From Mesodorylaimus sp. YZB2_4 (taxonomy: Eukaryota; Nematoda; Enoplea; Dorylaimida; Dorylaimidae), in the NCBI GenBank assembly GCA_030248295.1, contig JASANH010000329.1, positions 1 to 64,000 on the forward strand: a stretch of 64,000 nucleotides of DNA. Reading direction: 5' to 3'. Each line of letters starts with the position of its first letter. Within the stretch, counting starts at the first letter, position 1. The position numbers and the translations under genes were made by a program. The notes beneath the pieces are model-generated. The model was not told where the DNA came from. It did not search any database and saw only the letters and a program-made list of their open reading frames with translations. This document shows, piece by piece, positions 1 through 64,000 of this stretch.

Positions 1-75
1 TCTCCCAGCCAGGGGAAAGTATCGATTACTCTCTCCCACTCGCCATGGCCTACCAGGCATCAGGGTTACATTTGT
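1..75 (+). repeat. Dispersed hairpin repeat, copy cut by left edge
   Basis: The first 75 bases match the 3' half of a short dispersed repeat also present at 8088-8195, 43253-43368 and, inverted, about 22400-22490. Shared core: GATTACTCTCTCCCACTCGC followed by a CCAGGCAT...GGTTACA block. The 5' half lies outside the window. No coding content. Confidence 0.75.
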
Positions 76-1316
76 ATTATTTCTTATCTCAAATTTCAAA
101 AAAACCAAGCGCAACTGAATTTACTTTTTTTGCTACTGCTGAGAGAGCCATTGAATTTGGCTGTACACTAACTATGGAGACGTACATCCACACATGTCAC
201 ATGCTATAAAAATTACAAGCTGTAAGTTTCACAAGATTGTTAGATGCCTGCGCCCGAGATGATACTGACATCTGCTAAAAACTATTTGCTCACTATTCTT
301 TAAAGTCTTTCAGCGTGCAAACAAGGAAATCTTGCTTGGTGAACTGATCATTATAAACCTACAGCGTCGCCGCCAATGCAAAATAGACCATCTAGCCATG
401 TACAGTACATGTACATGTATAAATACTTTAAATCAGTCGATCTCACTCCAGAGGAGGGTTTGATTGGTTGCTTCAATTTGTTACCTTGGAGGGCGTGGAA
501 CAAAAGAGGGCTACTGTAGATTATTGTCAAATGGCTGGCCTTTGGCAGCTGCGTTCGTAGTCCTGCAAGGACCACGCATGCGATCTACAGTTCGTGGAAC
601 TGCTCTAACAGTGCGAGTGAAGGTGGATGTGGCTTTCACGATCATATGATTTGTTTGACTGCCTGACCGCCTTCCGCAGTTGCTTATGGCATCCATCACA
701 TGTATCGTTCCAGTTTCATTCCCTGAATTCTTCCACTCTGCAATCTCGCTGAAGAATAGCGATTCCGATTTTGCTGAATTTTTCTTGGATTTTACTTACG
801 TGGTTGTGTACTCATGCGACGGTCTGTGGTTTGTACTGGCTGGTACAAGACTCCGGGCCACCACTTTACTGCTCCTTTCTCCAGCTACCAACTCCCCTGA
901 GACTCCTACCAGCTGTTCCTAACGTTATACTGTCTGCGCCTCCATGCCCCCTCCGCTCCCACCACAGCTCCCCTGGTTACACTCACAATCAGTTCTCGTT
1001 GCGAGATAGCCGTTGCACTTTGGCCGTCACCCGACTTGTTCCACAGTTTCTGTTCCTTCATTTAAATGATCACAGTGGATTGGCAAACGAGCCAAAGTCG
1101 TCTCCAGTTTCAAAAGAGCCACAACTTTGAACCCCCACTTCATTTTCATAATCCATTTTAACATCCAGAGTTTCTTGAATTCTTGGAAACAGATTTTTAA
1201 GACCACAATTCCATATCAAAATCGCATTTCTACAACTAAATTCCAGATCCTAACAAGAAGTAAATATTTCTAACCCAATATCAAAGTTGTGACCCGCACA
1301 TTGGTCATTTTCTGAG
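76..1316. other. No gene recognised
   Basis: AT-rich sequence downstream of the vWA gene (3' side on the minus strand). Open frames here are short and without domain character or convincing splice sites. I saw no clear AATAAA on the minus strand after the stop at 1317, so the 3' end of that gene is not defined. Confidence 0.5.
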
Positions 1317-4300
1317 TTAGTATACAACAGTTGCATGGCACACAGTTTTCTGTACTTCATCACTGAAATAATGGAAGTCATCGATAACAAAGTACCCGCT
1401 GGCATCTGGTCGTCCAGTTAGCTTTTGCAAAATGGTCGGATTTTTTAGTGATCCAGCGGCGACTGAAAATATTTGCGCTTGTTTATCATTTATTAGCATA
1501 GAAATTGCGGGAATGTTGCTGGGATCCTTGGCATCGTTTCTAAAGAAAATGCTCTACTATGCAACAGATGCTGGTTGATGGTATTCATAGCATCACTCAC
1601 GACATGCCATCTGTAATCAGAACGACGAGACGAGAAACTTTGGGATCGCTCGGTCTCAAGCCACGCTGGCTAGTGAATAGAGTTGAATATGTTAGATTTA
1701 GGGCCCTGAAATATCAAATGGTGACAATGATCAAATACAGCTTCGTGAAGTCCAAGAAGCAATTGGTTAATTAGTAAAACACCTGATCAGATTTATTGCG
1801 ATCCAACCACGCAATGCGGGAAAAAACGGCAGGAAGTGTGTTTTATGTTGTGCTTTTTAAGAAAATGCAAGCCTCATAAACTCATTCAGTAACTCAGAAA
1901 AATGTGCACTTCCACCTTTTCTTACTCAACTCCTGTACTTACTCCTCCAAAGCAGTGCCACCGGCACAATACCCACTGTTGTCCATTTTTGACTGCAGAC
2001 TAGCTTGGTCTTGTGGAGCAGTAAAATCAAAATAAATATCAGTATGTGCTGGAGTGCAAACACGAATCATGGCCAAATGCGATTGGGCCTGGGCTATATT
2101 GAAATTGGTCACAATCTTTTTCAAAAACGGAATGACCTAGAACAAAAGTAAAAACGTCATGGATGGTGTGCGCTATTGAAACTACGTACTGTTTTCGTAT
2201 AAAGATCTCCGGTGATCGATGATGATTGATCGACGAGCAGGGCAATATCCGCGACATACCCGGATCCAGACGGGCAACCTTCAGCAAAACAACAGACTGG
2301 CATCATTTGGCATCAAAAATCAGCAGCAGTGAGCGAAAAAAATTTAGCAGCGCTTTGGAGATTTTTGACTAGAATCACCAGAAAGGAGGCTTCTTGCAAG
2401 CACACAGAAACTTACTCCACTGCGCTTGGGTTGCAGGATCCGATTGAGCATGACTGTCTGCTTTCGGAGCCATGCGTCTGAAGTCTTCTACCTGATTTTC
2501 TGATATCTGCAAAAAAGTTTTATTTGTCATCCAGCAAAAATTTGCCTAGTCTTGCATACTGTTGGCTTCTGCAACGCTTGACTATAGCTGGCTCCCTTAG
2601 AATGATCGCACTTGGATTCATCGCTTATCCTTTGCTTGAGTTCAGAAACGAGAGGGCTGGCTGGCAAATCGTTGTAATTTCCTGATGGAAACATTTTTGC
2701 ACCAGAATATTCATTAAGTAGGTCGTTCATCTGCCTTTGGAAGGTTTGATCCCATTGAAAATTTCGCATTGGAACCAAATATAAAGCGGGGCCAACTGAC
2801 TGCAACCGGCTTGCAGCTGATAGGACAGACGATTCTGAGGTTTGGTCATCTCTGAAATCAGGAAAAATTTATAGCTGCAAGATCAATTTTTTGGAAGATT
2901 AACAACTTCATCAATTTCAGGACAAAATACTCACGCATAAACGGTAATCAGAATACAATATCTCGGAACATCTGCTCTGGTTGTAGCTAGCATATGCTGC
3001 GTCGCTTTCAGAAAACCACTAAAAACCAAAAAATGCACTATGTACACAGGATACGGAGCGGCAGTGTTTCTCTGGTCGATCAGGGTCCTTCGAGGCCGGT
3101 AGAGAGAAACATCGGCACGTCAGCCAGGAAGGTTGATGTTTCACCAGTCTTACAATTAAACTGCTGTTGTAGTCGCGAGTGTTAAGCGAAGTGTGAAGTT
3201 CCCCGTGGCCTTCCCTACCAATCAACGGTCAATCTCTGACTCAAGGAGACACCATGCCGGCAGTGGGGCAGCGTCGCCATGCCGGCAGTAGGGCAGTGGC
3301 GCAGTGGCGCAGTGGCCCCATGCCGGCAGTGGGGTAAATCGCTCATACAAGAGAATAGACGCAGCATACTCAGTGGTATTCCTCGCGGCAAGTGAAATAT
3401 CGCTGGCAAGCAATTGTAAGCTGTTTATTTTGTCGATTAGAGTTTGTCTATCAGTTGAGTCCGTAAATGCAACTTGCACTCTGGCCACAGTCCCGAATCC
3501 AACGATGGAGAATCGAACGTAGTCTTGGTTGATCGTGTACTGGTCGATCATACTAACAATGAATGACTTGACCTACAGTAAAGCAGAGTCTGCACGAATT
3601 CTTTCAGGCTGAAAGAATATCCTACAAACCGTGGCCCATGCAGTACCGAATTCATTCATCGCAGCGTCGGTTGGAATTATGACTTCGGACTCGTCCAGGA
3701 TGAACATGATGTCAGCACAGGCGCTATCTACTGATGCTGGAAAAATACTTCTGAAAAATGAGGGTCGGCAGATCTTTTGACTTACCTGGTGTTGTACTAC
3801 TGGATCCCAAAATTGTTGCACTGGATCGGACGGGTAAAGTTGATGACAGAGGCGAAACAGATGTTGAAGAAGTTGAACCACCTGAGCGAAAAAAGAGCTT
3901 GAGTGAGCAGAAAGAAAATGAGAAAATCCGCGTCACATGTATCTGACTATGGGCTGATGATAAAACCGTGCTGCTCTATATATCAATAAGCCCACAGCGG
4001 TGTCAAATTAGTTGTACCTCTAAAATTTACTGCCGAAATGATGGTTAATTAAACTATAGCATTTTACTCAAGAGGGCAGGAAGGGCAGTTTCTCGTAATA
4101 CCTTATACAAACAGAAAAAATGAAAACTTTGATCCCTGGGCGGGAAATGCAGGAGCGTCCTGGAATTGTAATTTAGTGGCACTGGACTAACAAATGGGGG
4201 TTCGATTCCCGCTCAGAGCTCAAGTTTTTGAGTGCTTTCCGATCGCTAATTCTGAGCTTCTATTCCAGCTGTACCGCTTGACCTCAAGGAAATACCCTCG

Positions 4301-6550
4301 TATATATGCAGCATGCAGCTGTTTATGCCTACTTTTGCATAGGTTTCGCCACACCAATTGCGGTATCATGTTTGGCACGACGATTTCTGGGCTCGTAGTT
4401 GCATCATACAAATGAAATGCGTCACCAGCCACGTCTAACGGTTCTTTCCAAAACCCAATGTCGCGACCCATTCCAATCAAATGAATATCAGCTTTCTTAT
4501 CTTGACGAAGAGCTTTAACAGTCGGAATTGGGTCAGGTCCGGTAAAACTACGCAAAGCGGATAAGCACTTCAAAGTCAAAAGGGTGAGCAAATGTCAAAT
4601 CTTTCTTACCAACCAGCGCTGAAAATAAAAACAGATGGCGAACCGGAAGCGCGAAAGCCCGCTTTCGGAATGAGCACATGATAGTACACAGAATTGAGGG
4701 CCCTATAATTGCAATGCATTAAATCGCCCAATTAATATTTCCAATAACCTTTAGCTACTCATAAACGTTTCTTTCGATGCCTCGAGATCCGGCATTCAAA
4801 GTTGACTGAACTTTTTGCAGGAATGAATCGTATGTTTTGGCAGTCACAAATGTCATGTCCACCGAGGCTGATTGGCTGAATGTAACCAAAGCGCCTTGCA
4901 CGCCTTTGCTGCCAAATTGATAAGGACGAAGAACATTACCGATAAATTCGATCACCTGAACAAAAGCCGTGGTAACTTTAAACAATCGTAAGCAAAAGAC
5001 TATAATCGAGAAATGTAATCGCACCGCGGCCATCATAATGGGCAACCGAAGTGGGCGGAGTTATAAGCGTTCTGGCCAATCAGAAAAGAACAGCAAAAAG
5101 TTTGCCCGTCAGTCAGACGATGACTTGAGGCAAAAGCACAGAAACTGACCTGAGCAGCAGCTAGTGGCCAATAGCCAATACTAATCAGACACGAAGCCAA
5201 AAACTATACCAAGGGCAATTGATCAGCGGGTAAATTTCAAGAAAACCATTTCTTATCCTGTCTAAGATATCGCTCTGGCTTCTTACCCCTTCTGACACTG
5301 TAGTAATCATGTCATTCGACATGTCCACCACAAACACAAGATCAGCGACAACTCTCTCCATTGCGCATGGATAGTAGCCTGCAGAAAAACACATTTTTCA
5401 CGTGATTATAAGCTATAGTAATAAACTTACTGTTTGCAGCTGGCACATAAAAGCACGACTGATTAGCAATATTATTTGCTTCAGATTCCACTAGAACACC
5501 GAAATTCACGAAGTCGTAGTAATTTCCGTAACCTTGAGCAATTTCAGCCAATTGAATAGTATCTCTATTTGGACCAATCCCGATGGATATGACCAGAGCT
5601 CCTGCATTTTGCAAAAGCCTGGCAGCGTTTATGACATCTTCATCATAGCCATTGTCAGCACCATTCGGGCCAGGGTTGCTAGACAAAGCAAAAAACTTTT
5701 AGCTAGCAAGTAAGATTCATAAAAGCCATACCTGGAATATGACACTAGGATGATAATAACTGGGGCGCATGACCGCTCTCCATGAGCTACTGTAAGGACA
5801 GTACTGTAGGTGTATTGCAATGCTCTAAAAAATGAAAACTAGAGTCTGCAACGAGCAAAATGAGCTACTACACCTTCCATGTCCAGGACCTGCGAGCTCT
5901 CCTAGACTACCCCGAACAAGGGCTGAAGAGGAAAAAGCGATGGCCTGGATACGCGTTTACACAAAGCTCTGACGGTGAGTTAAAGGTTGCTCAAGTGCAA
6001 CCCATATATGGCTGTTGCGGGCACAGCATAGACTCTTATGGACACACGTGTTTCACCAAAACTGTAAAAACGCACTTGTCAACAGCCGCCGCTACTGGCT
6101 TGCGAGTAAAGGGTTGTCTCAAAATGGCCGCCTTCACATCTTGACTTTCAGAATAACTATTCAAGTTGAATGCTGTCACACTGTCGTCATTGTATAATTG
6201 TAAGGCCACTTGAACACCAGTGCTGCTGATTTGGAACGGGTCGATGATGGAGTTAAGGAAATTTTTGAGCTAAATAGAAAGAAAGTTAAAATTGCATCCT
6301 TCTATGCTGCAGAGACCATACCGACATCTCGGCTGCATCATCAGGCAAAAAATTTGTGTCTTCCACGACCAACACCACGTCCAAAGGGTTCGGACAGGCT
6401 AAAGATATTAAAGCATTCCTCTCATTGTCAGTCCAACCCCGACAAAATGGCAAACTTACTAGCATGGCCGTCGGAAAATGCGACATTGAGGATAATGATG
6501 ACTATGCTCGAACTCAAGAAGGAAACAGGAAATTTGTTTTTAGTATTCAT
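1317..6550 (-). CDS. Secreted protein with four tandem von Willebrand factor A domains
   Basis: Twenty exons (high to low): 6550-6460, 6398-6322, 6269-6146, 5922-5874, 5824-5732, 5678-5431, 5378-5287, 4955-4767, 4618-4610, 4567-4333, 3881-3786, 3736-3630, 3572-3349, 3018-2935, 2851-2560, 2506-2416, 2296-2190, 2136-1943, 1705-1601, 1539-1317. Every junction keeps frame; total 2730 nt, 909 aa. The start gives a signal peptide (MNTKNK, hydrophobic stretch, DGHA). Four vWA folds follow, each with strand A (LDVVLVVED, ADLVFVVDMSND, ADIMFILDES, ADIALLVDQSSS) and a strand-D segment, with a Ser/Thr-rich linker between domains 2 and 3. Only domain 4 keeps the metal site DxSxS together with GGT and ITDG; the others have lost MIDAS residues. 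vWA proteins bind ligands in the extracellular matrix, so adhesion or matrix assembly is inferred. The 9-nt exon and its neighbours in domain 2 are the weakest part. Many introns are 49-61 bp. Confidence 0.88.
3253..3336. repeat. GC-rich minisatellite in vWA intron
   Basis: Imperfect tandem units built on ATGCCGGCAGTGGGGCAG and GCAGTGGC, lying wholly inside the intron between the vWA exons at 3349 and 3018. Several units occur in about 84 bp. Confidence 0.8.
4160..4222 (+). repeat. tRNA-like (SINE head) fragment in vWA intron
   Basis: Shows a pol III A-box-like TTAGTGGCACTGG and a near-perfect B box GGGTTCGATTCCC about 25 bp later. Stems of a real tRNA do not close, so this reads as a tRNA-derived repeat head, not a functional tRNA. 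It lies in the intron between the exons at 4333 and 3881. Confidence 0.5.
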
Positions 6551-7225
6551 CTTCAATGAGCTTGCTTTATCGCTCTTGTCCAATCCGAAGTCGAAGTAAA
6601 TTTGCTGAAGAAAAAAGCAGCGAGCGGCCTGGTCAGTTATCACCAAATTGCCACAACGCGCTCATAAAGTTATTAAAACAGAGAGCTTTAAATCTTCTCT
6701 TATCAGTTCTAAAACTTTTTTTCAATGCGTGCGTAGTAAAGTAGTTTGGCATAGTCAAGTGTATTATCATACCAGCCAGGATTTAGGGCACAGCGAGTAC
6801 GCTCTACGGTGAAAAGGAGGTCGGCCCAGGACTGACACTCCTGCTTGTTCGATTGAAGACAGTTTATCAAAAGAAATGAAAAGAAATAGCGCGAAAAATC
6901 AATCTGAAATGTGCATAAACTCAACGATCTTCAGCTAATAGAAACCATAGGATTATGTTCCGTGCAGCCATTGATCATGAAATGGCTAGGGCTTGGCAGC
7001 TGAGGTGGCTATCGGGCCATTAGCAAGCAAATAGCTGATGGCAACCCATGCAGAATACCCGTATTAAAAAATTTTGATGCATTTTTGTCATTTTGGAGAC
7101 GTACAGAGCGACAATCATTGTGACTTACAAAACTCCCATGCTTCCCTCATTACAAAGCTTGAATCAGCAAGAATTTTTCGCCGTTCAAACTGATTTCCAC
7201 TTGCCGACTGTCAGTAAAAACCTGC
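6551..7225 (-). pseudogene. Decayed vWA-domain exon fragments
   Basis: Three minus-strand pieces resemble parts of vWA domains but do not make one. An acceptor-bounded exon near 7221 reads VFTDSRQVEISLNG (strand B/C), a piece at about 6830-6745 reads WADLLFTVERTRC (strand A), and a piece at about 6612-6550 reads QIYFDFGLDKSDKASSL, close to IYFDFTAPQDQASL of the fourth vWA domain next door. Order is wrong for a single fold and stops intervene. I infer remnants of a duplicated vWA gene. They could instead be real exons of an upstream isoform of the 909-aa gene, since the last piece runs in frame into its ATG. Confidence 0.45.
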
Positions 7226-7669
7226 AAGTCATTCGACAATTGAATGGGCAGGAATTCAAATATTTTTGATAGCCAGCTCCTTGCATGCCAATGAACGCTC
7301 ATATTCCGAATGCCGGGAAGGTTTTTCAGTACCTAGTATTATTACGGGTAGTATTAGCCAGCCTCCTGCATACGTACAGCACCGTGATTTTGGCGCCGAT
7401 AGCTTCCTTTGAATCCAATCAGGCGATTGGGCTTGCAATGAAATAAGGACGAGAGCTGTGCGTCGTTTGGTTCGACTTAACCGAGTAGTAACGCCCTAAG
7501 CGAACTTAAAAGGTGTCTAGTGATAAGGGAACTTACAATAAGTCAGACCAGGAAAGAGGGTGTCAGAGAGTAATTAAATCAGTGACGCAAGCTAGCAAGT
7601 TTGAGATCGCATTTGTTTTACACAGTATGAGTGGATGGATGAAAGCAGTGTGAAACTACAGTGCTCCAC
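7226..7669. other. No gene recognised
   Basis: A 60-codon minus-strand frame at 7256-7438 has no domain character. I see nothing else here. Confidence 0.5.
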
Positions 7670-7675
7670 TTTATT
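7670..7675 (-). terminator. AATAAA polyadenylation signal
   Basis: Minus-strand AATAAA two bases beyond the TGA at 7680-7678, supporting this as the end of the small secreted peptide gene. Confidence 0.6.
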
Positions 7676-7677
7676 GT

Positions 7678-8673
7678 TCAGTTTTCCACCTTTAAATTCC
7701 ATAATTCATTCACGGACTGGTTTTTAATCTCATCACATGCTTGGTCTTCTTCCTTTATCAGCTTCAAAATCTGAAATGAGAAGTTTGTTCAAGCTCACGA
7801 AATGCAGTACTTTGGAAATGTATTGAAGCACTGGTATGTTAGGTGTCTAATTAGTCATTTAAGTCCAATCCATTGCACAAACCGAAAAATTCTGTAAATT
7901 TAATGCGCGGCAACTCCACACGGAATTGTAAGTCCTAGAAGCTTGTTAGAGCCACCGAATAGAGCAAAGAGTGCAGAAGCGCGCAGTCGCAGCAGGTTCC
8001 CTCTGTGGCCAGTCCTGGTAGGCGAAGGAGGGGGTGCACGACCCATGTTGGCGGGACATTAACTCTGACTGGAGCAATGCATCTTGTGAGTACCTGCGGT
8101 TGAAACATCAACCCGAGAGGTTGACGTTTCCCAGCCAGGGGAGATCGATTGCTCTCTCCCACTCACTGGGGCACCTGGCATGAGGTTTACACCTTCTTTA
8201 CCCTTCACTGGGCCCCGCGAGACATCCTGGACACTGTGCGCGCTACATGAATCTGTGTGCACAGGAAATACATGATGTGCGCATACATACAGTACTTTTG
8301 AAACCGCGGAAATTTTCTGACTGTAGCTCTCCTCACGAGTCCCCATGGTACCCGTACATTGACTGCGTAAGCTCACGTTTTCTACAGGTCATCCTGTCGT
8401 TCTCTGAGGCCCCTCCGCCGCAGTAGCTGCACACTACATTCTAGCTAGCCTGTTGATGTCCCCAAAGAACTTAACTTACTCTTTTGCCATCTAAAATATT
8501 TGCCGTCCAGCTGCACCGTCGGATTCATCATTCTTATTGGAACTGTCGTTGTTGTCATCTTTGTCTCCGTGACCGAGATGGTCAAGACTTCCGCCGCGCT
8601 GTTGGAGGCGGGGTTCGCCCGTGCTCGCGAGCAGCAGAGCACTCAAAAAAATCAGAATCATAACTTTATTCAT
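7678..8673 (-). CDS. Small secreted peptide precursor (tentative)
   Basis: Exon 1 starts at ATG 8673 with a clear signal peptide (MNKVMILIFLSALLLAS) followed by an Asp/Asn/Ser-rich spacer. That frame meets TAG at about 8491. A phase-consistent alternative uses a weak donor (8543), a 53-bp intron, an 11-nt exon 8490-8480 ending at a strong GTAAGT donor, and a last exon 7770-7678 with a good acceptor, stop and AATAAA. This would give 77 aa with a Gly-Lys-Arg site, the usual signal for cleavage plus amidation in prohormones, before a 30-residue C-terminal peptide (ILKLIKEEDQACDEI...). The intron holds a copy of the hairpin repeat. Mature peptide family not recognised. If the TAG is the true end, the product is a 60-aa acidic secreted peptide. 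Confidence 0.45.
8088..8195 (+). repeat. Dispersed hairpin repeat, full copy
   Basis: Contains GAAACATCAACC and, after a short loop, GGTTGACGTTTC, which pair as a hairpin, then CCCAGCCAGGGG, GATTGCTCTCTCCCACTC and a GG(T)TTACAC end. It aligns over about 100 bp with 43253-43368. It lies in the intron of the small peptide gene. Confidence 0.75.
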
Positions 8674-9129
8674 TTCAAAAATCTGTTCAATAAGCGAGTA
8701 GATTCGCGATGTTACCGTGTGAGCTTATCACGAAGAAATATCTTGTACTTATACCGAAATCTATCCATTGTCGCTCGCCGATATTCACCTGACACTAGCA
8801 GCTGAACTGCAGCCGCATGACGATGGTTTCTGGTTTCATATTCATATTCGCTGGCAAACAAAGCGTCACTCAAATATAAGTCTTCGGTTTTTTATGTTCC
8901 GAAACGAGTATATTGTACAATAGAGATCCTTGGCCAGGACTAATACGTAAGGGGCTCGACGCCTAGAGGCTTTTTTCAAACCCTGGTTGGTCTGATTGTG
9001 TGATTATCTGGATTAGTGACTTGAGCCCGAGATCGGCAGCTGAACATCACGAACCGTGAGCAGACCCATTGTGCAGTCAAGAAGAATGCAGGAATAAACA
9101 CCTTTACGTCAGGGCCCTGCATATTGAAA
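8674..9129. other. No gene recognised
   Basis: Likely promoter side of the minus-strand peptide gene starting at 8673. Minus-strand frames here are short and featureless. Confidence 0.4.
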
Positions 9130-9262
9130 GGAATGACGCCTGGCGCTTCTGCACCACGCAAAAAAGATAGGCTGGCCAACCAGGTCTTCCAAACATGACA
9201 GTGACGGGCGTTGCTTCCAGCTGCCGTTTCCGTGCAGGATAGTTTGCCACCCATCGTGCCTC
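9130..9262 (+). repeat. tRNA-derived SINE, diverged copy (family B)
   Basis: The 3' part (TTCCAGCTGCCGTTTCCGTG, then CAGGATAGTTTGCCACCCATCGTGCCTCTC) aligns with 56284-56421, where the tRNA-like head is better preserved (CCCAGCTGCCGGCTCCGTGC, then the CAATTGCCAGTCGAGCCTCT end). Minus-strand open frames over this stretch are shadows of the repeat. Confidence 0.6.
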
Positions 9263-9518
9263 TCTACCGAAGTAAGTGTCATTATTAGACAGCTCTAAGT
9301 TATTTTTTATCAGCGGTAAAAGATAAAGCGATAAAAACTGATGCAAAAGAATCGGTTTTACAAGTCCCTTACTGAAATACATCTCCCCCATCTGATTTTT
9401 TGTCTATCAGCGGAGACTTTCGTAACAACACAACACGGCTAGAAGGCTAAAAAATTTGCCCCAAAATGCACGCGTTATCTTGCGAGAAATCCTAGTTTTT
9501 TACTATTTTGCGCTTGCT

Positions 9519-9701
9519 TCAGACTGCCATGAGTCTGAATGGGACGCTTTTCTGATCCTGATCCCGCTTGGCACAGAAATTTATGTGACAGTAAGCGGAC
9601 TGGGCCAAATCCAGTGTGATAATTAGCAAAGTCAAAATACACACAAAGTATAGGGGAAAACTCGGGACTTTGAAAACCTGCGATAATCCGGACTGTGACA
9701 T
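9519..9701 (-). CDS. Possible small secreted peptide, 60 aa
   Basis: Uninterrupted ATG-to-TGA frame with an N-terminal hydrophobic stretch (LYFVCILTLLIITLDLAQS) typical of a signal peptide, followed by AYCHINFCAKR: two cysteines four residues apart and a dibasic KR, the layout of a short disulfide-ring peptide precursor. No AATAAA, splice partner or homologue was recognised, so chance is a real alternative. Confidence 0.28.
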   Translation of the reverse strand: MSQSGLSQVFKVPSFPLYFVCILTLLIITLDLAQSAYCHINFCAKRDQDQKSVPFRLMAV

Positions 9702-9926
9702 TATCCGGTGTGACTACAAGTGGGCTCGATCGATTGTACCAGTTTTACTGGGTTCATGGCTGCCCTATAAGGTATATACGTGCGCATACAGTATGGCGGA
9801 CCATGCGGACTTTCTTCCGCGGTTGCATACTAGGCTACTAGCGTCACTGAAAGGTAAAACTGCGTTCTGAACATACGGACATACGTCGTACATATTAACG
9901 TTAACAAGCAGTTCAAAGCACCTTAC

Positions 9927-10021
9927 TTCTGCAATTTCGACCAACGCAATTCTTGTTTTGTGAGCGCATCGTACATCTTGCGTCCTCGATTCCTATCTAG
10001 ATTTCGCCCTTGGTCCAGCTT
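9927..10021 (-). other. Orphan exon-like frame
   Basis: Acceptor CACTCTAG, then an open frame KLDQGRNLDRNRGRKMYDAL..., then a GTAAGG donor. The charged, non-repetitive composition looks coding. A candidate upstream exon (10250-10092, phase 0) overlaps a SINE copy on the other strand and is therefore doubtful. No family recognised. Confidence 0.25.
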
Positions 10022-10039
10022 CTAGAGTGAGCTATGAGA

Positions 10040-10205
10040 TATTGAGTTTAGACAATTTTAAAGGCGTGCATTACAGGGGACGCGCACTTACAGGGGAGGG
10101 TTCGAAATGATTGTCGAATACGCGTTCCCTACCCCTCGAATGCGCCCTATTGTGCTTGGCTATGGATAAAATATGACGACATGACATGACATAACGAGAT
10201 GTGCT
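10040..10205 (+). repeat. tRNA-derived SINE, 3' half (family A)
   Basis: Aligns with the full copy at 59735-59912: a B-box-like GGTTCGAAATG, CCCTCGAATGCG, TGTGCTTGGCTATGG and a tail of ATGACATGACATAAC pentamer repeats. The same tail occurs at 62545-62660. Confidence 0.65.
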
Positions 10206-10653
10206 CAATTCCGCAACCAGAACTTGACATAATGTGAACATTATTTTCATTAGCAAAAGACGTGAACTTTTGTTGCTGCTATGTTGCACATGTAAGGATT
10301 TGATGCATCTTTTTCGGATCCCTTAAATTTTACATTAAATACTATTGCGAAACCAAAATCGACATTTTCTCCCCTAAAGTAACATTTAACGTGCTTTGGT
10401 AAACGTCGGTTTCTCAAGAAATATGAAGCAGAAAACTTGGATAGGGCAATTACGCAAACTAAACAGCCTTTTTACTCATTATAACTTTCCGAAGTAGTTT
10501 AAGGCTGAATATTGCGAAGTATTTGTAGTCGACGCTATTCGGATTCAAATAATGCAGGTGAAGTTTAATCAACATTCGATCTATGCTGCTAAAGTCTGAA
10601 GCTGGCCTATGTATGTATAATTACGCGAAAAGTGGCAGAATATCAGCATCTGA
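10206..10653. other. No gene recognised
   Basis: AT-rich sequence without a supported feature. Confidence 0.45.
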
Positions 10654-11097
10654 CCAGGGAACATTGCCAACCATTAAGTCGAACTTTGAGAAACCGAAAA
10701 TTGTAACATGTTCCTAGGTGCAAAAGAAAGCTCTGTGCAAAATATTAGCGGCGTCTGGCCAACTGGTCAGCAGTGGTCAGTGTCCGAAGTCCTGAAGTTT
10801 TGTGTGGTAAGGAAGCTGAGCGTTGAGGAAAACATGCAGAGTTCTTTAAAAACTCGGTTTTTGGGTTTGGAGCAACGTATTTAAGCTTCCAACACTCGGG
10901 TTTGGGGTATTTTGCTGAAAAAACCAAAAAGATACAGCAGAATTTGAAAATTTTACTGTACTCTACGCGCTGACCACTGCCGACCAGTTGGCCAGACGCC
11001 TCTAATATTTTGCACAGAGCTTTCTTTAGCACTTGGGAACATGTTACAATTTTTCGCTTTCCAAACTTTGACTTAACGGTTGGCGATGTTCCCTTGT
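10654..11097. mobile_element. Foldback/MITE-like element 1
   Basis: Two arms of about 130 bp in inverted orientation (10654-10783 and 10967-11097), roughly 90% identical by eye, enclose a loop of about 180 bp. Shared core: AGAAAGCTCTGTGCAAAATA next to GTCTGGCCAACTGGTC. No transposase frame; the long minus-strand ORF across it is a by-product of the repeat. Non-autonomous DNA element is the inference. Confidence 0.8.
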
Positions 11098-12042
11098 GAG
11101 CTACGGAACGGAGCCCAGCTATAATGGTCGAAGGCGCATTGCTGAAACCTGAATCTAACAAAGCAAGGTAGGAGAAGGATAGTCCCATTCACTTTGTGCA
11201 GGTTGCATAAATGGAGTTACCTCTCGTCCCAGTCTAAACTAATGGACTCCGAGAGTGCTAGCAAGAGCCACAAGTAGATTTTGCTTTCAATCAGTAAACG
11301 AGAAAGAACGAGTCAATTCTTTAATACTGGGCATTCTAAATCAGAAAAGCTAAACTAGATCGCAGTCTCTACTTCTAAAATTTTGATAGGGGAAATTTTG
11401 CTGCAGCATTTACGTACATAACCTTAACAAAAACGTTTTGAACCAGCGCACATTTTGAGGACTCGCAAAAACTAGTAGTCAATTTTGAATGCTTTCTTCG
11501 AATCTACAGTTTGCCTCAGTTTTTAGTTTAAAGTCACTTACAAACGGCTACATCGAGCAAACAAATCACCATAAAACTACTGTAAAGCCCGTCTGCGCAC
11601 AAAAAGCTTGAGAAGCAGTCAATATTTACGTCGTTAATATTAAAAGAAAATACCAGACTAACAGGAAAACGACTTTGGCACTACTGCACTGACCAATCGA
11701 TTGTCACTTCTACAACTTTCCCCCAAACGGTCTTCGATATTTATAAAGAATACTACGCTGACGTAGTATGTACAGCTCACTAAAATACTTTCTGCAGGAA
11801 TATCTATGAATAATGCTTTACAAAGAATTGACATCACATAGCTACAAAATAAGCAGAAAAACACATCGGGAAGAATACAAAAATAAGATCCCTTACCAGT
11901 GCTACATTCGAAGACGAAACACGAGTATATTCGGTATCAATAGATTTATCACAGAACCCTGTGATAAATAAAGGTAGATGAAAAACTATTCTAAAACTGG
12001 GACCTGCTTTAAAAAAAACATATATTATAACTAGCAGAGCAA
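11098..12042. other. No gene recognised
   Basis: AT-rich. A minus-strand frame at 11658-11864 is hydrophobic but lacks an ATG and a signal context. Nothing further supported. Confidence 0.45.
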
Positions 12043-12048
12043 TTTATT
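12043..12048 (-). terminator. AATAAA polyadenylation signal of the deaminase gene
   Basis: Minus-strand AATAAA about 75 bp past the stop at 12125-12123. Confidence 0.7.
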
Positions 12049-12122
12049 TTTACATCACGCTGACCTGACGAGACAAACCATAAAATATGTACTCTGGTTC
12101 CGTAAAAAATTCCTGCTCGTCT

Positions 12123-14743
12123 TTATATTGTGCCTTTTTGACCTAAGTATTCCAACAAAGATTCGATTTCCAAATTGATATTAGCCGTTGCTCGACGTAT
12201 TCTTTGGGCGATTTCGTTTGTTTCGGCGTCGTCGAAACTCCGTCCGCAAAAACTGGCCACCATTTGTTGCGCGTGGGCGTCTTCGGTGCTTTGCAGAGAT
12301 TGATTGCTGGCATCCTTCTTCCTCGTCGCCCCGCCCCCTCGATGGTGGCCGTGAGCGTGATCGTTATGTCTATGATCATTTGATGATCTCGCACTGCCAC
12401 CCCCGCCGCCCAAATGTAATTTATCTCTCAATTCCAGCATGTCGATGAAACTACGGCGTTTACTCGGCGTCGATCGGATTTTATGCGGTGTTGCAGTTAA
12501 ATCTAAACATTTTAATGCGTCATTTAATTCGTGTAATTTGACTTTGATATCAGTATAATTTAGAATAGTATTTTTAACGATTTCGTGAATTTCGGCCACC
12601 CAAAATTTCATAGGTAACGATAATGCTCGTCGACATTCATTGATGAAAGATTGACTTTGTGCAACAGCTTTGTCCAAGTTATGGCTATTCCATAATTGCA
12701 GGTAATCGCTTTTATGTTGGCCATCTGTGGGCGTATGGCCAGCAGAGGCGGACGTTCTAGCCGCCGAGGACGATGGTGGTGGTGACCAGTCCATTATATA
12801 ACTCCAGTCTTTCATTAATAATGGCTCCACTTTGATGCCCGATTGTAACATACATAATAAACCTTGTTTAGTGTACAGATCGCCACGATGCAAGTGAGGA
12901 TATAAAAATTTGACCGACATTTTTATGTCGACTTTGCATAATTCTTTTCGAACTTTATATAATAAAATTGACAATAATTTTGCGCAGGCCTTATTCGATT
13001 TACATTCGTCGACCACTTCGCACTTTGGATCGCAATCTTGATGAAAACATGGACTTTTGGAAACGTAAACAATTATTTCGTAAAGGTCCGTTTTATATTT
13101 TGATGTCAAATCATAAATAGCTTGTACCATTTGCTCTTCGACGTGAGGTTGCTGTTTCGAATCGTGGAAAAAATCCATTCGATAAATATAATCGTCGCCT
13201 AATAATGTTAAAATTACTCCGGAACTTTCGTTCTTATGTTCCAAGAAACACTGTTGCAACGATTTGGATATGGCGAATTTGGATGGTCCATTCGAACAAT
13301 CGCCCGAACATTTACATTTGCCCGAAACACAGAATTCGTACATGGCTCGACAAGGGCATTCCCGTTTGACGCATTGTTTACGCGAATTTGAGCGCGTCGA
13401 ACACGAACAACCTTGATTAGCCGATTTCACCAATTTCGTTGCGGTCGCTGGTGTTAATGGTTTTTTCGAACTCGGCGTCGGTGCGACGATTTCTTTATTT
13501 TTACAATTTTGTTTGCACGCACAAATTTTCGAACACGCTTCGCGTACGCGAACGCATTCACAACGTTCGGGTTTTGTGCAAACATTTTTCAATGAAGGCG
13601 ATGGAAGGGAAGATGAATTTTTCACCGAACCACTACCACCAGCAACGCCGCTTGTCGGGGGTGGAATATCGGGTGCTTCGCAATTGCATTTACAAATTGC
13701 TTGGTTCAAACAATCGCCTCGAAATCGTGCGCTTTCGCATAAATCGTCGCAAATACGCTTCGCCGCAAAACACGGACAATTCGTGTCGGCACCGCAACGA
13801 TTTTGGGTTGGAATACAATCGCAACAACGTTCACGGATTGGACGACTCATTCTTGACTTTGGCTTTGATCTAAAAGTGGATTCAAAGGTGCCAGCAGCCA
13901 CCGAATAGAAGGAAATACACACCACAAAAGTAAATTGTGCGTAGTGTAAACCTGAGGGATTTTACACTACATATAGCACACAGGCGGTTTGTGGGAAATG
14001 CGCCTGCACGCCAGCCCCACTGGCCCAAGTGTAAAGTGTAGGGTACGCACTTCGAAATGCGAACGCAGGATATTTTGACAATTAGGCGCGAGACGAATCC
14101 CCTCGAAAGCGCGCTGCAGTTTAATGCCAAGATACTCTCTCTGAGTGCAGCATGATTAGAATTCTTAGAAACCTGGGTTGAAAAAAAGCAAATTTTGAGC
14201 TTCGCGCGCAATCCCCTGAGGCAATAAATGTTTATCCCAGCTTTTCTTACAAAAACTCTGGGATTAATGCACTACCAATCCCACAAATGTCCTCTAGCCG
14301 TGTCTCGTCTGACTGACAATCGAACAGAAATTAAATAGCTTCAGAATGCATGCATATTTTCAGTTCTATTGAATGACAGTGGGAAAAAAAGAAAATTTGA
14401 AATTCACGCTCTTTTTTGAGAGGAGTTTTTACGGGAAACAAATCCAACAGCATCGGCAAACGTTCATTACATTTCTCTTCAGGTGTGGCATACAGAAAAT
14501 AGCAGAAATTTAGAATTTGCGCAGTAGGGTTTCACAGCACAGCATGCGCTGTCCAATTATTTTCCTGAAGTTTAAACGCAATGCCATTTGTCTGCGCGAC
14601 TAATTAGAGCCAGAAGCAGAGTAAAAGAGCGATCGCACCAAGGGCAACGTTGAGAAGCTTGGAGATACAAAACCGATTGTAGGTTCCAAGGTCTCCCCAC
14701 CAGACTGTTCTACTTTCCAGATAAGGGCAACTTACCTGCGCAT
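12123..14743 (-). CDS. CXC-cluster protein fused to an AID/APOBEC-like deaminase
   Basis: Two coding exons: 14743-14736 (ATGCGCAG, with an in-frame stop just upstream) and 13869-12123; 584 aa. The GTAAGT donor and TTTTAG acceptor join in frame with the large exon. Residues 18-69, 100-128 and 157-196 are three Cys-rich clusters of the CXC type (CPC, CKCNC, CECV, CSC, ECPC, CKC), a fold that binds zinc and often DNA in tesmin/TSO1, EZH2 and MSL2 proteins. Residues about 200-366 match the AID/APOBEC deaminase layout: H245-V-E247, 28 residues, P276-C277, four residues, C282, i.e. the H[AV]E-x(23-28)-PCx(2-4)C zinc site with E247 as proton shuttle, then strand 4 (KMSVKFLYPHL), helix 4 (QGLLCMLQSG) and strand 5 (IKVEPLLMKDWSYIMDW). 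An insertion of about 12 residues with extra Cys follows C282. The C terminus is helical, then Gly/His-rich. Cytidine deamination of DNA or RNA guided by the CXC modules is inferred; target unknown. Confidence 0.85.
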
Positions 14744-14769
14744 TTCCTCACAACTTTAGGTTTCCCACC

Positions 14770-17032
14770 CTGAAAAACAATTCTATAAGCCGAAACTGAC
14801 CTTCTCCTCTTCTTCCACCAGCGCTGGTCCAAAAGAATGCCCCTTTCTCGTTTTCCACCAAAAAGGATCACTTCACACGAAATTTCCACTCGAGCGCATC
14901 GTGCTTAACAAAGCGTGAACTGGAAGAGCTGGTCGAAGAATAAAGAAGACGAAAAAAAAGAAGACGAAGATCTTTCTTTTCGTTTCCTTCGGACAACAAG
15001 CGAAGGCTGCTCGACGTTCGATCAACTTTTTCTTCTTGGTCGCACTGGCCTAATAAGCAAGGGAAGTGGGGTTTGAAGTGTTCCGCACCCTGCAGCAACA
15101 TTGACATAAATTGATGCACGGTACGCACACGAACTAGGCTAGCTAACTTGTACAGACTAGGCAAAAAGCTCGTTGTAGAATGTCATAAAGAGAAAATGAA
15201 ATGAAGAAAAGAAGACGAGAGGAGAAAGCGAAAAACGGATGAAGACGTCACGAGCATGAACGAGCCACCAATCCCCTCCTCTCGCCCCGCACCCCCTCCC
15301 AGCGCCCAGGCGCCAGCTCGCATGGAAATTGGAATGGAAGTAGGTAGATGCGTCCATATAAAGCCACCAAGATTAGTCGGACCTATAGGTGAAAATAAAT
15401 TTTACTCCGGGCTGCATCTACTTTAAATGGGATCTGGATGATGTAATTTGATAAAAAGGATTAAAAGTGGTCGTATGGAAAAGTGAAACGAGGTCTGACG
15501 ATCGCGGAAGCAAGCAGGATGGCATACTGGTCCGAACAAATCAGACCGTGAAGCCCGACGACACCTGAAAAAAGGAACGACGAAATAGGCCAATCAGTAG
15601 TGCAAAACTTTTCGAATCTTTGAATGCATTCTGAAGGTCTAAAAAGATCATCGCACACAGATCATGCAAAATATAAGTCGCAAAAACTGACACTGACTTC
15701 TTAATCGACGAGGGATTCTCCATTCCCCTCGCCCTCAAAAACAAGCTCTCGTCTATTCAACGCACAGTCAACGTCATGCTCGGAGCTCGCTCTGGCAACT
15801 ATTCAAAAAAGACACTAGCTCGGCTTCGCGCCTTTTCAATTAGCTAATAATAAACTGGACGGACACTGGCGACGAATCTAACACTCTAGAGACGGCCAGT
15901 GACACGACCCAATCTCAGTCCTTATATGCGCTCGCTGGCACGCATCGACACCCGACTAGTATCCGAGCAACCAAATTGAGAAGAAGAAAAGTCAAAGGGA
16001 GGTGTGCGCACTATTCAATCGTCGGTCATCCATCCGAGCCCCCGACGCTGCGGACATTGAGAGAAGGTTGTCATTTTCTCTTAACTTCTTCAGGGCGCCC
16101 TCGCATTCTCTTGCTCTTATCAACGTCTTCGAAGGCGCCTTGGGCGTAGGGCGCGGGAACACCTTAGATGGACCGACGGTTTCCGGCCACGGGGCTCCCT
16201 CTCGCCTCGTCCTAGCTACCGTGGCCACCAGCCACGAGCGAGATGGCGGATACGCGTCACTGAATGAGCATATATGTACATGGGCAGTGTACACACTAGA
16301 CCGGGCTGTATCCATGCGCGAGCTCGGCTTACGTTAGACCAGTTATGAGGAGGCCGGGCAGCCTGTAGCCAATGCGAAAGAGACCACTAGCGAATGGCTA
16401 TTTGATAAAACTGCCTAAAAGGCCAATGCGCTTTGCGTGCTCGCCTATTGATTTTCGTCCAGTTTAGCTTGCGTGCCTGCTTAGCTTGGCTTGGATTGAA
16501 TAGCTGATGGATGAAGGGTGGGAGAAAGGGGAGGGAGGAAGGGGCACAGTCGCAGCTAGCCGCAAGACGTCATTGCTTTTATCGCTTTTCCTATTTCAAA
16601 AGCTGAGTATTGCAGTAGTTTTGAAGTAGTCGCGTGTCGGATACGTAAAGGAGACGGCGGACAAGAGGGCTTCTTCTAAGGTCCACAATTTCCTTCCACC
16701 CCTTCTTCCCTCTTCGGGACCAATTTCATTTTAGCTACTCCTTTAAACCAGGCCAGGCGAAGAGTAAGAAAAAGCGATAGCTAAATTTGGCAAGCCGCCT
16801 TTTGGACGCGCGTCAAATGTGAATAGTATAGTTTGTGTATTGGTGCCCGAAAGCACAGCACGTAAGCAAATGTATCCCTCTCAGCTCCCGCGCGGCCGCA
16901 GTTCATTAGCCCGGATCAATATCCATTGCATTCGGCTTTGTAGCCTTTTGCGTGATGTCGGTTGTCCGACCGCTTACAACATAGCTCGCTCGTTTCGTCT
17001 CAAGCACAAATATCCGGTCACTGGGCCGTCTT
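14770..17032. other. Upstream region of the deaminase gene; no protein gene recognised
   Basis: A minus-strand donor-like GTCAGT near 14803 suggests at least one more 5' untranslated exon of the deaminase transcript. The rest (to about 16.9 kb) is GC-richer with frames of 60-111 codons lacking ATG, domains or splice support. I cannot call a gene. Confidence 0.35.
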
Positions 17033-17305
17033 TTAAATGGCAAAATTGCCAATGACTAGCCATCGTCCACCACGCTCCCCCCAAATTGTGCGTGCATAAT
17101 GAACGTCGTTATGTGCCAGTTGTTGGCATGACACGATCGACGGCTGCGTGCAAGGGGGCTCAGGATTAGCACCAAGAGTCAGTACGCAGCCAATGTAGTA
17201 GCAGTGACCGTTCCATGTTGCGTTTGTGCAACTGTTCACGTACCAAAGCTGTGGGCTCACGAATTTGGAAGGCCAGAATGACAGCGGCACGTTGTAGTGT
17301 GCAAC
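17033..17305 (-). other. Orphan coding-like exon, Cys-containing
   Basis: Acceptor TTTGTTTCAG followed by a 90-codon open frame beginning VAHYNVPLSFWPSKFVSPQL and containing NSCTNATWNGHCYYIGC, with N-glycosylation-type NAT and five cysteines. Composition looks extracellular; the opening faintly recalls type 1 periplasmic-binding-like receptor domains, which I do not trust. No in-frame upstream exon was found, so it may be a relic. Confidence 0.3.
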
Positions 17306-17658
17306 CTGAAACAAAGTTAGCCGTGTGACTTTTAGTCACCACACATTCCAAACGTTCAAGATATCAGAAGATAGTGTGCACAAGATCGCGGGGCAACAAA
17401 AAACCCGTTCTACCGTCTCGGACGATAGGCGCTACTATTGATAGCTTACCATTTGCGGTATGATGGCAACAGTTCAGGGGCTCCATGTACTTGCGCCCGT
17501 ATTGCTTAGTAGACTGCTAGCGGCTCAAAGATGATGCGCAATTCGGGAAGTTGAACCTTTGTCAAAGGAGCACCAGCCAGAATAGAAACCACCCGCAATC
17601 GTTCAGGAACCTCCAGCTCGGGATGCGCTCATGTGGAGGTCATTTTTCATCATCAGGC

Positions 17659-17664
17659 TTTATT
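17659..17664 (-). terminator. AATAAA polyadenylation signal
   Basis: Minus-strand AATAAA about 100 bp beyond the TGA at 17764-17762. Confidence 0.55.
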
Positions 17665-17761
17665 CAGTTGACAAACGCTGAAAACGCTGAGCGACATCGT
17701 TTATGCATTTGACAAACGCATTCAATGTCTCTCTGTAGTCAACACTTGGAGCTGACGGTGT

Positions 17762-17876
17762 TCACCCTGTAGGTTCCACATATCCCATCTCAAAGCCCTC
17801 ACAATGCTCAGATCGTCGAGCAGGATCAGTACACTTGTTACGGCCCCAATCCAACACGCAAGTCTTGCTATCTTTC
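17762..17876 (-). CDS. Last exon of a Cys-rich protein (partial)
   Basis: Acceptor TTTTCTCAG, then a frame reading KDSKTCVLDWGRNKCTDPA and ending EGFEMGYVEPTG before TGA, with AATAAA downstream. Cysteine spacing suggests a small extracellular disulfide domain. The upstream exon must end in phase 2; I could not identify it. The overlapping longer frame on the same strand (17722-17973) is judged a shadow, being hydrophobic without a splice context. Confidence 0.4.
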
Positions 17877-18832
17877 CTGAGAAAATGTAGAGCTGGATGA
17901 ATAATTTGCTAAACACGTCTAAATTGCTGCAAAATGGTAATCTCGCCAGAACGCTCGCGAGAAATTGCTTCATGACAGGATGCTATATGAATCCTAATCA
18001 AAATGCTTGTTTAGAATACCGGCAGTACAGTACAACAGGAGTAAGATAATAAGACGAAGAACAAATGCAAAGTCGAATTGGAACTTTTAAAATGCCTTTC
18101 GCAGATAAAGCCATGAAATATAATCACTTATATTCTGAGAAATGATGCCTGTCAAAAATATGAGTAGGCTCAAGCAGTAAGCCATACACAGGATACGGCA
18201 TATACAGTATGTATTCTGTCCCAACATGGTTATTGCAGGGTAAAGTGAGAGTGGTCAAAAAACAATGCCTGGACACCTTGCATCGAAATGATGTATATGT
18301 TAGCTCTATGCGAACGTATCAAGATTCCAAGAGAGCGATTTTAAGACAGGCTTTCTGTAAGGTTCGACTTGTAGAAAACATGGACGACCAAACTTGAAGT
18401 TTTGATCCCCTACTTTTGTGTAAATTCCATGCACCTACAGTATAAGTGGTGATGGTGACACAACAGTGCTTTTTGTGCAGACTCGATTTTCACGGTCTCT
18501 TTTCGGCAAATAACGTTTATTCGGAATTGGCTGGGCGATATCAGCAATAATTCACTGACCTTTCGGTCTAATCGCACCAGCGACATATCAGCGAATTCGC
18601 AAATATATATGAGGAATCGAATGCTTGTCGCAAAAAGTTTCTATCTTTCACCCATTTCGAGATATCGGGCGCCAAAGTCAAAGATGCCCTCCAGGCCGAC
18701 TACTTTCAGGCCTCCCACTCCTTTATGGCAACTAGGAGACGGGGTTTTACCAGCTGAAATATGCCCTATCTATCTCACCTGCAAAGTGATCCCCGCTGTC
18801 TACAATTTTGATTTATGTTTGGTATCGAAATA
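17877..18832. other. No gene recognised
   Basis: AT-rich stretch with several TACTGTA/TACAGTA words. Upstream exons of the Cys-rich gene may lie here but none is clear. Confidence 0.4.
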
Positions 18833-20032
18833 CTGTAAATCACTTTAATTTCGCGGTACCCAATTTTCGCGGCTCTGGACTTTTGCGAAATTTCGCGGAT
18901 ACAAATTTTCGCGGTTTCTGGCTGACCGTCAGTCATCAGTACTGGTTGTGCATATGATGAATCTCCCGCTGATACTCCAGACTGTGTGGGAATGTTCGAT
19001 CTTTTTAAAGAACTCAATCAGCTCCGTTATACCTGCTTTCCTGCACGTACGAGCTTTCACCATTAGATGCGTGTAAGGAGCCGCCTGGGTGGTGTAGCGG
19101 TGAAAGGCGTGTGTGACAGTTTGCTTGGCACAGCTGGAGACCATCAGCCTGGATTTAACTCTAGCCATCTGAGAACTTGGTCAAATTCTCGCTGCGCCTT
19201 GCACGCCTGTTGGTGGGTGACTCTGTGTTAATGAACGAGGAGAGGTCTTATGGGGCGAGGGGCTCTTCAATCCAGACCCCTAATGGGGCGCGGGCTGGGT
19301 AGTTACCCCATGGGGTAGCCACTGACATCGCGGAGTAGAGATCAACGCGCGCTCTTGCCATCCCGGATGGACCCTAGTTGATGGCGCGATGAGCTCAGCT
19401 AATAAGCCCCGCCCCGCGGGAAAAGGGGCAAAAATTGAATCTCTCTGCAAGGCCAGGATGGGTCGAAAAGATATGATGTGGATCTGTGAATGGATACGCC
19501 TGAGCAGTCAAAAATGATTTCACTCACTGGTACTAGGAAGAAATTCCGAAGAAATAAAAAACTGCAAGCAACTGCCAAAAGTGGATCTCAAGTTGTCAGT
19601 AATCAAACCATTGCATGCTCAATAGGTTCTGAAGGCCCCAGATTACCCAATCCATCAGAATCCATCGAGGATCCACCAGGATCCACGTGGATTCTTCCAA
19701 TCCAGTTGGATAGCTTCTGGTCAGGAAAGTTGAGAACAGACTGTTCTCTTTAGTGCTGTTGAAGATGCTGCTGGGCAGTGCATCACTCACTATATTGATC
19801 ATGTGACTCATGTCCGCATTCTTTGATAAGGTCAAAGCATGCGGACATGAGTTCGTGGAAACTGATCCGGGTTGAAGTTCAACTTAATGTTATGAGCAGG
19901 TGGTTGAAAACAAGGTAAAACTGAACCTACGCTCTCTCTGAAAATCCAGGTTTACTACATAAATATTTCGCGAAAGGAAATTTTCGCGGTCCAGGCCATA
20001 CGCGACAGCCGCGAAACTAAAGTCATTTACAG
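18833..20032. mobile_element. TA-flanked terminal-inverted-repeat element, 1.2 kb, non-autonomous
   Basis: Left end CTGTAAATCACTTTAATTTC plus GCGG; right end, reverse complemented, CTGTAAATGACTTTAGTTTC plus GCGG: 22 of 24 positions agree. Each end is flanked by TA, the target duplication of Tc1/mariner-type and related elements. TTTCGCGG is repeated just inside both ends. There is no transposase-length frame. A tRNA-like stretch sits at about 19080-19165 and a hairpin at 19807-19851. Confidence 0.75.
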
Positions 20033-20607
20033 TATGCAAAAAACTGCACCCAACTAGGAGGAGTTTCCAAAACGAATCGAATCACACATAAAAGTAGAGG
20101 GTCAAAAATTAAAGTTTGTCCCTGAATCGACCCTTACAGAAAGCGTGTCTTAGTTGGTCATGGAAGTTTATTAAAACTTGGTGATAAAGCATTTTAAGAG
20201 TACAGTAACTCATTGTCCTGTGCTGGTTGCCATGTTGGATCGGATATCGAAATGACAAGGATACCCCTCCTCTGGTTACATTTTATCTTATCAAGGTTGT
20301 CTCTGTCTCCCAAAATCACTTTTGCGTCATTTTTCATAGTTTTTACAATTCTTTTCGACTAAATCACATCTAAATCAAACGACGAATCGACAAAAAAATG
20401 ATCAATTGTTTTATTTTTCTGCGTTGTCATGTCTTTCACCAGACGACTGCACATAAAGTGTTTTGGAATAAGAAGATAGAGGCACCATTTTTGTATTAAA
20501 ATTTATAATTTGCCGCTTAATCTTGCGCAATGGCTGCTGTTACAATGAATACAGCCAGTAGGTACCTCAAAATTTCAGCAAAGTTTTTCTTTTTTCACGA
20601 CACAATG
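20033..20607. other. No gene recognised
   Basis: AT-rich spacer; nothing supported. Confidence 0.4.
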
Positions 20608-20835
20608 TCACGCTTCATCCGTTATCTCTTCCGTCAGAGTGCCTTCACTGGCAGCGGATACCCCAAAGAGAAATCTAGTTGCCATCACTTTTTCCATGAC
20701 ATTTTCATCTGCATGAATCAACAGGCTCCTTGCGCATTCTTTCCTTCCCAAGATAGACTGGCACGACAGTCGACGTTGTGGCGACGAGTAAAGTCGGTCG
20801 TCATCTTTGCCAAAAGTGCGCAAGTACTCGGCCAC
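20608..20835 (-). other. Open frame upstream of HPS1, unassigned
   Basis: A frame ending ...KVMATRFLFGVSAASEGT then an acidic tail and TGA looks coding in composition but has no ATG; a TGA precedes it by a few codons, next to a weak AAAAG acceptor. It may be the last exon of a divergently oriented gene. The longer plus-strand frame over the same bases (20530-21024) is probably its shadow. Confidence 0.25.
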
Positions 20836-21027
20836 TTTTCACCAGCAAACGCCATCCACGGCTGTACTTTCCCTGCGACTGCCTTAAAAGTAGTCGTGCC
20901 CAAACAGTGCCATATACGCGCGATAAGATATACCTTGGCTAGACTCCTATTTTGTGCTTTCTACAACCCGTATTGCTGCCAAGCCAAAAAATTATTTTGC
21001 AGCAGCTCAAGAGCAGAAGCATAAAAA

Positions 21028-24000
21028 ATGCGCGGATTATTAGTTTTTAACGATAATCATGAACTTTTATATTTAAAAGCTGATAAATCGTTGCGTTCTT
21101 TATTGAAAAAACGTCAAACAGAATTCCAACTTTTGTCCATGAATAATATCGTAGTGGATGAATCGACTGGGTCCACTCCCACTGCCAGCACGTCGAGGAT
21201 ATTTGATGGCTGCGACCCAATCACCATAGCCTACATGTTCTTGCCATTGATCGTTTGCTATGAGTCCATGAAGTGTATCAAATTCGATCGATATATATCC
21301 ATCAAAAACTGTAATCTGAATTTTTGTTTCGCCGAATCGCAAGATGATAATCGATTAATTATATTAGCAATCGGAGATGGGGCCACAAAAATGGAAGAAA
21401 TGCAATTTCTTCTCAATCATTTTGTGTCAGCCTTAGAATTTTCGTTTGGACCTCTCTCATGCTCTATGTCCCATCCGAGTTTGATTAATCAGCTGGATTT
21501 GTTAAATTTTACCATAAAAAATGCGGGAAATTTAAATTATGACACGGATGATTTTTTAAGTCTAGAATCAACGTCGGACGAATCGATATTTATGCAAACT
21601 GTACTTCAGCACGTGGATATGAGTGCCATTGTCAAGGAAACTATGGAGTTTATGGGGCAGAAAAGTCCACTGACTTCAGCACTGACTTGTATCGGTGGCC
21701 AATTTCATGCCTTCCTAAAGTGTCATTTGTGTTTTCTAGTGAGAAATGGTGTTATTTTGGCATCATTTTCACGTTCTGTCGATCCTAGTCGAAACCTGGC
21801 GAGTGTTGGCTTGGCGGAGGAAGAAAACAGGAAGATAGGAGAGAAACTGGAGCGTAAAAGTCAACAAAGCGGTGTTTTGTCGAAGGCATGGCAAATGATA
21901 GCGTTATTGAGAACGAGCACTCGATTTGGGGTTAGTAATCAAAGTAAGCCGGGATTACATTGAACTTTGTAGCAGCAATGTCTGCTGCCGTACGTGCTCT
22001 TATTGTTAGTTTTGTCATCCTTGGGCTATTTGGTTATAATTTTTCCCTAGGGTAGAGGACCTACAGTATGTACAGTTCTATGACAATACGCCATTACCCA
22101 CGGTGTTTTCGAGTGGAGGATAAGAAGGGGCTGAAGGAGGTGAAATTCTATGCTTTGCCAGGGTGTCTGGACGACCTCGTTTCGACCTTACACGACTAAA
22201 CTTGCGGACTCCCCTCAAACTAGGTTCCCTGCCTCGGGACTCTCGAATTAATAATTTCCTTAGGATTATTTGAGTTGTTGCAATGTTATTTGAGTTTTTA
22301 CTATAATTTGTGGTTAAGCCGCTCATATTTTTGATTCAAAAACCACCATGTTCCAGGTTGCAGTGCTAACGATAAGATGTGACTCTTTGTGGGATACAGT
22401 TGTAACAAGCAGCCCTGGCGGTTGAAAGTAGTCAATACGCTCCCCTGGCTGGGACGTCAGCCTCTTCGGCTGATGTTTCTAGGGCAGGCATATTCGCAAG
22501 ATTGGCCTACCACCAGTCGGAGTTTTTTGCCCAGAGACTTTGGTCTCGACTATCTCCCGCCGCCTGGGTGCGCTGGTTACACAGTCCTAATCTGGCCACG
22601 TGCTAAGAGGAGTCTACGGACGTGTTGCATGCGGGGTTTATAGGGGTATTTTGGCAGTCATGCCACCATTTCTTCCATGAGCCGAGACTCAGTCAATCAG
22701 CAGTGAGCACTGAGCTCACTGGGTGGTTCGAACTCCCTGTGGGTTGCCATTGACCTTGCGCTCCGCCACTTGCAGCATCAGTGTAACTGGGAGAAGTGGA
22801 TCAGGAGACCTCGGTGGGAGGATGAGCTTTTATGTTTTGACCCTCCAAGCTTGCGCAGTGACCATAATTGAGGACTGATATCTTTAAGATATAAAAAACA
22901 AATAGAAAATGTTCATGGCCTATCGAATCCTTTGCAGGTGTCAAGCGATACCCCGAGCCCAATTGCTACTATTGCTACACAGTCGCATTACATCACGGTC
23001 AGCAAACCCCTTCAGACCCACCCCTCCAAGCGCACGTTTTCTCGGACGTCTTCCGTATCGACCTGACGGACGACGTGTACTTGATTTGCATCGCTCCAGT
23101 CACCCATGGCGATCTGATGTTGGACCTGAGCCAAACGATGAGCATGATTCGAAAATTAGATTTGATCCGTTTCGAACATGCACTAATTTCATCAAATCCA
23201 AGCAACATTACCAAATCAAAGAAACTTCAATCATTCTACGACTTTTGGCTGAACCAACTGAATACCCACGCCCGAACACTTTGCGATCGATTAGATGATC
23301 GATTAATTTTTATGGATGGCACCAAGTCGCATAAATTAGCTGCTACTTTTCGGAATTTGTACAGAAATTTACAAGAATTAGCCTGGTCTAAAAATCGACG
23401 GCCGGATGTGACTAAAGTTAGTCATTACGAGGGCGAAGAAACATCGACTTTGAAGGCGCTTCGGCACTTGGCTAGCGCTCTATTATTGGACACATTTTCG
23501 GCGGCAGTTGATGAAGCTAAAAGATATAAATTAGAGAAATTGGACAGATGTTGGAGAAATCTGACCTCGTCCGATTTGTACTCGTCCACAATTTCCTCCT
23601 TGATGGGGACTACAGTTTCAGATTATGCCTGTTTTGATGAAGGACCACCGGCGAGTCGGTTCACCTTGGATGCCATAGCGTACATTTTTTTGCTTCCTGA
23701 AAAGCGAATTCTTCTAGCAAATGGATTTTTGAATGAAGAGTTTTCGGAGAAAGAAGAAAAAGAAATTTGGGATACTTTGCACGGAATGAGCCGTGCATTA
23801 TTGGCAAAGCAAAAATGGGGATCGTTGAATCTAAAATTGGTTTGTCCTCAACAGAAAAGTGGCGAAAAAGAAAAAGAACATTTGTTCTTCTTTTTATCAT
23901 CCAAAAAAGATGAGAAACAAATTCAAAAATCATCAAAAATCTGGTCGAAATTTTCTTTTTCATCTGGAACAGGGGAGCAGCAAAAAATTCGAGAAAACGC

Positions 24001-24157
24001 TGGAGAATCGACGTTAAAAACTTTTGTCAAGGAATCTATTGTGATTATGTGCGCTTTTGAGCCTTTTGTACACGAAGATCTTGCGTGGAGAGAAACGAGA
24101 TTATTGGCCATACATTTATATGAACTTATGACTGGGGTCAAATGCATGTTTTCTTGA
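21028..24157 (+). CDS. HPS1: HPS1 homologue, BLOC-3 subunit
   Basis: Exons 21028-21943 and 22938-24157 join in frame (CAA A|GT GTC); 711 aa, against about 700 for vertebrate HPS1. The N terminus (MRGLLVFNDNHELLYLKADK) and the strand-helix pattern LIILAIGDGATKMEEMQFLL to LEFSFGPLSC match the first longin domain; the HAFLKCH segment matches the HAFL block before the linker; VYLICIAPVTHGDLML matches the second longin-like domain; the C-terminal part holds the third. With HPS4, HPS1 forms BLOC-3, the nucleotide exchange factor for Rab32/Rab38 in biogenesis of lysosome-related organelles (cytosolic, membrane-recruited). The 994-bp intron carries an inverted copy of the dispersed hairpin repeat. 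Assignment rests on recalled alignment, not a search. Confidence 0.85.
22400..22490 (-). repeat. Dispersed hairpin repeat, inverted copy in HPS1 intron
   Basis: On the minus strand reads GAAACATCAGCCGAAGAGG followed by CTGACGTCCCAGCCAGGGG, the hairpin plus CCAGCCAGGGG core of the family; the rest is diverged. Confidence 0.6.
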
Positions 24158-24277
24158 ATGTGATCATAAAAAGAATTTTTCGCACGGTGTGCAACGCAGC
24201 ACGTACAGTGGTTCTGAGCTGCCACTTGAGGTTTCGACACGTCCTTGAATGCACCTGAGACGAGCAAATGTTACGTG

Positions 24278-24283
24278 AATAAA
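24278..24283 (+). terminator. AATAAA polyadenylation signal of HPS1
   Basis: AATAAA 120 bp after the HPS1 stop codon. Confidence 0.7.
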
Positions 24284-26050
24284 GTTTTCCCCGGCATACT
24301 TTTAGTCCGTCCAGTAGGACACATGTGATATCAATCTTCTCCCTTCGATGGGTTTCCTGGCGCCCATACTCTTGGAGAGTATGATCGACCTTATCGAGAC
24401 CATCGTGCTACTTTCGATGAGGAAGGGTGTCAAAAAAGGAATCTATGCACTGCAAGGGTGGAGACTAAAAACCTGATGCCAGAATGTGTTAGAAATAATT
24501 GCACCTCAATCTGCTAAATTTGAAATCATTTGTACCTAAATTATTGTGCATTGAGGAGAGGGTGCTGCTAGGTGGAGGCACTGTTTGTGGGTGGCTATGT
24601 AAGGTACCCACAAGCAGTGGGGTTGGGTATACTGTGAGTGCCCATGGGCACACTAAAGTTAGTAGGCTTGGGCACAGCTGAGACATCAGCTGATGAGACA
24701 CTATGTGTTGCAGATGTCAGGGGAACATGCACTCATGCCCACGCTTCTGTTTGTACCGTCTGAAGATAGCTCAAAATTACATACGCAGCTACTACTTCCA
24801 TATGTTGCGTACTCACAGCAGTCGTCAGCACATAAGAGCGCACCTGATAAAGGCCAATAATGAAATTTTTCATTTTATGAAACAGGTTTGTACAGAAATC
24901 ACCCAGGAAGCACCAAATTTCATCGAATATGCACGTTTCCACAAAACATGTAATCATATGGCAGGCATGCATGAATACGAAACTTGTGGCTCCCAGCGTG
25001 AACACTCCATTAAAATTACAGGCCCCCTTCATTCGCGCTTCTGAGATAGGCGATGCTTTCACAAAGGACCCAAATTTTGAATGGTCAGATCGACGTTGTG
25101 ATGGAATATATGCTGTAGAGTTTAGAGCAATCCCGTAATTTTGGGGTGCCTTTTAGCTGATTTTTTGTGAAGCGGTCTAAGGCACTAAAAATGTCACGCG
25201 CTGCAGTACTGTAGATACTGCTGCAGCAGTGTCACTGCTCTTGTTACAGAGAAGCTGCTATGCTTTTGGTCATAAAGTCACAAAATGTTATGCCGCAAAA
25301 AGAACATATCATCTCAACGCATTTCTATTTCAGGCTTCAAATTGCAATTATTTATGCCTCCCGCGTCCAAACATACATAATGACGCATGTCATCAGGCGT
25401 AAGGTACATACACAAGATGTGACATTTCACTCCAATTTCGCTGTGCTGTGGTGACCATTTTTATAAATTTAACTTGTTAACGATTCATCGCCATATCCCC
25501 TCCAGTTCAAAAAATTTCAGTCTTTTTGTAAATTGGCGTTGTGATATGACGACAAGAACAAGGTCCATCCCAGTTATTATTTGTCATTGCCCCTTGAGCT
25601 ACTGTTAAAAATTATTTTTCAGTGTCATGGTACAAAATGTCATTCATTTTCCTCTGTATACAGCAGCCACAAACCGGAAACATAATCTGTATAAACACCA
25701 CTTGACACATCACAAAGCCATAAATTGGTCACAGGTGCTACCAATATTTACAATATTCAAACGTATACAAAAGGCTAAACCAGATTTACACCATCCTTAC
25801 GGTCCTGACCAAACAGACACTGCTTGCTTGAAAAATGTATAAGCTAAACAAAAAGCCAGCCCTCCTTATAGCTTGTTCGCCCCAGTTACATGTTTTCTGC
25901 GCATTCGCCACATTTCGCATCCATTCTGTGTCAACATGGCCAGGCGTCAACTAGCACTGACTATTTTTCCTTTAACTGTCAAACTCCATGCAGCCATATT
26001 TTAAGCCACTGAATTGTGTAGCATCGAGGCATTTGCGAAAAGTCACAGGC
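24284..26050. other. No gene recognised
   Basis: Contains a short plus-strand ATG frame at 24351 (MGFLAPILLES..., 42 codons, over a small hairpin) and several 60-110-codon frames without domain character. The last few hundred bases are presumably the promoter of the S9 peptidase. Confidence 0.4.
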
Positions 26051-28414
26051 ATGGCTAAGTTAGGCGGTGGCTGGTCTTTGGTACTGGTAATAGTGTATGG
26101 CTGCACAGTATGCTATGTGCATGGCGAGCTGTTGCTGTCCAAGTTGCTCCCGCCACCGCCGCCCTTGATCCCACGGACAGTACTGGTCGGTGATAAGGAC
26201 GTGTATGACGTGCAAGTTAGCCCTGATGGACGATTCGTGGCTTTCCTGCATTCTTACAATTTCCAATTGAACATATGGCTGTGGGATAGGCAGCAGCACA
26301 AGTCACCACCTCAGCCCATCACTGACGAATCATTGCGATCGATCGTCAAGTTCCAATGGCTCTATGACAACAGAACTATCATTTATTCGCAAGATATGGC
26401 TGGGGAGGAGAATTATCGATTGTTCGCCATCGACGTCCTACAACCGAAGATGGAGAGAAGACTGTTGACGCCTGAGAAAGGTAAGCGGGTTTTGACAGCA
26501 CAGCTATGGTGGTGATTTCATGCAGTACAAAAGAAATTTATAAACGATGTTGGTGATGCATGGAGTGACCTTAAGCGCTGATCTTCTGGTGCAGTGTGCC
26601 ATACTGCCGTGCAGATGCGCCACTGGAGAAGACGCTGTTCCAAAGGGGGTCTTTATTTTACCTGCACTGTGCCAACGCGGTTGCCTGAGTAAGCGACAAT
26701 AGAGTAGTACCGCACTCTGTCTAATGCAAAATATGATCTTTTGCACCATTCATGAAGGAATTCGGCCAAACCCGTTTCAGCACCATCTCAACTCTATACC
26801 TCCCCTCCCTTTGCAGGCGTTCGTTCAATCCTCTTCTATATCAGCGCCACCTACCCCAGTCGTGTGGCGATCGCCTCCAACGAACGTGACCCTGCATATT
26901 TCGACCTGTACACCCTGGACTTGAAGACCACCCAAAAACAGATTATTCTTTTCAACGATAAACGCTACAAATCTTTTCATATCGACGATAACTTCAACGT
27001 CCATGTGGTCTCCACGGAACGCGACGATGGTGGCATGGATTATTATCAGCTACCAAACCAAGCCCAGCCTCGCATCTCACTGCTTCGATCAGTCTCCCCT
27101 GAAGAACGATTGCACACTCGACTGGTCACCATCGATTACACAGGCAGCATTTTCTATTGGATCGATGCTTCCAAAAGCGATGTGGGTGTATTTGTGGCCG
27201 AGAATACGCTGACTGGTGCAAAACAAAATCTGTATCAACCTAGGCAATCAGAAATCGATTTCGATCACACATTTTTCCATCCAATCACAAACGAACCCTT
27301 GATAGTGTACGAGGACTATAAACGCTTGACACCTGTGATATTGGGTGATCAATCCATCAAACGCGATTTCGATCGATTACGCCAACTTTTACCACCCGAC
27401 TACGTCCCTGTGGTGCAAAGTGCCACTTTGGACATGAGTGTATGGATCGTGCGCGCTGTATCCAGTCGTCGCCCTGCCGAGTACATCGTGTACTCGCCCA
27501 GAAATCTAACCCATCCCCTGGTGTACTTATTCAACGAGAAGTTCGGTCTCCTGCTGTACCCCTTGGCTGACACAGAAACCATCGAAGTGCCGGTCAGTGA
27601 CAATTTTACTCAAATCTGTTACCTGACCCGGCCACTGAACACTGTTGGACCCACGCCCATGGTCCTTCTGGTACATGGCGGTCCGTGGATGCGGATCAAC
27701 TGGGGATTCGATACCACCACCCAGACCATGGCCAACAGAGGATATCTGGTGCTGCAATGCAATTTTCGGGGCTCTACAGGATTCGGCAAACGATTCTTCA
27801 ATGCAGGCAACGGGCAGTGGGCTGGTAAGATGCAACAAGATTTGAGCGGAGCTGTCAGATGGGCAGTTAACAAAGGACTGACCTCTCCTGACCGCATCGC
27901 TATCGCTGGCTCGAGTTACGGCGGGTACGCAGCCCTTATGGGTATGACCCAGAACCCGGACCTGTACGCTTGTGGCATCGATGTTTTCGGACCATCAAAT
28001 TTGAACACACTCTTCGAAGGTATACCAAAGTATTGGAAAGCCGAACTGAACTCGTTGAAACGCCGAATCGGGGCAGACCCCGACACATTCGAGGGGCAGC
28101 TGTACTTGAGAAAATGGTCACCTTTGACATACGCCAGTCGCATAAAACGGCCTCTTCTGGTGGTCCACGGAGCCAATGATGCTCGCGTTAGGAAGATCGA
28201 GTCCGACGCCATTGTACAAGCGGCTCGAATGAATGGGGTGAACGTGACATACGTGGTATTCCCAGATGAAGGGCACAGTGTACAGCAGGCCTTCAACGGG
28301 CTGGCCTTGACTGCGATCATCGAACAATTTCTGGCCAAATGCTTGGGCGGGAGGATAGAACCGGTAGGAGAAGCCTTCGCTAAGACGTCAGCAATCATTA
28401 GTACACAAGGATAA
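26051..28414 (+). CDS. Secreted serine peptidase, prolyl oligopeptidase family S9
   Basis: Exons 26051-26480 and 26817-28414 join in frame (AAA G|GC GTT); 675 aa. I chose the second ATG because it opens a signal peptide (MAKLGGGWSLVLVIVYGCTV); starting at 25988 adds 21 residues. The N-terminal half is a beta-propeller (DVQVSPDGRFVAFL, WLYDNRTIIYSQD). The C-terminal half is an alpha/beta hydrolase with HGGPW oxyanion loop, nucleophile Ser510 in GSSYGGY, Asp598 in HGANDARV and His630 in DEGHS, spaced as in S9 enzymes. Such enzymes cleave short peptides or acylated N termini. The closest flavour to me is the S9C/acylaminoacyl-peptidase group also common in bacteria; a signal peptide predicts action outside the cell or in the secretory/lysosomal route. 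All catalytic residues are intact. Confidence 0.92.
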
Positions 28415-29183
28415 GCAACGGTGCTGGTACTGTTTGTGATCTTTATGGAGGCTCGCAGTGAGCTGTTTGCTAGACTCGGTGTGCTGGTGTAGTGAGAGAA
28501 CATAGTGGGAAATATAAGTAATGCAAGCTATGTACAGTATACGTAAAAAACTGTCGCTGACCATCAAGAGACGCCCCGCCCCGCCCGCTACCTCCTAGCG
28601 AAATATTCTCAGGGGAGCGACCGCTGCTTACCGACAGGCCGCCTGCCGATTGCAGTCCACATGTGACCTCACACTGCACACTGATTATCCTATACCTAAA
28701 TCTGACTCTGCTGATCACCAATGTAACCATGTGAGCTGCTGCTGAAAAGTCCCGTCCTTTGGTTTCAGACTCACATAAGACATGCCTAAGCACTTCAATT
28801 TAGTGCACGCACGCGAAAGCTGCCGCGGCCTCCACCCCTGCTTTTAGCTTTGTTCATTCTTGACTAGCGCATTGTTCTCGTAAAGGATAGCCCCTTTGAA
28901 TTTGTCAACGACCATTTGGCCATAGCGTGACTATCAGTTGTCCAGGCTCTCGGTGCGGCACGTTACGTGCATCGTTTTTAGCTCATCTTGTATGACTTTA
29001 TAAACGAAGAAAAAGAAATTTGCTTGCTTGCGAGTAGTTGCTGCAACCTATACGCATATTGTATGTGTTCACAAAGTCAGTATTCCTGCCTTCTAGATGT
29101 GTCTGTGTCCAGTAGACTCCATGTAAGTAAAAGTCGTTTTCCGAGTTGGAGTAGGGCGAACTAGCTAATCGTATTTCTTCGTG
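28415..29183. other. No gene recognised
   Basis: 3' flank of the peptidase and spacer; no supported frame. No clear AATAAA seen within the first few hundred bases. Confidence 0.4.
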
Positions 29184-29900
29184 ATGAAGAAGTCGGTTCG
29201 CAAATCTTTTGTCCGCCTCCTCCGATCATGTGCGCTCACTGCTATTTCCTCTTCTGGCTGCCTGGGTGCGCTCTACGGTACTGACGATGAGAATGAGGTA
29301 GACCTAGACGAAACGCGTGGAGTAGAGGTATGAAGGGAAAATCATGTTAGTTCCTAGTGTGGTAATGGTTTGGTCACTCCAGGGAAGAGTTACTCTGGTG
29401 ATGTGATTTTAGTCAGTCCATTCGTCCCTCCGTTAACTAACGATGAGTGCGTACCCACCTTTCCCTACTGTACGACGCTAGTTCCTCTTCCCCATGTTTT
29501 TTATATGCCAAACATACTGTGTGTTTGCTTGCGCCGCAGTATCTCCAAGGTGAAGGGGTCATGTAGCATCAGATTTTCCCCAGTCCCCGACTCCTCCAGC
29601 CATCACTCAGGTATCGATGAGTCGTATGGACACGAGCGCTGTCTATCTAAGACGCGAATGTCCTCAGGTTGCTGCAGACATTTTCGTTGTCGTAGTGGAT
29701 ATCAGTTTGAAGAAATTTCTTGGAAAAGGTCGGACGAGACAACGAGATGGATCGATGGACAACGACGCACGAAATGCCCTTCAAACAATTTACTGCAAAT
29801 TTTTACGAAACTCCCGGATATCCCCTCCCTTGTCCATGCAACCCATATTTATGAAGCTGGAGCACGCACAAAAAAGTGGGGAAAACCTGCTCAGTCTTAG
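29184..29900 (+). CDS. Possible small Cys-rich secreted protein
   Basis: Exon 29184-29327 (MKKSVRKSFVRLLRSCALTA...), ending at a GTATGA donor in phase 0 after an acidic stretch DDENEVDLDE. A phase-0 acceptor at 29549 would open a second exon to the stop at 29900, with a cluster HERCLSKTRMSSGCCRHFRC typical of disulfide-bonded secreted peptides. The predicted signal segment is only moderately hydrophobic and the acceptor is weak. Neighbouring phase choices give shorter products. No family recognised. Confidence 0.3.
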
Positions 29901-30641
29901 TCAGGCGCCTTGTTGCAATCAGCCTAATACACATCCGAATGGCATCTCCTTTTGAATAATAGTGCAATAAGGGCGTGGGCATTTCTGTGACGATCAGCCT
30001 GGCACAAACAGCTGATTTATCCAAGGCATCTTCGTTAGATCGTGGTCACCATAGCATTAAGCCACGCATCGTAGAAGTGCCATCTCAGATACTACTTAGA
30101 AGCGTCTCCATTTTTTGGCTTTTTGGACCCTTAGGGTAACTGCCTTTTAGGATCACTGCGGACTGGGGTAGATAAGACTGGTAAGCATGCGTGGGTAAGT
30201 CAAAGGTGACGGTCACTGCTCCCTGATCACCAGTAGGATTGTGATTTGAATAAGGGAACCATACTTACTCTACATATTACTGCATAAGCGGACTGGGCTT
30301 TATTTACCTCACTGGTCGGCCATTGTTGGTCAAATATATTCCCGCATATGAAAGCTTTTCTCGCAATCAGCATGAAAAATGTTTCACTGCCTGACCTTTG
30401 ACTGGCGACCTCCTACAGAAATGGGCAGTCTTTTTGTCTTCCTCTTTGTCAAGTGGCGGTGGCCTGTTAACTGCACCATGTTTAATTTATGCGCTGGCCT
30501 GTTCAAAATATCAAAATATTAAAAGCTGCTTGCCCGAGTGCCAGCTCATGCAATCATCTAGCATTTTCGTAAACAGAAACCAGACCACTGATGGGTCCAG
30601 TTTTGGTAGTCCGCTTTCCCTTTTTGTTAAAGTAGGTTTTC
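29901..30641. other. No gene recognised
   Basis: Short frames only. A plus-strand frame at 30398-30709 overlaps the antisense vWA fragment and is not believed. Confidence 0.4.
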
Positions 30642-31091
30642 CTATGACCGAGTGCAAAGTCTTGAAGGCTTGCAAGATTGTTTTGCTGCCATTATCCAGA
30701 CATGCTTAGCCATCGGCCTCGAGGGCCCCATCTTCTCTTTCGAGGGCAACATCTTTGTTTCATATCCGATTATCAGGATCAATTTGGGAGAAATTTGTAA
30801 GGAATTTTCCATTTGATAGCGAGGGCGCCTTTTTCTCGCACATGGGCTAATGTATTTTAGAGAGATAAAATCAGCATCTTGTGATATTTGCTTTAAAAAC
30901 GATAAGACGAGGTCATTGAAGCCCACAATAGTGTGTGTCCAGTCCGTGCCTTTGAGGGATTGTTGATACCTAGCTACACCTATTCGCAGTCCGCACTGGA
31001 TATCACTAACCGATGCTTCTATCCGTTCAGGTAACCTCAGTATCATAGCTAGAAAACTGATGGAAAAGGTTTGCACGTCTACTTTATTCCC
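30642..31091 (-). pseudogene. Isolated vWA-domain fragment
   Basis: After a TTTTAG acceptor a single frame reads VDVQTFSISFLAMILRL, SDIQCGLRIGVARYQQ, TIVGFNDLVLSFLKQIS and SPKLILIIGYE, i.e. helix 1, strand B, strand C with helix 2, and strand D of a vWA fold. The strand A exon that should precede it is absent: the oppositely oriented GPCR gene starts 15 bp away at 31106. No signal peptide, no clear domain end. A truncated duplicate of the 1.3-6.6 kb gene family, or an exon of a gene with the receptor nested in its intron. Confidence 0.5.
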
Positions 31092-31105
31092 TAAAACCAA
31101 AGATC

Positions 31106-32248
31106 ATGCAAGAAAATGAGTCGTACGAAAATTCATCAAACATCACAACAGATCCAGGTCGTACTTTGAAAAGTACTGCTGTTGGATTAGTGTTACTGGT
31201 TACGTCCTCAATCTTTCTGGCCGCATACATCCATGTCCTATTTATAATTATGCACAACCGTTTATGGCGAAATCAAAGTTTCTTTTTATGGTGTCTCAGT
31301 TTGAGTATCAGCGACATGGCTAACCTAATTATTTATATTTTGTGTGGAATAAGCGTCTTAATTTCTGAATTAATATTTCCATTAAACATAAGCATAATTA
31401 TTGGTCATTTATACAACTTTTTCTTTTTGCTCAGCTTTGTTCATTTACCTTTGATGGCATTGCTTCGTACCGTGGCCATTATCTGGCCCATACATTCGCG
31501 CGAGTGGTTATGTCCGAAATGGAGCGTGTTGGAAATTGGATTCGTGTGGTTGGCCAATGTATGCCTGACCATGGGTATCCAATGGGACATGGGCAACTGG
31601 GTCTATTACGAGCCGCGCGAGTTTGGTTGGTATTTCGTATTCTTCGATTTATATACCAAAGGCATGGATGTATTCTGGACTCTATTACCAACGTCGTGCA
31701 TCGTCAGCGCTCTGCTACTTTACTTAATTTGTGCATATAAATTACACAAACACGCCAAACAGTTAAATTTACTACAAAATCTAAATTCTCAAAGTAATTT
31801 TGACCAAACGGCAGCCAAAGCTGAGAAAAATTTGGTAAAAATTGGTTTCTCGTTTGTACCCGTGTTTACTATGGATGTGGCATTTTGGCGTATTCAAAGC
31901 GCCATTGCGGAGCCCGCGTGGTGGACATCATTTATGTTGTCCATCGTCGAGATCGTCATGTACGGATCGAACGCCCTGGTCTTATTGGTTGTCAGCCGGG
32001 AAATCAGAGAGCGTAGCGCGCTTTGCAAGTTCATCAAAGCGTGCGGGAAATTGGGGCGGTGTAAAAAGCACAAAGTTGGGTTAGCTGCTAACAACAAACA
32101 GGTTGTGGGAATTGGCGGTGCTTCTAAGGGTGTCAATGCTAATCGTGTGCCTGTTGCCACTAATAAGCTTATACTTACGGCTAAGAATGCTCATGTTGGA
32201 AAAGCTGCGTCGCTTAAAATACCACCATTGACTGCTGTGGACATGTAA
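31106..32248 (+). CDS. Intronless 7TM receptor, Srx-like (paralogue A)
   Basis: Single exon, 380 aa. Short extracellular N terminus with NSSN glycosylation sites, then seven hydrophobic segments. Conserved pairs with the 35.5-kb copy include SFFLWCLSLSISDMANLIIY (TM2), IIGHLYNFFFL (TM3 start), MGNWVYYEP (ECL2), AEKNLVKIGF (TM6 start) and IVEIVMYGSNALVLL (TM7). The TM3 end is LMALLRTVAIIWP in place of a DRY box, as in nematode-type chemoreceptor families, so an Srx-like chemosensory or orphan receptor is inferred; ligand unknown. The C-terminal tail is basic. The start codon is 15 bp from an antisense vWA exon. Confidence 0.85.
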   Translation: MQENESYENSSNITTDPGRTLKSTAVGLVLLVTSSIFLAAYIHVLFIIMHNRLWRNQSFFLWCLSLSISDMANLIIYILCGISVLISELIFPLNISIIIGHLYNFFFLLSFVHLPLMALLRTVAIIWPIHSREWLCPKWSVLEIGFVWLANVCLTMGIQWDMGNWVYYEPREFGWYFVFFDLYTKGMDVFWTLLPTSCIVSALLLYLICAYKLHKHAKQLNLLQNLNSQSNFDQTAAKAEKNLVKIGFSFVPVFTMDVAFWRIQSAIAEPAWWTSFMLSIVEIVMYGSNALVLLVVSREIRERSALCKFIKACGKLGRCKKHKVGLAANNKQVVGIGGASKGVNANRVPVATNKLILTAKNAHVGKAASLKIPPLTAVDM

Positions 32249-32888
32249 TGTGCATTTTGGGCAGGCTGGCATATTTTCTGGGTTTTCCGTTTGAACAGAT
32301 ACTGTATATTGGTGAATGTCAGCGATTTTGTAAAACTGCTGTAGCAAAGTATTGGATTTCAGGACTACATTTAGTCCTCGAAGGCCGAAGTGATGCGAGT
32401 TATGTCTGTCATTGACTGCTCGACTACATGCGAAGGTGCGCATTTCAGAAACGCGCCAGTCGAACAGCAACTGTTTTAAGGTAACAGTTACAAAAATCCC
32501 CCCCCCCCATCTGTGCGAATAGATATGCATGTGGATGCGCAATCAGACCCCTTATTCACATCACCATGACGTAGGCTGGTACAATACACAATGTAGCTCA
32601 TGTTAGGATCAGATGGGTGTCTGGCACAAAGGAAGCTATACTTTCTACCTTCGTCACCTGCCTAGGTAGTCATTCATAGCTTGAAGTGTAGATTGTGCCA
32701 CTGAATTAGCCACAAGATCCCTTGGCCATACGTCTTGTCAACTGATATGTGCTATTGATGGCGATAGTGGGTGCTGCCTGCGACAATACTGACATAAGTA
32801 GGGGTCGAGAAAGGGGGTCCCTGATGAGTCACTCTTTTGGCAGAATGGTTAAGCAAGGCAGTGTGAAGTGTCAAGTAAAAACCTGTGT
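32249..32888. other. Spacer after receptor A
   Basis: No supported gene. Includes a run of 11 C at about 32498-32508. Confidence 0.4.
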
Positions 32889-33555
32889 ACCATCTTGGAG
32901 TCAACCTGAGCGTAGTGAGTGTAAAATAAGCCGAGGGCCAGAAGCTGTATTTTTGGGTCGACACTGACTGAGTGTGAGTGAGTTGCTTAGTCGTGTGTTC
33001 CCTGAGCCTTAGCTGTTGCCAAGCTAAGTGAGGTCAGTATAACCGCCTTGCATGATCCCACTTAAAAACGAACTTGGTTTTTCCACATTAGGCTGCCATT
33101 TGGCTTAAAAAACTGCAAAGTAACAAAAAAGTAGAAAAGTGAAACAGTAGCTGATTACATGCGTGAGTCGAGAACGTTAGTGCAGCGATCGTGCAGTAAT
33201 GAGGGTGCAGGAGCATGTACCCTCGTTCTAAAAGAACGATTTGTCAGTGGCTTGGAAGTTAGGGATAAATCCAGCAGTAACTACATATTGTGGAAAGCCG
33301 CATATTTAGCAATGAGTTGGAATCTGGAAGACATCAGCTGCCAATACTGCTGAATTGAACCAGCGTATGTTTTCTTTGAACCCTTCAGTATTGGCCACTG
33401 CCTCCACACAAGAGAACAACAGCCTCCAAGCTCAGGTTCAGGGGACACAAGCACCAAGTAACTCACTCACACTCAGTCAGTGTCGACCCAAAAATACAGC
33501 CTCTAGTCCTCGACGTGTTTTACGTTCACTACACTCAGGTTGACTCCAAATGGTC
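32889..33555. mobile_element. Foldback/MITE-like element 2
   Basis: Arms of about 115 bp (32889-33005 and 33440-33555) are inverted copies, about 85% identical by eye, sharing AACTCACTCACACTCAGTCA followed by GTGTCGACCCAAAAATACAG. The ends read TTGGAGTCAACCT / AGGTTGACTCCAA. A CCATC sits just outside each end and could be a target duplication. The 430-bp interior has no transposase. Confidence 0.8.
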
Positions 33556-33854
33556 CATCGCGAGCAGCCATTTTTTAATTGTATTACGCTTTTTTACTTG
33601 TATCATTTTACAGTGTCCCAAAAGTGCCTCATAATCGACCCTCTTCAATTAGTTAAAGTATTACTGGTATAGAATAACATGGTTTGTTATTGGTTGCGTG
33701 TATGATTACTCTATGCTCTTCTATCTATCATATCATAGGGGGAATGATCAACTACAGCGTGATCATGCAGTCGCGACATTGCACTTTTTCGACACCATGC
33801 ATCAGCAAAACCAGGAAGCTACCATCAACGAAGGCAATAGAAATAATGAGAAGG

Positions 33855-34545
33855 GGAAAAGGTGTGAAGAGAAATAGAAAGTGGATAATAAACGGAGGCT
33901 TCCAACAATATGTAGTATTTTTCGGTTACAACATGCGCAGCACAATTTCTATGCACTAGGAATTACCATCCATATATAGCGAAAGGGGTAGGATGTGCCA
34001 CAGACAGCAGGTACCTAAAGGTGAAGGCAGGCCTACCAGAAAATAGCCAGGAAGGAGACTTGATGAAAAAAGGACATCTAATGCATAATGAGGAAAGCAA
34101 ATTATATGCACTAATATTTTTGTTCACCACCACTGAATCATGCATGATGATCTGTGGCGGCTTCATTTAACAGGAGAGGTCACCGCCGCAGTCAGACAGT
34201 TTCGAGCCAGTTCTGTGCGCCCATTGCTTAGGAGAGCTGGTTATAGGGCAGTGAAAACACATTGATTTCAAAAAGTAAGGAGGGGTTGGATATGGTGGGT
34301 CCCAAACGCCATCAGATGCCGTACCACAGAAATCAGATAGGGCTTAAGAAATGATAAAGACAGGTCTGCAAGGGTATCTCTCAATAATGATCCTATGCTA
34401 CTTTCTGGCAGGCGTATTGACCTTATATAGTACATGGTAATTCCTAACGCATAAAAATTTTGTTTTGCATGTTTGTAGCCGAAAAATACCCCACTCTTGG
34501 AAGCCTCCAATTTGTCATACACTTTTTATTTTTCTTTTGTAAGGC
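33855..34545. mobile_element. Foldback/MITE-like element 3
   Basis: Inverted arms at about 33855-33985 and 34415-34545 share GGAGGCTTCCAA, GTATTTTTCGG, TTATGC(G/A)(T/C)TAGG and AGGAATTACCAT, about 75-80% identical by eye, more decayed than elements 1 and 2 and with a different sequence. No coding content. Confidence 0.65.
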
Positions 34546-35545
34546 TCTTTAGAGAACAGTATGGAAGCCGACTAGTACATTTGTACAAGAACATATGCGC
34601 TGGACAGGTTCGAAGCCTTCACTTGAAGATCCCTTACACCTCTCAAACCCCTTTAATGTCACGCGAACGAGATTCTAATCCAAAACTTTGAATTAATATT
34701 TTGAATCATTCTCACCCCCTCATAAACGTGCTCATTGGATCCTTCCGCATGTTTTACATAAAACATAAAGTAAACATAATTTTAGTAAAGTGCCGTTTCT
34801 ATTTTCACGCCCTCAGTTTTCAGCCGTGTGCATTCTCTTTAGTATATATCGCGTATTATGCACTAATAATGGACTGTGTCCAGGATCACTTACCATGATG
34901 AGGCTTCAGAAACACTGCCCACACTATGTAGGGACTCGCATGCTGAGGATGCAACCTACAATGCGCACATATCGAGACCAGGGACCAGAGTGGACTGCAG
35001 CCATCATACACTCCTCCTAGTGCCAACTGCTGTGTTCTGGCTCGTACGCATCTTTTTCTTTTCTCACACTCAAAAAACATCATACGTGCCTGTTTTCAAA
35101 CCGCTGTTAATTGTGCTGAGGCAAAGCAAATTAATTAAAATCTTTTCAAGAAGTGAAGTTTTTATCTCCGCAATATTCTTTCCCCATTCGGCCATCCAGA
35201 AACAAAATATTGCGCACGAAATCGTCAGTACTCGACTTTTAATCAGAGAAATATGGACGGGAGCGAATTAATTTTACGCAAACATTTCTATCTCTAGATT
35301 CGATGTTTTCATCTTGCTTGGCCGACTAAAGCCTAAGAGATGCAGAAATAGGGGCCTTTTTACTAAGATTCGTACGTCAGAGAGTGCGCGTAATTAGAAA
35401 ATGTTATTTATATCCTCTTTATACCGTTGGCCTGTTGATCAATGCCTCGCCAAGCATTGTCAAACCCATCTCCTCTGTTGATGGGGCAAATGTGGTCGAA
35501 AAGAGGATGGCCTGTCTTATCATCCTTACTTAATAAAGTATTTTC
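34546..35545. other. Spacer upstream of receptor B
   Basis: No supported gene; presumably contains the promoter of the receptor starting at 35546. Confidence 0.4.
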
Positions 35546-36754
35546 ATGGAGAATATTTCAAACATGACTTCCCAAAATCAAACAGAAGGAATCACTGTTC
35601 CAACTCGCCACTCCTTGGGTGGATTATTATTATTCCTAACTGGCATATTTCTGTTAATTTATTTACATGTATTTTATATTTTAATTGGTAAAAAGTTATG
35701 GAATATCCACAGTTTCTTTTTATGGTTCGTCAGTTTAAGTTTATGCGATATTGCGAATTTATTGATCTATTTTTGGAGTAGTTTAACCGTTGTCCGTGGT
35801 TATCAATTTTCATCACTCGATGCCCATATCATAATTGGTCACATTTATAATTTCTGTTTTCTTAACGGTTTCTTACATTTTCCATTTATGGCCATAATTC
35901 GTGCTGCTGGCATCGCAGCTCCGCTGAAATCTCGTCAATTTCTGACCACTCGTTGGACATTGGCGCAAATCGGATCAGCGTGGATTATGAGTTTGATATT
36001 GACTGCAAATGCGCAGAGATATCGTGGAAATTGGGTTTATTACGACCCGATAATAATTGGCTGGAATTTAGCGCACGAAGATTTATACGATAGCTCCTTG
36101 GACGCATTTTGGATTACTATGCCTTCCGTGTCCGTGGGTCTATCCTTGTTTATGTACGCTATATGCGTGTATAAGTTAAGGAAACATACCACTCAAATAA
36201 TGGATTCAAATATGTCACATTTCCAAGGCAGCACAACATTGGACCACCAGACTGCTACCACAAGTCACAATCAACCCCAACAGCATCACAGTGCCGAGGC
36301 GGAGAAAAATTTAATCAAAATCAATATGACGCTAGTTTTGGTTTTTACGTTGGACATGATATTTTGGCGTGTTCAAAGTTGGACCAACAAAAGTTGGTGG
36401 ACACCGTTCGCATTGACCATGGTCGAAGTGGTCATGTACGGGGCCAATGCAATCGTACTTTTAAGTGTGAGTAGAGAAATTCGGAAACGCAGTACGCTAT
36501 ATGCCATAATTCTAAAATGCAAATGTCACAAAACGACCACCATGCAATTGGTTGCGAACACAGGTCGTAATCGACAGCCCGTTGGTGGCGCGGATGGAGA
36601 CGGTGCTGGTCCGAGTGGGGCCAGGGCGCAAGAGAGACAAGGACGATTTTTCCCACCTGCAGTCAACTTACTCGTGGAAATGTGGTCACAGATTACCAAA
36701 AAGGAGAAGAAGAGTAATAGCATTCCGAAAAGTAATAAAGTGTCTCCACTTTAG
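35546..36754 (+). CDS. Intronless 7TM receptor, Srx-like (paralogue B)
   Basis: Single exon, 402 aa, with NIS, NMT and NQT glycosylation sites before TM1. Aligns along its length with paralogue A (SFFLWFVSLSLCDIANLLIY, IIGHIYNF, GNWVYYDP, AEKNLIKINM, MVEVVMYGANAIVLL). The TM3 end FMAIIRAAGIAAP lacks DRY. The third intracellular loop has a His/Gln/Thr-rich insert absent from A, and the C-terminal tail is longer and Lys-rich. Tandem duplication 3.3 kb from A, same strand. Likely chemosensory or orphan; coupling not predictable from the sequence. Confidence 0.85.
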   Translation: MENISNMTSQNQTEGITVPTRHSLGGLLLFLTGIFLLIYLHVFYILIGKKLWNIHSFFLWFVSLSLCDIANLLIYFWSSLTVVRGYQFSSLDAHIIIGHIYNFCFLNGFLHFPFMAIIRAAGIAAPLKSRQFLTTRWTLAQIGSAWIMSLILTANAQRYRGNWVYYDPIIIGWNLAHEDLYDSSLDAFWITMPSVSVGLSLFMYAICVYKLRKHTTQIMDSNMSHFQGSTTLDHQTATTSHNQPQQHHSAEAEKNLIKINMTLVLVFTLDMIFWRVQSWTNKSWWTPFALTMVEVVMYGANAIVLLSVSREIRKRSTLYAIILKCKCHKTTTMQLVANTGRNRQPVGGADGDGAGPSGARAQERQGRFFPPAVNLLVEMWSQITKKEKKSNSIPKSNKVSPL

Positions 36755-36821
36755 CCTTTGAGTTGGGCGTCACATGACGTGCTGATCAAAATTAGTAGAT
36801 GCAGCTTCAGTGCAGTGTGTC

Positions 36822-36827
36822 AATAAA
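36822..36827 (+). terminator. AATAAA polyadenylation signal of receptor B
   Basis: AATAAA 68 bp after the stop codon of the receptor. Confidence 0.7.
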
Positions 36828-38895
36828 GCTTTATTAGAAGCTGGCTGACTGCGAATCTGGTTTAGGTGCCAGACCCACTATTTTACACTTTGCGATCAGT
36901 TAGGTATGGCATGGATCCGCCCTTGTTGCCCGGGGATTTACGCACATGTATGGCTTTAAAGTGAGGGAGTTATAAAACTTTGAAAATGGTGTAGCATGCT
37001 GCAGGTTTGGGGGGCAAAATTGCTCTATTAGGACGAGCCAGATTTCGAAAAAAGTCAATGTCCAGGATTCCATGTAGAAAACGTGCGGTACCTACTGTAC
37101 TTACAGTATATGGTCTACAGGTACTTTTGTGATCACAAGTTGATGATAAGGCTTCTGCTAAAATAGGTGGTTTTGTGATTTCAATCAAAATAATGAAGAA
37201 AAAGCAAAATAGTCGTCGGTATACAGTATATGAAACAGAAAACAGTGTGTACATAAAATGGATTTTTGACAGTCACGCTCGCATCACTGAAATTTTATCT
37301 CATCTGGGTCCTATTATGGGCGCACGTACATTAAGTGAGAGTTACGGCGCTGTGCCGGTGTCTGGCGTGTGCATGGACTCTAACCGACCATGCAAATATA
37401 TACATCGTGTGGTTTGCATTCCGAGTTTGCTTGTCCCGAATTTTATCAGCGTTCACCTTCCACTCATAATCAGTATGCCCCAAGAGGATCCAAACTGTAA
37501 AAGCCCCGACGGTCCAAGCAGCAATCCTGCATGCAGGGAAGAACCTAGAGTCAGAGAGCAGTTGACTTACTTGCCTTTTCTCGTTACAATACTCTTCACT
37601 ATCATAGCACAGACCTTTTGGTATTCCCTTCCCTTTTATTTGTCATGTGTCTCGTAGTTACTCCTAGAGTGCACGCATGTGGGTAAAAGATGAATGAATG
37701 TCGACCACTGCCGTGACAACCTTTTGCCTCCTCACACTGGTAGCGAAAAACTGCCCGGTTTACGCCTGAACCCGTACCTCAGATAGTAGGGCACTACCGT
37801 TTGGGGGAGGTATTGAGTACCAATGGAGAGGATTACCACTCGGTAATGGGTAAAGGTAGAGACAGGTCTGCCTCTACCACTAAATGCGTGTAGGGAAAAG
37901 GTAGAACTGCCTGATCTTTGCTACCCGCAATCCATTACGTTTTTCTGTTCAACCACGCTAATAAGTCTGCACTTGGAAGGAAACAGGTTTTTGCTACCCA
38001 TCATCACTGGCTGCGGAAGCACATAAAAGATTTCGAAACGATTAGCTTTTTCTCTGAAACTCTACGATAGATCGACTACCTGATCCTATAAACCCACTGC
38101 CTATCATCGTTTGCAGCCGTCTCCTGTTTTGCGCGCTCTTTCGTATTGACTTTTATGCCTACCCTCCTCCAGAGCAGAGTAGCCAAACTATAGAGACACA
38201 CACCTACCTCTACCAGCTGGCTCTCTCTACCTGCTGTTTCTGTGGTACTGGTAAGGGTGAGGGTAGCTCTGTCTCTACCTGCAGGCAGACCTATCTTTAC
38301 CAGAAGGTGCCCCCTACCCGCTTTCTGTGGTACGGCCTCAGGTTTTGAGCCTAAGCAGATTATGAAAATCAAAATCCACTATGGATCACAGTGCACATTC
38401 CAATGGCCCATCCGTAGACTTCCTAATCGCTATCTGCACAGAATTAAGTAGAAAACCTGCTAGCCCCCAGGGATCCTCTTGAGGAATAGTATTATCTGCA
38501 CTAGACTACAACTGTGCATTATTCCAGCCCGTTGCTTGCACAAAAAGGATCTCAGCGAGCATTCGATTTAGTGTAGCTGGAGAAGTTGTGGTGTCCTGTA
38601 AAGGCTGCACTGCTACCAAGGGACATCGTGGTTCCGCTTCTGCTCTATACTTGCGTATCTGCTTTGTTGTGCAAAGTGCGCCAGGTATTATTTTCGCACA
38701 AAGCAAGTCTTACTTGGAGAGCGTCGCCACACTAAATTACTAATTCCTACTGACAGTTTGAAAACCAACGCAACTTAGTTATTCGCTATAGTCACCCACA
38801 TACTTATTCCTACCGACTCTATATAATAACCATAAAAGCGAACCATATAAGCTACTAATTCCTAGCTCACTAGTTACGACCTAAAACGGTCAATT
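36828..38895. other. Spacer; no gene recognised
   Basis: A 160-codon plus-strand frame (37175-37657) has no ATG-supported domain and is not called. From 37.8 to 38.3 kb there is a pyrimidine-rich tract with repeated CTCTACC and its complement GGTAGAG (for example GGTAGAGACAGG facing CCTCTACC), giving inverted pairs. Confidence 0.4.
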
Positions 38896-41800
38896 TCAAA
38901 ATTCTCGATTCAGCCAATCAGCAGCGGCGTGCAAGGACTGGGCGATCCAAGACACCTGCTCAGCGACAACGCGCTGGTTATCAGTGTTCTTGGAATCGGG
39001 ATGACCGTTTATTGGATTCATGTAATGCAGGGCGGCGTCGATGCCGGGAAATAGTGTGCCAGCATAGGAATCAATGATTCCTGGGCCGTACAGTGTGTGT
39101 CTAAGAATTGGGGAGGTTAGGGTCTCGGGAGGGAGAAGAGGGGTGTTACCTTATGGATGGCCTGTGGGGAGTTCCTCCTGGCAGAATGAAGAACCGTTCC
39201 AACATGAGAAGTCGGTGGTTAATAAAATGGATTTGTGTGAACCTGAAATCAGATGCAACCACTTTCTATAGCCATGCTATCAGAGTCTACTCTGATGTCC
39301 GTAAAAGCCTATTCTTTTCTTTCCGTGGATCCTATGAACTACAGAGGCGAGACTGGATTACTCCTTCAGCCTCAGCTTGCCACTTCAGTCATTTGAAATT
39401 TTGAAAATTAGAAGTGGCTCAGAGTAATCGAAAAATAGAATTTTAAAACCATGATCCCTAAGTGGGAGTTGAACTCGCACCACTGCATTGACAGTCCAGT
39501 CAACTTAACAAAAAAACAGAGTCAGACAGATGAAACAAGCACAGGTAGCAGTCAGTCCGCCCACACTTGACCATGCGAGTAAATCACTAATAGTGTAATG
39601 AATGTTAGTTCACTGGATCAGTAATCCAAGCGATGCGTGCTCGACTCCCATATGAGTAATTCTGCATTTTTTAAACACTACACCCCCTTCTGCAATGTGT
39701 CTTACTTCTTCTCAATATCAGTCGCCCAGACCAGATCGGATGCCAACGCTCTCGCTCTTCCAGCAAATATGTGAGTTGCTTGCTTGAAAGCGTCGAGACC
39801 AGACTGAATCGGGGCTGAAAACATTGACTCGTGTATAAACCCTTCCGTACTACGCACCCAAGCCTATACCCAGTTCAACATTAAAGGCAAAAGGAGTTTG
39901 ACTAAGTCGCTTTTGGAATTCCTCATATTGGAAGAGCAGATCGTTCGAGTAGTCATCTAGATTGAATGGAATGATGGGCGAGTCGGCCAGGAGGCGCGCC
40001 AGTTCGCCCCAAAGTCGCGCTGTAGCTCGATGGTATTCGAAATTAGGGTCCACAAAATGTTTGACGAAGAATACTGTATCGTGTAAAGTGTGATACAAGG
40101 GGTACGATCGATCCTAAAAAGACTCTTTTTCTTAAAGATTTGAAGATGGCCTTGAGTATTTTGAGCCTGACGGGGTGCTTTTAGAACAGCTGGGCTGGAG
40201 AATTTTTGATGCGACTAGCCAAACCAGCATGTACTGAGCGAAGATCGCAAGACTTACGAAAGATCCATATCGCATGTCCATGACTGGAACACCAGCAAAA
40301 TGTAAGAATGCCTTGTAGTCGCTGCCAGATCCAACAAGAGTGTCCACTCTAAACTCAAAACTTCTACGCAAAGACAGGCTTTACAACTACCTAGGTCATT
40401 TCTACCTCGGATCTTTTCCCTTCGTTCGCTCTGCCCGGTTCCAGCTGTCATACACGTTCTTGACACCCGACTTGCGTTCGTCTGGATTCGGATTTTCGGT
40501 CTGGAAGATGACAAGGTCAGTGATTCATTCTCGCAACTGCAGTGGGTTCTCCACTTTACTCTCCATGCAGTGAAACAACCAAAGGTATAATCTACATACG
40601 AGTAGAGCCATGGTGCACCCCAAAAAAAGTTCAATATAAGACAGCAGTTTGAAATACTGACCCTTCTAGCGGCTTCGAAGAGAACTTCTTTCAGCTGAGG
40701 TACACCGCGCGCAAAAACTGCGAACTGACCTGAAACAAAGTGATTTCAGTAAAAATCTGTGTATGAGTTCTCGACAGGCAGCAGTTTTCGTCGAAAAGAT
40801 ATTTTGGGCTCAGCCCAGGCCACCTAGAAGGTGTTTGGAAGACTTACGGACTTACCAGTCACAGCAGTGTCCACATTCAAATATGCAACTGCCTGACTTT
40901 GCAGCCGGACCAAATTTTGCTGAAATTATAACTCATAAGCAAAGTATTGGAGCGGAGGTAAGAGCTTACTTCCACCCATTCAGTAGAACCAATCAGTCCG
41001 TACTCTTCTCCATCCCATGCGCAGAAAACAAGCGTTCGTCTGGGTGCCCAGTCTGAAATGACCGTTTGTACCATAACGTGTGGGGGTAACGAAGTAGAGG
41101 GATGCTACAGTAACTTGTGGTCATCCTGCGTTCAAGTGGACATGCAACCATGTTACATGTTGAAGCATTAGGTGGTTGTGACCGCCTTGCGATCGCCATG
41201 CGTGGTCATGGTGAGCAACAGTCTTCAGGAAGATTGCGCGACGTGACGGATTGGACGTCAGTAAGCTCACTGAGCTCGAAAGGATGATCACGCCCTCATT
41301 GATCACTCTGATCAGGCCATGGTGTGATGCCAGCGATCCGCCATTTTTCATGTGATCACAACAGTTTGAATGTGACCTACACATGATCACTGTGGTCATC
41401 TAGTGAGCAGCTAAATGACCCATGCCACGGGTCTCCAATAACAAATTACTGCTGTCAGATAGCACTGGCAATAATCAGCTGTATGTGATCAGATCGTCAC
41501 ACCAGTGTGTGTGTGTGTATCAAATGACTGCAACACTAGCACATAGCAGGGCCCCACCGACACTACTTGGGCATACTTACTATTTTGGCTAACCAAATTG
41601 CCGAATGCTCGGGCGACTTCCAGCAACGCAGCTGTTCCACTGGATGGATCCAAGGCGCCATAGGTCCATGCGTCGTGGTGATTACCGAGGAGGACATAGC
41701 GATCTGCAAGCAAGAAGACGGACAGGGTAATGGTGCTGAAGCTGATCACACGACATGCTGATTTCTAGGTGACCCCATATTAATGCACGGACTACCCACC

Positions 41801-44689
41801 CACTCGACACCAAGTTGGGAAGCGGGAACAAGCGGGAACATACCATGTCCCGTCCGGGGGGGGGGGCCTATTACGGAAGGGGCCATGTAGAAAACGGCCG
41901 TATTATGGAGAGAATGATAAAACCACTTGGCTGTTGGAATCCTGCTCGCGCTACGCTGCCATATATCAGCACTCACCAGGTTCCACTGACCCCTTGATAT
42001 AGCCAATCACATTTCGTATTTTCTTTCGTTCCAATCGGCCACCAACAGTGATCTTGATTCTAAAATTCTCAAGTTCCATTTGGCTGAAATTTCCTAAAAT
42101 CCAAGACCACCCGTACTGAGATGCAGTTTTGAATCGGCCACCCACATTGTAATCCACGGGAAGCAACCCCTGCCAATTAGTTGGTGCTCTGAAACCTTCC
42201 AATTCTTGGAAGAGTTTTAAGGCATCGCCGAATCCGATCACAGTTGCTGGGATGTTAGGTAATTTCCTATCTTCGAATACCGAGTCGACGCTCAGACGCG
42301 AAATGTAATCTGGAAACGCAAAAATAATAGGCTATGACTGAAGGATTGAAAAGCAAACGTATTGGGCGGGGTTGGAGTTGAACCCATATAGCACTGAAGG
42401 AACACAAGGGCTAGAAAGCAGTAAGAGCGAGTTGAGTTGTGGTGGAGTAAGTCGTAACTCGGGTTCGAACCTACCTGATCTGAAACTCGAATGTGAGGAT
42501 GAAACTGCCAAAAACTGCTACCCTGACCAGGATTTGAACATGTACGCTTCTTCTACCACTCACTATTTACCTTTTGCGGGTAACAGCGGCGTCAGGATAT
42601 CGCCATTGTCCTCGGCCACAATGCTACCCCTCTGCACGTCGTTCGCAGGCAGGCGATCGGTGTGTGGGAAAGTCTCATTGGGGCCCTGCCTCTCCAAACC
42701 GTGATAATCATGAGGATCGCTGTACAAGATCACTCCGGCAATACCGAATTGTTGAGCCAGCTTGACCTTGGTACCTCGCCACAAGTACCCGTATCTGATC
42801 AGTGCGATGCTTCCATTCAGTGGGATTCCCTGATCTTGCAAATATCGGAAATCGTCCAAGCGACCATAATTGGCGTAAACAAGGATTTTCTAAGAAAGCA
42901 GAGATGCAAATTTGCTAGTTGTAAATTGCGATCTAATAAAAGGCTTACAGAAATCGCAGTCCCTGGTTTTCCATATGCTAGGAACCTCAAATCTGCATTC
43001 TTGGAAGCCGATTCAGAATCTTCCAGAATAGGCGATCGGCCGTCGGAGATTAGCGCTTCTTGCCCATCGACGTCGAGTAACTTGACCTGAAAAATGCTCT
43101 AGTAAGTGTATCATGCGTGAAAGAATAGCGATCAAGATTTCGATCGCTGCACGCGCACATGGTCTGCGGGCTTAGACGATGCGAACCAACTTGTCTGACA
43201 AGTGCAACCAAGCCTAGCACGCGTCCGAGGGGAGTGGGGGAAGAGTCTTGAGACTATACCTGCGGCTGAAACATCAACCAGAGGGTTTGACGTCTCGTAG
43301 CCAGGGTAGAGCATCGATTACTCTCTCCCACTCGCTGGCCTGCCAGGAACCGGGATTACACAAGGTAGTGGCCCCAATTTTAACTCTGTAGCTGCTCACT
43401 AACCAGATGGCATTATATGCTACAATTTTATCCTTTTCCCGCTACAGATTTAATGTCACAGCTGAGCCAATTCCCCTTGTAACAACAGCTGAGACAATAC
43501 GGTAGCCGCTGGGCCTCAAGCATGGGGGATCAGCCATCGGATAGCAGCAACAGCAACAGCAAAGCATAGTCGGTCTTACTTGGTCAGGCTGGTCTCCATT
43601 GGGATAGGATAGCATGACATCGTAGTCTTCCACTTCCACCGGTCTCAACCCAAATTCGATGAATCGTGAGCGAATGTAATCGGCTACATCCAAGCTCTCT
43701 GGGGTGCCGGCGCGATGAACTTTGTGCGCGAGTTCACTAAAAAGTTGATGCAGCGAGGGAGAACCAGGTCAAGCGGGACCACTTTTGAGTTTTTTTATTG
43801 GAGCACATCGCCTAATTACTTGGGAAGCGAATGAAACGCTGTTAGGCTAAACTGTGAACCTGCGGTATCCAACCAAAATGCTTCGCACAAAGTGCAACAT
43901 GTCAGCGCTGTCGGAGGGATGGGTCTCAGAATGGTCGACGTGCCATGCAAAGTGCAACATAAGGGTCACACTGCCATAGTGTCACAGCACATAGCGCAGG
44001 TGCATAGATTCATGGTTCACACGGTGCCACTCAGGCATTACTAAAAATAACCAAAATTGATGGTCACTTGCAGGTGGCTGCGCAAGTCATGATACACCAC
44101 CTTGAAGTTTGAGGAAATTAGATTTTACTTCAGCTGCTCATGAATCAGGTAATCATGTCAGAAAGACGCGGCAGATTGTTAGGTCATGCCCTGTCGGGGT
44201 ACCTATTCTGAATTTAAAAACTTAGAGAGAATTTTTGTACTGAGAGAACCTGCCAAAAGGGGGAGTGATAGTAGCCACAACGGGAGGTGGACATGAAACC
44301 TTTTTACGAAACCTGTGTGCTTTTTGCAGCTGGTGCATGGATGCATAGAGCCATGCGTAGAACTTGATAGCCCCTTCCAGTTTTCTCGATGCAGAAAACT
44401 CGCCTAGCGCACATCGCCATGGTCTTCTGCCTCTGCCTTTATTACTGTAGAGCAGTTAGCAAACAAGAATTCGTGCCTTTCCCAGATCTGACAATTTGTG
44501 GATCCCCACACTGAAGAACTTTTCTGACCATTTCAAAGTATCGGCCACTTACAATAAATACTTCTCAATCCTTTTTGGATCGATTGATTCCATGAAAAAT
44601 TTTGATACACGTTCATCCTCTTCCTTCAATGACGCCTCCACGTTATTGATTAGCGCGATTCCGAGAACCAAGAAAATCGGTAGCCGCAT
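38896..44689 (-). CDS. Secreted M28B peptidase, glutamate carboxypeptidase II / NAALADase-like
   Basis: Fifteen exons: 44689-44553, 43736-43580, 43086-42949, 42889-42571, 42309-41977, 41703-41581, 41052-40970, 40919-40856, 40729-40662, 40500-40406, 40363-40258, 40113-39870, 39814-39706, 39242-39150, 39100-38896. Total 2274 nt, in frame throughout, 757 aa (human FOLH1 is 750). Signal peptide [19 protein letters not shown], then protease-associated, M28 and dimerisation domains. All metal and catalytic residues are present: H370 and D380 ([13 protein letters not shown]), base E418 and ligand E419 (WDGEEYG), D447 (YLNVDT), H549 (SYPLYH). Family members remove C-terminal glutamate from peptides such as N-acetylaspartylglutamate or folate polyglutamates. 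Vertebrate forms are type II membrane proteins; this start predicts a cleaved signal and a soluble enzyme. Introns carry tRNA-like repeats and one dispersed hairpin repeat. Confidence 0.93.
39458..39505 (-). repeat. tRNA-like B-box repeat in M28B intron
   Basis: Minus strand shows GCGAGTTCAACTCCCAC, a B-box-like block preceded by GTCAATGCAGTGG. Probably a SINE head fragment. Confidence 0.4.
39598..39660 (+). repeat. tRNA-like repeat in M28B intron
   Basis: GTTAGTTCACTGGATCAG (A-box-like) followed by GTGCTCGACTCCCAT (B-box-like). Same intron as the 39458 fragment. Confidence 0.4.
42435..42560 (+). repeat. tRNA-like B-box repeats in M28B intron
   Basis: Plus strand CTCGGGTTCGAACCTACC is a near-consensus B box; about 60 bp on, the opposite strand carries CATGTTCAAATCCTGG, a second B-box-like block. 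They are likely two inverted SINE fragments in the 261-bp intron. Confidence 0.45.
43253..43368 (+). repeat. Dispersed hairpin repeat, copy in M28B intron
   Basis: CCTGCGGCTGAAACATCAAC...GTTTGACGTC hairpin, then GCCAGGGTAGAGCATCGATT and CTCTCTCCCACTCGCTGG to GGGATTACAC. Best match to 8088-8195. Confidence 0.75.
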
Positions 44690-45439
44690 TTCCACCAGCC
44701 GTCTCACTGACTCATTGCAATGAACCTGGCCTGATGCTATCAGTCAACCACTCTTCCATGTGTCGCAGCTCATCTGCATCCGTTTCGTCCCGTCCTGCCC
44801 TGCCCTCCAGCATTCCATACCTACTTGACTCGTCGATTGACACCTGGCCCTAATATGCACCCGCATATGAAAAAACTTTAAACGAAAACCTGATTTTGTT
44901 GTGTCTTTTGCCCGAGGCTATTTTTCTACTGTTTATGATTCGACTAAACTGTGGTCGGTATTTTAAAAAGGGCCAGTCCGTTTTCGCACTGGTAATCGGC
45001 CGATCCTTACAAAGAACGTCAATGACTGTCTTCTCATTCCAGGTCTCTGGACAGAGTACTCCCGTCTTCGCCTGGAACTAGAGAAGTCACGGCGCTCTCA
45101 GCGTAGTCTATACAAAACAAGGTGTTGAAGTAAAAACAACCACGATTGGCTGTTTAGTAAAGACAAAAAGTCTAACCTAAAAAGGCAATAGAGCGTGGGT
45201 CGCGATGGACACCCGAGAACATGCGTCTATCGCTTGGATGCAGCAACAATGCGATGCGCTTGTTCTGAACGAATTATGAACATGCCTCGCTCGATTGTTT
45301 GAACGAGCGTGTTTTTAGAGGAACGAAAGGAAATGGACTGTATTTCGTTGATCCACAGCCTGGGAGAGAGGAACAATACACACATGGGGTCTGTGCCAAT
45401 CGTACATGACCTGGGTCAAACACCCCGCATATACAGTAC
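44690..45439. other. Upstream region of the M28B gene
   Basis: Presumed promoter on the minus strand; no other supported feature. Confidence 0.35.
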
Positions 45440-45560
45440 TTTCTACATGGCTATCCTTTCCAACATTCCATAGCAAAAAGGCGATTGCAAATGCAAACAA
45501 ACCGAGCACTGTGAATTTATACATTTTTTGCATCCTGCGCTCAGTTAAGAATTTTTGCAT
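45440..45560 (-). other. Orphan exon with transmembrane anchor
   Basis: ATG frame MQKFLTERRMQKMYKF followed by a 16-residue hydrophobic segment (TVLGLFAFAIAFLLWN), ending at a GTACTG donor in phase 1. It has the look of a type II signal anchor. It cannot splice in frame to exon 2 of the M28B gene (which needs phase 2), so it is not a simple alternative first exon. May be chance. Confidence 0.22.
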
Positions 45561-46002
45561 TTCTGAGGAAATCGTGGATAATTCTGACCAATTCAAAAAA
45601 ATTTCATGCCAGTGCTTGTCAAAAAATCAAATACGCTGCATACATTGCGCCAGAACCAAATTCAGTGCTAAATTTCCTGAAACCTGAAAACCGAGTTTGG
45701 AGAAAACCTAGCGTGTTTTTCTTAACGTTCGGTTTCCTTACCATGCAAGAATTCAAAAATTCTCAGGACTTTGGCGCACTGCCACTGCTGATTAGTTGGG
45801 TATCCATGTTTTCTCTGGTCTCAAATGATAATAATGAGAAGCTTACTTGCAACTCTAAATGAGCAGAAAAAAAGGAAGCGGCAATGCGTCAATTCAGATA
45901 TTGATCTCATTTCATTCATCACGCTTGAGTGGTTGGAGAAAAACTGCGCAACAATTAGTTGTTTGCCCGCGATCATCGCAAACACCATCGGCTTAGAATG
46001 TC
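45561..46002. other. No gene recognised
   Basis: Nothing supported. Confidence 0.4.
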
Positions 46003-46117
46003 GGATCGGATAGTTCAGATAGGATGATCCGATCCGAATTTTGGACAGTGATTTTTCGGATCGGATCGGATCGGACCGGATATCCGATCCGAACGGATGG
46101 CATCGGATCCGATTTGA
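46003..46117. repeat. CGGAT/ATCCG pentamer cluster
   Basis: Runs of GGATCGGATCGGATC and CCGATCCGAA in both orientations over about 115 bp, able to fold on themselves. A weaker analogue with CCCGA/TCGGG occurs at about 46250-46282. Confidence 0.8.
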
Positions 46118-46806
46118 CCGGTGCGTAAAAAAAGGCGTCTTCATCGAAATATTTTCACAGTCACCTTTCCAGCAGAGTCACCATATGATGGGAGTAATCG
46201 TGCGAAGTTTCTTTTTCAAGGAGCTTCAGCTGCCGCTAAGAATTTCGAATTGGGTCGGGTCGTATCAACCCGACCTGATCCGGGGCTTAACGGTGGCATC
46301 CCTGGATCAGCTTGCAATCTTCACGTAAGACACGATAGGGAGAGTGATTTTGAATGATCCCGAACATGGCCATCACCCTGATTGCGTGCCAAAACGGCCG
46401 GGGAAGCTGAAGCTCGTCAGCTAAAACGGGAAGCAGTAACGAGGTCCAAACGACCCTTGCAAGCTGTCGCAATGGAGCGCGATTGATTTCAATGCTCACA
46501 TTACTGCCCAGGAGAAGCATCGTCGATCTGTGACTTTACGATGTGATTCTGTCCCCCTTTCATGCCTAGTTCGCTTCTCTGTGGCTCATTCTTCGTTCTG
46601 TCGCTGATCAGAGTGGTCGTCTGCGTATCTTTGTCCGTAAAAGACAGTGTAACGAAGCTGCTTTATACTCACTTGTCAGTCTCTCATCGTCAGCCGAGCT
46701 GAGCGGTCGGTCCTCTCATTCTCTCTGCAACTCTACGCTTCCACAACGCTTCTATCGCTACACAAGCTTACACGGAAACAAAAACAGAAAAACCAAACAA
46801 ACTTAC
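46118..46806. other. No gene recognised
   Basis: A minus-strand ATG frame at 46520-46287 (MLLLGSNVSIEINRAPLRQL..., 77 codons) lies downstream of the ILEI-like fragment but does not splice to it in phase. Confidence 0.3.
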
Positions 46807-47330
46807 GAAAATATTTCGAGAATTGGGCCAGGAAGAAGTTGCAATAAATTTCCCTTCCTTGAACACGTGCAGCGCAATTGTACCGCCGGGCTGAACATGG
46901 TCAAGTCCGAGCTCAAAATCCTCGTCGCTTGCCACTCGAATATAAGCGAACGACCAAAGGTCGATATGCTAATCAGCTGGGCCCATTCTGGAACGAATGT
47001 TGGCTTTTGCGCAGTGCACCTGATCCAGAACCTATTTAGCTAATTTTTTCGAGTGACTAGTCCTTCGATTGTTGGCCGAATGTCACACGTGATTGATTGA
47101 TGGTACGCTTTTCCCAAACCCGATTTTGCTCAACTCTGCACAGTTCATGGCAGCTTCGGAAGGGAGGTTATCCCTTGCGTCAGTGCTTTGCTTTCTGGAC
47201 AGAGCCAAGATCAGTACGAATCCTTATTTTGACAGCTCGGCACCATCGGACAGGTTCAGAAAATTCTGGTCGATTACGAAGTCGCAGCTCACAACTTGAT
47301 TATTACTTCCAGAAGTCACGACTTATATGC
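46807..47330 (-). pseudogene. PANDER/ILEI (FAM3-like) domain fragment with in-frame stop
   Basis: Exon 46968-46807 (HIDLWSFAYIRVASDEDF, then PGGTIALHVFKEGKFIATSS) has clean splice ends. Upstream exon 47107 and higher ends KIGFGKS at a GTACCA donor in phase 0 and reads GFVLILALSRKQSTDARDNL before it. Joined, the pattern (hydrophobic strand, STDAR, AELSKIGF, DLWSFAYIRVAS) recalls the ILEI/FAM3 fold: strand, DDGATKL..., ADLG, LGFRDNWVF. The same frame extends 5' (VVTSGSNNQVVSCDFVID...) but is broken by TAA at 47224-47226. Either a decayed gene, or the 5' part is intron and the exon begins just after the TAA. No signal peptide exon found. Confidence 0.4.
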
Positions 47331-47912
47331 AGCTTTTATTTTGGCCTTTATAACCTTCCCCACGAGCCGAACACGCTTATTACACTCGGAAGTGGAAAAG
47401 ATATTAGATATTAGTGGGATATCAGTGTTTTCAGAAACCTACCCCAATCACCATGAATCGAACCCAAAATGGTCCCCTAACTGTTATCAAACCCGTGGCG
47501 GCAGCGTGTTTGATAACAGTTACAGCCCTCCTGCCTTTTTCTGCAGCCCTCGTGTGTAGTGTGGCTTTTCTCATAGGCCAAATTTTTTGCTGATTATGAG
47601 CATTTTCAGATGGTGTATAGGCGCCCGACTCGCCCGTCATCAGCTGCGTGTGTCACGTCGCCGCCATCTGCTCAGAAATATTCACCAAAGTCAATGTGCT
47701 CTTTCTCAACTTAGCTATGCCTCCAACCCTAATCCCCCGATCCACATTTTACGGCCGGGTGTCTCCTCGGTGCAGCACACCTAAGAAAAGGTGCTGGCGC
47801 CTAGCTAACTGATCTGGGTTGGAAAGACCCCCATAGACGTCGTATCTATACATCAGCTGGCAAGTATTTTATCGCTAGCCTACGATCGGGGCTCCAAGTC
47901 TGCCCGCTGACT
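47331..47912. other. No gene recognised
   Basis: Nothing supported on either strand. Confidence 0.4.
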
Positions 47913-48101
47913 ATGCAATATTCGCTAGTGGACAAGTTTAAACTCGAGTTAGCTTCGTTCGAAAACGGGCGACCTCGTTGGCGAACGAGTGTAGTGGCCG
48001 AGCAATACACCTCGTTCTTGGCTTCGCGAGCAAAGTTCTCTTCAATGCAAACTTCTAAATGCCCCGACCAACTGTCCTTGTCATATATACGTTTAGTTTG
48101 A
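47913..48101 (+). other. Small ORF in the 5' flank of the IGFBP-like gene
   Basis: ATG-to-TGA frame of 62 codons (MQYSLVDKFKLELASFENGR...) with a balanced, non-repetitive composition, 139 bp before the IGFBP-like start. Might be an upstream ORF or a separate micropeptide. A TATATA element lies at about 48084-48089, so it may also sit outside the transcript. Confidence 0.22.
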
Positions 48102-48239
48102 AGCTAAAAGCGGCGGCCTCATAGCAGCCAACTACTCGTTGGTATAGCCAGGGCGGAGATAGCAGTGCCTACCAGTCGGCTAGTGCAGCGATTGCCTTCG
48201 TTTCCCCCACTCTCGATCAGCCGAGTAAACGACTCCAAA

Positions 48240-50938
48240 ATGTCCAAATTAGGACTCGTCTTTTTCATACTCTCGCTATTGGCCATTACCATTTATGGTC
48301 AAAAATACGATTCCTATTCGAAAACTTGTCCAGAAACGTGCGATCCAGACGAGTGCGAGGCCCCGATGAAAGTATGTCCAGCCGGTCAAGTCAAGGATCG
48401 ATGCGATTGCTGTTTCATTTGTGGGCGTACCGAAGGTGAGCCATGCGATGTGGAGGTGGTCAACGATAAGAATGGACGATTCGATACGCGCAATGGTTAT
48501 TCGCCCATGCATGGCCGATGCGGCGAGAATTTGATGTGTCAAATCGACGAGGACACTGAGGTGAGCCGTCCTTTGCGCTGCGCATTGGCCTAGGAGAAAA
48601 TGCGACCGATCCAAGTATGTGGGACAGAAACTCTGACTGGAGCATATGCCAAGTCTTGGCCACATACCTGAGGCTGACAGCCATGGGTTACCCACTTCCG
48701 CCTGAACATACAGAACGCCTACTGTAGGCTGACTTTGTGATCTGTCTTATTCGCGTTTGACCGACCACCCAAAAATTGACAAGTACAGTACCTCTAATAC
48801 CCATTTTAGGGCGTTTTTCCGAGTCGCTGTATATCAAATTTCACTAGGTACTTTTCGCTGTACAGTAATTCACACCTAAAAAGTTTTAGTCGCCCAACAA
48901 CGTGATTGAAGCAGCCGTTTGCGTGTGCAATGACCGCAAGCCAGTGTGTGGCGAGGATAAGAAAACGTACAACAGCAAGTGCCATTTCGCCGAAACCATG
49001 GCTGGACGACACGAAAAGTTCAACATTGCTAAATCTGAGCCGTGCGATGATGGTAAGATGCCAACTAGAAGATATGGGGGGGCGGTTCAGGTAAAATGAC
49101 CGATCCGAATAAATATTTTACCAAACCACATGCAAAACCTGCGCGTGGTGAGTAATCATGGCGAAGCTTTTTTTGCCTTCGTGGCGTATCTTTCGCCTTT
49201 TCAAAGCTTGATGCAGGGTAGATCTGTCATTTAAACTTTGTCTTCCGCCTGAACCTCCGAATTTCATACCCAGACCTCTTTAGTCAAAAAATTACGCCAA
49301 AACCCGATCACATCCAAAACCCAATTACAATAGATAAGCTTATGCTACGCATATACGCTATGCTTTTGCTTATGCATGCTACCACGCACCAAATGACCCA
49401 CCCCACTATGGCTTGAGTTAAAACGTTTTCTCTGGCATGAAGAAAAGACAGCAGTAATTACAAACATTAAAAAATCTGGCCCTTATTATCGGGTTACCCC
49501 ACTCTGGTCCATCTATTTTGGCCCCAGATGCCGACTCTGCAGTCTGTAGTTATCTCCCACTCTCTTCATGCTGAGCATTTTTTGGTTAGAGTAAGCAGGT
49601 GATGAGACTGAGCCGGATCCTGGTCATGATTCTTACTAAAAAGCCCACTGTATATAGTCGTAGTAGGTGTAAAGTGCGGTAGGCACCTTTATCGTCCGCC
49701 TACCTTCAGAGTGGCTTTTGTGTCCTCCAACAGGAAAAATTTCAGATCCTGCGGACATTCGAATAGATGCTAAGAACTTGAGCGGATCTGGAGTAGTGAG
49801 GACAAATCAGTGCAGGCTCCCCATTTAATTTCTACTTCTTTGATGCACTTTGCAGCTTGTCCTCTGTCGTCCCCATTCGACAATGCTATATTGCATGATT
49901 TTAAATTTCAGCTCCAGCCATCGTTGGCGCGCCGAAAGATGCTGAAGTGGTTTATGGCGAAAATGTGGTGTTGACTTGCGAAGTGGCCGGATATCCACCA
50001 CCTCGCATTGACTGGAAATTGACCCGTCCAAATGGCCAAGTGGTTTTTATGCCAAGTAAGAGTTGTACTTTAGGATTGCTGTAGATGAAGTATCATTACT
50101 ACCCAATACCGTGCTTTCCGTCTTTCTAACTGGGGTCTTTCCCTGATTTTTGTGCATGACTACTTCGATTCTTATTTCTGGTTAGCCTTCTTTTTGCAAA
50201 TTTTGCACGAGTCTAGACTTTTATCCAACGCACAGTACTTCCGTCTGCCCTGGCCTTGCTGATTAGGATTGAAGAGGGACCCAAAAATGCAGAAATCAGG
50301 CTGGTGAAAGCATGCGAAAGCCCTGCACTCACAATTCGAAAACACCAGGTAATACCGGACTCCAGTGTTCTCCGTTTCGATACTTTCTTACCTCAACTGT
50401 ATCCCCTTTCATGTTCCTACTCTCTATGGCCTTGAAAACGTGCAGGTACTGTATATAATCCTCACACTTTTTTGCAGATGGCGATTCTCGCAAATCGGTG
50501 CAAGCACGAGGTGGACCCGATCACTTTCACATGACTGGCTGGCTCTATTTGACCAAGGTCGATCAAGATGACGCCGGTGTGTACACTTGCACTGCCAAGA
50601 ACAAGTTGGGAAAGGCCACGTCCGATGCACGCCTCGTGGTGAAAAGGCGCGAAGGTAAGTGTCCCCAGAACTATGGAATGAGTGGAGCCCACTTTACACT
50701 GCAGGTTTGTGATTGCAGCGCATGATATTGCACTTGCATGGACAGTGTAAAGTATACAATGTCACTGCTGTCTAGAAAATTTCTACTCCTTAATGGCCAT
50801 ATACTTAAGCGTATGCTATTACTCCTACCCTAGGGGTAGGAGGTAGAAATTTTGTCGACTATAAATGCGCCTTCTAGCAAGTCTGTACTGGATCTTCCGA
50901 TGCGTCATAAGTGCTTCATCATTTCAGCCGAATTGTAA
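48240..50938 (+). CDS. Secreted IGFBP-Kazal-Ig protein (IGFBP7/IGFBPL1-like)
   Basis: Exons 48240-48560, 48890-49052, 49912-50055, 50478-50654 and 50928-50938; 816 nt in frame, 271 aa (IGFBP7 is about 280). Signal peptide MSKLGLVFFILSLLAITIYG. Residues about 29-107 form the IGFBP N-terminal module (CPETCDPDECEAP, CPAGQVKDRCDCCFICGR, GEPCD, GRCGENLMC). Residues about 117-160 are a Kazal/follistatin module (VCVCNDRKPVCGEDKKTYNS). Residues about 163-265 are an I-set Ig domain (VVLTCEVAGYPPPRIDWKL, DDAGVYTCTAKNKLG). The last exon encodes only two whole codons plus stop after a strong GTAAGT. Vertebrate relatives bind IGFs, activins or matrix; a secreted growth-factor modulator is the likely role. 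Each module sits on its own exon set. Confidence 0.92.
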
Positions 50939-51340
50939 TCGATCGCCCGAAATTTCTTCATTTCTCTATTTGGTCGACATTATCATTGACAAAGCGACTG
51001 ACTTTGTGACTTTTTTTAAAAGCTTAAAACCAAAAGTTGCATCTGCCTTTCGCACTGCCATTGCATTGCGCTTACTAGACCCCGCTAGCACGTTATAAAT
51101 GACCAATCGTACCCCAAAGGTGCTTTGTAGTCAAGTGTAGAATCAGTGTGACTCTTCATAGTCCCACAAGCTGTTTGGTTTTTTCTATTTCTGCATTTTT
51201 GTCGTGCATTCTAAGCGAACTTGCCATCATTGCCATTTATGGTACGTATATTGGTGAGCATAAAATACTCTCATTGAAATCAGATCTTACACAGCAGCAA
51301 GCATCTTCGAAGGCTTTGATTTTGTCGAAAATTGATTGAT
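50939..51340. other. Spacer between convergent genes
   Basis: 3' flanks of the IGFBP-like gene and of the minus-strand peptide gene; no supported feature. Confidence 0.4.
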
Positions 51341-53599
51341 TCAACCGAAAAGTTCCTGATATTTGGAATCATCATGTACATCGACCAGATCGAGATCTTC
51401 GTTCGATTCGCCATCGTTCCGATCGCCGAATTCTTTCCTGCGAAAAGAAAGATTACCCAGATTAATAAGAATGTCTTGCCAAACTGCAATCCATGTCAAA
51501 GGTGGGCGTTTGCGAGTCGTGTATGCTTGTTTTTCAGGCCTGCCATTTAGGGACTTGGCGTGCAATCTGCCCTTTTCCCCTTCGGGCTATCCATCACTCC
51601 TTCGAAGAGGACATTTTCTGATGAGCTAGACAGCTCAGCTCATCAGAAAATGCCACGTGGGCGATTGGCTCCGTAATGACAGTCCCTGCTAGCATGCAAC
51701 TCAAACTCATGGCAGCGTTCGCTTCATCAAATCAAGACAATCAAAAATCTTTCAGCTCATCAAGCTCAAAATAGAAGCTAGTAAAAAACTTTTGCCTTCA
51801 TTAAAATTATTCAAGTACTTTAGGGGGGCGCTCTGTTGTAGCGTATGGTCTTCGTGCGGAAAACACTATTGTTCCAGGCATAGTTAAACGAAGGCAGTAG
51901 TTAAACGAGTTTCGGAGCAGGTGCACCCGGGCGCGGGAGGGTGGCATTCTTTCTGTCAAACGAACTTACTGCATATACAATGTGGCCAGTGGTCGCTTAC
52001 AGCATGGCTTCTGCTTTGTTTTTGTGGGTTGGGCCCCGCGCCGCTCCAGTTCCCCCCACCGGACTTCCAACCCGTTTTGCCTATAGCCGGCCAGCAGTCA
52101 CGATCAGTGGGGCCGTGAGGTGACCAGTTCTCACGGCAGCTCCACTAGGAGCACCTGCACACGAGGGCATCCTGTGCCAGCACCAGCCTCCCGGGATGAT
52201 ACTGGGCAAAAAGGGAAGGTCCTTCCCGACTGGTGTTCGGGAACCAGTGTCCTGATTCTCCCCTCGTTTGGCGTCCGCCACTTGACAGTACTAACCAGAG
52301 CCAGGTGTGGGGCCAGCGACGGACTTACTAAATGGCCGTCGAAGATCGGTTCCCACCCTGAGAACTGGCTTATTAAATGCCGTCCTCAGGCTTCCCAGTC
52401 AAGGTTGCTGGCCCAAGCAATGCGGGCCCAACGCCACCTCGGTTTTATGGCTTGTTAGTTGCTCCATTTTTGCTGTCCATAACACTGGAGACTGAACAGG
52501 CTGTTGCCCCCACTATAGTGCACTGTATCTTTTTCTTGGTCTTTGCGCGCCACACACACAGGAAACAGACAGATGATACAAGAACACTCACCAAAGTTGA
52601 CTCTGCCACAGCTTAACTGGTCTTTGAGACTCGTATTTAGTGATTGGCATTAATTTTCTGACACCATAGTGTGCCATCAATTGGTCACTAACACCGCTTC
52701 GACGTTGTCTGAAAATAGACAAGGACATATCTTAGGCTAATGGTCCGAACATTCTGGAGTAGCGCCCTGTTTATATTAACCAAGTTTTCCTGGAAACACG
52801 CGCTATGCTGATGGAACCATGCCAAGATAAAACGGAAGTGCGAAGGCAGTGCTAAAATTACAACTTCCTGAAAACTCCCTGAATATTCAGAATTTTCGAG
52901 GTCAATATGGCCGTAATCTCGTACTCGTAAAGGTGTCAGTTAGTGGGACAGGAGAAGATCTTTTAAAAATTTTTGTGGGTTGGGCCCCTACAGGACTTTC
53001 AACCCAATTTGCCTATAGTTGGCCAGCAGTCATAAGCGAGGCCGTGAAGTGACCAATTCTCACGGCAGGTTCCCTCTGTTTGTCTCCACTACGAGCACCT
53101 CCACACGAGGGCATCCTATGCCAGCACCAGCCCCAAGGATGATACCCCCCTGACGGGTGTTCGAGGACCAGTGTCCTGATTCTCTACTCGTTAGGCGTCC
53201 GCCACTAGACAGTACCAACCAGAACCAGGTGTGAAGCCAGCGACGGACCTACTAAATCGCCTTCAAAGACCGGTTCCCACTCTGAGAACGGGCTTACTAA
53301 ACTGCCGTTTCCAGTCGGAACAGAACTGCGGCCTCCCGGTCGGGCTTGTTGGCCCAAGCAATGTGGGAGATACGTATATGTACTGTACTGTAGCTGCAAT
53401 ACAAACGATCCGCAAACGTGACATTCATGGTTCAAGAGTCATGGCACAAAAGTAAGCTACCAAAAACCCAAAGCAGTCAAATCACCCTACATGACCTGAT
53501 CACATGATCTTACCTGTTCAGGGTCACGAACGCTGTACATTCATAGCCAGCCAGCAGCAAAATAAAAGCAGCGCAAATCAATCGTCTTTCGAAAATCAT
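51341..53599 (-). CDS. Small acidic secreted peptide (two exons)
   Basis: Exon 1 53599-53514 encodes a signal peptide (MIFERRLICAAFILLLAGYE) and ends at GTAAGA in phase 2. Exon 2 51437-51341 has acceptor CTTTTCGCAG and completes an Arg codon, then an acidic tail (GDRNDGESNEDLDLVDVHDD) to TGA. Product 60 aa, about 38 mature. The 2.1-kb intron holds two direct copies of a 400-bp repeat. The Arg-Lys at the junction could be a processing site. No family recognised; an additional internal exon is possible. Confidence 0.45.
52017..52434 (+). repeat. 400-bp interspersed repeat, copy 1
   Basis: Starts TTTTGTGGGTTGGGCCCC and ends GCCCAAGCAATG. Aligns end to end with 52968-53370 at roughly 80-85% identity with small indels. 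Shared blocks include GAGGGCATCCT, CCAGTGTCCTGATTCTC and GGCGTCCGCCACT. No coding potential. Confidence 0.85.
52968..53370 (+). repeat. 400-bp interspersed repeat, copy 2
   Basis: Second copy, same orientation, about 950 bp from copy 1. Both lie in one intron of the minus-strand peptide gene. Confidence 0.85.
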
Positions 53600-55368
53600 A
53601 CCGTATCTTTGCTGACGCTGTATTCGAAACAACCGTCCTCACGGGATAGCCTTAAAGCGAAGAGGAGAGATTCAGATTTAGAGCAACGGACTTTCGCAAG
53701 ACGGCGCAAAGAGCGCATTCAGCCAAGAATGTCCCAGAGGCATAGCGTGATCAAGAAACAAGGAGGCAGGGGGAAGATGGGCGATCACAGGGGGTCCTAG
53801 TCCTCGCGAGCAAACACAAGCCTGTCAGTTCGCACATGCAAGAATAGCATTGGCAGCTAGTCACTGGTGCATAGAGGACACGAAACCTTCCTAAATAATA
53901 TTAGCTGATCCAGCTTACCCAAAGCTGCCTCCTTTTCGCTAATCTCTTCCCTAACTAAACTTGGGACAAGACGGGAGATTTAGCTACGCAAGTAAGCTAA
54001 TTGAAGCGTGATCTCATTACGTCTTAGTACACTACCTCCTACCGTGCCAGAGAGAGCAGCAGAATGGAGGACTAGCTATGCGACGTGATAGGAATGATGT
54101 GGGGCTGTCACCTGCTGGTCCATGCACTCCTCTTATATCTGCCCGTCGACTCGGTCCAACACGCCTACGCGAGGCATTTACTAGAAAAGTATGGAAAAAC
54201 TATCTAAAAGATTACATTTTTGCTTCTTTTAGATTTGAAACAAGGAAAGCTACTATTTGATAAAGAAAGGCGCAGAGAAATCCATTTCCCTGAAACGAAC
54301 ACTGACCCAGGCAGAAGGCTTCAAGATGCGTCAGTGATAAAACGATTAGCGAATCGGGGGGGGGGGGGGCTGAGGGTACGATTGGGTTATGTATCCATAT
54401 ATTTGCATATTGTGGGTGGCTGGCACCGTTTGTTTTGGCGTATATGGACCAGGAAGGGCAAGAACATTTGTTACAATGGAAACATTACTTACTACTATCG
54501 ACTTTGAAACAACGCTAGTTGCACTACACGCGACTACCGCGGTAACCTGAGCAGAAAAGTAGAAAAGGGTAAAGAGCGAGGAACATCGTTTGAAGTCCAA
54601 GGTCGAAGAGAAGGTAAGGCAGCCTATTCTGCTCCACTACATAGAACCATTCTAAAAGAGCAGAGGATACATGGGCAGAAGTTGGACCACCCAGCAAGAG
54701 AGGGTTGAGCCATGAGCTGGCGAGATGAGGCACCTGCTGTATGATTAGAACAGGCCTAAATAAGGACTGCCTCTGTAGGTAATGGAAATATTACGAAAGA
54801 ACTTGGATACAGGATAAACGAAAAAGCACCAGGCCAGCAGCACAGAATGTATAAAACGCCCTTTGACCGATGGCCGCTTCGTGAAAGCCTGAGGCGATGG
54901 CCATTAGGCGAAGCAGCCGCTGTTAGTAAATAAGTGCTTTTATGGCATGAATTAGGCCCAGAGAGCACGCGCCGCAGTCTATCAATCAGTCATTCAGCTG
55001 TCAACAGCATTAGGAGGGGTGCTAATGGCCGAGCCTAGCAGACCTAGCCTTCCGTGTTGAACCTTCTGACGTTGTGGCCACTACGGGTCCCTTATTCGGT
55101 CGTCGTATGTTCACTATGTAAACCCTGTAAAGTGTCAGCCATACTCAGCAACAGATCAACTGATCAACAGCCCTGAGGAGCCGAAGCCTATGGCATGAAT
55201 ACGTATCACTAGCACACCCTGGGGGCTAGCACTCACGACTACCTTCAGTCATCAGGGGACCAGCGTGAGCGCAAAGCAACTAGGAAAGTAACGAGCACTC
55301 GGCTCCAGCTTATACGGCCAATGAACGATGCGTGTTCCGTGAATATCTCAAAGTCGAGTAACATCGCG
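53600..55368. other. No gene recognised
   Basis: Includes a run of 15 G at 54356-54370. A plus-strand frame at about 54234-54350 (LKQGKLLFDKERRREIHFPE...) follows a good TTTTAG acceptor and looks exon-like, but I found no in-phase partner. Confidence 0.3.
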
Positions 55369-55536
55369 TCATCGAAGACGAGCTAATTTGGCTTCCTTGC
55401 CAATTCGATCCTGCTCTGCGAGGGTGTGGTGCAAGTGTGACGCATCAAAGCCGTTCTTCAACATCATTTGTCCAAAGACGCAACAGACGACAGTTTTGTG
55501 TTGACTGATGGTGAGGTTAGCAGCGCAGAGAATATC
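55369..55536 (-). other. Orphan exon-like frame
   Basis: Acceptor CTCGATTAG, then 55 codons (DILCAANLTISQHKTVVC, then ...HHTLAEQDRIGKEAKLARLR) to TGA. Composition is coding-like; perhaps a transposon or pseudogene remnant. No partner exon identified. Confidence 0.25.
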
Positions 55537-56283
55537 CTAATCGAGGCGCACGTCACCAGCGAGGCGTGAACGAGTAGGCTGCGGCACAATAGCAAAATCA
55601 GTGGTGGTCACGCACTTTGATCGCACTTTCTTGCGGCCTCCCTGTTTGTGCATACTGTGAGTCTATTTCTGTTTCGAGGTAAGCTGGTATGAGATTTGTA
55701 CACAATAGAGAATGCCATAATTGCGTGCCAGAGAACAGTGCGGGTTTCAACCGTTAACTGCACCTGCCTCAGAGGGAGCTATTGAGAGCTGGTAATGTAC
55801 GGCATTTAGGACAGCATCCAAGTCACGTTAATAGTAACAGCGCAGAGGGGCAAGTTCAACATTTGCCAACTCGGTAGCGGATGGCTCGTGACCGTGAGTC
55901 CGTCGAGCCCTGGTGCAGTAACACTGAACTTGACGGGTTGTGATGCGTCGAGGGTGTCACAACGATCACGATCACGGTGCAATCTCAGTCACGGCAGCCT
56001 ATCAAAGCAACTATCGATTACTGTCGCTGACCGCCAAGCCGCACCAGTAGGGGACTCATTTTGGACCACGGTCCTGGCTACAGCACACTCGTCGGATCGC
56101 CGAGAATTACTATAACCCACATAAGCAGGAGAACAGGAGACGTTCTATAGGTAATGCTCTGGTCCAGAGTCTAGTCCCGCCTCTCCCTCGTGAAAATCAA
56201 TCTGCTCCACCTCAACGCATTCTGGTCTCGGTCTGGCCCCGATCAGGAAGGAAGGCAAATAATCCAATGCACACTTCAGAGCA
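55537..56283. other. No gene recognised
   Basis: Open minus-strand stretches occur (for example around 55800-55985) without start or splice support. Confidence 0.3.
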
Positions 56284-56421
56284 GCCGCGGTGGTGCAGCG
56301 CAGATCGGCATTCGTCTCTCCGATTGCTTAGGAGCGAGTGGCTAGACTTGTCCTGGGTTCGACGGGTGACGCTCCCAGCTGCCGGCTCCGTGCAGAGTAT
56401 CAATTGCCAGTCGAGCCTCTA
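56284..56421 (+). repeat. tRNA-derived SINE, family B
   Basis: tRNA-like head GCCGCGGTGGTGCAGCGCAG and B box TGGGTTCGACGGG, then body CCCAGCTGCCGGCTCCGTGC and end GAGCCTCTACATATAG. The 3' half matches 9130-9262. Confidence 0.65.
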
Positions 56422-57635
56422 CATATAGTCAAAAAACGGGCTTATTAGCCCCACAAAAATTCTATATATATGAAAAAATGCAGAATACAGTGGACGCAGT
56501 TGACGTCATACTTTGAACGCCGAGTGGGCATAGAGCAACGGGTAGAACGAGTCGCTGTTGAACGATAGGGCTGGGAGCACGAGAGATCCGCAAGAGCTGG
56601 TCGACAAAGTTAGATGGGCATATGTCGACACAAACAACAAACTGGACACTTCCCATGACGCACCCCGCGGACAAACATGTCGCCTGACATCATGGAAAGG
56701 CCCAGAGGACGAAAGGTGGCACTAGATCCCCGTCCTTCGCCAATTGAGCCGGCCATCCGCTCGGGTCATTCCTGCTCATCGCACGGACATGGCACAGGAA
56801 AGAAAAGCGTACAGAAGAGAGTATGCTGTGTGACACGCTTAATCTTACTCGAAAGGCGTGGCTGTAGCGAACTGGTACCATGTATTTCTCTGATAGGCGG
56901 AGTGCGCACCGTCATGGCCACATGGACGGTCCGCTGAAAGACCTTGTGGTAAGAGAGCCCCGAAATAGATGACCAGAGACCGGCATTATGTATGTGCACA
57001 AAACACTCTGACGAGGCATGTGTCGCGTCAGCTGTAACTTACGACTTGATGACGGGCGAAGCCAACAGGAGAAGCAATAGGCTACTAAGTAGTAATTATT
57101 CTCAGGATACTCGCGCGTTTAAAGATTCAAGAAAAGATACCATTTGCAACACAAAGGCTGCAACTTACGCCAAAAAGCGCATATTATTAGTGCTTGTTTA
57201 ATTTGCTAATAAACAGCAACAGCAAAGGAAGTCACACAGGTCACCAAACTCGCCACTCCCAGCTATACGAGTAGTATTTCGGCTTGACCACCTAACGCAA
57301 ATAGACGCATTGAATCGGCGAGAAGAAGCAATTGATAAAGGTTTTCCTGTTTGACCTCAAGATAATCTTTCTCGATCCACCATTTGCCGTTGGCTTTATG
57401 ATAACTATTCGTTTGTAACCACTCTGCGCGTTGAAGTTGCTCTCACGTTTGCCTCGATTTATTAGAAAATCCGTCCCAGATGACCTTAAAGTGCCACAGA
57501 CTCATTTTCCGTTCAGAACGCTTGAGTCTATACTGTTGGCGAAACGACACATTGGGTCCCCCTGGGTTGGGTCGTAGGCTTTCTATGGTCGGCCGAGGAA
57601 TATTCCAGTCCGTCTAAGCCACCCATACCCGGCCA
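56422..57635. other. No gene recognised
   Basis: A minus-strand ATG frame near 56660 (MGSVQFVVCVDICPSNF..., 64 codons) is uncertain. An AATAAA on the minus strand at about 57457-57462 may serve the peptide gene ending at 57636. Confidence 0.3.
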
Positions 57636-58147
57636 CTAATCATGACATGATATGCGACCAACTCCATCTCCAGCAGGAGTAGCTTCGCCGCTGGCACTAC
57701 CCACATTCCGAATTCTGAGAATTCCATTATGGTTCCACAGTGGATCCATGTATCCGCTGCCCCGACGCCTCGTCAAAACAGTGGTTCTAACCCAACTGCG
57801 TTCCCAGATGAGCTGACAGTTCGAGGTGAGCAGCCAGGTGCATACGTACAAGGCCACCGAAGGACTAAACCAACTGCAGTCAACGAGCAGTTAGTTCTCG
57901 GGCTGTGACAGCAAACTTACTATGCTGCCTCAGCCAGAACTGAGGTCTACGGGTCAGGGTTCGGCTGGCCCGAGCTTACAGCCACTACAAGCTAGCGCGG
58001 CCAAAAAGTACCCTTCATGCAATGATAGCTCAATGCAACTACTTACAGGCGCTCCGCTCCTTCAGGAATCGTGGGGCTGCTCATGACCATCATAACAACG
58101 CTTACGATCAGGGCCAATTGCAAGACCAAACACGAATTGGAATCCAT
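57636..58147 (-). CDS. Small secreted protein or peptide precursor (two exons)
   Basis: Exon 1 58147-58047 encodes a strong signal peptide (MDSNSCLVLQLALIVSVVMM) ending in SSPTIPEGAER and a GTAAGT donor in phase 2. Two in-phase acceptors lead to the same stop: 57873 (112 aa, adding a Trp-rich stretch and a tribasic RRRGSGYMDPLW site) or 57714 (59 aa, tail IRNVGSASGEATPAGDGVGR). The tribasic site would suit prohormone processing. No family recognised. Confidence 0.42.
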
Positions 58148-59734
58148 TTTAGTTTTCGGCAAAGTTCGTTCTTAGAAGCCGAGATGAATGTAGCAGGTAT
58201 CGCCGATCAAGAAGGAGGTAGAAACACTCGTCTCTCGAAGCACCAGTATGGAATGAGCTGATCGAGGTCCTGATGAAATATCGTTATGTCCGCCATGCTT
58301 CCCTCCTTCCTTTCGAAACCAAGCAAAAGGAGGCTAGCCAAGTGGCAAACATCCGCTGACGATGAGAAATAGGATGTAAGATCATGGCACGACCCCCCCC
58401 CCCCCCATGCGTATCGAAATGTGAGCTGAAGGATGGATTCGGCCAAGCCGTCGTAGTTTCTCGCATACCCGACCCACAAAAGCATACGTGGCATTCAGAT
58501 GTTAGATGAACCGGTGACTTCCCAACAGGAACACTGTAATTGAGCAATCGTGAGAAACCCTCGTTGTCTAAGCTTCTAGTCAACAGGACGATTGTGCTAA
58601 TTGGCTTGCTTCCTCATTCACCTCCTTCCCCTATAAGCTAGTTAGTTTCGATTGTGCACAGGCCAAAATTGCAGGTGTTACCTCTTGTAGGTGTGGTGAC
58701 ATGGGACTAGGAGACTAGGAGGAACGACACAGATAAAATCCTGCTTACTAGTCCCCTGTAGCACGTCATAATCCACATGCACACTTAAAGCCTTAGATTC
58801 GATGAGATGCAATGAAACTTTGCGGAAAGCTTGGCACAAGCGAAAAAGGAAATCTCGATAAATTCAAATATAGTGGCCAAGCTAGTCTGTGAAGACGTGA
58901 AGCTAGTTTCACAATACTGGAGTTCCCGTGCGACTAGGGCAAACTCAAAATATTTAGATTTCGGCACTATGCATGCCAGCTCTCCTCTATTGTCTTATTG
59001 TAATTGCCAAACCTTCTGGTACCAGTAACTTGATTAGTATTATTTGGGCGCTGTTAGAATTTTGCAATCATCCAACGATTTTAAAACGGATGACATGAAA
59101 TTTCATGAACATTTCTTTTGTAGTGAGGGTCACTCTCACTGTATGTCCCAGGAATTTCATCATTTTATTACAGTCAATGTCCAGATAGGGAAATTTGTTT
59201 ACGAATAAGGGGCCGCAAAAATTCGGCGTCGTATAAAAATGACTAATTTTTAGTCCCCCCTCCCCGCCTCGTCGTACAAAATCGTTTTTCCACTGACCTT
59301 GTTTTTAAATTTTTTCCACTGACACGCCCATAGACATAACACCCCTACTGGTTTGGGTTTGAGACCAAATGCAGGCCCTGGCATAGCGTTGATGAAAGCA
59401 GTTTGCAGTCTGTATAGGCGGCAATTTGACCTTAGAATATCCAGTTGACACCGTCATATTTTGCTTGACCTACACCCCTGGCGTGCGACGTCTTGGCCCC
59501 TAATGCGGGCCACTAATCTACTGATGCTTTGCAGTAAAGCATTTTTATTGTCAGGTTTATGTATCATGGAAATTATACCATTATGTCTGTCTCAAACTGA
59601 TATTCTCGCTAATCACTTTACCAAATTCTTTAAAACTTGGGTGATTTTTTTTTGTATGCAGAACCTCTTGCCTACTTGACATAAGAAAAATGGTAAGGCA
59701 TCAATTTTTTCATATGCGTCTACATCCGCGCCTA
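58148..59734. other. No gene recognised
   Basis: Spacer with a run of 14 C at 58393-58406; no supported frame. Confidence 0.4.
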
Positions 59735-59912
59735 GCCGGTGGTCGTGTCCTGGTGGGTTAGGTGACTGCCTCTCACGCCAGGTGCGCAGTTAAGGGCGAG
59801 TGTTCAACTCGCGGTCCAGTGAATCATTTCGTGTAAAATGTGTCCCTTCACCCTCGAGTGCGCATTAGCTTTTGGTGATGTGGTAAAACATGAACATGAA
59901 CATGAACATCCA
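59735..59912 (+). repeat. tRNA-Glu-derived SINE, fullest copy (family A)
   Basis: Head GTGGTCGTGTCCTGGTGG, GGTTAGGTGACTGCCTCTC resembles the A box and CTC anticodon loop of tRNA-Glu; B-box-like GTGTTCAACTCGC; body CCCTCGAGTGCGC; tail of three ACATGA units. Related sequences: 10040-10205 and 62545-62660 (3' parts), 63870-63965 (head, minus strand). Confidence 0.7.
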
Positions 59913-60429
59913 GATCTACTGTCGATAATGCCCCTCTGCTGGGTATATGACGGGCTATCACGTTATCCGAGTGCATTCGTGCAATTAGAGCGGACGCCAT
60001 ACCCGAGTTTCACACTTTGAGCTAAATTTGCCTTCCTTGCTAAATTTGCGGTTTTTGTGGCAGTTCAAATACTCATTAGCCGGGGATTTCTCGATATCCT
60101 ATCACGAGTATTGTGTGGCAGGCAGGTGGAAGGGCTTAATTACACTCCAGTCGTTCAAGCTACTGTAGTAAAACTCTCAATTCCCATCTGTTAAATGTTT
60201 AATGAATCTTTTTAAAGCCTTTGTGCACTCATGTGACTCCTGGCACTCTTCTCGTTTGTCGAGTAGACGATACTGGAAAGTTCAACTATTAGGCGACTTA
60301 AGCAGAGGATAAAGAAATTAGTTTTCTCTTCTAATCAGTCGCGGCTTTCCCTTTCTGAAGCCTTGTCAACAGGATTTTCAGATCAGATATCGGGATCTTC
60401 TGGGTAGCCAATGTTTGAGGATAGGTGCA
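59913..60429. other. Upstream region of the GPCR at 60.4 kb
   Basis: No other feature supported. Confidence 0.4.
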
Positions 60430-61593
60430 ATGAATTATTCCTTGAACAGGTAAATTTATTTTATACACAAAAACTTCGCTTTTCATCAAACTCTCAATTT
60501 CTCTTTTAGTTCGTCTCCAACAACGTCATCTTCTTGCGAGGAATTCGCAAAAACCATTCAAAAATTAAAAGCTGACGCTGTATTTGTGTATACAATCACA
60601 ATACCATACTTCCTCCTCACTGTTCCAACCCGAATAATTTCACTTTTTGCTTTTTACCTTCAATCAAAAAAGGAATCAGCATATATTTATCAAATTTTTT
60701 TAACTGTTGCCGAGCTTTTTGAATCAATTATTTGGACACTATCAAGAATCTCGAAACATCTTTTGTCAGGCGCCGAGGGCCGAGGTCAGGAATGGTACAC
60801 GCGATGCTATGCATGTATGTATTATGACGCCCACTTGGGGAATCCCTCTCAGATGGGGGCCATGCTGTGGTGTCTGATTTTAGCCATCTGCATGACCTGC
60901 GATCGTTTGTATTCTTTGGCTAAGCCTATTCAATACACTAAACATAAAAAAAAGAAATTTATAAAGATTTATGTTTTCATTTGTTCAATAATTTTAACCT
61001 TTATATTTACATTTTTTATCTTTTTTCATTTGACTGTCTACATTAATCCAGAAACTGGCATTTACTCTGTTTCTGGGTCGGACTGGTTCCAGTACACATC
61101 ACCATTCGTTGTAGTACATACTTTTGCCAAATTATTATGCACAATTGCTTTAATAATATTAAACGCAATTATGTTCGTTCTTTTTCGATTTCGCATGAAG
61201 AATAAATCTAATTTAACTGCAAAATCTTCTTCACCCGAAATTGTCAAAACTGAATTGAAGCAAGTGAAAGCCCTTTTTCATTTAACCATAATCCAATCTT
61301 TACTGAACATTGTGGCAATCAGTGGTGAATTTGCTTATCAGTTAATCAATTTCGTATCCAAATATATTGGTGTGCCAAGTTTAGTATGTGTTGCTAATGG
61401 CCTCAATCCGATTGGCCATATTACACGGCAAATTGGTGAGATGGCCTCATTCTTTGTTTTATTTGCTTTTGCAAAATCATTTCGAGAAACCATCATGAAT
61501 GGTGTCAGAGAATTTTGCGGGAAATGTTGTGCGACAAGGGTAACTGTAATTGCGAATAGTCGTAATGGACCATTTTGTGAAAAAGCCGATTAG
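60430..61593 (+). CDS. Peptide-type rhodopsin-family GPCR
   Basis: Exon 1 60430-60449 (MNYSLN, ending AG before GTAAAT), a 60-bp intron with acceptor CTCTTTTAG, and exon 2 60510-61593; 1104 nt in frame, 367 aa. The N terminus carries NYS and NSS glycosylation sites. Seven hydrophobic segments follow. The TM3 end CMTCDRLYSLAKPIQYT is a DRY-type motif (DRL), unlike the two Srx-like receptors, and two extracellular cysteines flank the TM3 region. TM7 (NPIGHITRQIGEMASFFVLFA) departs from NPxxY. FMRFamide/neuropeptide-receptor-like class is the likely home; the ligand cannot be told. Confidence 0.82.
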
Positions 61594-62544
61594 TTTGTAC
61601 AACATATAAATCTGAATGTACATAAAATTCATTTTCCTTGTGACAGATATTTTTAAACCCTGTTTTAGTATATTTGTCGGGGTTGGGTCATGATGTACAT
61701 TGATGTTGAAATGATGTTTTGCCGCGCGTGCTGCAGTGTGTTATCCTGTAGTGAGATTTATATGTACGGTTGTATATATATACTGTTTATGCGGGTAATA
61801 TGCGCATACTGTATATGTATACATGCAGTGTACATATAAAGTATGCGCATATGTAACATATCTCCAACACATCCACTCAGTTTCTATAGATATATCAGCC
61901 CTGCATATAATCTCGCTGCATTTTTAAATACGTGCATGTTTTCTCACACTCGCATTCGCAAAAACTAAACTGTCGCATGTGCAAAAATTGCCAGTATATG
62001 CCAGTCTACGTCTATATGCAGATTGCCAATATATTCTGCCGAAATCTAATTTGTTTGCAGTGTATGGTTTATACTATATATTCTATAGGTTTATTTTTTG
62101 CGCAATAAATATAATTTTAAAACTTACTGTGTGCAGATACTGTGGAAAAATATTGTTATTGTTATTGCGCAAAATACGAAACCTGCATACTTTACAAACA
62201 CAAAGTAGGTACCTACATATTGTACAGTATATGTACATATGCGCATTATGGCGTAAACTATCACCTATACTGTATATTGACGTAACAGCGACTCAAAAAT
62301 TGAATTTTTAAAATATTTCAAAATAAGTATGCATACAGTCACAGTCACTTTTTCCAAAATCCCCAAATAACTGTATTCGGTAAATTTGACATGTCCGATG
62401 CATCAAAATTAGAGTGTCAACAAAATAAAAACATATGATGAAAGAAAAAGTACATGAGACCCAAGGTATGTGCTTTACTAGCGCAAATAAAATTTCTTGA
62501 ATCATAAATAATGTCAATTTGGCGCGTATTTATGCTTAGTTAAC
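61594..62544. other. AT-rich spacer with palindromic TATATGTACATAT-type words
   Basis: Dense in ATACTGTATATG, TATGTACATA and GCGCATA(T) words between 61.7 and 62.3 kb; no supported gene. Confidence 0.5.
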
Positions 62545-62660
62545 AATACATCGTCAGCGAAGAATTTGTCTTATACAATGTGTTGCTCAGCCCTCGAGAG
62601 CCGTATAGTGCTTGAATATGGACAAAGTATGACATGACATGACATAACATGGCAATGTAC
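62545..62660 (+). repeat. SINE family A, 3' part
   Basis: CCCTCGAGAGCCGTATAGTG, TTGAATATGGACAAAG and a tail of TATGACATGACATGACATAA, matching the 10.1-kb copy. Confidence 0.6.
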
Positions 62661-63335
62661 CAGTGCAACCCTGCTAAATTTAGCTCAGGAGTTTCAGGCC
62701 CGCGCAGAGAACATCGATCTTTTCTGTCCCTAGGAAACGTTGTAATAGGCCTCAGTGCACCTTGGCTTTGACTTGCTTGACGAGAGGTGGTCTGACTAGT
62801 GATCGAGGCCCTCCGGAATGGACTCGCAGGCTGTCCGTCAGAAAATATGACGTCGAAGGGAGTAGTCTCAAAACGCCAAACGAAGATCAGGCTTAGGACA
62901 TCAGAGAAGCAGACCATCCTTTTGGGATTCTGTCCTCTAGGGGTCCTCTTCTTTCCATTCCTTTTGGGGAGCATGCCACACTTCCCTTTTTTCAGTCAGC
63001 ATGACTATTCTAGCTACCGTTTCTCCATCTCTATAAAGATTCCAGGGGAAAGTGTAAGTCTGGGTCATGTATGAGCCAGCGAGGACCTGATGATGAAAAC
63101 GCAATGATCGTGATTTTATTACATATATATATATATATATATTCTAAACGAAAAATCACTGCGCCACCTTCAGGGGTGTATACCCAGCAGAACAGAAAAA
63201 ATGTAATATTACAGCCCAAAAATACAGTACATCATAAAACATTGGATTCTGAGCTTATGCATTTTATTATACATTATTATTATGTGGTTATAACTTGTGA
63301 TTAGATGTGATGTGACAATACTGACTGAGATAATG
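62661..63335. other. No gene recognised; AT microsatellite
   Basis: An (AT)n tract lies at 63122-63142. Other sequence is unassigned. Confidence 0.5.
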
Positions 63336-63647
63336 TCATCTCTTAAAAAACCTACTGGAAAAACCTTCTCTAAACCTCTTGCTAAAACATAAATATAAAT
63401 AAAAATCGATACAGTGGGCAGTAATATCTGTGGAGTCAACCAGAAACCAAACAGATCTGTAGGCGTACACGTAGCTCATATTCATCCTTCCACTTTCGTC
63501 AACTCGTTTCGCCCCAATACTTTGCGGAAAATATTTGTTCGCCATAAAAACAAGAAGCCGATTCACAACTATTGGCACAGTCTGCGTGAGTTGTAAAATG
63601 CACAGTTGAATATTCCTTTTAATTGTGGCCAATTGATCGTTTTGATT
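63336..63647 (-). CDS. GPCR, last exon (5' part beyond window)
   Basis: After an acceptor at 63648-63650, 103 codons to TGA: a TM6-like segment (IQLCILQLTQTVPIVVNRLL), a short extracellular loop, a TM7-like segment (VWFLVDSTDITAHCIDFYLY) and an intracellular start LCFSKRFREGF typical of helix 8 in rhodopsin-family receptors. The preceding exons are not visible between 63650 and the edge, which carries a SINE, so they likely lie outside. Tail-to-tail with the receptor at 60.4 kb. A relic is possible. Confidence 0.55.
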   Translation of the reverse strand, partial: NQNDQLATIKRNIQLCILQLTQTVPIVVNRLLVFMANKYFPQSIGAKRVDESGRMNMSYVYAYRSVWFLVDSTDITAHCIDFYLYLCFSKRFREGFSSRFFKR

Positions 63648-63869
63648 CTGTGTTTAACTGTGGCCTGGTAAAATTTGCCTGCATAACCGTCTTCTAAAAT
63701 ACCAGATTTTTCATTTCAGTCTGATCGTGAGTTTTCCTGTTTGTGTGTACAGTTTCTGCCTTGAGATGGTGGGCAGGATCTTTGACAGGACTCCTGGTGG
63801 CTTGTACTCAAACTCATACTCATAGTTTCCTCGTATGTGATACTCGTGCGTCGCAATGGTACTTGTACT

Positions 63870-63965
63870 CTCCCTTCGCAATGCACACTATCCACTCCAG
63901 GGCAACAGATCCTAACATGCTATCTGCCTGAGAGGCAGACACCTAACCCACTAGACCACAATCCA
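63870..63965 (-). repeat. tRNA-Glu-like SINE head at right edge
   Basis: Minus strand reads GTGGTCTAGTGGGTTAGGTG then TCTGCCTCTCAGGCAGA: the tRNA-Glu A box and a perfect 5-bp anticodon stem with a CTC anticodon. The B-box region is degenerate and there is no acceptor stem, so not a functional tRNA. Downstream (lower coordinates) runs of GAGTATGAGTTTGAGTAC resemble a SINE tail. Confidence 0.6.
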
Positions 63966-64000
63966 GGGGCCCGTATGTGGTATGGGAGCGAACTTGGCAG

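What the first reader, a model, noticed from the sequence alone, without database searches (positions are those of the whole stretch)
12123..14743. CXC cysteine clusters fused to an AID/APOBEC-like cytidine deaminase in an invertebrate
Seen directly: three Cys clusters with CPC/CKC signatures, then HVE, 28 residues, PC, 4 residues, C, exactly the AID/APOBEC zinc motif, followed by strand 4, helix 4 and strand 5 patterns ending MKDWSYIMDW, as in AID. Known: AID/APOBEC enzymes edit DNA or RNA and have immune and mutator roles; CXC modules bind DNA in chromatin proteins. Inference: a self-targeting DNA or RNA editor where CXC modules recruit a mutator, perhaps for transposon or virus control. I know of no described protein with this architecture.
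Basis: partly seen in the sequence, partly recalled or inferred. Interest (0 to 1): 0.95.

Follow-up and report, generated by a model that had tools for sequence, protein, structure and literature searches.

The report
CXC zinc-cluster AID-like deaminase, nematode
A roundworm gene joins three cysteine-rich modules that resemble DNA-binding zinc domains to an enzyme domain related to the antibody-mutating enzyme AID, which may make it a DNA-anchored base editor, but its activity has not been tested.

Summary
On the minus strand, 13850..12123 is an uninterrupted 575-codon ORF. Residues 224-400 match Pfam APOBEC_N at 1.9e-22. The N-terminus has three CXC-type cysteine cores (0 of 100,000 shuffles). 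The host is a nematode (133 cuticle-collagen matches). Two further genes share the architecture, 77% and 35% identical; 26 of 28 N-terminal Cys and the catalytic and insert ligands are invariant.

Corrections: the zinc motif is not "exactly" AID's. After PC come five conserved His/Cys in 21 residues; which Cys completes the catalytic zinc is unsettled, and a second metal site is likely but inferred. AID's Trp before SPC is absent. CXC homology is moderate: best Pfam match 0.0039, below cut-off, in a paralog; none for the window copy.

Best reading: an intracellular, DNA-tethered cytidine deaminase, possibly against mobile elements; RNA editing stays open. AID/APOBEC-like genes in nematodes are on record (recalled). 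My paper searches listed none on the CXC fusion, but the two key surveys are not held. New variant of a known kind.

The parts
12123..13850 (-). coding sequence, 575 codons plus stop, single exon from the conserved Met (MSRP)
   Evidence: start shared with the C64 paralog
13710..13826 (-). CXC module 1, Cys 9-47; core pattern only, the end of the module is C-x8-C instead of C-x-C-x2/3-C
   Evidence: spacing; core pattern; preSET_CXC E 0.08 in the C64 paralog, below cut-off
13503..13694 (-). CXC module 2, Cys 53-116, nine-Cys pattern with a long linker before the third Cys
   Evidence: linker 33-35 residues here depending on which Cys pair is counted, 14 in the C23 paralog
13296..13409 (-). CXC module 3, Cys 148-185, complete nine-Cys pattern, closest to MSL2 CXC of the two references compared
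   Evidence: same module of the C64 paralog is Pfam TCR E 0.0039, below the curated cut-off
12651..13181 (-). AID/APOBEC deaminase domain (residues 224-400)
   Evidence: Pfam APOBEC_N 1.9e-22, 80.5 bits
13137..13145 (-). HVE (residues 236-238), zinc ligand and catalytic Glu by family knowledge; HAE in the C23 paralog
12984..13052 (-). PC (267-268) to C289: second half of the zinc motif with a Cys/His-rich stretch (H270, C273, C277, C283, C289), these residues invariant in the three paralogs
   Evidence: a second metal site is inference
12126..12650 (-). C-terminal extension (residues 401-575), no family match over a cut-off; holds a basic patch PSKRR
   Evidence: helices and nuclear signal are inference by eye
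14736..14743 (-). possible upstream first coding exon (ATGCGCAG then GTAAGT), intron 13870-14735
   Evidence: splice signals only, unproven
12043..12048 (-). polyadenylation-type signal AATAAA

Best explanation
The gene encodes an intracellular polynucleotide cytidine deaminase of the AID/APOBEC superfamily. Its N-terminus is three tandem CXC zinc modules, of the kind that grip double-stranded DNA in LIN54 and MSL2 (recalled). Most likely mechanism: the CXC modules hold the enzyme on chromatin; the deaminase domain converts C to U in single-stranded stretches exposed there by transcription or transposition; the Cys/His-rich stretch next to the active site, probably a second zinc site, shapes which strand and sequence is accepted; the uracil is then read as T or removed by a uracil-DNA glycosylase. 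The use would be restriction or mutation of mobile elements or viral DNA, or targeted genome editing. Shown: the domain's identity by profile, conserved catalytic and metal-type residues, three paralogs of one architecture with the close pair clearly constrained, UDG-family genes in the genome. By eye only: no signal peptide. Inferred: zinc and DNA binding by the CXC modules, activity, substrate, biological role.
For: APOBEC_N 1.9e-22; 3 of 3 paralogs match it and all three genes are over its cut-off when the genome is searched (83.6, 82.4, 43.2 bits). H236, E238, P267, C268 and H270/C273/C277/C283/C289 are invariant in three proteins of which the third is 35% identical to the first. pN 0.151 against pS 0.833 between the window gene and C64. 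Three CXC cores are absent from shuffles (0, 1, 0 of 100,000). In 169,738 bases read in six frames (the window and the held loci, less 11 loci of this gene and its paralogs) the full pattern occurs 3 times: twice in this gene, once in L027, which had come in as a weak CXC match. Module 3 to MSL2 CXC by hhalign: E 1.3e-4, probability 53%, the best of four comparisons. C64 paralog N-terminus: Pfam TCR 0.0039, 3 stretches. UDG family: 2 matches over the cut-off.
Against: The window protein's own CXC region matches no Pfam family at E up to 10, its module 3 no PDB sequence, and each CXC match of the family is below the curated cut-off. A PF03638 search of the genome did not list these genes. The other three hhalign comparisons are weaker: module 2 to MSL2 43%, module 3 to a LIN-54 exon 27%, module 2 to it 3%. 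In the family-profile search of the PDB, MSL2 (E 4.3) came second to an unrelated protein, internalin B (E 1.7). The Trp of SWSPC is absent (SKSPC, PNSPC). hhalign against AID alone gives E 0.005 but probability 7%, over 48 columns. No APOBEC structure is found by sequence. No hypermutated repeat copy in the 5 examined. No structure, expression or activity data.
Confidence: 0.5

Rival explanations
1. RNA editor: the deaminase edits C to U in RNA, as APOBEC1 does, and the CXC modules bind RNA, a partner protein or chromatin near nascent transcripts.
For: The family includes RNA editors (recalled); the pocket without Trp and the Cys/His-rich stretch at the active site mean that AID-like choice of ssDNA cannot be assumed. 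C-to-U editing of svh-1 mRNA by CDD-2, which clusters with nucleoside deaminases, is argued on genetic grounds in C. elegans; its authors say that biochemical evidence is lacking (PMC11305532, passages only).
Against: CXC modules with a known ligand bind DNA (recalled: LIN54, MSL2). No RNA-binding family matched over a cut-off in Pfam or NCBIfam.
Confidence: 0.25
2. Repurposed or weakly active: the deaminase fold is kept for binding or structural reasons, or acts on a non-canonical base, and the protein is mainly a chromatin or metal-binding factor.
For: No SWS Trp; Cys/His-rich stretch in the zinc motif; scores to NAD1 (24.6 bits) and APOBEC2 (19.2) below their cut-offs, while human AID scores above 200 with both.
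Against: HxE and PC are invariant in three paralogs, which is not expected of a dead enzyme.
Confidence: 0.17
3. The N-terminal clusters are zinc modules unrelated to CXC/CRC domains that mediate protein contacts; the likeness in spacing is convergent.
For: The window's own region has no Pfam match; the modules are small and Cys-dominated and each match is below cut-off; module 1 departs from the pattern at its end.
Against: Nine-Cys spacing of modules 2 and 3 with the fixed C-x-C-x6-C, and three cores, absent from shuffles; Pfam TCR match of the C64 paralog in 3 stretches.
Confidence: 0.15

Closest known systems
AID/APOBEC deaminases (Pfam APOBEC_N PF08210; NAD1 PF18778; SNAD4 PF18750)
   Same: Deaminase domain with HxE and PC...C, and layout up to the KDW block and the last W..L region.
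   Different: Three N-terminal CXC-type modules, five conserved His/Cys in the 21 residues after PC, no SWS Trp, a long C-terminal extension. NAD1 and SNAD4 scores are just below their cut-offs.
AID/APOBEC-like proteins of sea urchin (SpAIDL; PMC5956068, passages of one find)
   Same: Same Pfam domain in an invertebrate.
   Different: The passage gives lengths of 193 and 194 residues, so no room for N-terminal modules of this size; the words fusion and cysteine do not occur in the main text.
CXC/CRC proteins LIN54, tesmin, TSO1 (PF03638) and MSL2 CXC
   Same: Nine-Cys modules C-x-C-x(n)-C-x4/5-C-x-C-x6-C-x2-4-C-x-C-x2/3-C.
   Different: Those carry no deaminase (recalled). By eye, the RNPxAFxPK linker of LIN54 (seen) is not between the modules here.

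Membership tests
AID/APOBEC deaminase superfamily | Match to the family profile over its curated cut-off | tested here: met
   80.5 bits against 25; all three paralogs over it
AID/APOBEC deaminase superfamily | HxE-x(n)-PC-x(2-4)-C zinc motif (recalled) | tested here: inconclusive
   HVE and PC present; both alignments put the third ligand at C273 (PC-x4-C); by eye C289 before AKLLSILL is an alternative
AID/APOBEC deaminase superfamily | Pocket Trp in SWSPC (recalled; typical of AID and APOBEC1-3, I do not treat it as defining the superfamily) | tested here: not met
   SKSPC in W and C64, PNSPC in C23
AID/APOBEC deaminase superfamily | Five-strand deaminase fold with parallel strands 4 and 5 | not testable with these tools
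   structure prediction switched off
AID/APOBEC deaminase superfamily | C-to-U activity on ssDNA or RNA | not testable with these tools
   needs an assay
SNAD (secreted) branch | N-terminal signal peptide | tested here: not met
   by eye only, no predictor run: starts MSRPIRERCCDC, or MRRSKPKSRM, or MRRM, without a hydrophobic stretch
CXC/CRC domain | Nine-Cys spacing pattern | tested here: met
   modules 2 and 3 full, module 1 core only
CXC/CRC domain | Profile match over the curated cut-off | tested here: not met
   best is TCR 17.9 bits against 23.5 in the C64 paralog; none for the window copy
CXC/CRC domain | Zinc-dependent double-strand DNA binding | not testable with these tools
   needs an assay

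The most novel reading that the evidence does not exclude
A CXC-anchored genome mutator: a DNA-binding, self-targeting cytidine deaminase lineage kept in nematodes that edits chromatin DNA at sites chosen by its CXC modules, as a mobile-element defence or a programmed diversification system outside vertebrates, with a second zinc site that sets the substrate.
Probability: 0.25. Interest if true: 0.88.

Novelty: new variant of a known kind. Interest (0 to 1): 0.62.

Why it matters
AID and the APOBECs as I know them lack a dedicated DNA-targeting domain, and how AID finds its targets is a long-standing question (recalled). A natural fusion of an AID-like deaminase to DNA-reading modules would be a directly testable case of built-in targeting, a possible mutator defence in nematodes, and a natural model for how base editors can be aimed.

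Tried and rejected
Structure prediction of the whole protein: not accepted, tool switched off, so no fold search. PDB by sequence: no APOBEC with the protein (1 unrelated hit), the family profile (2 weak hits, internalin B and MSL2), the deaminase profile (none) or module 3 alone (none). Relatives outside this genome: none confirmed in viral contigs, bacterial and archaeal genome contigs or phages; these collections are not of animals, so that says nothing about other nematodes. DNA methylation link: two short DNA_methylase matches over the cut-off, each with a stop inside; dropped. Hypermutation test on repeat copies: inconclusive. Species by 18S: not completed. Transposon or virus passenger: of 10 open frames of the window scanned, none matched a transposon or virus family and three matched nothing; I did not search the window for repeats.

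Papers: Krishnan et al. 2018 and Iyer et al. 2011, the two key surveys, are not held; what I say of them (AID/APOBEC-like genes in nematodes, metal-binding inserts in loops) is recalled. Searches whose listings (titles and starts of abstracts) showed me nothing on a CXC-APOBEC fusion. Searches followed a wrong early guess (tardigrade) and found no papers. Passages only were seen of PMC5956068, PMC11004436, PMC11305532 and PMC3482391. The library holds open-licence papers only.

Full report
What is there. The minus strand from 13850 to 12123 encodes 575 residues without interruption. An AATAAA lies 74 bases past the stop. That is possible but unproven; the start MSRP at 13850 is shared by the C64 paralog.

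The host. The window belongs to a 145 Mb assembly in 1067 contigs. It has 133 matches of the nematode cuticle collagen N-terminal domain, and three frames of the window match Srx-type chemoreceptors, so it is a nematode. The species was not identified; the 18S search did not complete.

The deaminase. Residues 224-400 match APOBEC_N at 1.9e-22, 80.5 bits, cut-off 25. Two other places in the genome carry the same protein architecture: C64 and C23, 77% and 35% identical over the alignment. All three pass the APOBEC_N cut-off when the genome is searched. The window gene and C64 differ at 15% of nonsynonymous and 83% of synonymous sites, so the pair is old and the protein constrained. For C23 against the window gene the counts are pN 0.473 and pS 0.741; synonymous sites are near saturation and the contrast is weaker. 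H236, E238, P267 and C268 are invariant in the three. Against this reading: hhalign of the three-protein profile with human AID alone gives E 0.005 and a probability of only 7% over 48 columns, and no APOBEC structure is found in the PDB by sequence. The family match rests on the Pfam profile. Human AID scores about equally with APOBEC_N, NAD1 and APOBEC2 (223, 223, 219 bits), while the window protein scores 80.5, 24.6 and 19.2. I infer that the APOBEC_N model may already hold sequences nearer to this lineage, so that the lineage itself is probably in the databases; I could not look into the model.

The zinc motif is unusual. In AID the zinc cysteines are PC-YD-C, followed by ARHVADFL. Here the text is SPC-FHQDCDPKCEVVDECKSNKA-C-AKLLSILL. 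Both alignments (hhalign and MAFFT) put AID's second Cys at C273, giving PC-x4-C with an insert after it. By eye I see another fit, AID's C-ARHVADFL on C289-AKLLSILL, which would put the insert between the two zinc cysteines. Either way H270, C273, C277, C283 and C289 are invariant, and after the catalytic zinc has taken one, four are left, enough for a second metal site next to the active site. That site is inference. The Trp that AID has before SPC is Lys or Asn here.

The CXC modules. Residues 9-185 hold 28 Cys, 26 of them in invariant columns. Written as gaps between Cys, module 3 is 1-9-4-1-6-4-1-3 and module 2 after its linker is 5-1-6-3-1-3; MSL2 is 1-11-4-1-6-2-1-2 (letters). A pattern covering LIN54 and MSL2 spacing finds two full modules and three cores in each paralog. 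Three cores arose in 0, 1 and 0 of 100,000 shuffles for W, C64 and C23; two full modules in 0 of 100,000 for each. The pattern was written after seeing the sequence. Profile evidence is moderate: C64 N-terminus Pfam TCR 0.0039 in three stretches and preSET_CXC 0.08, both below cut-off (TCR 0.021 with a whole protein, 1 of 3 members); module 3 to MSL2 1.3e-4 with probability 53%, the best of four hhalign comparisons, the others 43%, 27% and 3%; MSL2 in the PDB at E 4.3, behind an unrelated protein. The window copy alone gives nothing, and PF03638 run over the genome did not list these genes (9 matches, four of them at one place on C45 that reads like LIN-54). With the CXC region as query the genome gives 3 matches, the three deaminase genes.

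How it may work. Known CXC domains of LIN54 and MSL2 bind double-stranded DNA (recalled). The simplest reading is a chromatin-tethered deaminase acting on transiently single-stranded DNA. UDG-family genes exist in the genome (2 matches). A mutation footprint was sought only once, in 5 of 6 held copies of one repeat: C>T and G>A were 80 of 194 singleton differences (33 and 47), per-site rate about twice that of A>G and T>C, with higher rates after T (33 of 191) and before G (29 of 162). That is ordinary decay or a weak footprint; it does not decide.

Known or new. AID/APOBEC-like genes in nematodes and metal-binding inserts were described by Krishnan et al. 2018 (recalled; not held). The sea urchin proteins named in one passage have 193 and 194 residues (PMC5956068). 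The listings showed me nothing on a CXC fusion, in a library that lacks the key surveys. I therefore rate it a new variant of a known kind; it may have been noted in a survey that I could not see.

Noticed in passing
L014-L019 (contigs C802, C243, C284, C274, C653, C477): A second class of AID-like exon (HTEVH...SPCxQC) lies at six places. Five of them are copies of one repeat: against L017, pieces over 150 bases are 76-99% identical; L019 (C477) shows no such piece. The exon is found whole by pattern in 5 of 6 (not in L016), pooled pS 0.190, pN 0.054. In L019 the Pro of SPC is changed (SRCRDC). An upstream frame in L016 starts with a signal-peptide-like stretch and is Cys-rich (by eye), so a secreted, SNAD-like deaminase is possible.
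   Followed up: partly
L016:733-1401 and L019:307-1446: Genes like those of Maverick/Polinton-type transposons (label recalled) near those exons: an A32-type ATPase (Pox_A32 E 4.8e-5, 23.4 bits, cut-off 22.8) and a chromodomain integrase. Part of the ATPase frame lies in the stretch that L016 shares with L017, so the deaminase may ride on, or sit next to, such an element.
   Followed up: partly
G000:C48:575746-575841 (L027): Another open frame with one full CXC pattern, followed by SMSSEPGGH repeats; Pfam TCR 0.0045, below cut-off.
   Followed up: no
window 31061-32248, 35537-36754, 60454-61593: Three long open frames that match Srx chemoreceptors over the cut-off.
   Followed up: no
G000:C73:251445-254668 and ten other contigs: 15 COX1 matches on 11 contigs, 14 over the cut-off, all 15 with TGA inside and some with other stops; the longest reads through with code 5 and has an ND4-like frame beside it by eye: mitochondrial insertions or misassembled mitochondrial DNA.
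   Followed up: no
window 48108-48593: Small open frame with an IGFBP domain (E 1.9e-8); unusual in a nematode as far as I recall.
   Followed up: no
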